NCBI GenBank assembly: GCA_015067885.1
Contig: SVLO01000008.1
Coordinates: forward strand, 1 to 64,000
DNA length: 64,000 nucleotides
Direction of reading: 5' to 3'
From: Oscillospiraceae bacterium
Lineage (GTDB): Bacteria; Bacillota; Clostridia; Oscillospirales; Oscillospiraceae
The notes below the pieces were generated by a model. That model was not told the DNA's origin. It searched no databases and saw only the letters and a program-made list of their open reading frames with translations. This document shows, in pieces, positions 1 through 64,000 of this stretch. Numbering within the stretch: position 1 is the first letter of the stretch; every line of letters starts with the position of its first letter. Position numbers and translations under genes: made by a program.

Positions 1-43
1 CGGTTAAGAAGAATGAAAGAAAAGAAAGAAAAGGAGAATACGT

Positions 44-1690
44 ATGGATATTCTGCAAAGCCTGATTTGGCTGCTTGCCGGCGTTGGTGTGTTTATTGTC
101 GGCATGAATTTTTTGAGCGACGCCCTTGAAAAGTCTGCCGGTGAGGGAATGAAGCGGCTGCTTGGCCGCATCAGCAACAACCGCCTTTCCGGCGTAGGCA
201 TTGGCGCGGGTGTTACCGCGATCATTCAAAGCTCTTCCGCTACCTCGGTCATGGTCATCGGTCTGGTCAATGCCGGCGTTATGACGCTGATGCAGGCCAC
301 GCCCATTATTATGGGTGCCAATATCGGCACCACGATAACCGGTGTTCTGGTGGCATTAAAGAACGATTACTTTGATATGCTGATGTATCTGTTCGCCTTT
401 GCGGGCGTGATGCTTGGCTTCTTCAAAAAGGAAAAAATCAAGCTGGCGGGTCTGCTGTGCAGCGGTTTGGGCCTGATTTTTGTGGGTCTGAACATCATGA
501 GCAGCGAGCAGGCCTTTGGAAATCCGCTGATCGAAACCATGTTTGAAGGCATTTTCGCGGCGATCGGTTCTCCGCTGCTTTTGATTCTGATCGGTGTGCT
601 GTTTACCGCCCTGATCCAGAGTTCCTCTGCGGCCACCGGTGTTGTCATCACTATGGTGGGCACCGGGGTTTTGTCTTTGGACCTTGCTCTGTTTATTGTG
701 CTTGGTGCCAACATTGGTACCTGTGTGACCGCGCTGTTGGCCTCGGTGGGTGCAAACGCAAACTCCAAGCGCGTGGCGCTGATCCACTTTATGTTTAACG
801 TGATCGGCACGGCAGTTTTTGCGGTGATCATTTGGATTTTCAATGAGCCGATAGTGAACCTGTTGGTTTCCTTCTTCCCCGGAACTGATCCCATGTCGCT
901 GCAGATGCGGGTTTCCGCCTTCCACGTAATTTTTAATGTAACGACCACGGTCGTCCTGCTGGCATTTGTACCTCAGCTGGTCAAACTCTCCCAGCAGATC
1001 ATTAAGGATAAGAAAACCGAACACACGGTGCGCACACTCAAATATGTGGATGACCGTCTGCTGAGTGCGCCGTCTGTTGCCCTGATGCAGGTGAAGAAAG
1101 AAATGGACTATATGTTCACTCTGGTAGAGGAGAACATCGCCCTTTCTTTTGCGGATGACCTTGCAAACGGTGAGAAGATTGCGGAAAATGAGGCGACCAT
1201 TGACTTTACCAACGGTGCGCTGACACGATTCCTGATCAAGCTTTCGGCAGTTGTGGAGCAAAGCGACGAGCGTGTGATCGGTGCCTATTTCCACGTGCTG
1301 AACGATCTGGAGCGTGTTGGTGACCACGCTGAAAACTTCTATGAGATCGCGGCGGAAATGGCTGCCAAAAAATTCAGCTTCTCCGAAACGGGACGCAGCG
1401 GTGTTGAGAAAATGCGCGGTTTGGTCATGCAGATGCTGGCCCTTGCCAAGGATGTGTTTGACAACCTGAACCGGGACAGACTGCCGGAGCTGTCTGCGTT
1501 GGAAGATGCCATCGACGGGATGAAAAAAGAGCTTACGGCCCACCACTTTGCGCGCCTTGCTGACGGCAACTGCAATATGGAGGTCAGTCCCTATTTTTCC
1601 TCCATCGTGGCCGGCCTTGAGCGTGTGGCAGACCATCTGGTAAACGTTGGCTACAGTATTGTAAGTCCCATTGGCTCTCAGAAGAATTAA
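44..1690 (+). CDS. Na/Pi cotransporter family protein (NptA-like transporter with C-terminal PhoU-like domain)
   Basis: Repeated 'QSSSATS'/'IQSSSAATG' motifs of the Na/Pi cotransporter family, multiple TM segments, helical PhoU-like C-terminus; RBS AGGAG upstream. Confidence 0.93.
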   Translation: MDILQSLIWLLAGVGVFIVGMNFLSDALEKSAGEGMKRLLGRISNNRLSGVGIGAGVTAIIQSSSATSVMVIGLVNAGVMTLMQATPIIMGANIGTTITGVLVALKNDYFDMLMYLFAFAGVMLGFFKKEKIKLAGLLCSGLGLIFVGLNIMSSEQAFGNPLIETMFEGIFAAIGSPLLLILIGVLFTALIQSSSAATGVVITMVGTGVLSLDLALFIVLGANIGTCVTALLASVGANANSKRVALIHFMFNVIGTAVFAVIIWIFNEPIVNLLVSFFPGTDPMSLQMRVSAFHVIFNVTTTVVLLAFVPQLVKLSQQIIKDKKTEHTVRTLKYVDDRLLSAPSVALMQVKKEMDYMFTLVEENIALSFADDLANGEKIAENEATIDFTNGALTRFLIKLSAVVEQSDERVIGAYFHVLNDLERVGDHAENFYEIAAEMAAKKFSFSETGRSGVEKMRGLVMQMLALAKDVFDNLNRDRLPELSALEDAIDGMKKELTAHHFARLADGNCNMEVSPYFSSIVAGLERVADHLVNVGYSIVSPIGSQKN

Positions 1691-1696
1691 ACGATA

Positions 1697-1734
1697 AAAA
1701 GGCGGCAGAGAGGATATCCTCTCTGCCGCCTTTT
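1697..1734. terminator. Bidirectional intrinsic terminator (perfect palindrome)
   Basis: AAAAGGCGGCAGAGAGGATATCCTCTCTGCCGCCTTTT between convergent genes. Confidence 0.9.
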
Positions 1735-1746
1735 AAGTCGTAATTA

Positions 1747-2532
1747 TTACTTCTCGTTCTTGTAGATTTCCTTGAAGTACTTGTAGGTGTCCACCTTCAG
1801 CTCGCCGCAGGCGGCCTCGTCACAGGCCACGATGCCATCGGGATGCATCTGCAGGGCGCTGATGGTCCAGGCGTGATCCACGCCGCCCTCCACGCAGTGC
1901 TTCAGGGCGCGGGCCTTGTTGTGGCCGCTGATGAGCAGCAGCACCTGCTTGGAGTCGCACACGGTGCCGACACCCACGGACAGAGCGGTCTTGGGCACCT
2001 TGTTGGGGTCGTTGTCGAAGAAGCGGGAGTTGACGATCAGGGTATCCTCGGTCAGGGCACGTACGCCGGTGCGGGAGACCAGGGAGGTAAAGGGCTCGTT
2101 AAAAGCGATGTGGCCGTCCACGCCGCTGCCGCCCAGGAACAGGTCGATGCCGCCGTAAGAGGCGATCTTGTCCTCGTAGCGCTGGCACTCGGCCTCCAGA
2201 TCGGCGGCCATGCCGTTGAGGATGTTGATGTTCTCGGCAGGGATGTCGATGTGGTTGAAGAAGTTGTCGTGCATGAAGTACCAGTAGCTCTGGTCGTGTT
2301 CACGGGGCAGGCCCACGTACTCGTCCATGTTAAAGGTGACCACGTTCTTGAAGGTGACCTTGCCGGCCTTGTTCATCTCGATCAGGCGCTTGTACACGCC
2401 GAGAGGGGAGGAACCGGTGGGCAGACCAAGGATGAAGGGGCGAGCCTCGGTGTGGTTGTTGATGGCGTCGGCAATATGCTGGGCAGCCCAGGCGCACATC
2501 TGGTCGTAGTCGTTTTTAATAATCAGCTTCAT
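1747..2532 (-). CDS. nagB: Glucosamine-6-phosphate deaminase
   Basis: '[41 protein letters not shown]' and '[17 protein letters not shown]' are NagB signatures. Confidence 0.96.
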
Positions 2533-2716
2533 GGTAATTCACTCCTAATTAAATATTTGGGACAATCCCATTCTCCTATACCGGGGATTATTATACGCCT
2601 GTTTTTGGCGTTTGTCTATTGTTTTTTGGTTAAGCGGCGGAGGAAAATACGTGAAAATAGGGTTGATTTTATCAGAAAAACCAAGTATATTCTATATATG
2701 ATAGGAGGGTTGTGCC

Positions 2717-4192
2717 ATGAAGAAACAACGCAATTTGTTGGCCTTTGACCTGGGCGGCAGCAACGGTCGCGCCATTTTGGGCCGTTTCGACGGCGAAAAG
2801 CTTGAAATGACCGAGCTGCACCGCTTCGAAAACCACTACATCGAGATGAACGGCGTGTTCTACTGGGACATCGCCTATCTCTATGACCAGCTTAAGCAAG
2901 GCCTGATTGCCTTTAAGCAGGGTGGCTACGGCGAGCTGGACAGCTTCGGTATCGACACCTGGGGCGTGGACTACGGTCTGCTGGACAAAAACGGCCACCT
3001 GGTCGGTCTGCCTCGTTCCTATCGCCTGGGTGTGCAGGCGGATATCGACGCTGTGAAGGAGAAAATTCCCGCCGACGTGCTGTACGCCCGCAGCGGCATT
3101 GATACCACCCTGACCTTCAACACCCTGTATCAGCTCTACCGCCGCAAGCGGGAGGGGGATGCGGCGCTGGAGGTGGCGGAAAAGCTGCTGCTGACGCCCG
3201 ATTTGCTGGGTTACTTTTTGACCGGCGCGGTGGGCGCGGAGTACTCCATCGCAACCACCACCCAATTGTACGACCCCACCGCCAAAGATTGGGACTGGGC
3301 GACCATTGACGAGCTGGAGTTGCCCCGGCACATTTTCCCCAAGATCGACCCCACCGGCACCATTCGCGGCCATCTGCGGCCGGAGCTGTGTGAGGAGCTG
3401 GGCCTGAATCCCGCCGCCTTCGTGGCAGTGGGCAGCCACGATACCGCCTCCGCCGTAGCGGCCATCCCCGGCAAGGGCAACTTTGCTTTCTGCTCCTCCG
3501 GGACCTTCTCTCTGGTGGGTACGGAGACCGAGCAGGCCGTCCTGTCCGACACCGCCCGGGATGAGGGTATCTCCAACGAGGGTACCATTCAGGGTGGTTT
3601 CCGCCCCCTGCGCACCATCATTGGTCTGTGGGTCATTCAGGAATGTCGCCGTAACTGGCAGCAGGCCGGAAAGAATTACAGCTGGGACGAGATCGTGGAG
3701 CTGGCCAAGCAGGCCGAGCCTCTGCGCTCCGTCATAGACATGGACGCCCCGGAGTTCTACGCCGGCGGCGACATGGTGCAGGCCATCAAGGATTTCTGCA
3801 AGCGCACCGACCAGCCTGTTCCCGAGACCGACGGTCAGGTGGCCCGCTGTGTGTACGAGTCCCTGGCCCTGAAGTACCGCCTGGCGCTGGAGGGGCTGGA
3901 GCGCATGACCGGCAAGAGCATCGACTCCATGAACATCGTGGGCGGCGGCTCTCGGAACAAGCTGCTCAATCAGATGGCTGCCGACGCCACCGGTCGCCCT
4001 GTGACCACCGGCCCCGTGGAGGGTGCCGCCATGGGCAACCTGCTGGCCCAGGCCAAGGCCCTTGGCGACATTGCCGACATGGACGCCCTGCGCGAGGTCG
4101 TGCGCAAGAGCGAAGCGGTGGAGACCTATCAGCCCGATCCCACCCCCGAGTGGGAGGCGGCCTATCAAAAGCTGACCACATTTTTGAAATAA
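2717..4192 (+). CDS. rhaB: Rhamnulokinase family protein (FGGY carbohydrate kinase)
   Basis: 'LLAFDLGGSNGRAILGRFDG', 'FGIDTWGVDYGLLD', 'NIVGGGSRNKLLNQMAADATGRPV'. Confidence 0.88.
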   Translation: MKKQRNLLAFDLGGSNGRAILGRFDGEKLEMTELHRFENHYIEMNGVFYWDIAYLYDQLKQGLIAFKQGGYGELDSFGIDTWGVDYGLLDKNGHLVGLPRSYRLGVQADIDAVKEKIPADVLYARSGIDTTLTFNTLYQLYRRKREGDAALEVAEKLLLTPDLLGYFLTGAVGAEYSIATTTQLYDPTAKDWDWATIDELELPRHIFPKIDPTGTIRGHLRPELCEELGLNPAAFVAVGSHDTASAVAAIPGKGNFAFCSSGTFSLVGTETEQAVLSDTARDEGISNEGTIQGGFRPLRTIIGLWVIQECRRNWQQAGKNYSWDEIVELAKQAEPLRSVIDMDAPEFYAGGDMVQAIKDFCKRTDQPVPETDGQVARCVYESLALKYRLALEGLERMTGKSIDSMNIVGGGSRNKLLNQMAADATGRPVTTGPVEGAAMGNLLAQAKALGDIADMDALREVVRKSEAVETYQPDPTPEWEAAYQKLTTFLK

Positions 4193-4213
4193 GGAAATAA
4201 GGAGAGAGAAGAA

Positions 4214-5092
4214 ATGAGTATTGACATGACAAAATGGTGTGACCTGGCCAAGCAGAACGTCCACAACCGTCCCGCCGGCACCGGCCGTATGGCGGGCAAG
4301 ATCGTCGTCGTTACCGGCGCCGCCCAGGGCTTTGGCAAGGGCATTGCTGAGGAACTGTACAACGAGGGTGCCAGCATCGTCATCGCAGACATGAACCTGC
4401 CCCTGGCCGAGCAGGTTGCCAAGGAGATGGGCGAGCGGGCCGTTGCCATCGCTGTCAACGTCTCCGACGAGGAGAGCGTGGCCCAAATGGTGGGCAAGAC
4501 CGTGGAGGTCTTTGGCGGCATCGACCTGATGCTGGCCAACGCCGGCGTGGTCCGTTCCGGCCCCCTGGCCACCTTCGAGAAGAAGGACTTTGACTTCGTC
4601 ACCAACATCAACTACACCGGCCTGTTCCTGTGCTGCAAGTACGCCGCCATCATCATGCAGGCCCAGCACGAGGCCGACCCCGAGGCTATGTTTGACATCG
4701 TGGCCGTGTCCTCCAAGTCCGGCCTGGAGGGTTCCAACAAGAACTTTGCCTACGCCGGCTCCAAGTTCGGCAGCATCGGCCTGGTGCAGAGTTTTGCCCT
4801 GGAGATGTGCGAGTACGGCGTGAAGGTCAACGCCGTGTGTCCCGGCAACTACCTGGACGGCCCCCTGTGGAGCGACCCCGAGCGCGGCCTGTTCGTGCAG
4901 TATCTGAACGCCGGCAAGGTACCCGGTGCCAAGACTGTGGAGGACGTGCGCCGCTTCTACGAGGCCAAGGTACCCCTGAACCGCGGCTGCCTGCCCATCG
5001 ACGTGGCCCGTGCCGTTATGTACTGCGTGGAGCAGAAGTACGAGACTGGTCAGGCCATCCCCGTTACCGGCGGTCAGGTCATGCTCAACTGA
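4214..5092 (+). CDS. SDR family NAD(P)-dependent oxidoreductase (sugar/polyol-phosphate dehydrogenase-like)
   Basis: 'VVTGAAQGFGKGIAEEL' Rossmann motif, 'YAGSKFG' catalytic YxxxK, 'VNAVCPGN'. Confidence 0.92.
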   Translation: MSIDMTKWCDLAKQNVHNRPAGTGRMAGKIVVVTGAAQGFGKGIAEELYNEGASIVIADMNLPLAEQVAKEMGERAVAIAVNVSDEESVAQMVGKTVEVFGGIDLMLANAGVVRSGPLATFEKKDFDFVTNINYTGLFLCCKYAAIIMQAQHEADPEAMFDIVAVSSKSGLEGSNKNFAYAGSKFGSIGLVQSFALEMCEYGVKVNAVCPGNYLDGPLWSDPERGLFVQYLNAGKVPGAKTVEDVRRFYEAKVPLNRGCLPIDVARAVMYCVEQKYETGQAIPVTGGQVMLN

Positions 5093-5104
5093 TAGGGTGG
5101 CCCC

Positions 5105-6280
5105 ATGATCGACATTGAAATTCTGAATAAACTGAACGCCCCCACGGCGAAGGAACGGCTGGCCAACCTCAAGGCCATTCTGCCCACCACCCAGTTCCCG
5201 CCGGAGGTGCCTGAGTACATCAACAACCACATCCATACCACCTATTCTTTCTCGCCCTATTCGCCCACGGCGGCGGTCTACGCCGCCCGGATGGAGGGCC
5301 TTTGCACCGCCGGCATCATCGATCACGACTCCATCGCCGGCGCCCGGGAGTTTTTGGCGGCGGCGGAGCTGATCGGTATGCCCGTCACCATCGGTATGGA
5401 GTGCCGCATCTCTATGGACGGCACCCGGCTGGAGGGCCGGCGCACCAACAATCCCGATCAGGTTGGGGTCAGCTACATGACCATTCAGGGCGTACCCCAC
5501 CATCAAATCGATCGGCTGGACGAATTCTTCCGCCCCTACCGTGAGGCGCGCAACCGACGCAACCGGCTGATGATCGACCGCATCAACGCCATGCTGCCCG
5601 AGTTGGAGCTGGACTTCGACCGGGACGTGCTGCCCCTGTCCCTGGGCCATGAGGGCGGCGGTGTCACCGAGCGGCACCTGATGTACGCCCTGGCCCTGAA
5701 GCTGACCGAGAAGGTGGGCAAGGGCAAGGCCATGGTGGAAAAGCTGGGTCAGGTGGGTATGACCCTGTCCGACAAGCAGAAGGCGCAGATGATGGATCTG
5801 GAGTACCCCTTCTACGAGTACGACCTGCTGGGTATTTTGAAAGGTACCTTCGTTCCCGCCGTCTATGTGGACGCCACCGACGAGTGTCCCAAGCTGCCCG
5901 ACGTGGTGGCCCTGTGCAAGGAAGTAGACGCCACCCTGTGTTACGCCTACCTGGGCGACGTGGGCAACAGCGTTACCGGCGACAAGAAGGCGCAAAAGTT
6001 CGAGGACGACTACCTGGAGGACGTGTTCCTCTGCCTGCGGGAGGAGGGGGTCCGGGCGGTGACCTATATGCCCACCCGCAATACTCCCGGGCAGTTGGAG
6101 CGCCTGCGGGGTCTGTGCGATGAGTACGGTATGTTCCAAATCTCCGGTGAGGACATCAACTCCCCCCGGCAGAGCTTTGTTATCCGCGCCATGGAAAATC
6201 CGCTGTTTGCAAACCTCATCGACGCCACCTGGAAACTCATCGAGCATGAGAAGACCTGGCTGGAGAAATGTCCCTGTTAA
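5105..6280 (+). CDS. PHP domain-containing protein
   Basis: N-terminal 'NNHIHTTYSFSPYSP' and 'GIIDHDSIAGAREF', typical PHP metal-binding motifs; closely follows the SDR gene. Confidence 0.85.
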   Translation: MIDIEILNKLNAPTAKERLANLKAILPTTQFPPEVPEYINNHIHTTYSFSPYSPTAAVYAARMEGLCTAGIIDHDSIAGAREFLAAAELIGMPVTIGMECRISMDGTRLEGRRTNNPDQVGVSYMTIQGVPHHQIDRLDEFFRPYREARNRRNRLMIDRINAMLPELELDFDRDVLPLSLGHEGGGVTERHLMYALALKLTEKVGKGKAMVEKLGQVGMTLSDKQKAQMMDLEYPFYEYDLLGILKGTFVPAVYVDATDECPKLPDVVALCKEVDATLCYAYLGDVGNSVTGDKKAQKFEDDYLEDVFLCLREEGVRAVTYMPTRNTPGQLERLRGLCDEYGMFQISGEDINSPRQSFVIRAMENPLFANLIDATWKLIEHEKTWLEKCPC

Positions 6281-6291
6281 TTGCATAAATG

Positions 6292-6331
6292 AAACCGAGG
6301 GAGGATACGATTTCGTATCCTCCCTCGGTTT
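6292..6331. terminator. Bidirectional intrinsic terminator
   Basis: AAACCGAGGGAGGATACGA/TCGTATCCTCCCTCGGTTT hairpin between convergent genes. Confidence 0.85.
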
Positions 6332-6335
6332 ATGT

Positions 6336-6794
6336 TTATATACGGCGAAGCTGACACAGGGGTGTTTGTCCGGGGGTCAGAACAGCATAGCTGCCGCGGT
6401 CCCGGATGCTGCCGGGGTTGACCACCCAAAGGCCGTCCTCCAATTGCTCGCAGTGGGGGACATGGGTGTGGCCGAACAGAACCACGTCCGCCTGACACTG
6501 CCGGGCGGCGTAGATGGCGGCGCGGTAGCCGCCTTTTACGTTCCAAATGTGTCCGTGGGACATGAGTACCTTGACCCCGGCGTAGGTGACCAAACGCTGA
6601 AGCGGGGTGGTAACGAAGCCGTCGCAGTTGCCGGGGACTCCGGTTATGGGCAGATTGGGGTACTCCTGCTCAAGCAGTTGGGCGTCCCGCTCCAAATCAC
6701 CCAAATGGATGACGGAATCGGGCCGTTCCAGCTCGACGGCCTGACGCATTCCGCTCAACGCGCGGTGGGAATCGGAAAAAACCAATATGTTCAT
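6336..6794 (-). CDS. YfcE/MJ0936-family metallophosphoesterase
   Basis: 'MNILVFSDSHRAL', 'VIHLGDLERD', 'GVPGNCDG', 'LMSHGH', 'VLFGHTHVP'. Confidence 0.93.
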   Translation of the reverse strand: MNILVFSDSHRALSGMRQAVELERPDSVIHLGDLERDAQLLEQEYPNLPITGVPGNCDGFVTTPLQRLVTYAGVKVLMSHGHIWNVKGGYRAAIYAARQCQADVVLFGHTHVPHCEQLEDGLWVVNPGSIRDRGSYAVLTPGQTPLCQLRRI

Positions 6795-6856
6795 CAGGTA
6801 ACCTCCGGGTCAAACAGGCATATACTGGGTTGAAGCAAAGAATGGGGGGGATCGAA

Positions 6857-7120
6857 ATGAACAACATTCCGCAGGATATGGGACAAATGGCGAAATTATT
6901 GGGGAACAGCGGCGCGGTCAAACAACTGCTGCAGAGCGAGGACACCAAGCGCATGATGCAACTGCTGCAGGGACAGGGGAGCGTGCAGAGTGCGGCACAG
7001 GCCGCCGCGAAAGGGGACAGCACCCAGCTTATGGGTATGATGCAGCAACTGATGCGCAGTCCGGAGGGGGCGCAGCTGGTGGAGCGGATCACAAAGAAAG
7101 TCCAGGAAAACGGACTCTGA
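6857..7120 (+). CDS. Small hypothetical protein (Q/M-rich helical)
   Basis: ATG at 6857 preceded by a G-rich RBS; first of three closely spaced small ORFs. Confidence 0.7.
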   Translation: MNNIPQDMGQMAKLLGNSGAVKQLLQSEDTKRMMQLLQGQGSVQSAAQAAAKGDSTQLMGMMQQLMRSPEGAQLVERITKKVQENGL

Positions 7121-7134
7121 TTGGAGGTGGCCCC

Positions 7135-7557
7135 ATGGGTGGTGGCTTTGAGGAAAAACTCAATGCGATCCTTGGTGACAAAAATGCCATGGGGCAGATC
7201 ATGGCGCTGGCTCAATCTCTGTCCGGAGCGCAGCAACAGCAGACAGACGAGGCTGCAGCAGGGTGCGATGGGTATGTCCCTGTGGAGGAAACCGACTGCC
7301 ATGAAGGGCGTGGGCCGGATGTGGGAAACTTGCTGAATTCGGTTGACCCCGCCATGCTGCAGCTGGGTCTGCGTTTGGTACAGGAGTATAACCGAAGTGA
7401 CAACGATGCGGTTGCGTTGCTAAGCGCCCTGCGCCCATTTGTGAAGCCGAGCCGATATGCAAAGCTGGACCGGGCGGCACGGGCAGCAAAGCTCTCCGGA
7501 GTGGTACGAATCATGCTGAATATGCTGAAGGAGAGCCGGGGGATGCAGGATGTATAA
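7135..7557 (+). CDS. Hypothetical protein
   Basis: RBS GGAGG upstream of ATG 7135; 'LLSALRPFVKPSRYAKLDRAARAAKL'; overlaps the next ORF. Confidence 0.7.
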   Translation: MGGGFEEKLNAILGDKNAMGQIMALAQSLSGAQQQQTDEAAAGCDGYVPVEETDCHEGRGPDVGNLLNSVDPAMLQLGLRLVQEYNRSDNDAVALLSALRPFVKPSRYAKLDRAARAAKLSGVVRIMLNMLKESRGMQDV

Positions 7558-7879
7558 TCGTTACATACCGGAAAGCGGACAGGAACCCTTTGCCGCTGAT
7601 GCCGAGGTTCGGGGTGTGGATGGGGGAGAGGGCCTGTCCGGAATCGGTCAGCGGCTGTTCCGGCAACTTGGAATTTTGCCCGAAGGTTTTGGCTCGGGGA
7701 TGCAAAATGCCGGCATTGCCGGCATTTTGAAAGGATTTGGACTGGAAGCCTTGGACAGCGGTGACATCCTGCTGATGTTGATTTTATTGCTGATTTTTTT
7801 AGAGGGTGACAACACAGAGCTTGTCATCACCCTTGGGCTGATGCTGTTACTGGGTGGGGAAGAAAATCAAACAGAGTGA
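7550..7879 (+). CDS. Small hypothetical protein with hydrophobic C-terminus
   Basis: Overlaps the upstream ORF by 8 nt; hydrophobic 'DILLMLILLLIFLEGDNTELVITLGLMLLLGG'. Confidence 0.65.
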   Translation: MYNRYIPESGQEPFAADAEVRGVDGGEGLSGIGQRLFRQLGILPEGFGSGMQNAGIAGILKGFGLEALDSGDILLMLILLLIFLEGDNTELVITLGLMLLLGGEENQTE

Positions 7880-8622
7880 AGGACGGTTCCGTCCGGCAAG
7901 GCAAAGCGAATGTTTGAAGGGCAAGGGGTGGTGACAGGGTAGGTGGCGTTGACAGACAAGACCACCTGTTCGCCCTTGACCGTTTCCGCCGCCACCAACA
8001 GACCGGTATCCACGCTGACCCAGTATCGCTCCAAATAGCCAAGGGTGTCTACGGTGGTTTCCACATAGATACAGGGGTGTTCCCCATAGGCGCCATAACC
8101 GGCATCGTGGATGCGCTCGGCAGGGAGATCCAGCACATCCTCGTAGGTGGGGATGCGCTGGGAAAGGTCGGCGTTGAGCGTGCTTTCGGGTGCGGTCATG
8201 TAAGTGACGCTGCCGGAGTACCAATAGTGCTGGGTGGCCCCGTCGGATAAGCTATAGCGAATTGCGCCGGAGGGCAGCACGACCCGGGAGTAAGTATAGC
8301 CGTCATCCACCCACGTTTGGGCCGAGGTGACAGAGGAGCCGTCGTCCCAAAAGGTCTGCGCGGTCAACTGCCGATGGTAGCTGTCGATGCGATCAAGGGA
8401 GGCGATGACAGCCTGTACAGTGTCGGTGGAAACCTCAATGCGCTGTGCGTGCTGGTCGCCGGTCAAATCCGTGCTGCTGTCCGGCTGTATGGCAGGCAAG
8501 GTGACCCCGGAGGTTTGGGCTGAATAAATGCTGTAGGCAAAGCTGCCAAGTACGGCCAAAACCACAATCAGCGCAATCAGCACCGCCACGCGGGTGCGCT
8601 TGTTCTGTTCCAAGGTCGGCAC
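7867..8622 (-). CDS. Hypothetical membrane-anchored extracytoplasmic protein
   Basis: N-terminal TM 'VAVLIALIVVLAVLGSFAYSIY' followed by a soluble beta-rich domain. Confidence 0.75.
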   Translation of the reverse strand: MPTLEQNKRTRVAVLIALIVVLAVLGSFAYSIYSAQTSGVTLPAIQPDSSTDLTGDQHAQRIEVSTDTVQAVIASLDRIDSYHRQLTAQTFWDDGSSVTSAQTWVDDGYTYSRVVLPSGAIRYSLSDGATQHYWYSGSVTYMTAPESTLNADLSQRIPTYEDVLDLPAERIHDAGYGAYGEHPCIYVETTVDTLGYLERYWVSVDTGLLVAAETVKGEQVVLSVNATYPVTTPCPSNIRFALPDGTVLHSV

Positions 8623-8643
8623 CTCCTTCGCAGGGAAAAATCG

Positions 8644-9792
8644 TTAAGGATCGAAAGGCTCCGGCGGGTCATTGCGCAGACCGAAATGCCAAAGAATGGC
8701 ATCCACGGTGCGGCGGCAGGCGTGTCCGTCGCCGTAAGGGTTGACGGCGTGAGCCATGCGGGCGTAAGCGTCGGGGTCGGACAGCAGAGTGGAGGCCATG
8801 GAGAAGATGTCCTCCTCCTCCACGCCGGCCAGCCGGACCGTGCCGGCGGCAACGGCCTCGGGTCGTTCCGTTTCCCGGCGCAGGACAAGCACGGGCTTGC
8901 CCAAAGCGGGCGCCTCCTCCTGCAGACCGCCGGAATCGGTCATGACCAGGTGGCAGCGTGCCATCAGATTGTGCATTTCGTCCACAGCGATGGGGTCAAT
9001 GAGGTGAATTCGCTCGTGGTTGCCCAGGTACTGCTTCGCTGCCTGCTGCACAATGGGGGACAGGTGGACGGGGTAGACCAGCTCCACCTCGGGGAAGGCG
9101 TCTGCAATACGGCGCAGGGCGGTCATAATGTTGGTCATGGGCTGGCCGTAATTTTCGCGGCGGTGGCAGGTGACCAGGATGACTTTTTGGCTTACATAAT
9201 CCAGGCGGTTAAGGATCTCGGTAGCAAAGTGATAATCCTCTTTGACCGTGGTCTGCAGTGCGTCAATGACCGTGTTTCCGGTGAGGAAAACACCGCCGGT
9301 GATGTTCTCGCGGGCCAAATTATCGCGATTGGCCACCGTGGGGCAGAAGTGCAGATCCGCGATGCAGCCCACCATCTTGCGGTTCATCTCCTCAGGGAAG
9401 GGGGACCACTTGTCGTAGGTGCGCAGGCCGGCCTCCACATGGCCCACGGGGACCTGGTGGTAGAAGGCGGCCAGTGCGCCGGCAAAGGTGGTGGAGGTAT
9501 CGCCGTGGACCAAAATCAGGTCGGGTTTCACCTGCTCCAACACCTCGTCCATGCCCAGCAGGGTTTTGGAAGTAATGGTGGACAGAGTTTGGCGTGGCTG
9601 CATAATATCCAGGTCAAAATCGGGCTTGCGGCCGAAAATTTCCAGCACGGAGTCCAGCATTTGACGATGCTGGGCGGTGACGCAGCACAGGCTGTTGATT
9701 TCTGGGCGACTGTCCAGTTCCTGGACCAGGGGACACATCTTGATGGCCTCGGGCCGGGTACCAAAGATCGTCATAACTGTAATTTGTTTCAT
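8644..9792 (-). CDS. wecB: UDP-N-acetylglucosamine 2-epimerase (non-hydrolysing)
   Basis: 'TIFGTRPEAIKMCPL', 'VHGDTSTTFAGALAAFY', 'HVEAGLRT', 'TDSGGLQEEAPALGKPVLVLR'. Confidence 0.95.
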   Translation of the reverse strand: MKQITVMTIFGTRPEAIKMCPLVQELDSRPEINSLCCVTAQHRQMLDSVLEIFGRKPDFDLDIMQPRQTLSTITSKTLLGMDEVLEQVKPDLILVHGDTSTTFAGALAAFYHQVPVGHVEAGLRTYDKWSPFPEEMNRKMVGCIADLHFCPTVANRDNLARENITGGVFLTGNTVIDALQTTVKEDYHFATEILNRLDYVSQKVILVTCHRRENYGQPMTNIMTALRRIADAFPEVELVYPVHLSPIVQQAAKQYLGNHERIHLIDPIAVDEMHNLMARCHLVMTDSGGLQEEAPALGKPVLVLRRETERPEAVAAGTVRLAGVEEEDIFSMASTLLSDPDAYARMAHAVNPYGDGHACRRTVDAILWHFGLRNDPPEPFDP

Positions 9793-10895
9793 TTGTCGGA
9801 CACATCCTCCTCGCCGAAAAACGGCTCGTTATCATGGTAGCCGGAATGATGGTGCTTGCGATGGGTGAACAGCCACCAACCCACCGCACCGGCCACACAC
9901 AGGGCCAACAGAATCAGCATGGCGCGCAGTTCGCCGCTGGTGGTCAACACCACAGCGGACAGACCCAAAATCGCGCTGATGACGTACAGCACGGCTACAG
10001 CCTGCTTTTGCGAGAAACCCATATCAATGAGCTTGTGATGCACATGGCTGCGGTCGGGGGTCATGGGGGATTTACCGTGGGATACCCGCCGTACGATGGC
10101 GGAACAGGTGTCGAACAGGGGCAGACCCAGCATCAGGAAGGGGACTGCGAAGGAAATGATATTATACAGCTTAAACAGACCGTTGATGGAGGTCACCGCC
10201 ATCACAAAACCCAGGAAGGTGGAACCCGTGTCGCCCATAAAAATCTTGGCGGGATTGGAGTTATAGGGCAGGAAACCAAGGCAGGCACCGGCCAGGGCGG
10301 CCATAATGATGGCCACGTCCGGCTCAGCCACGCACAGGGCGATGACCAGCATGGTCAGGGCGCTGATGGAGGATACGCCGCAGGCCAGACCGTCCAAACC
10401 GTCGATGAGGTTGACGGCATTGGTGATGGCAACGATCCAAAGCACGCTGACCGGAATAGACCAAATACCCAGCTCCCAAATGGGGTCAGAACTGAAAATG
10501 TTGGGGTTGGAAAGAATGGTAATGCGGTTGCCGGAGGCAACGACGATCAGTGCGGCAATGATTTGCACGGCAAACTTCAGCTTTGCGCCCAAAGCGTAAA
10601 TGTCATCAAAAATACCCAGCACCACGATGATCACACTGCCCAGCAGCAGACCGCGCATTTGGGTCTCGGCCGGGATACAGATGATCACACTGAGCAGAAA
10701 ACCCAGGAAGATGGCCAAACCGCCCATGCGGGGAATGGGGTGCTTGTGCATACGGCGGCCGTCCTTGGGTACGTCCACGGCGCCGATTTTGAAGGCCAAA
10801 TTCTTGACCACCGGGGTGGTCACGTAGGAAATCAAAAGGGCAATAACAAGGGCGGCAATGACCCATTTGATGGTTCCCATATCAACTTGCAGCAT
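9789..10895 (-). CDS. MraY/WecA/TagO-family undecaprenyl-phosphate glycosyl-1-phosphate transferase
   Basis: 'HKHPIPRMGGLAIFLGF', 'NAVNLIDGLDGLA', 'IFMGDTGSTFLGF', 'HVHHKL'. Confidence 0.94.
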   Translation of the reverse strand: MLQVDMGTIKWVIAALVIALLISYVTTPVVKNLAFKIGAVDVPKDGRRMHKHPIPRMGGLAIFLGFLLSVIICIPAETQMRGLLLGSVIIVVLGIFDDIYALGAKLKFAVQIIAALIVVASGNRITILSNPNIFSSDPIWELGIWSIPVSVLWIVAITNAVNLIDGLDGLACGVSSISALTMLVIALCVAEPDVAIIMAALAGACLGFLPYNSNPAKIFMGDTGSTFLGFVMAVTSINGLFKLYNIISFAVPFLMLGLPLFDTCSAIVRRVSHGKSPMTPDRSHVHHKLIDMGFSQKQAVAVLYVISAILGLSAVVLTTSGELRAMLILLALCVAGAVGWWLFTHRKHHHSGYHDNEPFFGEEDVSDK

Positions 10896-10930
10896 GAGAA
10901 ACTCTCCTTTTATACCGCGCCAAACTTGGG

Positions 10931-11929
10931 TCAGCGGGCAACAAAGCCGATTTTTTTATACACCTTGCGCAGAGTTTTATTCGCCACATAGGAGGCTTTC
11001 TCGGCGCCTGTCTTGTACACGTTTTCCAAGTATGCCTTGTCGGCCAGGATGCGGGTGGCCTCCTCCCGGATGGGACGCAGGCACTCCACCACGGCGTCGC
11101 CCACGGCGGGCTTGAACTTGCCGTAGCCGCAGCCGGCGAACTCAGCCTCGATCTCGGGGTAGCTCTTACCGGTGATGGCGGCGTAAATGCTCATCAGGTT
11201 GGCCACGCCGGGCTTGGTGGCGGGGTCAAAGCGCACGCAGTTTTCGCTGTCGCTGTCGGTGATAGCGCGCTTGAACTTGCGCTGGATATCCTCCGGCTTT
11301 TCCATCATGAAGATGCAGCCCTCGGGAATGGACTTGCTCATCTTGCTGTCCGGGGCGTTCAGGCTCATGACCCGGGCGCCGGTCTTGGGAATGTAAGGCT
11401 CGGGGATCTTGAACACGTCGCCGTAGACGTGATTGAACCGCTGGGCGATGTCGCGGGTCAGCTCGCAGTGCTGCTTCTGATCCTCACCCACGGGGATGAA
11501 GTCCGGCTGGTAGAGCAGGATGTCGGCGGCCATGAGGGAGGGGTAGGCGAACAGGCCGGCGTTGATGTTGTCCTGATGCTTGGCGGACTTATCCTTGAAC
11601 TGAGTCATGCGGGACAGCTCACCAAACATGGTGTAGCACTGCAGCACCCAGCCCAGCTCCGCGTGCTGAGGCACGTGGGACTGGATGAACAGGGTGTTTT
11701 TCTCCGGGTCCAGACCGCAGGCAATGTAGAGGGCCAACTGCTCCAGGGTGCGGCGGCGCAGGTCGGCGGGAGTTTGCCGCACGGTGATGGTGTGCATATC
11801 GGCCATGAAGTAGTAATTATCAAATTCCTCCGTCCGCTCCACCCAGTTTTTGATGGCGCCCAGGTAGTTGCCAAGGTGCAGGTCGCCGCTGGGCTGGATA
11901 CCGGACAGCATAACTTTCTTTTCGTCCAT
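10931..11929 (-). CDS. trpS: Tryptophan--tRNA ligase
   Basis: 'LSGIQPSGDLHLGNYLGA' (HIGH-like) and 'PDSKMSKS' (KMSKS). Confidence 0.96.
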   Translation of the reverse strand: MDEKKVMLSGIQPSGDLHLGNYLGAIKNWVERTEEFDNYYFMADMHTITVRQTPADLRRRTLEQLALYIACGLDPEKNTLFIQSHVPQHAELGWVLQCYTMFGELSRMTQFKDKSAKHQDNINAGLFAYPSLMAADILLYQPDFIPVGEDQKQHCELTRDIAQRFNHVYGDVFKIPEPYIPKTGARVMSLNAPDSKMSKSIPEGCIFMMEKPEDIQRKFKRAITDSDSENCVRFDPATKPGVANLMSIYAAITGKSYPEIEAEFAGCGYGKFKPAVGDAVVECLRPIREEATRILADKAYLENVYKTGAEKASYVANKTLRKVYKKIGFVAR

Positions 11930-12052
11930 TGTGATGGCTCCTTTGCAAATGTGTGCGCACAGGCACATATAATATCAAAATATTTTACCACGCAATGGCT
12001 GCAAAGGCAACAAATTTATGTTATAATACATTAGAAAAAAGGAGGTGGGGAC

Positions 12053-12298
12053 TTGGCGTGGTACGTCTATATCCTGCGTTGCGGGGATGGGACCTTATAC
12101 ACCGGCAGTACGGATAATGTGGAAAAACGGCTGGCCGCTCACCGGGCGGGGAAGGGCGCGAAATACACTCGGGGGAGAGGCCCGCTGGAGCTTGCCTATT
12201 CCGAGCAGCTGCCCGACAAGTCTGCCGCCCTGCGGAGAGAGTACGAAATCAAGCAGCTGACCCGGCAGGAGAAATGGCGGCTGTGTCAGCAGATGTAA
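12053..12298 (+). CDS. GIY-YIG nuclease family protein
   Basis: 'WYVYILRCGDGTLYTGSTDNVEKRLAAH', 'GKGAKYTRGRGPLELAYSE'. Confidence 0.93.
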   Translation: MAWYVYILRCGDGTLYTGSTDNVEKRLAAHRAGKGAKYTRGRGPLELAYSEQLPDKSAALRREYEIKQLTRQEKWRLCQQM

Positions 12299-12321
12299 CG
12301 CGCGAAAGGGAAACAGAAACG

Positions 12322-12921
12322 ATGAAAAAATGTTTGTGCGGCCTTATGGCCGCGGTGCTGTTGGCGGGTACGGTCCTTGCCGCCAACCACACTTGTCCCG
12401 CTGCGGCCATGACCGACGTGGCCCATGACGCATGGTACCACACGGCGGTGGACTGGGTGCTGTCCAACGGTGTAATGAGCGGCTTTGGCGCCAGTCGCTT
12501 TGGTCCCGATGCAACCCTCACCCGGGCGCAGGTGGTCCAGGTGCTTTACAACAAAGAGGGACAGCCGGCGCTTAACGGTGCGGCGCACAGCTTTTCCGAC
12601 GTGCCTGTCAATCAGTGGTACAACAATGCTGTGACTTGGGCCAGCAGCCGTGGCATCGTCAGCGGCTATGGCGGCGGTGTGTTCAAACCCGATGACCCTG
12701 TCACCATTGAACAGGTGTTTGTCATCCTGTGGAATTACGAGGGAAATCCTCCCCTTACCGGAGATGCCGATGCCGTGGGTCCCCACTCGGAATGGGCGGG
12801 CAACGCCATCGGCTGGGCGCAGGCGACCGGCCTAATGGATAATATGCCCTTTGATCGAGTTACCGACCCTGCCAGCCGCGCCCAAACGGCGCAGATGCTG
12901 ATGAATCTTGCACGAAGCTAA
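12322..12921 (+). CDS. S-layer homology (SLH) domain-containing protein
   Basis: Signal peptide followed by three SLH repeats ('MTDVAHDAWYHTAVDWVLSNGVMSGFG...', 'FSDVPVNQWYNNAVTWASSRGIVSGYG...'). Confidence 0.88.
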   Translation: MKKCLCGLMAAVLLAGTVLAANHTCPAAAMTDVAHDAWYHTAVDWVLSNGVMSGFGASRFGPDATLTRAQVVQVLYNKEGQPALNGAAHSFSDVPVNQWYNNAVTWASSRGIVSGYGGGVFKPDDPVTIEQVFVILWNYEGNPPLTGDADAVGPHSEWAGNAIGWAQATGLMDNMPFDRVTDPASRAQTAQMLMNLARS

Positions 12922-12925
12922 ATAA

Positions 12926-12973
12926 AAAACGGAGCCGCCGCAGGACCTTTGTCCCGTGGCGGCTCCGTTTTTC
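12926..12973. terminator. Bidirectional intrinsic terminator
   Basis: AAAACGGAGCCGCC...GGCGGCTCCGTTTTT hairpin between convergent genes. Confidence 0.85.
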
Positions 12974-14756
12974 AGTTCATGGGAAGTCCGGTGCCGGACC
13001 AGACCGGCTGTGCGGGCAGTGCGTCGTAAGACTCCTGCAGGGGGGAGAGGGGCAGCGCCTCCGGGTCCACCGGCTTGGGTGCGCCGAGGGTGAGGGAATA
13101 GCCGTCCAGAATGGCGCCGGTCTCGCCCTCAATGGGTGTTTCGTGGTCGATGGTGACGGTGTCACCAACATTGACCGTAACAACGTCGCGATTTTGGGCG
13201 GCGGAAATGGCGTAGAACACGTCACCACCATCCAAGCGCAGGAAGTAGACAGAGCTGCCATCCAGCACGGCGGTGCGGATCTCCGCAACGGTTCCGGTGA
13301 CGCTGGTTTGGGGCAGGTCCTCCGGCTGGGTCACACCGCGGTCAGACAACAGTTGGATATAACTGCGTTCGCAGGCGGATACGGTGGTGCCGGTGGCAAC
13401 GATCTGATACTGGGCCACATTGACCATGGCGTACATCTTGACCAGGCTGGTGGCATCCTTCAGGGGGATGAAGTAAGTGGGTTCACCGGCTACGTTCAGC
13501 AGCAGGGGGAAGGTGGCCTGATACCCCAGGTCCTGCACCACGCCCATAGCAGACAGCCGGGCAGCGTTTTCGGTGGCACCGGGAGCAACGTAATAGCGAG
13601 TGTCCTTGGTGCGCAGGTTACACAGCAGAAAGCCCAGATTGGACTGGTCGGCGTTGGCGGAGGTAACACCGGTGTAGGCATACACATCGTCGTTCATGGC
13701 GATGTAGTTGTAGCCGTCGGTGGTCAGGGTCACGTCCCGCTGGCCGAAAATGGAGTTCCAAAAACCACGCACGTAGGTGCCGTAGTAATCGTACTGCTCC
13801 ATAACGAGGGAGGGAGTGTAGAGGGTGTCCACCCAGGTGGGGACGTCCTCCATATACCGGCTCTCACCGGTGACGGCGTCCACCAGCACCGCGCCACGGA
13901 TGTCGGTGCCGCCGAACAGGCCAATGGTCTTGACTACCCGGGGGGCGATCCACCAGGGATGGCCGTTCTCGTCGATCTCAAACTCCGGGGTGGAGAACAT
14001 CATGGTGGGGTAGTGGAAACGCAGGTGGCGCTCGATGTTGCGGTTCAAAGGCTCGGAGAAGGAGTATGTCATGCCCTCCTGCAGCCGGACCACCGTTGCC
14101 TCCTGTGTGACCATGTCAACCAAAACGTAGGCGGGCAGTCCGTCGCCGCGGTTGGTCAGCCATTTGAACAGGTCGGCGTAGTCGATGGGAGCCACCCGGA
14201 CCGGACGGCCCTGGTAGTTGATTTGTGTGGAGTCGTTGGAGTACTCAAACTGGCTGACCATGTCGCTGAGGGTACCCATTTGGCGGTCGCCCAAATACTC
14301 GGCGGAGGTGCGGTCCAGGGTGGGGATCTTGTCAAAGGAGATCTGGGTCACCTCGGTGGCGAAGTCGCCGTTCTGTACGTCCAAAAGCTGGCGGTAGGCC
14401 CCGGCGCGGAACAGCGGCTGAGATACAAGCCAGCCCACAACGGATACCAGCACCAGCGCCACAAGAAGCACGATGGCGGGCAGGCAACGGCTTTTGATAA
14501 AAGACCACCAAAGCACCAGCTTTTCTTTGTTGGTGCGGACCACATCATCGCTTTTATGTGCGCCGCCGGACAGTATAAACACACTGACGCAGTAGACAAT
14601 GCACATCAGGCCAAGGAAACGGTAGAATTCACCGGAATGTGGATTCAGCGCGGGAAGCGCGACGTAAAAGTTTACAGCACCCACAACCAAGGCGATAAAT
14701 AGGCTGTACACGGTTACGGCAAAACGGCCCTTTGGCAGTTTGGCAAGCAGTTTCAT
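12972..14756 (-). CDS. Hypothetical multi-TM protein with large extracytoplasmic domain
   Basis: N-terminal TM segments then ~450 aa soluble region; no family recognised. Confidence 0.75.
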   Translation of the reverse strand: MKLLAKLPKGRFAVTVYSLFIALVVGAVNFYVALPALNPHSGEFYRFLGLMCIVYCVSVFILSGGAHKSDDVVRTNKEKLVLWWSFIKSRCLPAIVLLVALVLVSVVGWLVSQPLFRAGAYRQLLDVQNGDFATEVTQISFDKIPTLDRTSAEYLGDRQMGTLSDMVSQFEYSNDSTQINYQGRPVRVAPIDYADLFKWLTNRGDGLPAYVLVDMVTQEATVVRLQEGMTYSFSEPLNRNIERHLRFHYPTMMFSTPEFEIDENGHPWWIAPRVVKTIGLFGGTDIRGAVLVDAVTGESRYMEDVPTWVDTLYTPSLVMEQYDYYGTYVRGFWNSIFGQRDVTLTTDGYNYIAMNDDVYAYTGVTSANADQSNLGFLLCNLRTKDTRYYVAPGATENAARLSAMGVVQDLGYQATFPLLLNVAGEPTYFIPLKDATSLVKMYAMVNVAQYQIVATGTTVSACERSYIQLLSDRGVTQPEDLPQTSVTGTVAEIRTAVLDGSSVYFLRLDGGDVFYAISAAQNRDVVTVNVGDTVTIDHETPIEGETGAILDGYSLTLGAPKPVDPEALPLSPLQESYDALPAQPVWSGTGLPMN

Positions 14757-14867
14757 AAAAAGGCTCCTTTCACAGACTCGAACTCACCAATAGCATAGCC
14801 GAAATTTTCCCAAAAAGCAACCGGGCCGCGGAAAATTCATGAGTTGTTAATAGTTGGACAAAGTGTC

Positions 14868-14896
14868 TTGCAAAACGCGGAAAAATCCAATATAAT
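14868..14896 (+). promoter_or_regulatory. Sigma-A-type promoter for gltX
   Basis: TTGCAA - 17 nt - TATAAT. Confidence 0.75.
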
Positions 14897-14944
14897 ACAA
14901 AGTTGAAAATGTACGGCCTCTGCGCCGTTACGGAGGGATATATT

Positions 14945-16432
14945 ATGGCAGTTGATATGAAGTTTTTTGAGGAGCTGGAGTCCCGCATCCCCAAGGGTAA
15001 GGTGCGCACCCGCTTTGCCCCCAGCCCCACGGGCTATATGCACGTGGGCAACCTGCGCACGGCGCTGTACACCTGGCTCATCGCCCGGAACGCCGGCGGC
15101 ACCTTCATCCTGCGCATTGAGGACACCGACCAGGGCCGCCTGGTAGAGGGCGCCACCGAGGTCATCTACCGCACCATGGCCGAATGCGGCCTGACCCACG
15201 ACGAGGGTCCCGATGTGGGCGGCCCCGTGGGTCCCTACATTCAGACCGAGCGCCGCCCCCTGTACAAGAAGTTCGCGGAACTCCTGGTGGAAAAGGGCGC
15301 GGCCTACTACTGCTTTTGCGAGAAGGCGGAGAGCGAGGAGGACTCCGGTGAGTTCAACCGCGGCGACGACCCCTGCCGCGATATGAGTCCGGAGGAGGTG
15401 GCCGCCAACCTGGCCGCCGGCAAGCCCTATGTTATCCGTCAGCGCATCCCTCACGAGGGTTCCACCACCTTCCACGACATCTCCTTCGGCGACATCACCG
15501 TGGAGAATAAGGAGCTGGACGACCAGGTGCTGCTCAAGCGGGACGGTCTGCCCACCTACAACTTCGCCAACGTCATTGACGACCACCTCATGGGCATCAC
15601 CCACGTGGTCCGGGGCAGCGAGTATCTGTCCTCCGCTCCCAAGTACAATCTGCTGTACGAGGGCTTTGGCTGGGATATCCCCACCTACGTCCACTGCTCG
15701 CCCGTCATGCGCGACGCCCAGAACAAGATGTCCAAGCGCCACGGTGACCCCTCTTACGAGGATCTGAAGGCCCTGGGCTACATCACCCCCGCCATTTTGA
15801 ACTACGTGGCGCTGCTGGGCTGGTCCCCCCGGGGCGACATCGCCGAGCAGGAGATCTTCTCTTTGGAGGAGCTGGCACGCGCCTTTGACATTGCCGGTAT
15901 TTCCAAATCTCCCGCCATCTTTGACATCGAGAAGCTGACCTACTTCAACGCCAGCTATCTGCGCGCCATGGACCCCGCCGAGTTTGCCAAGCTGGCCGAG
16001 CCTTTCATTCGTCAGGGTGTGAAGGGGGAGCAGTACGACGCGGCGCAGATCGCCGGTCTGCTGCAGGCCCGGTGCGAGAAGCTGACCGAAATTCCCGAGA
16101 AGGTGGACTTCTTTGACACCCTGCCCGAGTACGACAAGGAGCTGTTCACCAACAAGAAGTCCAAGACCAACGACGAGGTGTCCCTGGCCATGCTGGAGGC
16201 GACCCTGCCCGTGCTGGAGAGCCTCGACCGGTGGGAGCAGGAAGCCATCCACGACGCGCTCATCGCCCTGGCCGAGAAGCTGGAGGTCAAGAACGCCACC
16301 CTCATGTGGCCCCTGCGCATCGCCATCGCCGGTAAGGCGGTCACCCCCGGCGGCGCGGTGGAGCTGTGCCACATCCTGGGCCGTGACGAGGTCGTGCGCC
16401 GTGTGAAGATCGGTATGGACAAGCTGAAATAA
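14945..16432 (+). CDS. gltX: Glutamate--tRNA ligase
   Basis: 'RTRFAPSPTGYMHVGNLRTALYTWL' and 'KMSKRHGD'; ATG 14945. Confidence 0.96.
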   Translation: MAVDMKFFEELESRIPKGKVRTRFAPSPTGYMHVGNLRTALYTWLIARNAGGTFILRIEDTDQGRLVEGATEVIYRTMAECGLTHDEGPDVGGPVGPYIQTERRPLYKKFAELLVEKGAAYYCFCEKAESEEDSGEFNRGDDPCRDMSPEEVAANLAAGKPYVIRQRIPHEGSTTFHDISFGDITVENKELDDQVLLKRDGLPTYNFANVIDDHLMGITHVVRGSEYLSSAPKYNLLYEGFGWDIPTYVHCSPVMRDAQNKMSKRHGDPSYEDLKALGYITPAILNYVALLGWSPRGDIAEQEIFSLEELARAFDIAGISKSPAIFDIEKLTYFNASYLRAMDPAEFAKLAEPFIRQGVKGEQYDAAQIAGLLQARCEKLTEIPEKVDFFDTLPEYDKELFTNKKSKTNDEVSLAMLEATLPVLESLDRWEQEAIHDALIALAEKLEVKNATLMWPLRIAIAGKAVTPGGAVELCHILGRDEVVRRVKIGMDKLK

Positions 16433-16447
16433 GCACTACAAGAGCAT

Positions 16448-16485
16448 AAAAGAACGCCCGTCCTGCAAAGGACGGGCGTTCTTTT
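16448..16485. terminator. Intrinsic terminator
   Basis: AAAAGAACGCCCGTCC-TGCAAA-GGACGGGCGTTCTTTT. Confidence 0.85.
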
Positions 16486-16515
16486 ATGGTTGGAATGGTG
16501 TAAAGGGAAGAAACA

Positions 16516-16947
16516 TTACAGGCTTTCCAATTCGCCCTCTTCGGCGACCCGGATACCCTTGGAACGTAGCACGGCGGTGGCGGCGGCGTTGTCGGCCACA
16601 CGGAAGACCATGTAAGCGCTGTCCTTGCGGCCGCCCAGGAAGGCGTAGCCGTATTCCAGGTTGATCTTGGCCTCGGACAGGATGTTCAGCACCTGATTCA
16701 GGCCGCCGGGGACGTGGGGGATATCCACGGCCAGCACGGAGGTGACGGTGCAGACGTAGCCGGCATCCTTCAGCAGGGTGGCGGTGTCCAGGGGGCGGTC
16801 CACGATGATGCGGGCGATGCCGAACTCATTGGTCTCGGACAGGGATAGGGCGCGCATATCGATGCTGTGGTCGGCCAGCACGCCGGTCAGGGCGTTGAGT
16901 TCGCCGGGCTTGTTCTCCAAAAAGACGGAAATCTGTTTGACACTCAT
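16516..16947 (-). CDS. ACT domain-containing protein
   Basis: Tandem ACT-type repeats 'ISVFLENKPGELNALTGVLADHSIDMRALSL', 'VPGGLNQVLNILSEAKINLEYGYAFLG'. Confidence 0.9.
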   Translation of the reverse strand: MSVKQISVFLENKPGELNALTGVLADHSIDMRALSLSETNEFGIARIIVDRPLDTATLLKDAGYVCTVTSVLAVDIPHVPGGLNQVLNILSEAKINLEYGYAFLGGRKDSAYMVFRVADNAAATAVLRSKGIRVAEEGELESL

Positions 16948-16959
16948 AGTGACACCTCC

Positions 16960-18261
16960 TTAAATCTTGCGCTTGTCGATGACGCGAACGGCCTTGCCTT
17001 CGCTGCGGACGATGGATTTGGGCGCCACCAGGGAGACCTTGGCGGACAGGCCCAGCATGGAGCGCAGACCATCCACCAACTGCTTCTGCCGCTTGTCGAT
17101 CTCGCCCAGATTGTCGGTGAACATCTCGGGGGTCATCTCCACGCGGACCTCCAGGGTGTCGGTGTGGTTGACGCGGTCCACGATGATCTGATAGTTGGCG
17201 GCGTAGCCGTGGTTGAGCAGCACGGTCTCAATCTGAGAGGGGAAGACGTTGACGCCACGGATGATGAGCATATCGTCGCTGCGGCCCATGGGCTTGCACA
17301 TTCTCACGTGGGTGCGGCCACAGGAGCAGGGTTCGTAATTCAACTGGCAGATGTCACGGGTGCGGTAGCGCAGCAGGGGGAAGGCCTCTTTGGTCAGGGA
17401 GGTGAACACCAGCTCACCCTTGGAACCCTGGGGCAGCACCTCACCGGTGTCGGGGTCGATGATCTCGGCAATGAAGTGGTCCTCGTTGACGTGCATACCC
17501 GCCTGGGCGGAACACTCGAAGGACACGCCGGGGCCGGACAGCTCGGTCAGACCGTAGATGTCGTAGGCCTTGATGCCCAGGGTGTTCTGAATGTCCTGGC
17601 GCATCTCCTCGGACCAGGCCTCGGCGCCGAAAATGCCCGCCTTCAGGGGGATGTCGTCGGGACCCAGACCCATTTCCTTCATGCTCTCGCCCAAATAGGC
17701 GGCGTAGGAGGGGGTGCAGCACAGGATGGTGGAAGAAAGGTCCTGCATAAAGCCGATCTGACGCTCGGTATTGCCGGAGGAGATGGGGATGGTCAGACAA
17801 CCAACCTTGTGGGAGCCGCCATGGAGACCGGCGCCGCCGGTGAACAGGCCGTAGCCGTAGGCCACCTGGCACACGTCCTCCTCCGTGGCGCCCGCGGCGA
17901 CCAGGGCGCGAGCGCAGCAATCCTCCCACAGGTCCACGTCGTGCTGGGTATAGAACGCCATGACGCGCTTACCGGTGGTGCCGGAGGTGGAGTGGATGCG
18001 GACGCAGTCCTTCTTGGGCTTGCCCATCAGGCCGTAGGGGTAGGCGTCACGCAGGTCGGCCTTGGTGACGAAGGGCAGCTTGTGCAAGTCGGCCACGCCC
18101 TTAATGTCGTCGGGGGTGACGCCCTTGGCCTCCATCTTGGCACGGTAGTAGGGGACGTTGTCCCACACGTGCTTGACCTGCTTGACCAGCCGCTCGTCCT
18201 GCAGGGCGCGCAGTTGGTCCCGAGGCATGGTTTCAATTTCGGGTTGATAGTAGCGTTCCAT
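16960..18261 (-). CDS. paaK: Phenylacetate--CoA ligase family protein
   Basis: 'RIHSTSGTTGKRVMAFYT', 'YDIYGLTELSGPGV', C-terminal 'GKAVRVIDKRKI'; ATG at 18261. Confidence 0.93.
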   Translation of the reverse strand: MERYYQPEIETMPRDQLRALQDERLVKQVKHVWDNVPYYRAKMEAKGVTPDDIKGVADLHKLPFVTKADLRDAYPYGLMGKPKKDCVRIHSTSGTTGKRVMAFYTQHDVDLWEDCCARALVAAGATEEDVCQVAYGYGLFTGGAGLHGGSHKVGCLTIPISSGNTERQIGFMQDLSSTILCCTPSYAAYLGESMKEMGLGPDDIPLKAGIFGAEAWSEEMRQDIQNTLGIKAYDIYGLTELSGPGVSFECSAQAGMHVNEDHFIAEIIDPDTGEVLPQGSKGELVFTSLTKEAFPLLRYRTRDICQLNYEPCSCGRTHVRMCKPMGRSDDMLIIRGVNVFPSQIETVLLNHGYAANYQIIVDRVNHTDTLEVRVEMTPEMFTDNLGEIDKRQKQLVDGLRSMLGLSAKVSLVAPKSIVRSEGKAVRVIDKRKI

Positions 18262-18301
18262 TGGGGTCAGACCTTTCTTTTTTAGATTGAAGTCGTAAAA
18301 G

Positions 18302-18874
18302 TCAGGCGTTTTTGCCCAGCTCAAAGGCTTTCTTATTCAGCTCGAGGAACTTTGCGGGGACGCAGGCCTCGATGGACTTCTGCCAGGCCTCGTCAGGCAG
18401 GTCGAAATAGTGGGACAGACGGCCCAGCAGCACCAGATTCACCGCCTTGGCACTGCCGGCCTGCTCGGCCAGAGCCAGGCAATCCAAAGCGTCCACTTTG
18501 GCGCCGGTGGCCTGCATCTTGCTGACCAGGTCGGTGGGGTACTCCGCCGCGCCGGTGATGACGGGCATGGGGTCCACCTGCTGGGTGGAGGTGACGATCT
18601 GTCCGTCGGGCTTGAGGTAGCTCAGCCAGCGGGCTGCCTCCAGCAGTTCGAAGGAAACGATGTAGTCCGCCTCGCCCTTGTCGATGACGGGGGAGTAGAC
18701 CTTGTCGCCGTAGCGCACGTAGGTGACCACGCTGCCGCCGCGCTGGCTCATGCCGTGGACTTCGGAAACCTTGACGTCGTAGCCCTGCCCCATCAGCAGA
18801 TGGCCCAGCAGCTTGGAGGCCAGCAGGGAACCCTGACCGCCCACGCCGACGATCATAACATTCTTTGTTTTCAT
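18302..18874 (-). CDS. iorB: Indolepyruvate oxidoreductase subunit beta
   Basis: 'VGVGGQGSLLASKLLG', 'SEVHGMSQRGGSVVTYVRYG'. Confidence 0.93.
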   Translation of the reverse strand: MKTKNVMIVGVGGQGSLLASKLLGHLLMGQGYDVKVSEVHGMSQRGGSVVTYVRYGDKVYSPVIDKGEADYIVSFELLEAARWLSYLKPDGQIVTSTQQVDPMPVITGAAEYPTDLVSKMQATGAKVDALDCLALAEQAGSAKAVNLVLLGRLSHYFDLPDEAWQKSIEACVPAKFLELNKKAFELGKNA

Positions 18875-18888
18875 CTGTCTGACCCTCC

Positions 18889-20619
18889 TTACTTGGTACT
18901 CTTAAACGCGCCGAAGGCGCACATCTGCTCACACACGCCGCAGCCCACGCACAGGGTGCTGTCCACACGGGCCTTGCCGTCCTTCATGGAGATGGCGGGG
19001 CAGCCGATCTTCATGCAGGCCTTGCAGCCGCGGCACTTGTCCGTGTCCACAGTCAGGGGGGGATTGTGCTTGACGGTCTTGAGCAGGGCGCAGGGACGGC
19101 GGGAGATGATGACGGAGGGGGCGTCGGCAGCCAGCTCTTCCTTCAAAACGGCGTCGCAGGCCTTCAGGTCGTAGGGGTCCACTACACGCACCCGCTCAAA
19201 GCCCATGGCGCGGCACAGAGCCTCCAGGTCGATCTTGCCGGCGGGGTCGCCCTTGATATTATAGCCGGTGGTGGGGTTCTGCTGGTGGCCGGTCATGCCG
19301 GTGATGGAGTTGTCCACGATGATGACGGTGGAGTTGGAGCCGTTGTAGGCAATGTTGGCAAGGCCGGTCATGCCGGAGTGCATAAAGGTGGAGTCGCCGA
19401 TAACAGCCACCACGTTGCCGGCCTTGTTGTCCAGGGCCTTGTTAAAGCCGTGGACGGCGGACACGGAGGCGCCCATGCACAGGGTCATGTCCATGGCGGC
19501 CAGGGGAGCCACGGCGCCCAAGGTGTAACAGCCGATGTCGCCCAGCACGGTGCATTTGTTTTTGTTCAGGGTGTAGAACAGACCCCGGTGGGGGCAGCCG
19601 GCGCACATGACGGGGGGGCGGGGAGGAATGGCATCGGCCAGCGCCGTGCCGGTATGTACCTGGCCGCCCAGCTTCTCGGCCACCAGGTTCTGACAGAACT
19701 CGCCGGTGATGGGCAGCACGTCCTTGCCGGACACCTGGATGCCCAACTGGCGGCAGTGGTTTTCGATGATGGGGTCCAGCTCCTCCACCACCACGACCTT
19801 CTTCACCTTGGCGGCGAAGTCGCGGATGAGCTTGACGGGCAGGGGATTGGCCATGCCCAGCTTCAGCACGCTGACGGTGTCGCCGAACACTTCCTTCACA
19901 TACTGATAGCTGGTGGAGGAGGTAATGATGCCCAGCTCGGTGCCGCCCATCTCCACGCGGTTGATGGGGGCGGTCTCGGCCCATTCGGTCAGGTCGGCGG
20001 TGCGCTGCTCCACCACTGGGTGGCGGCGGATGGCGTTGCCGGGCATCATGACGAACTTGCCGATGTTCTTCTCATAGGTCTTGACGGGCTGCTCCACCCG
20101 GTCGGACAGCTCCACAAGGGACTGAGAGTGGGCCACGCGGGTACACATCTTCAGCAGTACGGGGGTGTCGAACTGTTCGCTCAGCTCAAAGGCCAGCTTG
20201 GCAAAGGCCAGGGACTCGGCGCTGTCACTGGGTTCCAGCATGGGGACCTTGGCGGCGATGGCGTGGTGGCGGGAGTCCTGCTCGTTCTGGGAGGAGTGCA
20301 TACCCGCGTCGTCGGCCACGCCGATGACCATACCGGCGTTAACGCCGGTGTAGGACATGGTATAAAGGGGGTCGGCGGCCACGTTCAGACCTACGTGCTT
20401 CATGGCGCAGAAGGAGCGCTTGCCCGCCAGGCACGCGCCGAAGGCGGCCTCCATGGCGACTTTCTCGTTGGGGGCCCACTCGCAGTAGATGGCGTCGAAC
20501 TTGACAGCCTCCTCGGTGATCTCGGTGCTGGGGGTGCCGGGGTAGCTGGAGATCACGCAACAGCCGCCCTCGTACAGGCCACGGGCAACGGCAGCGTTGC
20601 CCAACATCAGTTGTTTCAT
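18889..20619 (-). CDS. iorA: Indolepyruvate ferredoxin oxidoreductase subunit alpha
   Basis: 'SSYPGTPSTEITE', 'MCAGCPHRGLFYTL', 'GDIGCYTLG', C-terminal 4Fe-4S motifs 'CRGCKACMKIGCP' and 'CVGCGVCEQMC'. Confidence 0.95.
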   Translation of the reverse strand: MKQLMLGNAAVARGLYEGGCCVISSYPGTPSTEITEEAVKFDAIYCEWAPNEKVAMEAAFGACLAGKRSFCAMKHVGLNVAADPLYTMSYTGVNAGMVIGVADDAGMHSSQNEQDSRHHAIAAKVPMLEPSDSAESLAFAKLAFELSEQFDTPVLLKMCTRVAHSQSLVELSDRVEQPVKTYEKNIGKFVMMPGNAIRRHPVVEQRTADLTEWAETAPINRVEMGGTELGIITSSTSYQYVKEVFGDTVSVLKLGMANPLPVKLIRDFAAKVKKVVVVEELDPIIENHCRQLGIQVSGKDVLPITGEFCQNLVAEKLGGQVHTGTALADAIPPRPPVMCAGCPHRGLFYTLNKNKCTVLGDIGCYTLGAVAPLAAMDMTLCMGASVSAVHGFNKALDNKAGNVVAVIGDSTFMHSGMTGLANIAYNGSNSTVIIVDNSITGMTGHQQNPTTGYNIKGDPAGKIDLEALCRAMGFERVRVVDPYDLKACDAVLKEELAADAPSVIISRRPCALLKTVKHNPPLTVDTDKCRGCKACMKIGCPAISMKDGKARVDSTLCVGCGVCEQMCAFGAFKSTK

Positions 20620-20643
20620 CTTGGGTTCATCCTCTTTCTTTGG

Positions 20644-20949
20644 TTAGCTTTCTTTTTCTTCGTTCACGCGGTCGATCACGTGACCCACCACGCCGCCGGC
20701 CCCGCCGTCCAGCATGGAACGGCGCACACGGCTGATGGTAGCGCTGCTGGCGCCGGTTTTTTCCAAAATGTCCAGATAGACAAGGCCCTGCTTGAGATAA
20801 ACGGCCACGTCAAAGCGCTGCTCCATGGAGCGCAGCTCCGTAGGGGTACACAGGTCGTCAAAGAACCGGCAGCATTCGTCCAGATCCTTTAGCTTCAGTA
20901 TGGTTTCATACAGTGCGATGCTGCGTTCCTTCCGCTCTACTTTTGCCAT
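20644..20949 (-). CDS. YerC/YecD family TrpR-related protein
   Basis: 'LDECCRFFDDLCTPTELRSMEQRFDVAVYLKQGLVYLDILEKTGASSATISRV'. Confidence 0.9.
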   Translation of the reverse strand: MAKVERKERSIALYETILKLKDLDECCRFFDDLCTPTELRSMEQRFDVAVYLKQGLVYLDILEKTGASSATISRVRRSMLDGGAGGVVGHVIDRVNEEKES

Positions 20950-21088
20950 GGTAATGCTCCTTCCAAGTGGCGGCAAAGCCGCATATTTACCTGAATATAT
21001 TAACACATTAAAGTGTAATAGTAAAGAGCAAAAGACAGATTAAATATAAATAAACGTCCGGCTGTATGTGTGCAGCCGGACGTTTGGC

Positions 21089-23410
21089 TTATTCAGCGGT
21101 CAAAATGCGGACCTGACCGCCCTGTGCGGGATCTTTTTCATAGTAGGCACGCAGGGTAAGTCCGGAGGAGAGAGCAGCACGGATGCCGTCTTCGCCGGCT
21201 GACCAGGTGTCGGACGGGGTGATACAGACCTGCACACCCTCGCTGACAGGAAGGATCATGTTGCCACAGGATACAAACCATCGGTCGTCCTGCAGGAAAA
21301 AGTCTCCCGCCGTTACGGCTACAGAATCAAGGGTAGCCAGGCCTGCGGCCTGCGGGTTGCCGCCGGTGCCATTGCCGAGTGCGACACCGCTGAATGTGGG
21401 ATACCTGGTGTTTCCGTAGGAGGAAAGAAACTTGTGACTTACACCGCCGGAGTTTGTCAGGGTGGCCGCGTCGTTGTAGATACGCCTGCCGCCGCTGGTG
21501 GAGGCAATACCTTCCTCGCCGCGGTAGGGGGTGTAGGACCCGTAAAGCCAGCTGTTTCCCGTCACATCGTGCAGCAACAGCACATCTACCTGGCCGGCGC
21601 TGTTCAAGTGGGCCGCGCGAATGTCGGAGGAAGAAATGGTGTTGGTCCAGGTAATGTCGGAAAAGTCGGTGGACGCCTGTCCCCGCACGCCGGACAGACT
21701 GTATACGTAGCTGTAGTCGCCCTTTCCGCCGGCGTATTCGTAAATCCGGCAGCCGGGTGCCAGCGGATAGCTGCCAAGGGTCATGTCCGTCAATTGCAGT
21801 TGTCCGGAAATGGAGTCGGTGTACGCATAAGCGTAAATGGTGTCCTCATCTACACGGCAGCGTACCAGCACCCCGGCAAGGCGCACGTCCGCTTCCAGCT
21901 CGGCGGCGGTGATCACAAGGTCGCTGCCACACAGGGTGATGCTTGTACCGTCAGCGCTCAACACGCCCAGCATCTCGCCGGATCGGGGCGCGACGGCGGC
22001 GGCCACCTTGCCATTGTCGGTAAGAAGCAGGGTGACTTTGTCACCCAGTTTATACTGCCCCAAAGAGTCCCAGGCAGACTCCAGTACAGGCATGGCACAG
22101 CCGGCAACCGTTACGGTTTCCGCACCGTCAAGGGCGGGGGAGGCGGCTTGCAGATAGCCGGTGATGAAATAGTCGCTGGTGCGCAGTGTGCGGTTGGTGG
22201 AGTCAAAGTAAGCGGTGTCATAGCGGGCCAAATCATCGGCCGTGGCGGGAGCGCCGTTTTTGGTAATGGTGTAATTGCCGGAAATGCAGAGGGAACGCAC
22301 AAACTCAGTGGCGGGAGAGCTGGTTTGAGCATAGGTGGCGGCGGTGGTGGCGGTGGCTATTCCGGCGCTGATGTAGACATAGTTTACATTACCCTCGTCA
22401 TCGTAAAACAGCCGGGCGGTCTTACTCTTGTGGCTGTTGGCCTGCAGGTAGCCATTGGTGTTCCAGCTATACAGATCTTCACCAATGATGGTGGCGGCGC
22501 TGCCGGTGATTTTATGGAGTGTACCGGCAGTGTCTGTGATGCCGGAGGCCTTTGCCTGGGTGATGACCACGTCCCGGGTGCGGGTAGAGGAGGGCATGAA
22601 ACCAACCACTTTGCCGGCGCTGTTGACCAGCAGTTCGCCTATGCAGCCGATGAGGGCATCGGACTGCGTATTTTTTTGAGAGAAGTACTCGATGGAAACG
22701 CCGTTGCTGCCCACTACGCAGGCCTTGACCAGCTCGTCCTGTGTTCCGTTTTCCGCGTCGGTAGCCAGCAAAATGGCAGTTTTGGCAGCCGTGGTGTCGG
22801 AGAAGGAACAGTACAGCTCGGCGGAGCCTCCCTTGGGATGGGTGTTCAGCGTATTGTACAGCAGAATGGCGGCCTGACCGCGGCTGACACGGTCGTTGGC
22901 GGACAGGGACAAGCCTTCGTCAAGCTCCAGCGAATGGGCGTAGTTGACATAGTCGGTGGGCCAAACCTTTCCGATCTCCGTAGAGGTGTAATTCAACACC
23001 TTCAGCAGCAGAGTGGCGGCCTGCCCATAGGTAATGGGATCGTCCGGACCGAATTTGCCGTTTCCGTAGCCGGAAAGCAGATTCAGCGAGTAAGCCAGAT
23101 TGACATATCCGGTATACCAGTTTCCGGGCTTAACGTCGGTGAACAGAGTTTTTTGCGTATAGGTATTTACCAGATCCTTTTTACCTGTGGTGTGAATGAT
23201 CAACACGCAAAATTGGGCGCGGGTCAGCGTGGTGTCGGGGGAGTATTCACCCTGACGCACACCGCTGACGATACCCATACCTTCCAACACGCCGGCGGCA
23301 AGGGCCACATCCGGGTCGGAGATGTCGGTAAAGGTGGCGGCTGCGGGCGTACACAGCATACAGCAGAGCAGGCAGCCGGTCAGCAAAAGACAGAGAAATC
23401 TCTTTTTCAC
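21089..23410 (-). CDS. S-layer homology domain-containing protein
   Basis: Signal peptide and three N-terminal SLH repeats; GTG start at 23410 with GGAGG RBS (ORF track gives an upstream ATG at 23425). Confidence 0.87.
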   Translation of the reverse strand: MKKRFLCLLLTGCLLCCMLCTPAAATFTDISDPDVALAAGVLEGMGIVSGVRQGEYSPDTTLTRAQFCVLIIHTTGKKDLVNTYTQKTLFTDVKPGNWYTGYVNLAYSLNLLSGYGNGKFGPDDPITYGQAATLLLKVLNYTSTEIGKVWPTDYVNYAHSLELDEGLSLSANDRVSRGQAAILLYNTLNTHPKGGSAELYCSFSDTTAAKTAILLATDAENGTQDELVKACVVGSNGVSIEYFSQKNTQSDALIGCIGELLVNSAGKVVGFMPSSTRTRDVVITQAKASGITDTAGTLHKITGSAATIIGEDLYSWNTNGYLQANSHKSKTARLFYDDEGNVNYVYISAGIATATTAATYAQTSSPATEFVRSLCISGNYTITKNGAPATADDLARYDTAYFDSTNRTLRTSDYFITGYLQAASPALDGAETVTVAGCAMPVLESAWDSLGQYKLGDKVTLLLTDNGKVAAAVAPRSGEMLGVLSADGTSITLCGSDLVITAAELEADVRLAGVLVRCRVDEDTIYAYAYTDSISGQLQLTDMTLGSYPLAPGCRIYEYAGGKGDYSYVYSLSGVRGQASTDFSDITWTNTISSSDIRAAHLNSAGQVDVLLLHDVTGNSWLYGSYTPYRGEEGIASTSGGRRIYNDAATLTNSGGVSHKFLSSYGNTRYPTFSGVALGNGTGGNPQAAGLATLDSVAVTAGDFFLQDDRWFVSCGNMILPVSEGVQVCITPSDTWSAGEDGIRAALSSGLTLRAYYEKDPAQGGQVRILTAE

Positions 23411-23424
23411 AGAAATAACCTCCA

Positions 23425-24621
23425 TTAATCGTAACGCAGGGCGTCGATGGGATTGAGCAGAGCGGCTTTCCGCGCGGGCAGATAGCCGAATACGATGCCG
23501 ATGGCGGCGGAGCCGCCGAAGGCGATCAGAATGGACTGAATGGTGGGGGTGACTGTCATCTCCACCTCGAGCATAGTGGAAATGACCACGGTGGCAACGG
23601 AGGAAAGGCCAAAGCCCATGATGATACCAATGGCACCGCCGATGGCGCTGATGACGGCGGCCTCGATGACAAATTGGGAGAGGATGTACCGCTCTTTGGC
23701 GCCAAGTGCCTTTCGAATACCGATTTCACGGGTGCGCTCGGTGACGGAAACCAGCATGATGTTCATAATACCCACACCACCAACCACAAGGGAAATGCCG
23801 GCGATGACCGCCAGGACGGTGATGACTACGTTGATCATCTCCGTCATCATGTTAAGTACCGTAGACATACTGGTGACCCGGTAGGCATCGTCGGAGCGCA
23901 GGCGGGTGTACAGTTCCTGCTCCAGCACGTCGCTGGCAACAGAGGTCAGGTCCTCGTCTGTCAGCAGGATGGTGTAGGTGGAGGGGGTGCCTTGCCCGCT
24001 GAGACGGGCGGCGGTGGAGTAGGGGAGGAATACGACATCGTCACTGCCGCCCTCGTCCATCTCGTCCTCCTGCTGTTCCATGACGCCGATGACGGTGAAT
24101 TTGCTGCCGCCAAGGCGCAGCGTCTGTCCCACGGATTGGCCGGAAAACCACACGTCATCAATGTAGTTGCCCACGATGCAGACCTGACCGCGGTTGGCCA
24201 TGTCTACGTAGCTTAAACCGCGGCCCTGCTCCAGTTTATAACCCTTGATATTGAAATATCCCTCGCCCACACCGGTGGTGGAGGTGGAGGAGAGGGTCTC
24301 GCTGCCCACCTTGACAGTGCTGCGCATAGTCACGGTGGGGGACAGGCCGGAGAAGAAGGTGGCGTTGTCCTCTACGATTTCGTACATATCGTCCACCGAT
24401 ACCTCACGGGAAGTACCCGTGCCGGTCATGGTGACCGTCAGGGTGTTGGTACCCAGGTCCTGGAACATGGAGCGCATATAACCTTCCATTCCGTTGCCGA
24501 TACCGATGATGACCATGACGGCGGCGATGCCGATGATGATGCCCAGCATGGTCAAAAAGGCCCGGGCCTTTGAAGAACGAATATTCTGCAGGGCCAGGCG
24601 GAAACTTTCGGTCAGTCTCAT
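23425..24621 (-). CDS. ABC transporter permease (MacB-like / FtsX family)
   Basis: 'RAFLTMLGIIIGIAAVMVIIGIGNGM', 'VGGVGIMNIMLVSVTERTREIGIRKALGA'. Confidence 0.95.
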   Translation of the reverse strand: MRLTESFRLALQNIRSSKARAFLTMLGIIIGIAAVMVIIGIGNGMEGYMRSMFQDLGTNTLTVTMTGTGTSREVSVDDMYEIVEDNATFFSGLSPTVTMRSTVKVGSETLSSTSTTGVGEGYFNIKGYKLEQGRGLSYVDMANRGQVCIVGNYIDDVWFSGQSVGQTLRLGGSKFTVIGVMEQQEDEMDEGGSDDVVFLPYSTAARLSGQGTPSTYTILLTDEDLTSVASDVLEQELYTRLRSDDAYRVTSMSTVLNMMTEMINVVITVLAVIAGISLVVGGVGIMNIMLVSVTERTREIGIRKALGAKERYILSQFVIEAAVISAIGGAIGIIMGFGLSSVATVVISTMLEVEMTVTPTIQSILIAFGGSAAIGIVFGYLPARKAALLNPIDALRYD

Positions 24622-25358
24622 TGTCCGGCCACCTCGTCTTTCCGCACGCCGGAGGCGTGGTCGTCAGCGGGGCCGTCGTAGACCACTTTTCCGTCCTCCA
24701 GTCGGATGACTCGCTCCGCGGTGGCGGCGATGGAGTTATCGTGGGTGATGAGGACCACGGTGTTGCCGGCCTCGTGCAGGGACCGCAGGATACCCAGTAC
24801 CTCGCGGCCTGTGCGGGAGTCAAGGGCGCCGGTGGGTTCATCGGCCAAAATCACGCTGGGGTTGTTGGAGAGTGCGCGGGCGATGGAAACCCGCTGCTGC
24901 TGGCCGCCGGACAGCTGGCTGGGCAGGTTCTTGAGCTTGTCGGAAAGGCCGACACGCTCCAGTGCGCGCGTGGCGATCTCCCTGCGCTCTTTACGGCCCT
25001 TGCCGGCATACATCAGCGGGACGGCCACATTGTCCAAAACGGACAGCTTGGGCAGCAGATTGTATTGCTGGAAGATGAAGCCCAGCTTTTCGTTGCGGAA
25101 TTGAGCAAGGGTATCCTTGCTCATCTGTCCCACATTTTGGCCGTCCAAAAGATAGTCGCCGCTGGTGGGGACATCCAAACAGCCGATAATATTCATACAG
25201 GTGGATTTACCGGAACCGGACTTGCCTACAATGGCCACAAACTCGCCCTCATAGATGGACAGATCGATGTTGTCGGCGGCACGCACAATGGTGTCGCCCA
25301 TGTAGTAGGTCTTACACACGCTGCGAAATTCGATCAGGGGAGGTGCTTTTTGTTCCAA
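24618..25358 (-). CDS. ABC transporter ATP-binding protein (MacB/LolD-like)
   Basis: Walker A 'GKSGSGKST', signature '[15 protein letters not shown]', Walker B '[13 protein letters not shown]'; overlaps the permease by 4 nt. Confidence 0.96.
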
Positions 25359-25370
25359 GGTGGCACCCCC

Positions 25371-27041
25371 TTACCCGCGGCCGCCGGGCATACCGCCACC
25401 GCCGGAGGGCATGCCGCCCATTTGGCCGCCCATGGGCATACCGCCCATACCCATGCCGGGCATCATGCCGAACATATTGTTGCTGCCGGTGGCGGGCTGC
25501 CAGGTGATCTGGTCACCTGCGGACAGACCGGAGGTGATTTGGACATATTCGCTGTCCGAGATACCGATGGTCACCTTGACATAGTCATAACCGTCGGGGG
25601 CGCCGGCGCCGGTTGAGCCGTCGGCGGTCTTAACCAGTACGCGGCTGCCGGTCTGCACGGCGTCCAGGGGGATGGTCAGCACGTTGGGGTTTTCACTGAT
25701 GAGGATGGCCACGTCTACGTTCATGCCGGGCAGCAGACCGTCCGTCTGGTCGATCTGCACCTTGACGGGATATGTGGTCACGCCGCCGGAGGCGGTACCG
25801 TTGATACTGACTTCGGTAACAATACCCTCGTAGGTTTTGCCTTCAATGGAGTCGCAGGTGACCTGCGCCCGCTGGCCCACAGACACATTGTGAATATCCA
25901 GCTCGTCAATGTATAAGGTGACGGTCAGGCAGGACAGGTCAAAGATAGTGCAAAGGGTTTTGCCGGTTTCTGCGTTTTCGCCGGCCTTATAGTATTTATC
26001 GACAATGGTGCCGTCGATGGGAGCCTGAATGGTGTAGTTGTCCAAGGCGTCGTACCGATCCTCAAGGGAGAGTTCCGCATCCCGCAGATTGTCGCGGGCG
26101 GTAGTGATCTCATCGTCGATGGTATCGCTGGACAGCTCCACAAGCAGTTGGCCGGCTTGTACGATCTCACCGTTGCGCACGTGGGTGGAGTCTGCGGTGC
26201 CGGAAACCTCTGCGCTGACGGTTTTGCGGGCGCAGGCCTCAAAGCCGTCCTCGTCAGTGATTGTGGGATAAATTTCGCCGGCGGAGTCCTGCAGCCAACA
26301 GGTCGCAGAGGACTCCAAAGACAGGGAACCGGGGTTTTTGACCTGCACCGTCACGGCGAAACAGGAAACGCCGGTAGGGGACAGGCGGCGCAGACTATGT
26401 ACCTGTTTAACGCTGCCGGTCAAAGTGAGCATTTGGTCCGGCACAGAAACGGTAGCGGTCATGCCGGGGTGAATTCTGGAGGCATACTCATCACTGTAAT
26501 ACTCGGTTAAAAGCAAGGTTCCGGTGTCCTCGATGGTAGCAACCAGCGTACCGTTGTTGACCTTGTTGCCCGCCTGAATGGAAAAACCGGAGATGGTTCC
26601 GCCGATGGGGGCGGTGATCTTCAGATCCTGCTTGGATTGCAGCACCTTGTCATAGCTTTTCTGCCGCTGCTCCAGCGTGTTCTCGGCGCGCTCGATGTTG
26701 CTGGCGGCATCGGAGGAGTCCACTCGGTACAGAACGTCGTCCTTTGCCACCACGTCACCGGTTTCAAAGTCGGCGGACAGAATTTCCCCCGAAACCAGAC
26801 TGATGACCGTGTAGGAGTTGGCAGGCTCCAAAGAGCCGCTGTCCGTCAGAGTAGAGGTCAGGTCGCGCAGCTGGGCTGTGTCATATCGGTACTGGGACTG
26901 AACTGCCTGTGAGGTCTTTTGTCCTCTTGTCAGCAGAAAAATTGCAAGGGCAATTACAGCCACAATAACGACCAGTATAATGATGAGCTTTTTGGAAAAC
27001 GCCCTGGCGCGATTCTTGGATGAGGTTTTTACCTTTTTCAT
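25371..27041 (-). CDS. HlyD/RND-type periplasmic adaptor-like subunit of efflux system
   Basis: N-terminal TM, biotinyl-lipoyl-like motifs 'GEILSADFETGDVVAKDDVLYRVD'; G/M-rich C-terminal tail. Confidence 0.92.
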   Translation of the reverse strand: MKKVKTSSKNRARAFSKKLIIILVVIVAVIALAIFLLTRGQKTSQAVQSQYRYDTAQLRDLTSTLTDSGSLEPANSYTVISLVSGEILSADFETGDVVAKDDVLYRVDSSDAASNIERAENTLEQRQKSYDKVLQSKQDLKITAPIGGTISGFSIQAGNKVNNGTLVATIEDTGTLLLTEYYSDEYASRIHPGMTATVSVPDQMLTLTGSVKQVHSLRRLSPTGVSCFAVTVQVKNPGSLSLESSATCWLQDSAGEIYPTITDEDGFEACARKTVSAEVSGTADSTHVRNGEIVQAGQLLVELSSDTIDDEITTARDNLRDAELSLEDRYDALDNYTIQAPIDGTIVDKYYKAGENAETGKTLCTIFDLSCLTVTLYIDELDIHNVSVGQRAQVTCDSIEGKTYEGIVTEVSINGTASGGVTTYPVKVQIDQTDGLLPGMNVDVAILISENPNVLTIPLDAVQTGSRVLVKTADGSTGAGAPDGYDYVKVTIGISDSEYVQITSGLSAGDQITWQPATGSNNMFGMMPGMGMGGMPMGGQMGGMPSGGGGMPGGRG

Positions 27042-27155
27042 GCCGAGAAACTCCTTTTCGAAAAGTTGGGACGAGAATACCGATACAATTTAACCCAAAA
27101 ATATGAACAGAAAAAGAATGAACTGTAACGGAAGTGAAAATTTGTAAGTATGGAA

Positions 27156-27186
27156 AAGAGTCGGGACAGAGGTCCCGACTCTTTTG
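27156..27186. terminator. Intrinsic terminator
   Basis: AAAAGAGTCGGGAC...GTCCCGACTCTTTT. Confidence 0.8.
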
Positions 27187-27187
27187 G

Positions 27188-28495
27188 TCATTTGTTGACG
27201 TTTTCCAGCTTGATTTTGCGGCGGTTTTTGACCTCTTCCGACATGGGCTGGATGTCGCCGGCCTTTGTCAGCGCCCACTTGGTCATCATGGGACCGATCA
27301 GCTCATAGACCAAAACGGCAAACAGGGTAATGTTACGGATGAGGCTGCCTTCAGCGCCCAACTCCTTGGCGGCCAGGGTACACATACCAAGGGCCACACC
27401 GGCCTGAGGCAGCAGAGTGATGCCCAGGTACTTACAGGTGGCAGGGGGACAATGAGTCCACTTGGTGCTGATGTAGGAACCGGCGATCTTACCGGCGGAG
27501 CGGAACAGAATGTACACCACGCCCACGCCAACAATGGCAATGTTGGCAAACACGCCCAAATCCAGCTCCGCACCGCTGATGACGAAGAACAAAGCGAACA
27601 GGGGGGCGGTCCAGCGGTCGGACTTTTCCATCAGATCCTCGGACAGGGGGCAGGTGTTGCAGAATACGGTACCCAGCATCATGCACACCAGCAAAGAGGA
27701 GAAACCGATGTGGACCGGGCCCACGTCAAACTTCAGCATGGACAGAGAAACGGTCAGGAACACGAACGCAATGGTCATGCTCAGGCGGTTGGTATTGGAG
27801 TGGAACAGCTTTTCCAGCTGAGTCAGCAGCCAGCCCATCACAGCACCCAGTACCAGGGAAGCAAAAATCTCAATCAGAGGATTGAGGATAATGGAAACCA
27901 AATCGGTGGTGCCGCTGATGAGGGTGCGGGCGATGCCGAAGGACACGGCGAAGACGATCAAGCCTACCGCGTCATCCAGCGCTACCACGGGCAGCAGCAG
28001 GTCGGTAACGGGACCCTTGGCCTTGTACTGGCGTACCACCATCAGCGTGGCGGCGGGAGCGGTGGCGGTGGCGATGGCGCCGAGAATGATGGCCTGAGGC
28101 GCGGAAATCAGATCCTTGCCAAAGGTAAAATACAGACCCAACAGGGCGGCATCCACAAACAGGGTCGCGACCAACGCCTGGAAAATACCCACCACAACTG
28201 CCTGGCGACCGATGTGCTTCAATTCCTCCAAACGGAACTCGTTGCCGATGGAGAAGGCGATAAAGCCCAAGGCCACGCTGGAGATCAGGGACAGGGTCTC
28301 CACGGACTCCACACTGTCAAAGCTGAAATCCTGAAGAAGGTCGAAAAATTTGTTCAACCGACCAAGGCAGAACGGACCCACAAGAACGCCCGCCAGCAGA
28401 TAGGCGGTGACATCGGGCAATTTCAAGGGTTTGAGAACGCGGGTCATCAGCAGACCCGCCAATAACGCAACGGAAACGGAAATCAGAATGGCCAT
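27188..28495 (-). CDS. Cation:proton antiporter (Na+/H+ exchanger family)
   Basis: Multi-TM; 'VTAYLLAGVLVGPFCLG', 'VALDDAVGLIVFAVSFG'. Confidence 0.92.
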   Translation of the reverse strand: MAILISVSVALLAGLLMTRVLKPLKLPDVTAYLLAGVLVGPFCLGRLNKFFDLLQDFSFDSVESVETLSLISSVALGFIAFSIGNEFRLEELKHIGRQAVVVGIFQALVATLFVDAALLGLYFTFGKDLISAPQAIILGAIATATAPAATLMVVRQYKAKGPVTDLLLPVVALDDAVGLIVFAVSFGIARTLISGTTDLVSIILNPLIEIFASLVLGAVMGWLLTQLEKLFHSNTNRLSMTIAFVFLTVSLSMLKFDVGPVHIGFSSLLVCMMLGTVFCNTCPLSEDLMEKSDRWTAPLFALFFVISGAELDLGVFANIAIVGVGVVYILFRSAGKIAGSYISTKWTHCPPATCKYLGITLLPQAGVALGMCTLAAKELGAEGSLIRNITLFAVLVYELIGPMMTKWALTKAGDIQPMSEEVKNRRKIKLENVNK

Positions 28496-28670
28496 TATGG
28501 TGTTCCTCCCAATATGTTGTGGATAGACATTGCAAAGCCAATGCTATATTTATAAATAGGTGAGCGGCGAAACAAGTATAATCCATTTAGGAAAAAAAGC
28601 AAGCAGTGAAGTGGGAAAATACAGACGAAAAAATAAGAGAAGTTTTGTTCAATTCGACATAAAAATTCTG

Positions 28671-28699
28671 TTGACAAGAAGGGAGAAGTCTGTTATCAT
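28671..28699 (+). promoter_or_regulatory. Promoter of tRNA-Ala
   Basis: TTGACA - 17 nt - TATCAT, 41 nt upstream of the tRNA. Confidence 0.75.
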
Positions 28700-28740
28700 A
28701 TCCCTTGCGCTGAGGCGAAAGCCGGTGGTGCGCCGAATAT

Positions 28741-28816
<76 letters not shown>

Positions 28817-28948
28817 ACGGACATCCATTTGGATGTCCGTTTTTCTTTTATCCGTGAAAAATCCACAATCTCACCTCGAAAGTCCATTGCGGATTTTCAA
28901 AGCGGGTGGTAATATGTTAAAAACATTGCGAAAATGGGAAAACGAACA

Positions 28949-28977
28949 TTGTCACACAAGAGGTGCAATGATATAAT
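28949..28977 (+). promoter_or_regulatory. Promoter for the GH20-like / amidohydrolase operon
   Basis: TTGTCA - 17 nt - TATAAT. Confidence 0.7.
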
Positions 28978-29027
28978 CAAAGGAACAGAATGGAAATTGG
29001 TTCCATTGGAAAGAGGAGAGGTTGAAT

Positions 29028-31523
29028 ATGGCCATCAATCCCGCGCCCACGCCGGGCAAGACCCTTGCGGTGGAACATTTTCCCACCGCGTACCAAACCG
29101 TTATCTTCCGCCTGTGGGAGTGCGTCCCTGCCGCCAAGCTGGCCCAAGTTCTGCGCACCACCGAGGCGAATGTAAAACAGGCAGCCGCCGACATGGGGTT
29201 GGGGGAGCAGGTGTATTTGGACAAGTGGCATTCCCGGGGTTACATCACCATCCTGCGCGCCATTTGGAACGTGCTGCCCTACGAGCAGATCCTGCAGTTA
29301 CTGGACTACACGGAGGAGCGGCTGAAGTTTATCCTGAAAGAGGACGACTTTCTGGACTACAAGCTGGGCGAAAAGTGCGACTGCGCCCCGGTGTACTACC
29401 GGGAACTGACCGCCCAGGAGGCAGAGCGTACCCGCGCCATCAAGGCGGCCATGGACAAGTACGTGGCGCCGCTGGTAGCCCGGGGCTTCGAGCAGCCCTT
29501 TGACTTCTTCAACAAGCATCGCTATGCCCCTTTGTGTGCCGGCAAAGCGGGCGAGGTAAAGGTGGACAGCAGCTGGTATCTGTGCTATCCCACCGACGAT
29601 GCCCTGTTGCTGGAAATGGTTGAGGATTTCCGAGCCTACGCCGCTGAGTATGGTGTGCACTTCGTCACGGAGGGTCAGCGCGGTATCACTATCACTCTGG
29701 ATAAGTCCATCGAGGATGAAGAGTATCATGAGGTTACCGTGACCGATGATGGCATCGCGATCCGCGCCGGAACCGCTACCGGTGTTCTGCGTGGTCTGTA
29801 CGTGCTGGAAAATCAGGCGGAGCGTACCGGGAAATTTGCCTTTGACCCCATGGATATCAAGCGCAAGACCCGCATTAAGATTCGCTACATTAATTCTTTC
29901 TGCAGTCTGTATACCGATGTTTTGGAGTGCGATACCCGCATCTCGTTCCCGGACGAACTGCTGGCCGCCTATGGCCGCGCCGGAGTTAACGGCGTGTGGA
30001 TTCAGGGGCTGCTGTCCCAGCTGACCCCCAATCCCTTCGTGCCTGAGCAGAGTGAGGGGTGGGAGAAGCGGCTGAAAACCCTGGCTGACCTGTGCAACCG
30101 CTGTGCCCGCTACGGCATCAAGGTCTATATGTACATCAACGAACCCCGGCAGCTTCCGGTGGAGTTCTTTGACGACCACCCGGACATGAAGGGGACCATG
30201 CGCCACGATAATCCCCACACGGCTACCCTGTGTTCCTCGCACCCCAGGGTGCATGAGTACCTGCGGGACGCTATGCGCACCCTGTGTTCCGCTGCGCCCA
30301 ACCTGGGCGGTTTCATCGTGTTGACCCAGTCGGAGAACAACACCACCTGTTACGCCAACGGCTACCATAAGAGCCACAACGCCCCCAAGGTGGTCAAGAT
30401 GTGTCCGACCTGTGCACAGCGTGAGATGTCGGACACGTTGTATGATATACTCAGCGCCATCCGTCAGGGTGTGCGTGACGTCAATGACAAGATTGATATC
30501 ATTCTTTATGCCTGGTGCTTCTCCAAGGACTTCAAGGAGGGGGATCTGGAGCGGCTGATCGGTATGCTGCCAAACGACATGATCTACCTGCAGGTCAGTG
30601 AAACGGCCATGCCCATCAGCATCGGCGGTGTGGAAAGTCTGGTAGGGGACTATGCCCTGTCTCAGGTGGGGCCCAGCCAGTCTACTAGAAACGAGTGGAG
30701 CCTTGCCAATGCCGGCGGTCTGAAGACCATGGCAAAGGTGCAGGTGAATACCTCCTGGGAGTGCGCCAGCGCGCCCTATCTGCCTGTGTTTGGCAATGTG
30801 GATCGCCACATCTCCAATCTGGTCAATGCCGGGGTGGAGAATCTGATGTTGTCCTGGACCCACGGCGGTTATATTTCCGATAACCTGCGCATTGCCGCAT
30901 CCTATTTCTTTGAGGATGAAACTGCGGCGGGGGAGAGCGCCTTTGATCAGACTGTCAACGAGAACTTTGGCCCTTGGGCGGACAAGGTGAAGGTGGCCAG
31001 CAACTGCTTCTGCGATGCCTTTGCCGAGTTCCCCTTCAGCATCCAGAGCATGTACTTTGGCCCGTCCAACACCGGTGCGGGCAATCTGTTCTATCCGGAA
31101 CCCTCCGGTATGCCGGCCACTATGACCTGCTATCCTTATGATGATATTGAGCGCTGGCGGCACATCTACCCGGTGGAAGTCTATCAAAACCAGTACCGCA
31201 AACTGCGCGCAAAGTGGGAAGAGGGTTTGAAGCTTGTTGCGGATATGCCTGCTTGCGAATTTAAGGATATGGCCTATTACGGCTACACCCTGTTTGCCTG
31301 TTCTTCCAATCAGATTGACTACGTACTCCAGCGCGATGGGGTGGCCGATACCGCAACTATGAAGGCGTTGGTTGCGGATGAACTGGAGCAGACCAAGCTT
31401 GCGTTGGAGATTGCCCTGCGCAACAGCGCGGTGGGTTACGAGGCGGCCAACCACTACTATGTGCCTCGCTCTGCGCTGATGGAAAAAATCGTACAATGTG
31501 ATTGCTTGATGAATCGGAGGTAA
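29028..31523 (+). CDS. Large GH20/GH67-like (beta/alpha)8 family protein of unknown function, no signal peptide
   Basis: N-terminal domain ending 'GTATGVLRGLYVLENQ' (resembling GH20/GH67 N-terminal domains) followed by barrel-like 'VNGVWIQGLLSQLTPNPFVPEQSEGWEKRLKTLADLCNRCARYGIKVYMYINEPRQLP'. Confidence 0.6.
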   Translation: MAINPAPTPGKTLAVEHFPTAYQTVIFRLWECVPAAKLAQVLRTTEANVKQAAADMGLGEQVYLDKWHSRGYITILRAIWNVLPYEQILQLLDYTEERLKFILKEDDFLDYKLGEKCDCAPVYYRELTAQEAERTRAIKAAMDKYVAPLVARGFEQPFDFFNKHRYAPLCAGKAGEVKVDSSWYLCYPTDDALLLEMVEDFRAYAAEYGVHFVTEGQRGITITLDKSIEDEEYHEVTVTDDGIAIRAGTATGVLRGLYVLENQAERTGKFAFDPMDIKRKTRIKIRYINSFCSLYTDVLECDTRISFPDELLAAYGRAGVNGVWIQGLLSQLTPNPFVPEQSEGWEKRLKTLADLCNRCARYGIKVYMYINEPRQLPVEFFDDHPDMKGTMRHDNPHTATLCSSHPRVHEYLRDAMRTLCSAAPNLGGFIVLTQSENNTTCYANGYHKSHNAPKVVKMCPTCAQREMSDTLYDILSAIRQGVRDVNDKIDIILYAWCFSKDFKEGDLERLIGMLPNDMIYLQVSETAMPISIGGVESLVGDYALSQVGPSQSTRNEWSLANAGGLKTMAKVQVNTSWECASAPYLPVFGNVDRHISNLVNAGVENLMLSWTHGGYISDNLRIAASYFFEDETAAGESAFDQTVNENFGPWADKVKVASNCFCDAFAEFPFSIQSMYFGPSNTGAGNLFYPEPSGMPATMTCYPYDDIERWRHIYPVEVYQNQYRKLRAKWEEGLKLVADMPACEFKDMAYYGYTLFACSSNQIDYVLQRDGVADTATMKALVADELEQTKLALEIALRNSAVGYEAANHYYVPRSALMEKIVQCDCLMNRR

Positions 31524-31528
31524 GAACC

Positions 31529-32551
31529 ATGCCTGATATGACCATACTGAACAAGTACAAACAGACCCGGTTGGAGTTGACCGAGTGCGACCACCGAGTG
31601 CTGGAGATTTTGGGTGACTTTGTCCCCGACAATGTCTTTGATTCCCATGCCCACATCAATCCTGCCGGCGGCGCGTCCAACGAGAACGAGAGCTATGCCG
31701 GCTACTGTGAGTGGATGGGACCGGTGTTGGGTAACCCCTCTAACATCCGGCTGAACATGCTGGCCGAGGTGCTGGGTGAGGAAATGCGTACCTTGGAGGG
31801 GCGCCGGGTGGTCAATGATTACCTGAGCGGAGAGTTGGCCAAGGCACCCAAGTGCGTGGGCTCGCCCCTCGTCGGCCCGGATGACACGCCGGAGCAGATT
31901 GCGGAATTGTTGTCCCGGCCGCAGGTTGGCGGCATCAAGTGCTATGCAACCACCGCCCCGGCGGAAAAGGCGGCCACTATGGTGACCCAGGACTTCCTGT
32001 CCGAGGCGGTGTGGGAGGCGGCCAACGAGCGCAAGCTGCCCATTTGCCTGCATTTGATTCGTTATAACGGTCTGGCCGATGCGCACAACATGGAGTACAT
32101 CAAGACCATGACCGCCCGCTACCCGGATGCCAAGCTAGTGCTGGCCCACGCGGCCAGAGGCTTTGCCAGCTGGGCGGCGGTGGAAAACATCCATAAGGTT
32201 GCGGGAATTGACAACGTGTGGTTCGACATCTCCTGCATCTGCGAAGTGGGCCCCATTGCGTCTGCCATTATGCAAACGGCGGGGAAAAAGGTGATGTGGG
32301 GCAGCGACTATCCCGTGTGTAAGTACCGGGGCAGATCTGTTTCCATCGGCGATAACAACATCGGTTTGACCGGCCCTGTTTACGGGGCGCTGGAACCCCT
32401 CCTGCAGGAGCGGGCGGCACCCGCCTGCCTCTACGCGCTGGAAAATCTGATGGCCGTCAAGCAGGCGGCAATCCTGCTGAATTTGGATCAGACTCAAATC
32501 GAGGACATCTTCTACAACAATGCCATGAAGCTGTACGGCTTGACGGATTGA
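31529..32551 (+). CDS. Amidohydrolase family protein
   Basis: 'VFDSHAHINPAGG', 'AKLVLAHAARGFASWAAVENI', 'VMWGSDYPVCKYRG'. Confidence 0.9.
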   Translation: MPDMTILNKYKQTRLELTECDHRVLEILGDFVPDNVFDSHAHINPAGGASNENESYAGYCEWMGPVLGNPSNIRLNMLAEVLGEEMRTLEGRRVVNDYLSGELAKAPKCVGSPLVGPDDTPEQIAELLSRPQVGGIKCYATTAPAEKAATMVTQDFLSEAVWEAANERKLPICLHLIRYNGLADAHNMEYIKTMTARYPDAKLVLAHAARGFASWAAVENIHKVAGIDNVWFDISCICEVGPIASAIMQTAGKKVMWGSDYPVCKYRGRSVSIGDNNIGLTGPVYGALEPLLQERAAPACLYALENLMAVKQAAILLNLDQTQIEDIFYNNAMKLYGLTD

Positions 32552-32567
32552 TGGAGGCGATTGCATC

Positions 32568-33566
32568 ATGGAGAAGAATACGTTGCAAATGACCGAGGGA
32601 GATTTGCGTGCCCGGGAGTTGCTGGGTGACTTTATTCCGGACAAGGTGTTTGACGCCCACGCACACCTGTATGCAAAGACGCCGGGTGCGACCGGGTTGG
32701 TTGATTACACCTATGAAACCTATTGCGAACAGATGGGGCCGCTGCTGTGCGATCCCACTGTCATTCGCATCAATGCACTGCCCCACGCTACCCGCAATGC
32801 CGTTACACCGGAGGGACGGCAGGAAGAAAACCGTCAGATTTACGAGCGGTTGGACGCCGCCCCCAACTGTGTGGGCTGTGCATTCGTGGGTGCGGACGAC
32901 AGTAGGGAGCGGGTGGAACAAATCGTCGACCATCCCGGTATTAAGGGTCTGAAATGCTACGCCCACACCACCGGCGCGGCGAATCCCAATTCTTGCACCG
33001 TCAACGATTTTCTGCCTGAGAGTGCCTGGCAGGTGGCAAACGAGAAACAGCTTGCCATCGTTTTACATATGATGCGCCCGGCGGCTCTGGCAGACCCGGA
33101 GAATTTCGAACAGATTACCGCCATGGCCACGCGCTACCCGGATGCCAAGCTGGTGCTGGCCCACTGCGCCCGCAGCTTTGCCTCCTGGACCGCGGTGGAA
33201 ACGGTGGGCAAGCTGTCCCATCTGGAAAATGTATGGTTCGACCTGTCCGCCATTACCGAACCCGCCCCCATGATGGCCTGTATCAAGGCCACGGGCGGCA
33301 AGCGGGTCATGTGGGGCAGTGACTATCCCATCACGCTAGTGCGGGGCAAGGTGGTTTCCTTCAATGACAGCTTTGCCTGGATCACGGGGGCCTCCTGTGA
33401 TGCTCTGTCCGACCTGTTTGCGCGATACAATGTTCAGCCGTGTATTTTGGCGCAGGAGAACCTGCTGGCCGTCCGTCAGGCGGCTCTGCTGTTTGACTTG
33501 GACCGCACCCAAATTGAGGATATCTTCTACAATAACGCCATGCATTTGTTTGGTTTAAGCGAATAA
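32568..33566 (+). CDS. Amidohydrolase family protein (tandem paralogue)
   Basis: 'VFDAHAHLYAKTPG', 'AKLVLAHCARSFASWTAVETV', 'VMWGSDYPITLVRG'; paralogous to 31529..32551. Confidence 0.9.
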   Translation: MEKNTLQMTEGDLRARELLGDFIPDKVFDAHAHLYAKTPGATGLVDYTYETYCEQMGPLLCDPTVIRINALPHATRNAVTPEGRQEENRQIYERLDAAPNCVGCAFVGADDSRERVEQIVDHPGIKGLKCYAHTTGAANPNSCTVNDFLPESAWQVANEKQLAIVLHMMRPAALADPENFEQITAMATRYPDAKLVLAHCARSFASWTAVETVGKLSHLENVWFDLSAITEPAPMMACIKATGGKRVMWGSDYPITLVRGKVVSFNDSFAWITGASCDALSDLFARYNVQPCILAQENLLAVRQAALLFDLDRTQIEDIFYNNAMHLFGLSE

Positions 33567-33573
33567 GAAAGCA

Positions 33574-33606
33574 AAAATCCCCGCGCCATCGGCGCGGGGA
33601 TTTTTA
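33574..33606. terminator. Bidirectional intrinsic terminator
   Basis: AAAAATCCCCGCGCC-ATC-GGCGCGGGGATTTTT. Confidence 0.85.
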
Positions 33607-33615
33607 TGCGGTTAT

Positions 33616-34149
33616 TCACTTGAATTCGTCGTAAACCACCGTTTCCTCCATGGGGCGGAAGGCGAAGTGCATGTCGATGGGCTTGGACGTGTCGGCGGGA
33701 TAGCCCAGCACCAGCAGGGCCACCGGTTCCAGATCATCGGGGATGCGGAACTGCTCGCGCATGGCGGCGGGATCGAAATGCATGACCCAGCAGGAGCCGA
33801 TCCCTTCGTTCTGGGCGGCCAGCATCATGTAGGTGGTGACGATGGTGGCATCCACGGGGGAGGACAGGGCGCCGTCGTAGACCCGCTTCCAGCTCTCACC
33901 GGGGTTGTGACAGACCAGCAGCGCCGTGGGGGCGTTGAAGTGGCATTTGGTGCAGGTTTTGAGCCTGGCGATGGCTTCGTCGGTGTTCAGCACCAAGATC
34001 CGCTGGGGCTGGTAGTTGCACCCGGTGGGGGCCTTGTGTCCGGCGGCGAGAATTTTGTCCACCACCACCTGGGGCAGGTGCTGGGGCTTAAAGCTGCGCA
34101 CGGAATAGCGGGCGTCTATCAATTGTTCAAAGTCCATAACACACCTCAC
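33616..34149 (-). CDS. Nitroreductase family protein
   Basis: 'DFEQLIDARYSVRSFKPQ', 'AAQNEGIGSCWVMHFD', 'LVLGYPAD'. Confidence 0.92.
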   Translation of the reverse strand: MRCVMDFEQLIDARYSVRSFKPQHLPQVVVDKILAAGHKAPTGCNYQPQRILVLNTDEAIARLKTCTKCHFNAPTALLVCHNPGESWKRVYDGALSSPVDATIVTTYMMLAAQNEGIGSCWVMHFDPAAMREQFRIPDDLEPVALLVLGYPADTSKPIDMHFAFRPMEETVVYDEFK

Positions 34150-35024
34150 ATATTGGCTAAAAGCGTTTCCAGTTCCTCGCGTGTAAAGCTATACAGCTTG
34201 TCACAGAATTGGCAGGAAAGCTCTGCCTGTCCCTGTTCTTCGATCATTTCGGACAGTTCCTGACGGCCCATACTGATCAGGGCCCGCTCCACCCGGTCAC
34301 GGCTGCAGTAGCAGCGGTACTCCACGCTGTGGCGCTCCAGCACCTCCAACTCAAAGTCGGACAGCACGGCCCGCAGCAGACCCTCGGCATCCAGTCCTTC
34401 CAGCAGTGCCTTGCTCACCGAGCCGAGGCTACGCACGCCCTTTTCAATTTTTTCGATCATGCCCTCGTCCGCACCGGGCAGCAGTTGGATGAGGTAGCCG
34501 CCGGCGGCAAGGACGGACTGGTCGGTGTCCACCCGCACGCCAAGGGCGCAGGCGGTGGGGATCTGCTCGCTCTCCACGAAATACATGGCGATGTCGTCGG
34601 CGATCTCGCCGGTGAACATACCGATGCTGCCCACGTAGGGTTCCTTCATACCCAGGTCCTTAATGACGGTCAGGGTGCCGGTCTCGCCCACGGCGGTGCC
34701 TACGTCCAGCTTGCCCGGCTCGATCTCCATCAGGGCTACGTCAGGGTTCTGCACGTAGCCGCGGACGTTGCCGTGGTTGTCGGATACGGCCAAAATGGTG
34801 CCGAGGGGACCGCCGCCCTTGATTTGCAAGGTCAGGGAGCCGTTTTCCGCCTTCAGCGCGTCGCCCATCAGGCCGGCGGCCAGCAGGGCGCGGCCCAAAG
34901 CGGCGGTGGCCACGGGCAGGGTGGTGTGGATGTTGCGGGCCCGCTCCACAAGGTCACGGCCGGTAATGGCGGCGGCCTGGATCAGACCGTCGCCGGTAAT
35001 TGCTCTTACGATTTCGTCTGCCAT
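34146..35024 (-). CDS. hslO: Hsp33 family molecular chaperone
   Basis: 'RAITGDGLIQAAAITGRDLVERA', zinc-binding cysteines 'YRCYCSRD' and 'LSCQFCDKLYSF'. Confidence 0.95.
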   Translation of the reverse strand: MADEIVRAITGDGLIQAAAITGRDLVERARNIHTTLPVATAALGRALLAAGLMGDALKAENGSLTLQIKGGGPLGTILAVSDNHGNVRGYVQNPDVALMEIEPGKLDVGTAVGETGTLTVIKDLGMKEPYVGSIGMFTGEIADDIAMYFVESEQIPTACALGVRVDTDQSVLAAGGYLIQLLPGADEGMIEKIEKGVRSLGSVSKALLEGLDAEGLLRAVLSDFELEVLERHSVEYRCYCSRDRVERALISMGRQELSEMIEEQGQAELSCQFCDKLYSFTREELETLLANM

Positions 35025-35030
35025 AATTTT

Positions 35031-35780
35031 TTAGTCCTTTCTCGCTACGAAGAAAATGCGTTGCTCGTCGGGGGAGGGGCGGCGCATGGACAGCTCGCCA
35101 AACTGCCGCACGTCCCGGAAACCGGCGTTGTGCAGGTATTGGGTCAGTTCCTCGGGCGTGTAGGCGTACTCCTCGTGCAGCTCCTCGCCACGGTCCCAAA
35201 GGCCGGACGCCTCATCTAGGGCAAAGATGTCCATGAAATAGGAACAGATGCGCCGCCGGGGGGAATAGGCCCCGCGCCACACGCAGTAAGCATCCTCGGT
35301 TTCATCTAGAAACACCTGACCGTCCATGGCCTGCAGCTTGGCGGGGGTGTTGAAATCGAAGATAAACAGACCCCCGGGCATCAGAAACAGATGCACCCGC
35401 TCGAAGGCCCTTTGCAGCTTTTTGGGATTGGTGACATAGTTGACGCTGTCCAAACAGCACACGCAGGCGTCGATAGTGCCGTACAGATCCAGCTTGTCCA
35501 TACTTTGACACAGAAAGATGGGGGGAATTGCCACAGTTTCGTCGGCCTTATCCGCGGCCTGAGCCAGCATATCCGGCGACAGGTCCACGCCGATCATCTC
35601 ATAGCCACGCCGGGCCAGCTCCCAGGTCAGGGAACCGGTGCCGCAGGCCAGGTCCAGCACCGTCTTTCCGGGTAGCTCCCGGCGGGCAAAATGCCGCTGG
35701 ATGTAGTCGGCCCAGTGGGCGTAATTGACATCGCGTGTGAACCGGTCGTAGCAGCCGGCCAAAAAATCATAGCTTGCCAT
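35031..35780 (-). CDS. Class I SAM-dependent methyltransferase
   Basis: 'TVLDLACGTGSLTWELARRGYEMIGVDLSPDML'. Confidence 0.93.
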   Translation of the reverse strand: MASYDFLAGCYDRFTRDVNYAHWADYIQRHFARRELPGKTVLDLACGTGSLTWELARRGYEMIGVDLSPDMLAQAADKADETVAIPPIFLCQSMDKLDLYGTIDACVCCLDSVNYVTNPKKLQRAFERVHLFLMPGGLFIFDFNTPAKLQAMDGQVFLDETEDAYCVWRGAYSPRRRICSYFMDIFALDEASGLWDRGEELHEEYAYTPEELTQYLHNAGFRDVRQFGELSMRRPSPDEQRIFFVARKD

Positions 35781-36069
35781 CGGGAACCTCCTTCAGGCGG
35801 GGGATGATGGTTTGATAGCCGTCCTCCCCATACAACAGGGCGCGGTTCACCCGGCTGATGGTGGCGCTGGAGGCACCTGTGCGGTCCAAAATGTCACTGT
35901 AGATCAGGCCCTCGTCCAGCAACAGCGCTACCTCCATGCGCTGCTCCATGGCGCGCAGCTCAGACACGGTACACAAATCCTGAAAGAAGCGGCGGCATTC
36001 ATCCATATCCTTCAAAGTGAGGATGGCCTGATACAGAATATCGTTTGGCTCGCGCGGAGGAATTTTCAT
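35767..36069 (-). CDS. YerC/YecD family TrpR-related protein (second paralogue)
   Basis: 'MDECRRFFQDLCTVSELRAMEQRMEVALLLDEGLIYSDILDRTGASSATISRVNRALLYG'; overlaps the methyltransferase start. Confidence 0.9.
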   Translation of the reverse strand: MKIPPREPNDILYQAILTLKDMDECRRFFQDLCTVSELRAMEQRMEVALLLDEGLIYSDILDRTGASSATISRVNRALLYGEDGYQTIIPRLKEVPDGKL

Positions 36070-36208
36070 ATTGGTCCGCTCCTTTCTGTCCGTGCAAACG
36101 CAAAAGCGTTATACGATATTTTATCAAATCAGTTTGTGAAAGTAAAGGGGTAAATCTTTGGGGTGGGAATGAGTCCGGCAGAGGCAACATACCTGTAATT
36201 CAGAGGTG

Positions 36209-37567
36209 ATGGACGTGGCGCTGCTCGGGCGTGCGGTGGATTTTTTCTGGTTTCCCTGGTTACTGGGGGCGTTTTTGTTTACGGGACTTTACTTTTCGGT
36301 CAGAACCGGATTCTTTCAGTTGTTTGGGGTGCGCCGCTGGCTGGGGGATACGGCGGGGAGCCTCCTGCGTGCGGGACGGCGGCAGGGAAACGGGATATCC
36401 AGGCTGCAGGCGCTGACCACTGCGCTGGCCTCCACCATTGGGACCGGCAGCGTGACCGGCGTAGCGACAGCTATTTGGTTTGGCGGACCGGGGGCAGTAT
36501 TTTGGATGTGGGTCAGTGGGGTACTGGGTATGATGACCGGCTGCGCGGAGAAAATACTCGCCCTGCGATGGCGGCGAACAGATAAGAGCGGGAACTGGCG
36601 GGGCGGTCCCATGTATTACATTGCCCAGGGGCTGCACAGTCGGTTTTTAGCCGGTTGCTTTGCGCTTGCCTGTCTGGGTGGAGCGCTGGCAGGCGGCGGA
36701 ATGGTACAGACCAACGCCATCGTCCAAAGCCTTGATAGTGCCGTGGGCACCAACCGCCTTTGGGTCGGTGTCATGGTGGCTGTGCTGGCGGGGGCGATAC
36801 TGATTGGTGGCATCGAGCGCATTGCCCGGGTCAGTCAGGTGTTGATGCCCGCTATGGCGCTGTTGTTCCTGGGCAGCGCCGGGGTGGTGCTGTGGCTGTG
36901 TCGGGCGCGGCTGCCCGATGCCCTGGCGTTGATTGTTAAAAGTGCGTTGACCCCCTCGGCGGGGCTGGGCGGGGTCGGCGGGTGGACTGCCATGCGATAC
37001 GGCTTTGCTCGAGGAGTGTTTACAAACGAGGCGGGGATGGGTTCCACTGCCATTGCCCACGCAAATGCGGATACCGAGCAGCCCGGTGAACAGGGGATGT
37101 GGGGTATCTTCGAAGTGTTTTTTGCTACGTTGGTGGTTTGCACTGCCACAGCGCTGGTCATTTTGTGCGCCGGTATATACGATCCAGCCACGGCGGGCGT
37201 GGATACCGATGTCGGCGTGAAACTGGCAGCGACCTCTTTTGGCCACTACCTTGGTCCGGCGGGAGAGTGGATAGTGGAGGTCAGTGTGGTGCTGTTTGCC
37301 TTTTCCTCGGTGCTGGGATGGAGCTATTATGGGCAGACGGCGCTGGAATGGCTGTGTGAAGGGCGAATGATCCGGCCGATATGGTTGTGTCTGTTTTTGT
37401 CAGCCTGTGTCATGGGTAGTGTGGTCCCCGCGGAATTGGTGTGGCAGTTGGTGGATCTGTGTTCCGGACTGATGGCCCTGCCCAATTTGGCGGCGCTGCT
37501 GTTTTTGTCGCCACAGGTATTGAAGTCCATGCGGGAATACCTAAGTCTTAGGGGAGAACGTCTGTAA
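36209..37567 (+). CDS. Alanine/glycine:cation symporter (AGCS) family protein
   Basis: 'QALTTALASTIGTGSVTGVATAIWFGGPGAVFWMW', 'GFARGVFTNEAGMGSTAIAHA'. Confidence 0.93.
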   Translation: MDVALLGRAVDFFWFPWLLGAFLFTGLYFSVRTGFFQLFGVRRWLGDTAGSLLRAGRRQGNGISRLQALTTALASTIGTGSVTGVATAIWFGGPGAVFWMWVSGVLGMMTGCAEKILALRWRRTDKSGNWRGGPMYYIAQGLHSRFLAGCFALACLGGALAGGGMVQTNAIVQSLDSAVGTNRLWVGVMVAVLAGAILIGGIERIARVSQVLMPAMALLFLGSAGVVLWLCRARLPDALALIVKSALTPSAGLGGVGGWTAMRYGFARGVFTNEAGMGSTAIAHANADTEQPGEQGMWGIFEVFFATLVVCTATALVILCAGIYDPATAGVDTDVGVKLAATSFGHYLGPAGEWIVEVSVVLFAFSSVLGWSYYGQTALEWLCEGRMIRPIWLCLFLSACVMGSVVPAELVWQLVDLCSGLMALPNLAALLFLSPQVLKSMREYLSLRGERL

Positions 37568-37667
37568 GGTGGAAATGCTGTACATAGAGTGGAGCGCGGA
37601 ATATGCTTGCATATAATGGAGGTTTCTGTTAAAATACCCTGCAGAATGATCAACGGAGCGTGCATGT

Positions 37668-38552
37668 ATGAATCCAAGTGTGATGCGAAAGCTGGCAAAA
37701 CCTATGCTGTTTGCCGCGGCAATTATATGGGGAACGTCCTTCTTTATTATGAAGAACGCCCTGGACGTGATGCCGGTGTTCACCCTGCTGGCTATCCGAT
37801 TTACCGGCGGCGCGGCCCTGATGGCCCTGGTCTGCTGGAAGAAATGGCGGAGCTTTACCCGGGATTACCTTTGGCGCGGGGCCGTTATCGGCGCCTTTCT
37901 CTTTTTGGCGTACTTAATACAGACCTTTGGCCTGGAGCGCACCACGCCGTCGAAAAACGCCTTTCTGACGGCGGTCTACTGCGTGCTGGTGCCGTTCCTC
38001 TACTGGCTGGTAATGAAGCGCCGGCCCGACCGGTACAATATCCTTGCCGCAGTGCTGTGCGTGGTCGGTGTGGGCCTTGTATCCTTTGACGGTGCATTTG
38101 GCGTCATTGCTACAGGTGACCTGCTGACCCTGATCGCGGCGGGGTTCTACGCCGCCCATATCATTGCGGTGGAAAAGGTCTCGCCGGGCAAGGATATTTA
38201 TCTGCTTACCATGCTGCAGTTTGCTTTCGCGGGCCTGTATGCGTGGGTCGGCAGTGCCTTTGAGGTCTTTCCCGCCCAGGCGCTTCAGCAGCCCGGGGTA
38301 TTCCTGCCCCTGCTCTACCTGTGCGTGATGCCCACCACCGTGGCCCTGCTGTTCCAAAACGTGGGGCAGATTTGGTCCGACCCTGCCTCCGCCTCGGTGA
38401 TCTTGTCCCTGGAGTCGGTGTTCGGTGTGCTGTTTTCCGTGGCCTTTGGCGAGGATACGGTCAACACCGTCATGGGGATAGGGTTCGCGGTCATTTTCGT
38501 GGCGGTGCTGTGTTCGGAAACAAAGTTCTCCTTCCTGCGAAAAACGAAATAA
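37668..38552 (+). CDS. DMT family (EamA) transporter
   Basis: 'AAAIIWGTSFFIMKNALDVMPVFTLLAIRF', 'SASVILSLESVFGVLFSVAFGEDTV'. Confidence 0.92.
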   Translation: MNPSVMRKLAKPMLFAAAIIWGTSFFIMKNALDVMPVFTLLAIRFTGGAALMALVCWKKWRSFTRDYLWRGAVIGAFLFLAYLIQTFGLERTTPSKNAFLTAVYCVLVPFLYWLVMKRRPDRYNILAAVLCVVGVGLVSFDGAFGVIATGDLLTLIAAGFYAAHIIAVEKVSPGKDIYLLTMLQFAFAGLYAWVGSAFEVFPAQALQQPGVFLPLLYLCVMPTTVALLFQNVGQIWSDPASASVILSLESVFGVLFSVAFGEDTVNTVMGIGFAVIFVAVLCSETKFSFLRKTK

Positions 38553-38656
38553 GCAATCGGGAGCGCGGTCCTATGACCGCGCTCTTTTTGCACCTGTTTG
38601 CCCTCGGGTTCATAGCATAGGGAAACGGGCGGCCTGTGCCGCGAAGGAGGCAGACT

Positions 38657-39049
38657 ATGGCACGATCAGGCACATTGCAGGTGCGGGTATACGCATCACA
38701 GGCGGAAATTCCGGTAACAGGCGCCGCAGTCATGGTGGCAAGCCGGGGGACGGACGGGAAGTATCAGCTTATTTCCCTGCAGGAAACGGACGACAGCGGC
38801 AACATCAAACCGGTGAAGGTGGATGCGCCGCCGGCCAGCGAAAGCACCGCGCCGCAGCAGATGGAACAGCCCTTTGCCGCCGTGGACGTGTGGGTGGAGC
38901 ATCCGGGGTACGAGGTCATGTGGTTGGAGGACGTGCAGATTTTCGCCGGGCAGACCACCCAACAGCAGGTGGAGCTGAACCCGCTGGTGGCGGGGGAGAG
39001 CTGGACCGAGCGCACCGACGTGCGGCCCATCCCGCCCCAGGAACTGTGA
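38657..39049 (+). CDS. Hypothetical protein with carboxypeptidase-regulatory-like (beta-sandwich) fold
   Basis: 'GTLQVRVYASQAEIPVTGAAVMVASRG...TDDSGNIKPVKVDAPP'; GGAGG RBS and ATG at 38657. Confidence 0.65.
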   Translation: MARSGTLQVRVYASQAEIPVTGAAVMVASRGTDGKYQLISLQETDDSGNIKPVKVDAPPASESTAPQQMEQPFAAVDVWVEHPGYEVMWLEDVQIFAGQTTQQQVELNPLVAGESWTERTDVRPIPPQEL

Positions 39050-39057
39050 GGTGAGTT

Positions 39058-40281
39058 ATGGCAATCGTAACGCCCTATATCCCCACCAGTATCACCGTCC
39101 ATTTGGGCGCCCCCAGCCAAAATGCGGAGAACGTAACTGTCTCCTTTGCCGACTACATCAAAAACGTAGCCAGCAGCGAGATATACCCCACCTGGGAGCC
39201 GGCGGCCATCCGGGCCAACGTGCTGGCGCAGATCTCCTTCGCCCTGAACCGGGTCTATACCCAGTATTACCGCAGCCGGGGGTATGACTTCGACATCACC
39301 TCCTCCACGGCCTACGACCAAAAGTTTATCCGGGGGCGTAACATCTTTGAAAGCGTGTCGGACATCGTGGACGACGTGTTTGACAGCTATATCCGTCGGC
39401 AGGGCTTTGTGGAGCCGCTGGCGGCCAAGTTCTGCAACGGCACCACCGTGACCTGCGCGGGAATGTCCCAGTGGGGCAGTCAAAACCTTGCCAAGCAGGG
39501 GTACGACTCCATTGCCATTCTGCGCAACTACTACGGCAACGACATCGAGCTGGTCACCGACGTCCCCCTGCAGGACCCCCGGGACAGTTTCCCGGGCCGC
39601 AATATGCGCCGGGGGGACAGCGGGGCAGACGTGCTGGTGGTGCAGGTCATGCTCAACCGCATTTCTCAGGATTACCCCGCCATCCCCAAAATTTGGCCCA
39701 CCGCGGCGGTGTTCGATGCCAATACCGAGCGGGCGGTGCAGAAGTTCCAGCAGATTTTTGGCCTGACCCCGGACGGCATCGTGGGTAAGGCCACGTGGTA
39801 CAAGATGGTGTCCCTCTACAATGCCGTCAACCGCCTGTCGGAGCTTGTCAGTAAAGGTCAGCGCTTTACAGCCGTCAACTTCCGTTACCCCGGCGTCACC
39901 GGCCCGGGCAGCACGGGTCAGGCGGTCAGCGCCCTGCAATATATGCTCAGCGCCATCAGCGAGTTTTACGACGTTATCCCCGACGTGGCGGTGGACGGCA
40001 CCTACGGCCCGGCCACCCAGGAGGCGGTGCGCGCTTTCCAGCGGGCGGCGGGGCTGACCCAGGACGGCATCGCCGGGGAGCAGACGTGGATCATGGTCTA
40101 TCGGGTCTTTGCCAGTTTGGAAAACCGCTATCTGCAAAGTCAGATCCGCTTCCCGGTGGCCACACCCACCGCTGCAACCGGGGAGCCGGTGGACTACGGC
40201 CTGACCGGCCGTATGCGGCAAAATCCCGGGCGGGAGCTTGGCTATGGGCAATCGGACGACAGGGGAGAGGTGCTGGTATGA
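39058..40281 (+). CDS. SpoIID-like motif protein with two peptidoglycan-binding domains (spore cortex related)
   Basis: 'CAGMSQWGSQNLAKQGYDSIAILRNYYGNDIELV' resembles the SpoIID/LytB C-terminal motif; two PG_binding_1 repeats ('FQQIFGLTPDGIVGKATW', 'FQRAAGLTQDGIAGEQTW'). Confidence 0.8.
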   Translation: MAIVTPYIPTSITVHLGAPSQNAENVTVSFADYIKNVASSEIYPTWEPAAIRANVLAQISFALNRVYTQYYRSRGYDFDITSSTAYDQKFIRGRNIFESVSDIVDDVFDSYIRRQGFVEPLAAKFCNGTTVTCAGMSQWGSQNLAKQGYDSIAILRNYYGNDIELVTDVPLQDPRDSFPGRNMRRGDSGADVLVVQVMLNRISQDYPAIPKIWPTAAVFDANTERAVQKFQQIFGLTPDGIVGKATWYKMVSLYNAVNRLSELVSKGQRFTAVNFRYPGVTGPGSTGQAVSALQYMLSAISEFYDVIPDVAVDGTYGPATQEAVRAFQRAAGLTQDGIAGEQTWIMVYRVFASLENRYLQSQIRFPVATPTAATGEPVDYGLTGRMRQNPGRELGYGQSDDRGEVLV

Positions 40282-40844
40282 GAGAGGACGTATTTTTGCT
40301 GGGGCGGCCCATCGAGAGCCTGCAGACCATGCTGCAGCAGTTGTCTTATGGCTATAAGGCGCTGCCCTTTTTGGTGCCGGACGGGCGCTTTGGGGAGGAA
40401 ATGCTGGAGGCGGTGATGGTGTTCCAGCGGGAGTTCGGTCTGCCCGTCACCGGGCGGGTGGACCCGGACACCTGGGACGAGGTGGTGCGCCGGTTTGACG
40501 CGTGGATGGGGGAGCGGGCAAGACCGTACCCCCTGCGGGCCTTCCCGGTGCGGCCCTTCCAATTGGCGATCGGGGACCGGGACGACGTGGCGGTGGTGGT
40601 GCAGACCCTGTTCGGCATCCTGGCCGGGGTGGTGGACGGCATCGGGGACACCGCCCGGGACGGCTGGCACAGCGGCGTGTCGGTGGATAACGTGATGTGG
40701 CTGCAAAAGGTGTCCGGCCTGCCCGTCACCGGGGTGATGGATAAGGCCACGTGGAACCGTCTGGCCCGGCTCTATGACCTGCTGATCGTCCGCCGTCGGG
40801 AGCTGGAACGGGAGGTGCCCCAAACGGCTCGTGAAAAAAAGTAA
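40278..40844 (+). CDS. Peptidoglycan-binding domain-containing protein
   Basis: 'VFQREFGLPVTGRVDPDTWDEV' and 'LQKVSGLPVTGVMDKATWNRL'; ATGA overlap with the upstream gene. Confidence 0.85.
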   Translation: MREDVFLLGRPIESLQTMLQQLSYGYKALPFLVPDGRFGEEMLEAVMVFQREFGLPVTGRVDPDTWDEVVRRFDAWMGERARPYPLRAFPVRPFQLAIGDRDDVAVVVQTLFGILAGVVDGIGDTARDGWHSGVSVDNVMWLQKVSGLPVTGVMDKATWNRLARLYDLLIVRRRELEREVPQTAREKK

Positions 40845-40863
40845 AATTTTCTTCAAAAAAGAC

Positions 40864-40892
40864 TTGCAAAAGCTGAAAGTGTGTGGTATCAT
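40864..40892 (+). promoter_or_regulatory. Promoter of tRNA-Pro
   Basis: TTGCAA - 17 nt - TATCAT. Confidence 0.7.
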
Positions 40893-40924
40893 AACCAAGC
40901 TGTCCGGGTAAGCCGGTCGCATTT

Positions 40925-41001
40925 CCGGGTGTGGCGAAGTTTGGTATCGCGCTTGAATGGGGTTCAAGAGGCCCTGAGTTCGAATCTCAGCACTCGGACC
41001 A
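40925..41001 (+). tRNA. tRNA-Pro (anticodon GGG), CCA encoded
   Basis: Hand fold: acceptor CCGGGTG/CACTCGG, anticodon stem CTTGA/TCAAG with loop ATGGGGT, T-arm CTGAG-TTCGAAT-CTCAG, 3' ACCA. Confidence 0.95.
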
Positions 41002-41004
41002 AAT

Positions 41005-41045
41005 AAGAACGGTAATTTTGATAGAATTACCGTTCTTATTTTTTG
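41005..41045 (+). terminator. Intrinsic terminator after tRNA-Pro
   Basis: AAGAACGGTAATT-TTGATAG-AATTACCGTTCTT followed by a T-run. Confidence 0.9.
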
Positions 41046-41239
41046 CTTAAATCCCTTGGGCTGTATGGGGTCGGGCTTTATATGAAAACGCCACCAAGGT
41101 GAAAATCCCTGATGGCGTATTTTTGCCGCTTTTTATGAGGCTAGCGGATAAAGTGAGCGATGGACTATCGGCAAAAAACTGCATAAAGGTGGTAGCTGAT
41201 TTGTTTCTAAGGCGAGGAAATATCTATTTCGACAAGATG

Positions 41240-41268
41240 TTGTGATGGTTGATTTTGCGTGGTATAAT
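41240..41268 (+). promoter_or_regulatory. Promoter upstream of lipoprotein gene 41345
   Basis: TTGTGA - 17 nt - TATAAT. Confidence 0.6.
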
Positions 41269-41344
41269 ACTCTAGTAGTTATTGCATAATTATCGAACGG
41301 GAAAAGTTAGCACAAAGAGAAACGCGAAGAAGGGAGTTTAGATA

Positions 41345-42238
41345 ATGAGAAAAGTGTCAAAGTGCATTTTTATTTCAGTAATAGGAGCGACTATTTTGTT
41401 GCTGCTAGCATCCTGCGGAGCGCCGGCGGCGAAAAGCGAATCAGATATTCGTGCGGATATATCGGGAAATGACCGTTACTTTTCTGACTATAACCTCACA
41501 TTAGAATCCATGTCCGTCGTCAAAAGACAAACAAACCAAGAGGACAAGACAGATTATGTGTGGATCAGCGTGACGGCAAAAAACAATGATTTTACATACA
41601 ACGCAGATTATGAGCTGATGTATGTTCTATATAATGAGGGGTGGCTGTTAGAAAACTACACGAGATCCACATCTGATTTCACTCCAAATTATTACCCAAC
41701 AGTTGATGATGCTGCAACAGCAATCAATAATTATGCTGATGGATGTACCCTCATAAACACAGTGTCATCAGAGAAGAAAATGACATATCAGTTTAAACGG
41801 GAAGAAACGAAATATTATTTAACCACGGAGTATAGAACAGATTTAGTTTATGAGTTTACCCCGGGTTCAGGATGGAGAGCTTCTATACATGAAACAGAAT
41901 TATCGCATAAACCAGATATTGTGGGAGAATGGATTTATCAAGACGATCTAAGGTATTTCTATGTTAATATTATCAGTGTCGAAGACGAAATAGTTACGTT
42001 GGAATACAATCTCGAAAATGTTCACACCTCCTATAGCGAAACAACAACAAAAAAGACTACTTCTCCGGTTAGAATAGAACTCGGTGGAATACAAAGAACA
42101 GGCTACTCCATTTGCCTTGATCCATATAGCGTATATGGTAATATCCATATTTATGTTGGTGACGAGAATTATGAACTGACTGAAAGCACGGGATGTGGGG
42201 TGAGCTGTGATGGATATTTTTTGAAGAGAACTAGTTGA
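41345..42238 (+). CDS. Hypothetical lipoprotein
   Basis: Signal peptide and lipobox 'ILLLLASCGAP'; AT-rich; no family recognised. Confidence 0.8.
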   Translation: MRKVSKCIFISVIGATILLLLASCGAPAAKSESDIRADISGNDRYFSDYNLTLESMSVVKRQTNQEDKTDYVWISVTAKNNDFTYNADYELMYVLYNEGWLLENYTRSTSDFTPNYYPTVDDAATAINNYADGCTLINTVSSEKKMTYQFKREETKYYLTTEYRTDLVYEFTPGSGWRASIHETELSHKPDIVGEWIYQDDLRYFYVNIISVEDEIVTLEYNLENVHTSYSETTTKKTTSPVRIELGGIQRTGYSICLDPYSVYGNIHIYVGDENYELTESTGCGVSCDGYFLKRTS

Positions 42239-42355
42239 AAGAGTATGTTAAACATATTTATATCCTTAAAGAGTATAGTGCAACTGATAGTTTAAGTGAA
42301 GAGCGCAACCCACTTCACCGAATTTGCGATTCTATTAGAATATACGCACCAATAC

Positions 42356-42398
42356 AAAAACGACAAGTTTCGAAAGGAACTTGTCGTTTTTTCTTTTG
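42356..42398 (+). terminator. Intrinsic terminator
   Basis: AAAACGACAAGTTTCGAAAGGAACTTGTCGTTTTTT. Confidence 0.85.
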
Positions 42399-42472
42399 TT
42401 TGTTTACCCTTGTCTTTTCTGCTACAACTGTAGTATGATGATAGCATATAGATTTGCACAGGAGGCGCGACG

Positions 42473-43657
42473 ATGAAAATATTGGTTTGCAACGTGGGCA
42501 GCACGTCTTTGAAATTCAAGCTGTTTGACATGCCCGGGGACAAGGTACTGGCCGAGGGCAAGGTGGAGCGCGTGGGCCGGACCGACGCCATTTTCCACTA
42601 CGGCAACTGCTCCACCGGGTACAGCGTCAAGCTGGAGGAGCAGAACATTCCCTCCTACGCCGAGGGTATTTTGCAATATTTGGGCTACCTCACCCACCCG
42701 GAGTACGGCGTGATCGCCGACGTGTCGGAGATTGAGCGGGTGGGTTTCAAGACGGTGCTGGCCAAGGGGTTCTACGGCATCCACGAGCTGACGGAGGAGG
42801 TCCTGCAGGCCATGCGGGACTACCTCGTGGTGGCCCCTGCCCACAACGGCCCCTATTTGGAAGCCATCGGTCAGATCCGGCAGGTGCTGCCCGGGGTCAT
42901 GCTGGTGGGCGTGTTTGAGACCGCCTTCCACACCACCATTCCCAAGGCCGAGCGCATCTACGGCATCCCCTACGAGTGGCACGAGAAGTACGGCATCCAA
43001 AAGATGGGCTATCACGGCGCCTCCCACGGCTACGTGGCCGACGTGCTGACCGAACGAAACGGCGGCACCGGCAACGCAATCTCCTGCCATTTGGGCGGCA
43101 GCGGCTCGCTGTGCGCCATTCAGAACGGCATCAGCCTGAATAACAGCTTTGGCTTCTCCCTGCAGGCGGGCCCCATCCACGCAAACCGCATCGGCGACAC
43201 CGACGCCTACGTCATTCCGTACCTGCTGTCCCAGGGCATGAGCATTGAGGACATCACCAAGGGGATGGACAAGCAGGGCGGCCTGCTGGGCATTTCCGGG
43301 GTGAGCAACGACCTGCGGGACGTGCAGCTTGCGGCGGAGGCGGGCAATGAGCGGGCGCAGCTTGCCATTGACGTGTACTGCGCGGGCATCGTGCATTACG
43401 TGGGCGCCTATTACGCCCAGCTGGGCGGGTTGGACCATCTGGCCTTTACCGGCGGTATCGGCGAGAACTCCGACCTTGTCCGGAAGACGGTCTGCCGCGC
43501 GGTGGCCCACTTCGGCATCGTGCTGGACGAGGAGAAGAACGCCGCGCGGGTTGATCAGATTCGGGTGATTTCCGCCCCGGACTCCCGGGTGAAGGTGTGG
43601 GTCATCCCCGCCAACGAGGAGCTGGGCATCGCAAGAAGGACCTACGAATATCGGTAA
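42473..43657 (+). CDS. Acetate kinase family protein (divergent)
   Basis: 'ILVCNVGSTSLKFKLFDMP', 'APAHNGPYLEAI', 'FETAFHTTIPKAERIYGIPYEWHEKYGIQKMGYHGASHGYV', 'FTGGIGENSDLVR'; active-site motifs differ from canonical AckA. Confidence 0.85.
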   Translation: MKILVCNVGSTSLKFKLFDMPGDKVLAEGKVERVGRTDAIFHYGNCSTGYSVKLEEQNIPSYAEGILQYLGYLTHPEYGVIADVSEIERVGFKTVLAKGFYGIHELTEEVLQAMRDYLVVAPAHNGPYLEAIGQIRQVLPGVMLVGVFETAFHTTIPKAERIYGIPYEWHEKYGIQKMGYHGASHGYVADVLTERNGGTGNAISCHLGGSGSLCAIQNGISLNNSFGFSLQAGPIHANRIGDTDAYVIPYLLSQGMSIEDITKGMDKQGGLLGISGVSNDLRDVQLAAEAGNERAQLAIDVYCAGIVHYVGAYYAQLGGLDHLAFTGGIGENSDLVRKTVCRAVAHFGIVLDEEKNAARVDQIRVISAPDSRVKVWVIPANEELGIARRTYEYR

Positions 43658-43666
43658 AGCATAACG

Positions 43667-43700
43667 AAACGGCGGATGGGATCTCCCGTCCGCCGTTTTT
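43667..43700. terminator. Terminator hairpin, copy A of a duplicated pair
   Basis: AAACGGCGGATGGG-ATCT-CCCGTCCGCCGTTTTT. Confidence 0.85.
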
Positions 43701-43839
43701 CCACCTGCGCCGACGATATGCAAATCGCTGCGATTGGCCTTAGCTATTGATTTTTTGAAGGTACAGTGCTATAAATAACTTAAGAAAGGACAAGGGTTTG
43801 CAGGAACCCGGGGCCGGATGAAAAAGGAGAGTCAAAAAG

Positions 43840-45282
43840 ATGAACAGAAAGAGAGTAATAGGGCTGCTGATGAGTGTGGTTTTGATGCTGTCATGCGTGG
43901 CCTGTGGGTTGAGCAACAGAGAAATGGAAGATATCGCGGCGTCGTATATACGTCAAAACACCCAATTTCATCAGGTTACGGTGGATTCGGTCGAGGTACA
44001 TTCGAATACCTGGTTTTCGGCCGAGTGTACTGTGGCGCGCCGTGGCACTTTCTTTGATCTGAGCGGAACGGTCAGAATCAGCCTGACCCGGGTGGAAACA
44101 TTGGATGGCGTAAAATGGGAGCTTAGCGGCGACCCGATCTATTCCAACTGCACAAGCGCGTTCCACGAGCCGGGGGACGAGTATTACCTTTACAACAAGG
44201 GAAACACAACAGAGCTGTTTCAAATCAAGGAGATGACGGAAAACAGCGTGCGGGTCAAAGTGTATGGACACGACTTGGACAGTCCTATGATGTATGCTCC
44301 GGCCCGAGATGAATATTACAATGGCGAGCATACCTGGTCTTTGCGGTATTTGGAGCAACTGCAGTGTTTTGAGTTCGATTATTACGATGTGGGCAAGGAA
44401 TACCGCATTTATCCGGACTGGGTGGAAGTAAGCTTTGAAACTGCGAACGTTGGTGTGCGATACACGGATTACAAACGGGCGGAGTCCGAGAACCCCGAGG
44501 ATTATTGGTGGTTTGAGCGGGCTATGAACGCGGGGCGGACGCAGCCGGACGGTACGCAGGTGGGTGAAGACGAGCCGGTTGTAGAGCCTGACACCCCTCG
44601 GCCGGAGCCTCAGCAGCCGGAGGAGCCTTTGGTTGCGCAGCCTGAAGTGAAAACAGTGACTGGCGACAGCTTTTCTGGAGCGCTTAACACAACGGAACAA
44701 ACGGACTACTACAGTTACACAGCGCCCAGAACCGGTGTGTATTTCTTTGCTTTGGATATTAACGATGTGAACAAAGACTATCAGTTTTCTATTTACAACA
44801 GCAAAAAAGGTCGGGTGGTGCAGATCAAACGCTCTGGAGCAAGGAATGGCAGTTACCAGCGCGGGACCTGCGTTTCTTTGACAGAGGGAGAAACTTACGA
44901 GATACGAGTGGGCGAGGCGTGGAGCGCTTGTTCCTACACCGTTGCGATCATGCAGCCCAACGCGCCCGGACAACTTAGCGGCGAGGTCAGTCGGGGGACG
45001 TTCCGTTTTCCTGAGCAAAAGGACATATACACCTTTGCGCCAGCGGAGTCGGGTACCTATGAGTTTTACTTTGGCGACACAAAATCAGATGGGGACTACA
45101 CCATTACGATTCGTGAAGGGGAGAGCCGTCGGCTCATCAGTACGCGGGTCAAGGCCTTGCAGATCAACGACTGGACCATTGAACTTCCGCTGACAGCGGG
45201 ACAGGTCTATACCGTGGAGCTGGAGCAACTGGTACAGATGCGCGAGTACTCCGTGCGTGTAAGCAAGAAGGCAGAAGAATAA
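43840..45282 (+). CDS. Hypothetical lipoprotein with C-terminal PPC-like beta-sandwich repeats
   Basis: Lipobox 'VVLMLSCVAC'; Pro/Glu-rich linker; two repeats of 'SFSGALNTTEQTDYYSYTAPRTGVYFF' / 'GEVSRGTFRFPEQKDIYTFAPAESGTYEF'. Confidence 0.78.
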   Translation: MNRKRVIGLLMSVVLMLSCVACGLSNREMEDIAASYIRQNTQFHQVTVDSVEVHSNTWFSAECTVARRGTFFDLSGTVRISLTRVETLDGVKWELSGDPIYSNCTSAFHEPGDEYYLYNKGNTTELFQIKEMTENSVRVKVYGHDLDSPMMYAPARDEYYNGEHTWSLRYLEQLQCFEFDYYDVGKEYRIYPDWVEVSFETANVGVRYTDYKRAESENPEDYWWFERAMNAGRTQPDGTQVGEDEPVVEPDTPRPEPQQPEEPLVAQPEVKTVTGDSFSGALNTTEQTDYYSYTAPRTGVYFFALDINDVNKDYQFSIYNSKKGRVVQIKRSGARNGSYQRGTCVSLTEGETYEIRVGEAWSACSYTVAIMQPNAPGQLSGEVSRGTFRFPEQKDIYTFAPAESGTYEFYFGDTKSDGDYTITIREGESRRLISTRVKALQINDWTIELPLTAGQVYTVELEQLVQMREYSVRVSKKAEE

Positions 45283-45288
45283 TAGGCA

Positions 45289-45324
45289 AAGGGCGATGAT
45301 TCAAACAGAATCATCGCCCTTTTA
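45289..45324. terminator. Intrinsic terminator
   Basis: AAAGGGCGATGATTC...GAATCATCGCCCTTTT. Confidence 0.85.
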
Positions 45325-45377
45325 CTGCAAAAGAATATAAAAACACACACTTCTCTGCGGGAACAGGGGAGTGTGTG

Positions 45378-45599
45378 TTATTTGTATGGCCTTTTTTGGT
45401 CGGTCAAGCCGATGATGTAGTCTGCCGACAGATTGTAGTATTTGCAGAGGGTAGCCAAATCATCGATTTTAAGCTCGGCACGACCAACCTCAATATGATT
45501 GTATCCCTGTTGAGATTTGTTCAGTAATCGCCCCAATTCAGCCTGTGACAGGTCGCTGTCCTCGCGCAAACTCCGAAGTCGCTCTCGATAACAGGACAT
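45378..45599 (-). CDS. XRE-family helix-turn-helix transcriptional regulator
   Basis: 'RLRSLREDSDLSQAELGRLLNKSQQGYNHIEVGRAELKIDDLATLCKYYNLSADYIIGLTD'. Confidence 0.93.
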   Translation of the reverse strand: MSCYRERLRSLREDSDLSQAELGRLLNKSQQGYNHIEVGRAELKIDDLATLCKYYNLSADYIIGLTDQKRPYK

Positions 45600-45632
45600 G
45601 GGTATCCCTCCTTTGCGCTGTTAGGTTACCAT

Positions 45633-45677
45633 ACTCGGATATTGAGTATTGACATATACTCAATATCCGAGTAAGAT
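45633..45677. promoter_or_regulatory. Perfect 17-bp inverted repeat (probable XRE operator) overlapping a consensus promoter
   Basis: ACTCGGATATTGAGTAT-TGACAT-ATACTCAATATCCGAGT; TTGACA (45649-45654) -17 nt- TAAGAT (45672-45677) on + strand. Confidence 0.8.
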
Positions 45678-45771
45678 GAGTGTAAAGACACGGCGGAAAA
45701 GCAGGGGCTTTTCTTGCTGGATTGTCTGTCGGGACACACCGGCGTTTCAGTAAAAAAGGGAGGCAATAGAA

Positions 45772-47424
45772 ATGAGAACTCACACGAAAACCCGCTTCGG
45801 GCAATGCAGACGATGGTTGAGCCTGTTGTTGGCAGCAATGATGCTGACGACGCTTGTATCCTGCGGCGGGAAGTCCAATGAGAAGCTTATTGAGGAGCGG
45901 CTCACCACCTTTGCCACCGCTTATAACGGCGGCGATATACAGGGGGTATTGTCCTGCTTCAACATGGAAACGCGAAATGCTTGCCAGGCGATGATAAATT
46001 TGTTAGGTGGTCTTGCAAGTGCAGGTACGGGACTCGGCATTGATCTGAATGATTTGTTTGCCCTTGGGGTGAGTATGGCCCCAGGGGATTTCATGGGACT
46101 GAAAATCAATGAGATCGTGGTTGAAAAGGACGGTAAGCGCGCAACGGCGGCAACAACCATGAAGCTGGTCGACGAAGATGAGGATCAGACAGTGTACTTC
46201 ATCATGGTCTATGAAAACGACGGCTGGTACATTGAGGATATGTCCCTGCAGGCCAATATCGGCTCTTCGCAAACCGGAGTGAATGTTAACGTTCTGAGTG
46301 CGCATGAAGTTGACGATGGATTTTCGGTAATAAATAAGTTTCAAATGAATTCCCAAGCGTACTGTGGAGTAATTAATGCCGAGGGAGAGATTATTTACGC
46401 CACTCCAGTAGGCGAAAGCTTTGTGTGGAAGAGTGCGGGAAATGGTTGCGGGTTTGTCATGCTCGAACCAGACGTAGGAAGAATGTATTACTCATATATT
46501 GTGTTCGACAGTGATGGAAAGAAAACCTTCACAGTGAACGGAGATGTATTTGACTTGATAATTGGTTGCGGTGACGGTCTGCTTTTTGTCTACAAGGATA
46601 CATCCACCATCGAGAAAGAGGAACATTCTTACGGTGTTTTAGATTGCAACGGAAATTGGATTACTCCGCTCACGGCAGGACCGGAACTAATACTGCCGGA
46701 GAGCAAACGAGAGTTTTATAAATACGTTGGCGACGGCGCATTTATGTCGGATGGCAACTTGAATACCTACAATAAACGGTATAGGAATATTTTGTACAAC
46801 AGCCATACAAATTGTGCTTATTTGATTAATTCTGATTATGGGTATATAACGAGTTATCCTGAAGAAGAAGGGGCAGAAAAAACAGATTTGCCAAGAAAGT
46901 ATATTATCAATCCAGATGGAACGGCCGAGGCTATGCCTGAAACGGCCATAGATGTGCGGGATAATTTGGTATGGATGGGAACAGATACGGGTATCCAAAT
47001 TTTGGACAGAGAAACCGGTATTACAAGAGAATATACCGAGTTTCCAATCGACATGATTCGTGCCGTAAAATATGACAGCGATTCCGAAACATTTACAGTG
47101 ATTATACAAGGTGTGGACGGTAAGGTATATTTCACGGTAATCGATAAGGAATGCAATCAGAAGTTTGACCCAATTGTTTCTTATCCTACGGGTTGGAATG
47201 GCATCTATTATATCTATCCTGGCTCAAATGGCAGAATTGCCTATTGCGACGAGAGTGGTGTCTACAAGGTAATCGACACCGACGGAAACGTGATCGTTCC
47301 CAACACCCAGGGGTTCACGAGTATTGGCGCATACAGTGGTGGAATGGCATTGGCAAGCAAGGACCAAAGCTGCTTCTTCCTTGATGTGAACGGACAGGTT
47401 TTGGACATTAAGCTGCCGAACTAA
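45772..47424 (+). CDS. Hypothetical lipoprotein with WG-repeat-like C-terminal region
   Basis: Lipobox 'MLTTLVSCGG'; N-terminal DUF-like domain; later segments 'YGVLDCNGNWITPL', 'VYKVIDTDGNVIVPNTQGFTSIGAYSGGMALASKDQSCFFLDVNG'. Confidence 0.8.
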   Translation: MRTHTKTRFGQCRRWLSLLLAAMMLTTLVSCGGKSNEKLIEERLTTFATAYNGGDIQGVLSCFNMETRNACQAMINLLGGLASAGTGLGIDLNDLFALGVSMAPGDFMGLKINEIVVEKDGKRATAATTMKLVDEDEDQTVYFIMVYENDGWYIEDMSLQANIGSSQTGVNVNVLSAHEVDDGFSVINKFQMNSQAYCGVINAEGEIIYATPVGESFVWKSAGNGCGFVMLEPDVGRMYYSYIVFDSDGKKTFTVNGDVFDLIIGCGDGLLFVYKDTSTIEKEEHSYGVLDCNGNWITPLTAGPELILPESKREFYKYVGDGAFMSDGNLNTYNKRYRNILYNSHTNCAYLINSDYGYITSYPEEEGAEKTDLPRKYIINPDGTAEAMPETAIDVRDNLVWMGTDTGIQILDRETGITREYTEFPIDMIRAVKYDSDSETFTVIIQGVDGKVYFTVIDKECNQKFDPIVSYPTGWNGIYYIYPGSNGRIAYCDESGVYKVIDTDGNVIVPNTQGFTSIGAYSGGMALASKDQSCFFLDVNGQVLDIKLPN

Positions 47425-47482
47425 ATACTGTTAGATGAGCTTTACACGCGATAGCGGTTGAAACACTTGGGAATAAGGAAAG

Positions 47483-47518
47483 AACAACGGCGGACGGGAT
47501 CTCCCATCCGCCGTTGTT
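47483..47518. terminator. Terminator hairpin, copy B of a duplicated pair
   Basis: AACAACGGCGGACGGG-ATCT-CCCATCCGCCGTTGTT. Confidence 0.8.
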
Positions 47519-48315
47519 TATTTGGGTTGCAGCTTTTTTCGGTATTGCAGTGGGGAGCAGCCTACCTCCAGCTTGAAGGCCCGGCAGAAGTAGGAGGTAC
47601 TGCTGAAGCCGCAGCGGTCGCTGATCTCGGTGATGGGGGAGGCGGTCTTTTCCAGCTCGCCCTTGGCCAGGATGATGCGGGTCTGCAGAATGTACTTCAT
47701 CACCGAGGTGCCGGTATGCTCCTTGAACCGGCGGCAGAAGTAGTATTTGCTGATGCCGACGGCCTGACAGATGTTGTCGATGTCCAGGTCGGCGGAGATA
47801 TGCTCGTTGATGTACTTGATGGCCCGGCCCATGAAGCCGCCGGCGGTGGCGGTGCTGTCCGTGGTGTAGCGGTTGAGCAGATAGACCAACTGCAGCAGGC
47901 AGGACAGCAGGATGGGCTCCCGATCCTCCCGGTCGATGCCGGTAGACACCTGCTCGAAAATTTGGTCCACCATGGGCCGCTGTTCCGGGGGGATCTCGGC
48001 ATAGACCAGGGACTTGGCGAAAAAGTCCTTGTACTTCGGATTCTTGCCCAAAAGGTCGAAGATTTTGGAGAAGATGGGGGAGGAAATCGTCAGCTTGGTG
48101 CGGTCATACTCCTCGGGTACGTCGGGCATGGTGTAGTGGTAGGTGCCGGCGGGGAGAAAGGCCAGGGCGCCGGGTTTGATGGGCAGCACCTTTTCCCCGG
48201 TGACGAGGCTGCCGCCATCAGAGTAAAAGTAAATGAACAGGTTCCATTTGGGTGCGTGCCAGGTTTTGTAATGCGGGTCCTTGCCGATGTCGTGCGGATA
48301 AAAGGCGGTTTTCAT
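47518..48315 (-). CDS. AraC family transcriptional regulator
   Basis: Cupin N-terminus and C-terminal HTH 'NICQAVGISKYYFCRRFKEHTGTSVMKYILQTRI...ISDRCGFSSTSYFCRAFKLEVGCSPLQYR'; ATG at 48315. Confidence 0.92.
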   Translation of the reverse strand: MKTAFYPHDIGKDPHYKTWHAPKWNLFIYFYSDGGSLVTGEKVLPIKPGALAFLPAGTYHYTMPDVPEEYDRTKLTISSPIFSKIFDLLGKNPKYKDFFAKSLVYAEIPPEQRPMVDQIFEQVSTGIDREDREPILLSCLLQLVYLLNRYTTDSTATAGGFMGRAIKYINEHISADLDIDNICQAVGISKYYFCRRFKEHTGTSVMKYILQTRIILAKGELEKTASPITEISDRCGFSSTSYFCRAFKLEVGCSPLQYRKKLQPK

Positions 48316-48452
48316 ACGTATCACCCCGACACATTGTACCACATTTTATGAAAAAAGCAACAGGAGTAAAAAATAGGGCAATAATAATCTATTTTTCAGA
48401 GGGATGTAATGCTAAAATACAACTATAAAATTAGCGAGGAAGGGGGAGGACG

Positions 48453-49382
48453 GTGAAGATCCTGACGCTGGACGTGGGTGGTACCGCGGTGAAAGCGGCG
48501 CTGCTGGACGAGGAAAATCGGCTCTCGGATGTGCGTGAATTTCCCTCCCAGCCGGGGCCAGCCCCGGTGCTGGTGCAGCACGCCCTCAATGCGGCGGGGG
48601 CCTATGACGACTACGATGTGCTGGCCGTGTCCATGACTGGGCAGATCGACCACGCCACCCAAACCGTACTCTTTCGCAGTACTCTGCAGCCGGGGGAGAA
48701 GCCGGAATACCCGGTGGGAGAGGTGCTGCGCCAAGACGTTGGAAAGCCGGTCTACGTGCTGAACGATGCCAACGCCGCCACTTTGGGCGAGGGCTGTTTC
48801 GGCGCAGCCAGGGGCTGCCGCAACTTCCTGTGCCTGACCTACGGCACCGGTGTGGGCGGCGGCATCGTGCTGGATGGCAATTTGCTGACCGGCCATCGGG
48901 GCATTGCCGGGGAAATCGGCTACATGGTCACCCACGTGGGCGGACTGGACGGCAAGTACGACCAAAGGGGCGCCTATCAGCAGTACGCCTCCACCACCGC
49001 CCTGGTGCGGGAGGGGAGGAGGGTCGTCCCTGAACTGGAAAACGCCCGGCAGCTCTTTGACTGGCTGCCCACAGCGCCCGCCCTTCAAAGAGTTGTGGAC
49101 AACTGGGTGGACGAAATCGTGGAGGGCCTGCGCAGCCTGACCTACATCTTCGACCCGGAGTGCTTTGTGCTGGGCGGCGGCGTGATGGAGCGCGAGGACG
49201 TGCTGGAGCAGGTGCGAAAGCGTTACTACGGCTACGCAAGTCCCTTTATGAAGGGCGTGGAGCTGGTCCGGGCGCAGCTTGGCAATCGGGCCGGTATGTA
49301 CGGCGCGGCGGCCTTCGCCCGCTGGGCCATGGCGCACTCTGACGATACCAAACGAATTGGCTGTTTTATCAGCGAGAAATAA
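48453..49382 (+). CDS. ROK family protein (probable N-acetylmannosamine/sugar kinase)
   Basis: 'ILTLDVGGTAVKAALLDEE', 'VLNDANAATLGEGCFGAARGCRNFLCLTYGTGVGGGIVLDG'; first gene of a nan/nag operon. Confidence 0.9.
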   Translation: MKILTLDVGGTAVKAALLDEENRLSDVREFPSQPGPAPVLVQHALNAAGAYDDYDVLAVSMTGQIDHATQTVLFRSTLQPGEKPEYPVGEVLRQDVGKPVYVLNDANAATLGEGCFGAARGCRNFLCLTYGTGVGGGIVLDGNLLTGHRGIAGEIGYMVTHVGGLDGKYDQRGAYQQYASTTALVREGRRVVPELENARQLFDWLPTAPALQRVVDNWVDEIVEGLRSLTYIFDPECFVLGGGVMEREDVLEQVRKRYYGYASPFMKGVELVRAQLGNRAGMYGAAAFARWAMAHSDDTKRIGCFISEK

Positions 49383-49398
49383 GGAGTGGGTGAGTGAA

Positions 49399-50088
49399 AT
49401 GAACAAGGAACAGATTTTTGAGGCGATCAAGGGCGGCTTGATCGTATCCTGCCAGGCCCTGCCCGACGAGCCGCTGCACAGCAGCTTCATCATGGGCCGT
49501 ATGGCCTACGCCGCCAAGCTGGGCGGCGCGGTAGGTATCCGCTGCAACTCCGTGGAGGATATTAAAGAAATCAAAACCACGGTGGATCTGCCCCTCATCG
49601 GCCTGATCAAGCAGGACTATGAGGGCTGCAAGGTGCGCATCACCCCCACCATGAACGAGGTGGACGCCCTGGCCCAGGTTGGCGTGGATATCATCGCCAT
49701 GGATGCAACCAACCGGCCCCGACCCGACGGACGCAGCATTGCCGAAACCTTCCCCGAGGTGCGGGCCAAGTACCCCGACCAGTTGTTTATGGCCGACTGC
49801 GCCACCTACGAGGAGGCGGTGCAGGCCCAGGCGCTGGGCTTTGACCTGGTGGGTACCACCATGAACGGCTACACCGACGATACCCGCCACACGCCGCCCC
49901 CCAACTTCGATTTTATGCGTAAGCTGGCGGAAAACCTGACCATCCCCGTGGTGGCGGAGGGCGGCATTTTCTCCCCAGAGCAGCTCCGCACGGCCATGGA
50001 CCAGGGGGTCCACGCCTGTGTGGTGGGCTCCGCCATCACCCGTCCCATGAAGATCACCCAGCGCTACGTCAAGGCGCTTGAAAAGTGA
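49399..50088 (+). CDS. nanE: N-acetylmannosamine-6-phosphate 2-epimerase
   Basis: 'GGLIVSCQALPDEPLHSS', 'LIGLIKQDYEGCKVRITPT', 'DIIAMDATNRPRPDG', 'VVAEGGIFSPEQ'. Confidence 0.95.
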   Translation: MNKEQIFEAIKGGLIVSCQALPDEPLHSSFIMGRMAYAAKLGGAVGIRCNSVEDIKEIKTTVDLPLIGLIKQDYEGCKVRITPTMNEVDALAQVGVDIIAMDATNRPRPDGRSIAETFPEVRAKYPDQLFMADCATYEEAVQAQALGFDLVGTTMNGYTDDTRHTPPPNFDFMRKLAENLTIPVVAEGGIFSPEQLRTAMDQGVHACVVGSAITRPMKITQRYVKALEK

Positions 50089-50105
50089 GAAAAGAGGTAC
50101 ATAAC

Positions 50106-51017
50106 ATGGCTGTTGATAAGAAGTTTACCGGTGTTTTTCCTGCGTTCTACGCCTGCTACGACGATAAGGGCGACATCTCCCGGGACCGCGCGTCCAAACT
50201 GGCGGATTTCTACGCCGGGGTGGGGGTCAAGGGCCTGTACGTAACCGGAAGCTCCGGCGAGTGCGTGTTCCACAACGTGGACGAGCGTAAGGCCACCCTG
50301 GAGGCCGTTGTGGAGGCGGTGGGAGACAAGATGACCGTCATCGCCCACATTGCCGCACCCTCCACCCGGGACAGCATCGAGCTGGCCCGCCACGCCGAGA
50401 AGCTGGGTGTGGACGCCATCGCCATGGTACCCGGTTTCTACTACGGCCTGAAGGTACCCGTGGTGCGCAAGTACTGGTGCGACGTGCTGGAGGCCACCGA
50501 CAACGTCCCCCTGTTCATCTACAACATTCCCGGCACCACCAACGGCTTTAATCTGCCGGTGGAGCTGCTGCAGGAGATGCTGGCCACCGGCCGTGTGGCC
50601 GGTGTGAAGAACTCCTCCGGCTCCGTGCAGGACATTTTGAAGTTCCGCATGGCCGGCGGCGAGGATATGGCCATCTTTAACGGCCCCGACGAACAGTATG
50701 TGGCCGGCCGCATGATGGGCGCCTCCGGCGGCATCGGTGGCACCTACGGCTATATGCCCGAGGCGTTTTTGAAGCTGGACGCCCTGGTCAACGCCGGCCA
50801 GATGGAGAAGGCGGCCCAACTGCAGAAGGAGATCACCGCCATCATCTACGACACCCTGAAAATCGGCTCTCTGTACGCCGCGGCCAAGGGTGTGCTGCGG
50901 CTGCGTGGCCAGGAGCTGGGCGGCGTGCGCGCCCCCTTCCTGAACCTGAAGGATGGCGACGAGGCGGCCGTACAGGACATCCACGAGAAGATCCAGGCGC
51001 TGCTGGCGCGCTGGTAA
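50106..51017 (+). CDS. nanA: N-acetylneuraminate lyase / DapA-family aldolase
   Basis: 'GVKGLYVTGSSGECVFHNVDERK', 'FIYNIPGTTNGFNLPVELLQEML', 'VAGVKNSSG'; operon context. Confidence 0.88.
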   Translation: MAVDKKFTGVFPAFYACYDDKGDISRDRASKLADFYAGVGVKGLYVTGSSGECVFHNVDERKATLEAVVEAVGDKMTVIAHIAAPSTRDSIELARHAEKLGVDAIAMVPGFYYGLKVPVVRKYWCDVLEATDNVPLFIYNIPGTTNGFNLPVELLQEMLATGRVAGVKNSSGSVQDILKFRMAGGEDMAIFNGPDEQYVAGRMMGASGGIGGTYGYMPEAFLKLDALVNAGQMEKAAQLQKEITAIIYDTLKIGSLYAAAKGVLRLRGQELGGVRAPFLNLKDGDEAAVQDIHEKIQALLARW

Positions 51018-51052
51018 AAGCATAACACGTTGCGGGAAGGAGGAATGATGGG

Positions 51053-52150
51053 ATGAAGATTTTTGGCGGAAGTGTGTTCGGCACCGACCACAAAATGCAC
51101 GATACGGATTTGTGCTTTGAAAACGGCATAATTACCGAAACGTCGAGCGGTGGCGAGTTTGACGCCACCGGCTGCTACGTGCTGCCCGGTCTGATCGACA
51201 CCCACATTCACGGCACCAGCGGCGTGTGTTTTTACTGGTCCAAAGACAGCGTGACCCCCGCCCTGGACTGGCTGACCCGCCATGGCGTGACGGGTATCCT
51301 GCCCACCACCTGCAGCGAGACTGTGGAAGAACTGGAGCAGGACCTTGCCCACCTGACTTCCACCGGAGATGAGCGGATCTTGGGTGTTCACGCCGAGGGA
51401 CCCTTCATCAACCCGGAGAAGGCGGGGGGTATGCGGAAAAACCGCATCCAACTGCCGGATACGGAACTGGTGGAAAAAATGTACCGCGCCGCCCGCGGCA
51501 AGCTGAAAACCATGACCATGGCCCCGGAGATGGAGGGGGCAGATGAAGTAATTGACACCTGCAACCGACTGGGTATCCATGTGTCCATGGGCCACAGCGC
51601 CGCCACGTATGAGCAGGCCAAGCACGCCGTGGACCGGGGGGCAAGCCGCCTGACCCATACCTTCAACGCCATGAATGGCTTTAACCACCGCAACCCCGGC
51701 CTGCTGGGTTTGGGTCTGGACGACGAGCGGGTCATGTGCGAGCTGATCTGCGACCTGTACCACGTGGCCGCCCCGGCCATCCGTGTGGTGATGCGGGCCA
51801 AGGGGTCCCAGGGAGTGACCATGGTCAGCGACGGGTCTATGTTCTGTGGTTTGCCGGACGGAGAGTACGACGTGGGGGACCGCGTGGTCTACGTGAAAGA
51901 CGGACTTTGCACCCTGGCGGACGGCACCATTTCCGCCAGCTCCAAATGCTTGAGCGATGGGGCCAAAAACCTGTTCCAAATGGGCGTTTCCCCGGCGGAC
52001 ATCGCCATCATGGCGGCGGTCAATCCCGCCCGGGCCTGCGGCTGCGCCGACCGGGGAGAACTGGAAGTGGGCCGCCGGGCCGACGTGGTGGTGTTTGACC
52101 GAAACTTCGACGTGAAAGCCGTGTTCCTCAAGGGCGAACGTATGGTATAA
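51053..52150 (+). CDS. nagA: N-acetylglucosamine-6-phosphate deacetylase
   Basis: 'VLPGLIDTHIHGTSG', 'GVHAEGPFINPEKAGGM', 'SMGHSAATYEQAKHAVDRGASRLTHTFNAMNGFNHRNPGLLG'. Confidence 0.95.
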   Translation: MKIFGGSVFGTDHKMHDTDLCFENGIITETSSGGEFDATGCYVLPGLIDTHIHGTSGVCFYWSKDSVTPALDWLTRHGVTGILPTTCSETVEELEQDLAHLTSTGDERILGVHAEGPFINPEKAGGMRKNRIQLPDTELVEKMYRAARGKLKTMTMAPEMEGADEVIDTCNRLGIHVSMGHSAATYEQAKHAVDRGASRLTHTFNAMNGFNHRNPGLLGLGLDDERVMCELICDLYHVAAPAIRVVMRAKGSQGVTMVSDGSMFCGLPDGEYDVGDRVVYVKDGLCTLADGTISASSKCLSDGAKNLFQMGVSPADIAIMAAVNPARACGCADRGELEVGRRADVVVFDRNFDVKAVFLKGERMV

Positions 52151-52180
52151 CTGAAAAGTGAATATCCTTTACAATGATTG

Positions 52181-52216
52181 AAGAACAGCCGCTCCAACCC
52201 TTGGAGCGGCTGTTCT
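52181..52216. terminator. Intrinsic terminator
   Basis: GAACAGCCGCTCCAACCCTTGGAGCGGCTGTTCTTC. Confidence 0.8.
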
Positions 52217-52272
52217 TCTTGCGGGATAGCATAACCTTGCGCCGGGGGGAATACAGTTGGGGTAAAGGGGGA

Positions 52273-53181
52273 ATGGACATGCGTGTGCGAATGGGACGCG
52301 GTGGAGCGCCTTCGGCAAAAAAATCTCAGAAAGAGCGGGGGCGGGCCGGGGGACGGCAACTGCTGCAGTTGGTGGCCTGCGTAGTGCTGTTTTTGACGGT
52401 TTTTATCGGGAAAGGGGTACTTCCGGAGGAGATGGCACAGGTTGGCCCCCAACTGTTGGGCGTGCTTCGTGCCAATACGGATTTTCGTGGTGCCTTTGCC
52501 GCCCTGGGCAGTACTATGGCGGAGGGGGAACCGGTGCTGGACGGCTTGGAGCAATTTTGCGCGACGGTTATCGGGGTGCAGGAGCAGTCGATGGGTGAGG
52601 GCGAAGATGAGCCGGTGCAGGTGCTGCAGCCGGAGCCGGTGAGGGTGGAGGAGCCGGAACCCCAGCCGCAGAGCGACCCGGAGCCGCCGCCCCAATATCA
52701 GGTGGGTGATGTCGTGCAGACCATTGCGGTGGAGGGACAGGCGCTCCCGGAGCGGTACACCTACGATAAGCTCTATTTGGGTGAGATGGAGACGGCGGAG
52801 CCTGTGGCGGGTACCCTGACCTCCGCCTTTGGTTACCGGGACCATCCCACCATCGGCACCTACGCGGTCCACGGCGGCGTGGACATTGGGGCGGCAAAGG
52901 GGACTGCCGTGCGGGCCTTTGCCGACGGGACAGTGGAGTTTGTGGGGGAGAGCGAGGATTTCGGCCTTTATCTGCAGCTCAGGCATGAAAATGATGTATC
53001 GACTTTTTATTCCCATTGTGAAAGTATTTCTGTCAAAAAAGGTGAATTGATAAAAGCGGGGCAACAGGTGGCAAAAGTCGGTTCTACCGGCAAATCCACC
53101 GGACCCCACCTGCACTTTGAGGTGCGCCTGGGGGAGGTGCGCCTTGACCCTATGCACTACATCACGCTGCGGGAGGGGTAA
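52273..53181 (+). CDS. M23 family metallopeptidase (SpoIVFA-like)
   Basis: N-terminal TM, E/P-rich linker, LytM domain 'HGGVDIGAAKGTAVRA' and 'GPHLHFEVRLG'; adjacent to an M50 protease. Confidence 0.85.
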   Translation: MDMRVRMGRGGAPSAKKSQKERGRAGGRQLLQLVACVVLFLTVFIGKGVLPEEMAQVGPQLLGVLRANTDFRGAFAALGSTMAEGEPVLDGLEQFCATVIGVQEQSMGEGEDEPVQVLQPEPVRVEEPEPQPQSDPEPPPQYQVGDVVQTIAVEGQALPERYTYDKLYLGEMETAEPVAGTLTSAFGYRDHPTIGTYAVHGGVDIGAAKGTAVRAFADGTVEFVGESEDFGLYLQLRHENDVSTFYSHCESISVKKGELIKAGQQVAKVGSTGKSTGPHLHFEVRLGEVRLDPMHYITLREG

Positions 53182-53826
53182 ATGCTGCGCTGGGGCAGGG
53201 TGGAGGTCACCGGCGGCTTTTTGCTGCTGATGGCCTGGCTGAATTATTGTGACACCCAGGGGCTGCTGCCGCTGGGTGTTTGTGCTGCTGTGGCCCACGA
53301 GGCGGGACACTGGCTGGCTATCCGCCTGTGGGGCGGTCGTATGGGGCGGCTGCGCCTGTCTGCGGTGGGGGCGCAAATGCAGATGGTTGGTATATTGTCC
53401 TATCCGGCGGAGCTGTGCTGCGCCCTGGCCGGGCCGGCGGTCAACTTTTTGCTTGGGTACGGTGCGGCACGACTTGGCTGGCTGGTGTTTGCGGGGATGA
53501 ATTTGGCGCTGGGGATGTTTAATCTGCTGCCCATTGGAGCGCTGGACGGTGGTCGGGTGTTGCGCTGTGTCTTGGCCATAGCAGGCCGCCCGGACAGCGC
53601 AATGCAGGTGCAGATGTGGTTGGACAGGGTGCTGGCCATGCTTCTCTCCGCCTTAGGCATTACAATTGCCGGCAAGGGGGGAGGGCTTATGCTGAGTATG
53701 ATCGGCGGTTGGGTTTTGCTTTCCTCCTTGAAGATCTGGGCGGAAAAATGGCGGAAAAAGGTCTTGTCAAGGGGACTCATAACAGGTAAAATGGTCTGTA
53801 CCGATACTTACAGATTGGATGCGTGA
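53182..53826 (+). CDS. M50 family site-2 protease (SpoIVFB-like)
   Basis: HExxH in TM context 'AAVAHEAGHWLAIRLWGG' and 'LPIGALDGGRVLRC'; abuts the SpoIVFA-like gene. Confidence 0.9.
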   Translation: MLRWGRVEVTGGFLLLMAWLNYCDTQGLLPLGVCAAVAHEAGHWLAIRLWGGRMGRLRLSAVGAQMQMVGILSYPAELCCALAGPAVNFLLGYGAARLGWLVFAGMNLALGMFNLLPIGALDGGRVLRCVLAIAGRPDSAMQVQMWLDRVLAMLLSALGITIAGKGGGLMLSMIGGWVLLSSLKIWAEKWRKKVLSRGLITGKMVCTDTYRLDA

Positions 53827-53830
53827 AACC

Positions 53831-55669
53831 ATGAATCAAACGCTGGAGCGAATTCTGCCCAAAGTACAAAAGCCCGCCCGCTACACCGGCGGAGAATATA
53901 ACGCCGTGGTCAAGGACGCCGCCAAGGTAGACCTGCGCTACGCCCTGTGCTTTCCCGATACCTACGAGATCGGTATGTCCAATTTGGGCTGCCGCATTTT
54001 GTACGGCCTGATGAACGAGCGTGCCGATATTTGGTGCGAGCGTGTCTATGCCCCCTGGACCGACATGGAGGAGCAGATGCGCCAGGAAGGTGTATCCCTC
54101 TATGGTCTGGAGAGCGGCGACCCCATCGACCGGTTTGACATCATCGGCTTCTCCCTGGGCTATGAGATGGCCTATACCAACGTGCTGAATATGCTGGACC
54201 TGGCGGGCCTTGCCCTGCGCAGCGAGGACCGCTGCGGCCTGACCCCGCTGGTGGTGGCCGGTGGCACCTGCTGCTATAACCCGGAACCCCTTGCGCCCTT
54301 CGTGGACTTCTTCGTCCTGGGCGAGGGGGAGGAGGTCACCCTGGAGTACATCGACCTGTATAAAAAGGCCCGGGATGAGGATTGGACAAAGGAAGAATTC
54401 CTGCAAAAGGCGGCCCAAATCCCCGGTATCTATGTACCATCCCTGTACGACGTGACCTACAACGAGGACGGTACCGTTGCCGCCATCACCCCGGAGGAGG
54501 GGGTTCCCGCCACCGTGACCAAGCGGGTGGTGGAGGATATGACCAATGCTTACTTCCCGGTGAAGACCATCATTCCTTCCACCGAGATCGTCCACGACCG
54601 GGTCATGCTGGAGCTGTTCCGCGGCTGTATCCGCGGCTGCCGATTCTGTCAGGCGGGGTATGCCTACCGCCCCGTGCGCTGCCGGGACGCCAAGAAGTTG
54701 GCCGAGATGGGCAAGGAGTCCTGTCACGACTCCGGCTACCAGGAAATGACCCTGTCCAGCCTGTCCTCCACCGACTATCCCGGTCTGGTGGACCTGTGCG
54801 ACGACCTGCTGGACTACTGCCAGCCCCGGAATATCAGTTTGTCCCTGCCCTCCATGCGTGCCGATACCTTCTCCATGAACCTGATGGAGCGGCTGCAGAA
54901 GGTGCGCAAGGGTGGCCTGACCTTCGCCCCGGAGGCCGGCACCCAGCGGCTGCGGGACGCCATCAACAAGAACCTGCGGGAGGAGGATTTGCTCCAATCC
55001 GTCCGCACCGCCTTCTCCGGCGGCTGGAACGGCGTGAAGCTGTACTTCATGCTGGGTCTGCCCACCGAAACGGACGAGGACGTGCTGGGCATCGCGGACC
55101 TGGCCCGCAAGGTGTATTTCGCGTGGAAGGAGTGCGCCCCCAACAAGGCCCGGGGCGTGCGCATCACCGTGTCCACCTCCTGGTTCGTGCCAAAGCCCCA
55201 CACCGCCTTCCAGTGGGAGGCGCAGATCCCCGTGGAGGAGTATCAGCGCCGGGTCAATCTGCTGCGGGACGCCCTGAAGCGGGACAAGTCCATCACCTAC
55301 AACTGGCATGACCCGGAAACCAGTTATATGGAGGCCGTCTTTTCCCGTGGCGACCGTCGCCTGGCCGACGTGATCGAGTGGGCCTGGGAGCATGGTGCCA
55401 AGTTCGACTCCTGGAGCGAGCATTTTGACTTCCAGCGCTGGATGGACGCCCTGGCCGCCTGTGGCTTGAGCGGAGATTTCTACGCCCACCGGGTGCGGGA
55501 AAAGGACGAGGTGTTCCCCTGGTCCGTACCCAGCGTGGGTGTCAGCCGCCAGTTCCTGTGGCATGAGCGGGAGCTGTGCTATCAATCCGTCACCACGCCG
55601 GACTGCCGCACCCGCTGCGCCGGCTGCGGCGCCAACAAGTTCCTGGAGGGAGGTGTGTGCAATGGCTGA
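53831..55669 (+). CDS. TIGR03960 family B12-binding radical SAM protein
   Basis: 'RYTGGEYNAVVKD', 'CFPDTYEIGMSNLG', 'RGCIRGCRFCQAGYAYRPVR', 'SLPSMRADTFSMNLM'. Confidence 0.94.
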   Translation: MNQTLERILPKVQKPARYTGGEYNAVVKDAAKVDLRYALCFPDTYEIGMSNLGCRILYGLMNERADIWCERVYAPWTDMEEQMRQEGVSLYGLESGDPIDRFDIIGFSLGYEMAYTNVLNMLDLAGLALRSEDRCGLTPLVVAGGTCCYNPEPLAPFVDFFVLGEGEEVTLEYIDLYKKARDEDWTKEEFLQKAAQIPGIYVPSLYDVTYNEDGTVAAITPEEGVPATVTKRVVEDMTNAYFPVKTIIPSTEIVHDRVMLELFRGCIRGCRFCQAGYAYRPVRCRDAKKLAEMGKESCHDSGYQEMTLSSLSSTDYPGLVDLCDDLLDYCQPRNISLSLPSMRADTFSMNLMERLQKVRKGGLTFAPEAGTQRLRDAINKNLREEDLLQSVRTAFSGGWNGVKLYFMLGLPTETDEDVLGIADLARKVYFAWKECAPNKARGVRITVSTSWFVPKPHTAFQWEAQIPVEEYQRRVNLLRDALKRDKSITYNWHDPETSYMEAVFSRGDRRLADVIEWAWEHGAKFDSWSEHFDFQRWMDALAACGLSGDFYAHRVREKDEVFPWSVPSVGVSRQFLWHERELCYQSVTTPDCRTRCAGCGANKFLEGGVCNG

Positions 55670-56330
55670 GCATCGTCTGCTGTTTTCCAAGACCGGCCGG
55701 GCCCGGTACATTTCCCACCTTGACCTGATGCGCACCTTCCAGCGGGCCTTTTTCCGGGCCGACATCCCCATCAAACACACCGAGGGGTTCAACCCCCACG
55801 CCTTTGTGTCCATTGCGCTGCCCCTGTCCGTGGGCTTTTCCAGCGAGTGCGAGATTTTGGAGTTCGGTCTGCTGGACGGAGTGGGGGAGGAGGACGTCCC
55901 CGCCCGGCTCAATGCCGCCCTGCCCGAGGGTATCACCATCCACAAGTGTTACAAAGCGGAACGACCCATCAAGCACCTGACCCACTTGAACTACATCATC
56001 ACCTTTACTTATGAGATGGGCGCCCCCTTCGGCGTGGAAAACGCCATGAAACAGTTGCTGAGTCGGGAGAGCGTGGTGGTACGCAAGAAGTCCAAGAAGG
56101 CCAAGGCCGGCTTCACCGAGGTGGACCTCATTCCCCTTATCAAAAGCTGGAACGTGGAGGGGCGGCGGGATACCTTGGTCATCGATGTGGTGCTGGCTGC
56201 CCAAAACCCCGGCCTGAACCCGGAACTTATCCGTGCCGCCTTCTGTGAGGAATTCCCTGAATTTGCTCCGGATTTCGTGTCCTTCCACCGCAAAAAAGCG
56301 CTGGACGCGGAGGGTGAGCTTTTCCTTTGA
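55662..56330 (+). CDS. TIGR03936 family radical SAM-associated protein (DUF2344)
   Basis: 'LLFSKTGRARYISHLDLMRTFQRAFFRADIPIKHTEGFNPHAFVSIALPLSVGFSSECEI'. Confidence 0.94.
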   Translation: MAEHRLLFSKTGRARYISHLDLMRTFQRAFFRADIPIKHTEGFNPHAFVSIALPLSVGFSSECEILEFGLLDGVGEEDVPARLNAALPEGITIHKCYKAERPIKHLTHLNYIITFTYEMGAPFGVENAMKQLLSRESVVVRKKSKKAKAGFTEVDLIPLIKSWNVEGRRDTLVIDVVLAAQNPGLNPELIRAAFCEEFPEFAPDFVSFHRKKALDAEGELFL

Positions 56331-56359
56331 AAAAATAAGGAAAAAAGATGAAAAAAAGC

Positions 56360-56388
56360 TTGCAAATCGGAAATAACTATGCTAAAAT
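56360..56388 (+). promoter_or_regulatory. Promoter of rpsB
   Basis: TTGCAA - 17 nt - TAAAAT. Confidence 0.75.
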
Positions 56389-56418
56389 ATCCGAGCATTA
56401 CGCATGGAATGGGATTTT

Positions 56419-56450
56419 CTGCCGGTTGCCCGACTGCCTCGGGTTGGCAG
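56419..56450 (+). promoter_or_regulatory. Structured 5' leader hairpin upstream of rpsB (candidate S2 autoregulatory leader)
   Basis: CTGCC-GGTTG-CCCGA-CTGCC-TCGGG-TT-GGCAG: two paired segments with an internal loop, within a ~108-nt predicted leader. Confidence 0.5.
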
Positions 56451-56502
56451 GGGAGATGAACATTCCAGAGGTAAAAAAACAATTTTAGGAGGAAACAAAA
56501 TT

Positions 56503-57228
56503 ATGGCAGTCGTATCTATGAAGCAGCTGCTGGAGGCCGGCGTTCACTTCGGCCACCAGACCCGTCGGTGGAACCCCAAGATGGCCACCTACATCTACAC
56601 CGAGCGCAATGGTATCTATATCATTGACCTGCAGAAGACCGTGAAGAAGCTGGAAGAGGCTTACAGCTTCGTGCGCGAGCTGGGCGCCAACGATCAGACC
56701 ATCCTGTTCGTCGGCACCAAGAAGCAGGCTCAGGACGCCATCAAGGAAGAGGCCGAGCGCGTCGGTATGTACTGGGTCAACGCCCGCTGGCTGGGCGGTA
56801 TGCTCACCAACTTCAAGACCATGCGTGGCCGCGTGGACCGTCTGAACCAGCTGAAGAAGATGCAGGAGGACGGCACCTTCGACATGCTGCCCAAGAAGGA
56901 AGTCATCAAGCACATGGGCGAGATCGCCAAGCTGGAGAAGTACCTGGGCGGCGTGACCGAGATGCGCAAGCTGCCCGGCGCCCTGTTCGTCGTTGACCCC
57001 CGCAAGGAGCGCAACGCCATCAACGAGGCCCGCAAGCTGAACATCCCCATCGTGGCTATCGTCGACACCAACTGCGACCCCGACGAGATCGACTACGTCA
57101 TTCCCGGCAATGATGACGCTATCCGCGCCATCAAGCTGATCGCTTCTGTCATGGCCAACGCCATCCAGGAGGGCAAGCAGGGCGTGGACAACGCTCCCGC
57201 TGCCGAGGCTGAGGCTGCTGCCGAGTAA
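56503..57228 (+). CDS. rpsB: 30S ribosomal protein S2
   Basis: '[49 protein letters not shown]'. Confidence 0.98.
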
Positions 57229-57307
57229 TCAGGCGCACAGTATGGACGCCCGCCGAATTGGGCGGGCGTTCATTTATTTACTAATGAATTTATGGAGGTA
57301 ATTTACT

Positions 57308-58219
57308 ATGGCTATTACTGCTAAGGACGTACAGAACCTGCGCGAGATGACCGGCGTGGGCATGATGGATTGCAAGAAGGCCCTGACCGAGGCCGAGGGC
57401 AACGTGGACAAGGCCATCGAGATCCTGCGTGAGAAGGGCCTGGCCGCTTCCGCCAAGAAGGCCGGCCGCATCGCCGCCGAGGGTATGGCTTACGCCGCTG
57501 TCGTGGACGGCATGGGCGTCGTGGTCGAGGTCAACGCCGAGACCGACTTCGTGGCCAAGAACGAGAAATTCACCGACTTTGTCAAGGGCGTTGCCGCCAC
57601 CGTGGCCGCCAACAAGCCCGCCGACCTGGACGCTCTGATGGAGTGCAAGTATGCTGGCACCGACCTGACCGTGACCCAGCAGCAGCAGGAGATGGTCCTG
57701 GTCATCGGCGAGAACATCAAGGTCCGCCGTTTCTTCTTCTTTGCCGAGAACACTTCCGTTCCCTACATCCATGCCGGCGGTAAGATCGGCGTGCTGGTCA
57801 ACCTGAAGGTCGAGGGCGGCATCGACGCCACCGAGATCGGCAAGGACGTGGCCATGCAGATCGCCGCTCTGAACCCCCGCTTCTGGGACAAGAGCCAGGT
57901 CACTCAGGACGTTCTGGACGAGGAGAAGAAGATCATGCTGGCCCAGATGGACAACGACCCCAAGATGGCCAACAAGCCCGAGCAGGTCAAGGTCAAGATC
58001 GTCGAGGGCAAGCTGAACAAGTTCTACGCCGAGAACTGCCTGCTGCAGCAGGACTTCGTCAAGGACGGCGAGTTCACTGTGGAGAAGTATATCGCCTCCG
58101 CTGCCAAGGCTCTGGGCGGCACCGTCACCTTTGTCAGCGCTGTGCGCTTTGAGAAGGGCGAGGGTATCGAGAAGCGCGTGGACGACTTCGCTGCCGAGGT
58201 CGCTTCCATGATCAAGTAA
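57308..58219 (+). CDS. tsf: Translation elongation factor Ts
   Basis: 'VQNLREMTGVGMMDCKKALTEAEGNVDKAIEILREKGLAASAKKAGRIAAEG'. Confidence 0.98.
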   Translation: MAITAKDVQNLREMTGVGMMDCKKALTEAEGNVDKAIEILREKGLAASAKKAGRIAAEGMAYAAVVDGMGVVVEVNAETDFVAKNEKFTDFVKGVAATVAANKPADLDALMECKYAGTDLTVTQQQQEMVLVIGENIKVRRFFFFAENTSVPYIHAGGKIGVLVNLKVEGGIDATEIGKDVAMQIAALNPRFWDKSQVTQDVLDEEKKIMLAQMDNDPKMANKPEQVKVKIVEGKLNKFYAENCLLQQDFVKDGEFTVEKYIASAAKALGGTVTFVSAVRFEKGEGIEKRVDDFAAEVASMIK

Positions 58220-58230
58220 TTTGATCCCAC

Positions 58231-58272
58231 AAACCAAAGCCGCGCAGTCCGTTCGGACTGCGCGGCTTTTTG
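58231..58272. terminator. Terminator hairpin, copy 1 of a three-copy repeat
   Basis: AAACCA-AAGCCGCGCAGTCC-GTTC-GGACTGCGCGGCTT-TTTGCG; perfect 14-bp stem between convergent tsf and araC. Confidence 0.92.
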
Positions 58273-58276
58273 CGTT

Positions 58277-59080
58277 TCAGGACAGTGTTTTTCGGTGCTG
58301 GGAAGGGGTGCAGCGGTAAAAGCGCTTGAAGGATTCGTTGAAGGAGCGCACGTTCTTGAAACCGGCGGCGGCCGCAACGGTGGAAATATTGGCCTTGGGG
58401 TGTTCGGACATGAATTGCACCGCTTTTTCCAGCCGATAGAGGGTGTAATACTCCCAAAAGGTCAGGCCGATGGTCTGCTTGAAAATGCGGCAGAAATAGT
58501 TGGGTGTGTAGTTAAAATGCGCCGCGACGGTGGACAGGGAAAACGGCTCGGCATAGTGCGTGTCCAAAAAGGAATTGATCTCCGTGAGAAAGCGGCTGTC
58601 ATGGGTGGATTTCAGCAGGAGTTTGCTGCCCACCTCGTGATGCTCAAAGTTCCGTATCAACAGAAGAAAAAACAAGTTCAGCAGCGTGTTGACGGCTGTT
58701 TCGTGGCAAAGGGGGCGGGCGCTGTGTTCACGCATGATCTCCAAAATGAATTGCTCCAACCGCGCGTGCAGGGGAGTGTCAGCCGTGATGATGGGGTGGA
58801 ACAAAAAGATGTCGGTCAGGTTGGGTGCGGGGTATGCCTTCACAACAAAGGACCGGCTTGCCTGTTCGGTGTACAGATTGTGTACCACGTTGGGGGGAAT
58901 TACGCAGATATCGCCGGCGCGCATGGTGTAACAATCCGCCCCCAGCGTGCAGGTCAACTCACCGGAGCGGACGTATACGATCTCGGTTTCCCGGTGAAAA
59001 TGCGGGATGTACCGCACGTCGGTATGCTCGATCAAAAAGGGATACTGCTCCGTGGCGCTGTTGATCAACTCCCGGTACAT
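58277..59080 (-). CDS. AraC family transcriptional regulator
   Basis: Cupin N-terminus; 'TVAAHFNYTPNYFCRIFKQTIGLTFWEYYTLYRLEKAVQFM...VAAAAGFKNVRSFNESFKRFYRCTPSQHR'; ATG at 59080. Confidence 0.93.
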   Translation of the reverse strand: MYRELINSATEQYPFLIEHTDVRYIPHFHRETEIVYVRSGELTCTLGADCYTMRAGDICVIPPNVVHNLYTEQASRSFVVKAYPAPNLTDIFLFHPIITADTPLHARLEQFILEIMREHSARPLCHETAVNTLLNLFFLLLIRNFEHHEVGSKLLLKSTHDSRFLTEINSFLDTHYAEPFSLSTVAAHFNYTPNYFCRIFKQTIGLTFWEYYTLYRLEKAVQFMSEHPKANISTVAAAAGFKNVRSFNESFKRFYRCTPSQHRKTLS

Positions 59081-59231
59081 TCCACCACCTCCAATTTCCG
59101 GTATTATAGTACGTGGCGTGGAAAAAGTCAATATTCTTCCGAATTAGCGCAATATTTGGGGAGAAAGCCCGGGTGCGATGTGCAATAATCTTGGTATAGA
59201 TGCCGCGCGCTCAACTAAGGAGGTTTGTCAG

Positions 59232-60638
59232 ATGCAACGAATCAAGCTTGGCTATTGCCCCACGCGCCGGGACGTGTTCAGCAGGGAAGAGGCGATCCGG
59301 TTCAACCGGCTCATTCGCCGGCAACTGGAGGGTCTTCCGGTGGATGTTGTGGATCTGAACGGGTTGAATGAGGAAGAACTCTTGTTTCAGGACTGCGACA
59401 TTCCGGCGGTGATCGACCGCTTCGCCGCTGCAAAGGTGGATGCCCTCTTTTTCCCCCACTGCAACTTCGGTTCGGAAAACCGCGTGGCCCAGGTAGCCCG
59501 GACCCTGAAGGTCCCGGTGCTGCTGTGGGGTCCCCGGGACGATGCGCCGGATGCCACGGGCCTTCGCAGCCGGGACTCCCAGTGCGGTCTGTTCGCCACG
59601 GGAAAGGTGCTGCGCCGTCACAACGTACCGTTTACTTACCTGACCAACTCCTGGATCGACGGTGAGGAGTGGAAACGTGGTGTGGAGAAATTCCTGCGGG
59701 TCGTAAACGTGGTCAAGGCGGTCAAAAATCTGAATATTTTGCAGATTTCCACCCGGCCGGAGGCCTTTTGCAGCGTTATCTGCAACGAAAACGAGCTGCT
59801 GGAGCGGTTCAACGTCCATCTGTATCCCGTCACGCTGAATGACGTTGTGGTGGAAATGCGCCGACTCCGGGCGGAGAACGGCGACGAGGTGCGTTCCGTA
59901 GCCGCGTTTGTAAATTCCATCGCCCCCGGGGCCGACGGGGAAAAGGTGGCGGAGGTCGCGGCGCTTAAAGTCGCTATGAAGCGCCTGGCCAGGCAGTACA
60001 ACTGCCGTGCCATTGCCATTCAGTGCTGGACGGCGCTGCAGGATATGCTGGGCATCATGCCGTGCCTGGCCAACTCCATGCTCACCGACGACGGCATCCC
60101 CACGGTCTGTGAAACGGACATCCATGGCGCTATCACCGCGGTGATGATGCAGGCGGTGGAGCCGGAGGGGACCACGCCCTTCTTTGCCGACATCACGGTG
60201 CGCCACCCCACCAATGACAACGCCGAGCTGCTGTGGCACTGCGGTAACTTCCCGTATTCGCTGGCAAACCGTGCCGGGGACTGCGCCGCCGGCTGCAGCC
60301 GCTATCACGGAAATACTTTCGGTATCGGGGAGTGGGAGCTGAAGCCCGGCGAGCTGACCATCGTCCGCTTCGACGGCGACCACGGCAACTATCAGATGCT
60401 GATCGGCGAGGCAAAGACCACCACCGGCCCCAGGAACGTGGGCAGCTACGTCTGGGTCGAGGTGGACAACTGGCCCAAGTGGGAGCATAAGCTGGTGGAG
60501 GGACCCTACATCCACCACGTGTGCGGCGTGTACGGCAGACACGGTGAGGTGTTGCTGGAGGCCTGCAAATACATAAATGGACTGGTTCCCGACGTGGTTT
60601 CGCCCGGGGAAGAGCAACTGCGAAACCGCTGGTACTGA
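59232..60638 (+). CDS. L-fucose/L-arabinose isomerase-like protein of unknown substrate
   Basis: 'FPHCNFGSENRVAQVARTLKVPVLLWGPRDDAPD', 'AIAIQCWTALQDMLGIMPCLANSMLTDDGIPTVCETDIHGAITAVMMQ', 'ADITVRHPTNDNAELLWHCGNFPYSLA'. Confidence 0.85.
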   Translation: MQRIKLGYCPTRRDVFSREEAIRFNRLIRRQLEGLPVDVVDLNGLNEEELLFQDCDIPAVIDRFAAAKVDALFFPHCNFGSENRVAQVARTLKVPVLLWGPRDDAPDATGLRSRDSQCGLFATGKVLRRHNVPFTYLTNSWIDGEEWKRGVEKFLRVVNVVKAVKNLNILQISTRPEAFCSVICNENELLERFNVHLYPVTLNDVVVEMRRLRAENGDEVRSVAAFVNSIAPGADGEKVAEVAALKVAMKRLARQYNCRAIAIQCWTALQDMLGIMPCLANSMLTDDGIPTVCETDIHGAITAVMMQAVEPEGTTPFFADITVRHPTNDNAELLWHCGNFPYSLANRAGDCAAGCSRYHGNTFGIGEWELKPGELTIVRFDGDHGNYQMLIGEAKTTTGPRNVGSYVWVEVDNWPKWEHKLVEGPYIHHVCGVYGRHGEVLLEACKYINGLVPDVVSPGEEQLRNRWY

Positions 60639-60657
60639 TTGGAAAATGAAAACCCGT

Positions 60658-60702
60658 AAACCTAAGCCGCGCAGTCCATTCGGACTGCGCGGCTTTTTTG
60701 TG
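60658..60702 (+). terminator. Terminator hairpin, copy 2 of a three-copy repeat
   Basis: AAACCT-AAGCCGCGCAGTCC-ATTC-GGACTGCGCGGCTT-TTTTG. Confidence 0.92.
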
Positions 60703-60712
60703 CGGAAAGCCC

Positions 60713-60741
60713 TTGACAAGGGGGGAGAGGGGCTATATAGT
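60713..60741 (+). promoter_or_regulatory. Promoter of the glycyl radical enzyme operon
   Basis: TTGACA - 17 nt - TATAGT. Confidence 0.7.
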
Positions 60742-60770
60742 TGTCTTACATTAGGGTGGAGGTGACCCCC

Positions 60771-62933
60771 ATGACCGAACTGCTGAAAGCGAAAAAGTCC
60801 ATCGAAATTGGGGCGCGTTTGTTGCGCGAAAAGTCCCCCGAAAGCACCATGCTGGAGCATTTTTTCCTGCGCTTTGCGGCGTGGGACGCGGTGGCGGATT
60901 TGCCCCAGCCGTTGCAGCAGGGTAAGGGCCTTTACTACATTTTGGAACGAGCCTCGTTGCCCATAGAAGAATACGACTTGCTCCTTGGTCGGTACGATGA
61001 TCACGTACCCACGCCGGAGGAGAAGGAAAAGCTGGAACGTCTGCAGGAAAGCCACAAGGATGGTTGCCCCTTTGAAGGCACTTGGGGTCACACGATGTTC
61101 GATTGGGAACTGATTGTGGCAGAAGGCATTGCGGGTTTGTTGCGCCAGACGGAGCAGAACCTGCAGACTGCCCGCGACGAGGGGGCGGACCCGAACATTA
61201 TCCTGGTATTTGAGGGCATGCTGTGGGTGCACCGGGCGGTTGTGCTGTACATCGAGCGCTATGGCAAGGCGGCGCGTGCGGCCGGTCATTTGGTCAGCGC
61301 GGAAGTCTGTGAACAGCTTGTCAAGGGCGCGCCGCGCACCTTCCACGAGGCGCTGCAGCTGATTTTGTTTGTGTACACCATTTACTTGGCTCACATTGGC
61401 ACAACCAACTGCTGCCTGACCCTAGGACGATTGGACAACACTCTGTTGTCCCTGTACGAAAACGACTTGAACAGCGGTGCGCTGACCGAGGAACTGGCCG
61501 GTGCGCTGATTGACGATTTCTCCGCCAAGTTGAGCCTGCATCTGGGGCGCGGCGAGCATCAGATGGCCGAGCTGCAAGCGGACTATATTTTCACCGGCTG
61601 GCAGCGCAATCCGGTGTATGATTCGCCGGCATACATTCTCCTTGGTGGTTACAGCAACACGCGCAACCACAAGGAAAATCCGCTAACCTTGTTGTTTGCC
61701 AAACACATTCACCCGGAACTGAAAAACCCCATTTACATCTGCCGCTACACCGGGGATCGCCACGATGAACTGTGGAATATTCTGTGCGAGAAAATGCAAC
61801 AGAATGCCTCGCTGATTCTATACAATGACGAAACCATGATTCCCGCCCAGCGGCACATCGGAATCGAGGAGCATAACGCCATCAACTATAGCGTCTATCC
61901 CTGTAATTGGCCGGAGATTGACGGCGGCTACAGCATTTTTGACCAGTGCTGTGACAGCATGCCGACGATTTTGAACCGAACCCTGAAGGCGCGGAGCGAT
62001 TACGCCAATATGGACGAGCTGTTTGCCGAGGTGGACCGGACCTTTACCGGCCAGCTGCGCCCCACCTTTGAGGCCTACCGCGCTCAATATTGCTCCGGGG
62101 AGGTTGCGCCGGACGGAATGTTGGGTATCAAGGATTGCTTCATGGGCGGCACCATTCGAAGCGGACGCAGAATGGCAAACGGCGCGGCCAAGTACCCGGC
62201 GGTTTACGTCCGTCTGCGCCACATCGGTACGGCCACGGATATGCTGTGCGCCATTGATACCCTGGTATTTCAGAAGAAGATTTGCACGTTACCCCAGCTG
62301 TTGGAGGCGGCGGAGCGCAACTTCGAAGGCGCGGAGGACTTGCTGCACTACTGCCGCAAGGCACCTAAGTACGGCACCGGGGATAGGCTTGCCGACGAGC
62401 ACGCCTGCCGATTGATGAACACGCTACTGGATGCGGTGGATCGGGAGGCGACCAACGAGCGGGGACAGCGGGATATCTACACGCTGAATGCCGGCAATGC
62501 CGATATGTTCCATATCCGGGTTGGCTCCCGCATGGGCGCTACGGTGGATGGCCGATTGGCGGGGGAGCCGCTCAGCGAGCATTTTTCGCCCACGGTGGGC
62601 TATCAAAAAAGTGTCACGTCCATGCTCAACTCCGTGGCCAAGCTGCCCTTTGACCGCATTCACTCCGGCGTACTGAATCTGCGCCTGAGCCGGTCTATGG
62701 TGGCTGGGGAAGAGGGAAAAATGCGGCTGAAGGCCCTGATTGAGTCCTATTTTGACCAGGGCGGCATGCAGCTGCAAATCAGCGTTGCCGACACAGAGGA
62801 ATTGCGCCACGCCAAGGAGCATCCGGAACAGCACAAGGATTTGCTGGTGCGCATTACGGGCTACAGCGCGGTGTTTGTGGACCTGTGCCAGCGCGGACAG
62901 GACGAGATCATCCGCCGGGAAGAAGTGCGTTGA
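60771..62933 (+). CDS. Glycyl radical enzyme (pyruvate formate-lyase-like superfamily), divergent Cys loop
   Basis: C-terminal glycyl loop 'RITGYSAVFVDL' (Gly697); PFL-like domain; adjacent activating enzyme; candidate Cys loop 'NYSVYPCNWPEIDGGY'. Confidence 0.9.
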   Translation: MTELLKAKKSIEIGARLLREKSPESTMLEHFFLRFAAWDAVADLPQPLQQGKGLYYILERASLPIEEYDLLLGRYDDHVPTPEEKEKLERLQESHKDGCPFEGTWGHTMFDWELIVAEGIAGLLRQTEQNLQTARDEGADPNIILVFEGMLWVHRAVVLYIERYGKAARAAGHLVSAEVCEQLVKGAPRTFHEALQLILFVYTIYLAHIGTTNCCLTLGRLDNTLLSLYENDLNSGALTEELAGALIDDFSAKLSLHLGRGEHQMAELQADYIFTGWQRNPVYDSPAYILLGGYSNTRNHKENPLTLLFAKHIHPELKNPIYICRYTGDRHDELWNILCEKMQQNASLILYNDETMIPAQRHIGIEEHNAINYSVYPCNWPEIDGGYSIFDQCCDSMPTILNRTLKARSDYANMDELFAEVDRTFTGQLRPTFEAYRAQYCSGEVAPDGMLGIKDCFMGGTIRSGRRMANGAAKYPAVYVRLRHIGTATDMLCAIDTLVFQKKICTLPQLLEAAERNFEGAEDLLHYCRKAPKYGTGDRLADEHACRLMNTLLDAVDREATNERGQRDIYTLNAGNADMFHIRVGSRMGATVDGRLAGEPLSEHFSPTVGYQKSVTSMLNSVAKLPFDRIHSGVLNLRLSRSMVAGEEGKMRLKALIESYFDQGGMQLQISVADTEELRHAKEHPEQHKDLLVRITGYSAVFVDLCQRGQDEIIRREEVR

Positions 62934-62949
62934 AAAGGGGGGAGCCGGT

Positions 62950-63783
62950 GTGAAACAAGCGATGTTATTTGATATTCAGGACTTTTGCACCGGTGACGGA
63001 CCCGGTATTCGCACCACGGTGTTCTTCAAAGGGTGCAATCTGTCCTGCCGTTGGTGCCACAATCCGGAAAGCCAAAATCCGACGGCGCAGATGCTATACT
63101 ATCGGGACAAGTGCACCCATTGCGGCCGCTGTGAGCGGGTGTGTCCCAACGGGCTTGAAACCTGCGATTTTTGTGGCAGATGCGAATTTATCTGCCCTAA
63201 CGAGGCCCGCAGTATCAGCGGCAAGGAACACACCGCGGAGGATGTGATGGACCGCATTCGCAAGGATGCGGTGTATTACAAAAACTCCGGCGGCGGCGCG
63301 ACCTTCTCCGGTGGCGAATGTATGTTGCAGATAGATGCGCTGGAGGAGCTGTTGAAGGCCTGCAAGGCTGAAGAAATCCACACCGCGGTGGACACGGCGG
63401 GGCACGTACCCTTTGACTATTTTGAGCGGATTTTGCCCTACACCGACCTGGTTTTGTACGATGTGAAATGTTTGGACAGCGCCAAGCACAAACGGTACAC
63501 CGGGGTTGGCAATGAGTTGATTTTGGATAACCTAAAGCGCCTTTTGGCCATTGGGAAACCGACTTGGGTTCGCATTCCGGTTATTCCTACGTTCAACGAT
63601 ACCGAGGAAGAGATGAAGGAAATCAAGCGGTTCCTTGATTCCTGCGGAACGCCGGAGCGGGTGGAGCTGTTGCCGTACCACACTCTGGGCGAGGGGAAGT
63701 ATGTTGCCCTTGGCATGGAGGGCACCTGTTTCGATGTGCCGGATGAGGAAAAAATGGAACGACTTAAGATGATTTTTGCGTAA
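62950..63783 (+). CDS. Glycyl-radical enzyme activating protein (radical SAM)
   Basis: 'DIQDFCTGDGPGIRTTVFFKGCNLSCRWCHNPES' with CxxxCxxC; two ferredoxin-type clusters 'CTHCGRCERVCP' and 'CDFCGRCEFICP'; GTG start. Confidence 0.95.
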   Translation: MKQAMLFDIQDFCTGDGPGIRTTVFFKGCNLSCRWCHNPESQNPTAQMLYYRDKCTHCGRCERVCPNGLETCDFCGRCEFICPNEARSISGKEHTAEDVMDRIRKDAVYYKNSGGGATFSGGECMLQIDALEELLKACKAEEIHTAVDTAGHVPFDYFERILPYTDLVLYDVKCLDSAKHKRYTGVGNELILDNLKRLLAIGKPTWVRIPVIPTFNDTEEEMKEIKRFLDSCGTPERVELLPYHTLGEGKYVALGMEGTCFDVPDEEKMERLKMIFA

Positions 63784-63785
63784 TG

Positions 63786-63827
63786 AAACCAAAGCCGCGC
63801 AGTCTGTTTGGACTGCACGGCTTTTGT
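63786..63827 (+). terminator. Terminator hairpin, copy 3 of a three-copy repeat
   Basis: AAACCA-AAGCCGCGCAGTC-TGTTTG-GACTGCACGGCTTTT; one C/A mismatch in the stem. Confidence 0.88.
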
Positions 63828-63951
63828 GTTCTGTACTATGTGTAGAAATTTATAAACTTTTCACTTTCCCCCTATGCAAACGCGGAATTTTATATTAAAA
63901 TAGGTGTTAAGAATGTGCCGGCGTGGGTCGGCAGTAAAGGAGATGTTTGTT

Positions 63952-64000
63952 ATGGCCAAACCTCATTATAAGCGCGTCCTGCTGAAAATCAGCGGAGAGG
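63952..64000 (+). CDS. pyrH: UMP kinase, N-terminal fragment (continues beyond window)
   Basis: 'MAKPHYKRVLLKISGE' matches the PyrH N-terminus; follows the rpsB-tsf neighbourhood. Confidence 0.88.
   Translation, partial: MAKPHYKRVLLKISGE

Follow-up and report, generated by a model that had tools for sequence, protein, structure and literature searches.

A perfect inverted repeat in an Oscillospiraceae genome is part of a conserved, putative tandem-operator XRE switch with variable cargo

A perfect inverted repeat beside a small XRE gene, found in a 64-kb stretch of DNA (64,000 nucleotides, referred to here as the window), belongs to a real and conserved regulatory module, for which the more fitting description is a solo XRE switch with tandem operators and variable cargo. 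Judged from sequence comparison, the element very probably controls a self-contained XRE switch, which would repress both itself and whichever gene lies divergent to it. Recurring as it does beside dozens of unrelated genes, which often encode surface proteins, it looks like a portable on/off module and not like a one-off phage remnant. What results is, for one repressor subfamily, a precise operator sequence (TACTC-N7-GAGTA, present as two copies separated by 6 bp) and the recognition-helix signature that goes with it, KSQQGYxHIExGRAELKIxD, so that target genes can be read from the DNA of dozens of gut lineages that are not in culture. The open papers searched contained no account of either the operator or the XRE subfamily.

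Two operator dyads between divergent promoters

The repeat was known from a preliminary description as a perfect 17-bp inverted repeat with a 6-bp spacer. It is present, with arms that an inverted-repeat tool extended to 18 bp (45632-45649 and 45656-45673), and it is a tandem pair of dyads, not a single operator with 17-bp arms. Each arm is itself a dyad of the form ATACTC-N7-GAGTA(T/A), which gives four half-sites and two 19-bp operators, 6 bp apart and with centers 25 bp apart. The predicted xre-proximal operator, O2 (ATACTC-GGATATT-GAGTAT, ATACTCggatattGAGTAT; 45631-45649), overlaps the predicted xre promoter and lies upstream of its extended -10, and the predicted cargo-proximal operator, O1 (ATACTC-AATATCC-GAGTAA, ATACTCaatatccGAGTAA; 45656-45674), lies between the -35 and the -10 of the cargo promoter and covers the first three bases of this -10. 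Both assignments come from the sequence and from the conservation of the half-sites in 97 loci. When up to three mismatches were allowed, the half-site was found in the 64-kb window only at the two repeat arms, compared to 0.04 occurrences in shuffles. A half-site search of the whole genome, which the preliminary description had proposed, likewise returned the two arms and nothing elsewhere in the 1.93-Mb assembly (87% complete) at up to two mismatches. The operator pair thus occurs once in this genome. A wider regulon was considered and rejected, as dyads with up to two mismatches were at the control level (23 compared to 26), and no second target of the XRE protein was found in this assembly, which at 87% completeness could miss a distant one.

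The dyads are flanked and overlapped by two predicted promoters. A promoter scan and the aligned loci place the promoter of the divergent lipoprotein gene at 45649-45677 on the plus strand, with TTGACA at 45649-45654, TAAGAT 17 nt further on at 45672-45677, and a predicted +1 near 45684. The coordinates bear out the earlier observation that the edge of the spacer supplies the TTGACA, and the promoter matches the consensus at 10 of 12 positions. Among the 97 aligned loci, the cargo-strand -35 is exactly TTGACA in 78, and the -10 is exactly TATAAT in 44 and has at least five of six matches in 85. On the minus strand, a predicted extended -10 of xre (TGGTAACCT, TGn-TAnnnT; 45623-45631), with an expected +1 near 45616, follows O2, and TGnTAnnnT is found after O2 in 64 of the 97 loci. 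Both -10 elements of the window, TAAGAT for the cargo and TAACCT for xre, are weaker than the family norm. An RNA element was rejected: no conserved leader follows the cargo -10 across the 97 aligned loci and Rfam gave no match, which argues for a DNA operator, and the repeat lies upstream of both predicted starts.

As described previously, the XRE gene diverges close to the repeat. It occupies 45378-45599 on the minus strand, with 33 bp separating the start codon from position 45633, and encodes a 73-aa XRE/HTH_3 protein that consists of the HTH domain only (Pfam HTH_3, E = 5.5e-12, 46 bits against a curated cutoff of 23), an assignment that the AlphaFold model, a fold search, and helix conservation also bear on. 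A hairpin terminator (45339-45382, minus strand), recognized as an inverted repeat, by a terminator scan, and from the sequence past the stop codon, comes right after the gene, and xre appears to be monocistronic. The AlphaFold model (pLDDT of 94.9) has five helices, no strand, and no second domain; neither the model nor Pfam gave an oligomerization, sensor, or cleavage domain beside the HTH in the 73 residues. The best fold matches, with TM-scores of 0.6 to 0.8, included P22 c2 (top), 434, DdrO, ImmR, C proteins, and CylR2, none of which reaches E = 0.001, as is common for so short a chain. The best sequence-profile match was ImmR (1.2e-5). There were also PHROG transcription-regulator matches and a PADLOC Control_protein match at E = 0.006 only, and the score for the RstR family (NF041951) was 31 bits, under the curated cutoff of 80 bits. 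The modeled fold is of the phage-repressor/C-protein/ImmR type of HTH.

Conservation of the operator together with the XRE protein

Linkage between the operator and the XRE gene was seen from both directions. In a protein search, 80 loci were found to encode XRE relatives that are 66 to 80% identical, in MAGs of Clostridia, most of them from animal guts, and paired dyads lie upstream of xre in nearly all of these; orthologues without one or both operators are L054, L083, L110, and L111. The second search started from the DNA pattern alone and covered about 754 genomes of the family and order. It detected the paired operator at 42 distinct places, at most one per genome, compared to none for a reversed control pattern in the same genomes. 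In 41 of the 42, the operator is followed by an XRE orthologue carrying the K[ST]QQGYxHI signature, and the exception (L128) is about 250 bp from a contig end. In the nonredundant set, the xre start is 27 to 100 bp downstream of the operator. Across 97 distinct loci, the half-sites are nearly fixed and the 7-nt cores vary. The arrangement had been called unusual, which these counts contradict, since the same switch is present in about 5 to 6% of the family and order genomes sampled. One MAG gave two loci (L077 and L100). The single copy per genome is not evidence of exclusion, since a prevalence of about 6% predicts no more than one or two double carriers.

The part of the protein that would contact DNA is conserved along with the operator. 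The predicted recognition helix and the loop following it span about residues 28 to 47 (KSQQGYNHIEVGRAELKIDD). In 96 operator-bearing orthologues, K28, Q30, Q31, G32, Y33, H35, I36, E37, R40, A41, L43, and D47 are fixed, and S29, G39, E42, K44, and I45 are at 97 to 99%. In contrast, in 21 operator-less paralogues (42 to 52% identical), positions 28, 31, 32, 35, 40, 41, and 47 vary, residue 36 is Y, and residue 44 is mostly P. Helix coconservation and the 41-of-42 linkage both bear on whether the XRE protein recognizes the dyad near its own gene, and together they are strong comparative support that it would. By eye, several paralogues (L017, L019, L021, L022, L026, and L029) show the tandem layout as well, with different dyads and with GTCAA or CAA at the center. 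As they share the layout and differ in the dyads, the window switch looks, by inspection rather than by a statistical test, like one specificity class of a broader tandem-operator XRE set.

Variable cargo and absence of the segment from a congener

The divergent cargo of the window (45772-47424, plus strand) encodes a 550-aa predicted lipoprotein with a lipobox (LVSC) and an SD sequence. Of the earlier label of a WG-repeat-like lipoprotein, the lipoprotein part holds and the WG part is weak, with a single Pfam WG_beta_rep match below the cutoff (E = 0.0016). No full-length relative of this protein was found in 30 congeneric genomes. The flanks carry metabolic and envelope genes (ackA, a nan-type cluster, AraC, and peptidoglycan-binding proteins), and no phage genes were found among the flanking genes tested, in agreement with the preliminary description; R-M genes are also absent from the locus. 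A defense system was rejected as well, as PADLOC gave nothing for the two lipoproteins of the window and only weak HTH matches for the XRE protein.

Cargo genes differ from locus to locus. The 96 cargo proteins compared (those of 94 divergent genes, the L184 cargo, and one window neighbor) fall into 73 clusters, 62 of them singletons, and the genes downstream of xre are just as unrelated, with 88 clusters among 95. Since the neighbors on both sides are unrelated between loci, the conserved unit, as far as the sequences tell, is the operator plus xre. Some trends in the cargo were apparent. Predicted lipoproteins make up 22 of 94 cargo genes compared to 16 of 227 control genes (odds ratio of 4.0, p = 1e-4), and membrane or secreted proteins make up 66 of 94 compared to 89 of 227 (p = 4e-7); these figures are approximate, because starts and localization were assigned by simple rules, a few of the 94 are doubtful, and the controls come from the same loci. 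Pfam matches of the cargo include BspA-type LRR, zinc-ribbon, DUF5067, host cell surface-exposed lipoprotein, SLH, RHS, sugar transferase, alpha-amylase, and EcoRI-type methylase. The methylase is the only one among the Pfam families listed for the 84 cargo proteins scanned. It is found in L077 (1646-3871), where the switch is divergent from the methylase gene, which is followed by a DUF262/HNH nuclease-like ORF, by inspection a restriction-like pair. Induction by envelope stress would be a conjecture, as the cargo is enriched for envelope proteins and no more. If the swapping of cargo is real, the module is an example of a regulator that is conserved while its target is not, and of a small, defined switch acting on accessory envelope genes.

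The switch and its cargo lie in a segment (43670-47513) that is absent from the congener G778. In that genome, the flanks are 84 to 94% identical and ackA is directly beside the araC-type gene (the empty site in L183), whereas in the window the two are separated by 3.8 kb containing a lipoprotein gene (43840-45282), xre, the operators, and the cargo lipoprotein gene. At 48%, the GC content of the segment is lower than that of the flanks (about 61%). The segment is bracketed by two near-identical 26-bp terminator hairpins (43670-43695 and 47488-47513), which have no further copies in the genome and suggest insertion at, or recombination between, the terminators of two convergent genes. A second low-GC segment (38%; about 41030-42450), with a predicted lipoprotein gene at 41345-42238, is also absent from G778 and sits between a tRNA-like 3′ end and ackA. 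In a second case, L095 (G012) has a cargo gene and xre where the matching place in the congener G180 lacks both; G180 has the switch elsewhere with another neighbor (L009). For both comparisons, a deletion in the relative could be the alternative. Locus L095 also has dispersed repeats (889-1169 and 4432-4472) that occur in many copies in that genus, one of them just downstream of xre. In an xre tree (213 columns), the family labels need 19 changes compared to 25 when shuffled and a minimum of 10; this tree is poorly resolved, and its mixing of families would suit frequent transfer without being proof of it.

Viral and plasmid sequences contained few relatives. No exact tandem operator was detected in 2.9 million viral contigs, and the only close relative found there was L184, an IMG/VR contig with an XRE relative, a TACTC/GAGTA tandem operator, a zinc-ribbon-like cargo of a family common to L005, L040, and L042, and, by inspection, TerL- and capsid-like ORFs. 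It is possibly a prophage-adjacent copy. One 68%-identical relative comes from a "phage" scaffold that is unverified, and the 23 matches in plasmids all stay below 60% identity. A phage or plasmid module was therefore rejected. The term "phage-type" used in the preliminary description suits the fold, which matches the P22 c2 and 434 repressors; it does not extend to the tandem operator, given its absence from the viral contigs. A broader picture, which we offer tentatively as a possibility, is that of a portable module of ∼300 bp that circulates between gut Clostridia families, has become joined to 70 or more unrelated cargo genes (for the most part envelope or accessory ones), and exists in several operator-specificity classes. 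Such a module may silence newly acquired genes and, by a burst of expression when it enters a cell without the repressor, serve as a general timer for genes gained by horizontal transfer.

Proposed mechanism, alternative explanations, and known systems

In the proposed mechanism, two XRE dimers would occupy the adjacent dyads O1 and O2, which are overlapped by two back-to-back sigma-A promoters, one of the TTGACA-N17-TATAAT type reading into the cargo and one with an extended -10 reading into xre. Occupation of O1 would shut off the cargo promoter, and occupation of O2 would shut off xre, resulting in negative autoregulation. Because the XRE protein lacks a sensor domain, derepression may come about when the repressor becomes scarcer, when an antirepressor partner acts, or when the module enters a repressor-free cell. 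One operator repressing both genes had been suggested earlier; the comparative data agree that one region can control both, with two operators in place of one.

The long perfect palindrome might instead be functional in its own right, as a cruciform, a hairpin recombination site, or an RNA hairpin, with the XRE gene as a bystander. Its perfect 18-bp arms would suit this, as would an excess of mirror-image cores: in 15 of 97 loci, the O1 core is the exact reverse complement of the O2 core, where shuffled pairing predicts 2.6, and among the 79 distinct core pairs the count is 11, with 1.1 predicted (p = 5e-5). However, the other 82 loci retain their XRE gene, all four half-sites, and the spacing of 6 bp although their cores are not exact mirror images. 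Both transcription starts are predicted to lie downstream of the repeat, which also has no Rfam match. This reading is highly improbable. The same counts modify the earlier equation of the repeat symmetry with the operator, in that the repeat does mark the operator region of the adjacent XRE gene and the arm-to-arm symmetry is found in those 15 loci only. Direct identity of the two cores is at chance (1 compared to 0.9 expected). As a symmetric dimer should be indifferent to orientation, an excess of inverted but not of direct copies points to copying between inverted repeats. Template-switch homogenization of quasi-palindromes is a known copying process of this type (PMC7202029, PMC8604942) and possibly underlies the mirror-image cores. 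The perfect repeat of the window is probably a by-product of the tandem dyads and not a selected feature.

Two further explanations retain the XRE protein as the regulator and differ in its logic or its origin. A controller-protein logic, in which activation from the distal site at low dose and repression from the proximal site at high dose would make a delay timer, is unlikely. It would fit a small HTH-only protein whose gene is preceded by paired dyads and followed by a terminator, the fold matches include C.AhdI, C.BclI, C.EcoT38IS, and C.Csp231I, and L077 has the switch divergent to a methylase gene and an HNH-like ORF; C proteins activate via OL and repress via OR (PMC4321490). However, a cargo promoter this close to consensus should need no activator, both dyads overlap core promoters, the Control_protein match is marginal, and the window locus has no R-M genes. 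A remnant of a prophage or integrative-element immunity region, i.e., a CI/ImmR-like repressor that kept its operators after loss of the phage, is improbable too. The phage-repressor fold, the PHROG matches, L184, and the relative in the "phage" scaffold speak for it. Against it stand the viral and plasmid counts given above and the unrelated neighbors on both sides, and dozens of lineages preserve the complete architecture, as would be expected of a functional module more than of a decaying one. An autorepressed XRE switch thus remains the preferred reading.

By layout, this switch would work like an R-M controller (C) protein such as C.AhdI, C.Esp1396I, or C.Csp231I, small HTH-only dimers with two palindromic operators upstream of their own gene, which form a concentration-dependent genetic switch (PMC4321490). 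For example, C.Csp231I uses separate dyads (CTAAG-N5-CTTAG), as in the window. In contrast, the window operator is TACTC-N7-GAGTA with a 6-bp spacer, its second promoter is divergent and near consensus, the cargo is unrelated between loci, and the lack of R-M genes departs from the genomic criterion of that family. With P22 c2, the 434 repressor/Cro pair, and ImmR of ICEBs1, the switch shares the HTH fold, a repressor gene divergent from the controlled promoter, and multiple operators, whereas its XRE protein has no C-terminal oligomerization or cleavage domain and no phage or ICE genes were found around the window xre. CylR2 of Enterococcus faecalis is an HTH-only regulator of similar size, located between divergent genes, with a C-terminal beta element. 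It is among the fold matches of the window protein (2xiu), but the window model has no strand, and CylR2 controls one fixed target operon compared to many cargo genes here. RptR of type I R-M defense islands is likewise a small repressor that many genomes share together with its conserved binding site (PMC12255303); RptR differs in its TAGCTA palindrome in direct repeats and its one cargo type, whereas the cargo of the window switch is not constant. By the tests made, the switch resembles both R-M controller proteins and phage repressors and belongs to neither.
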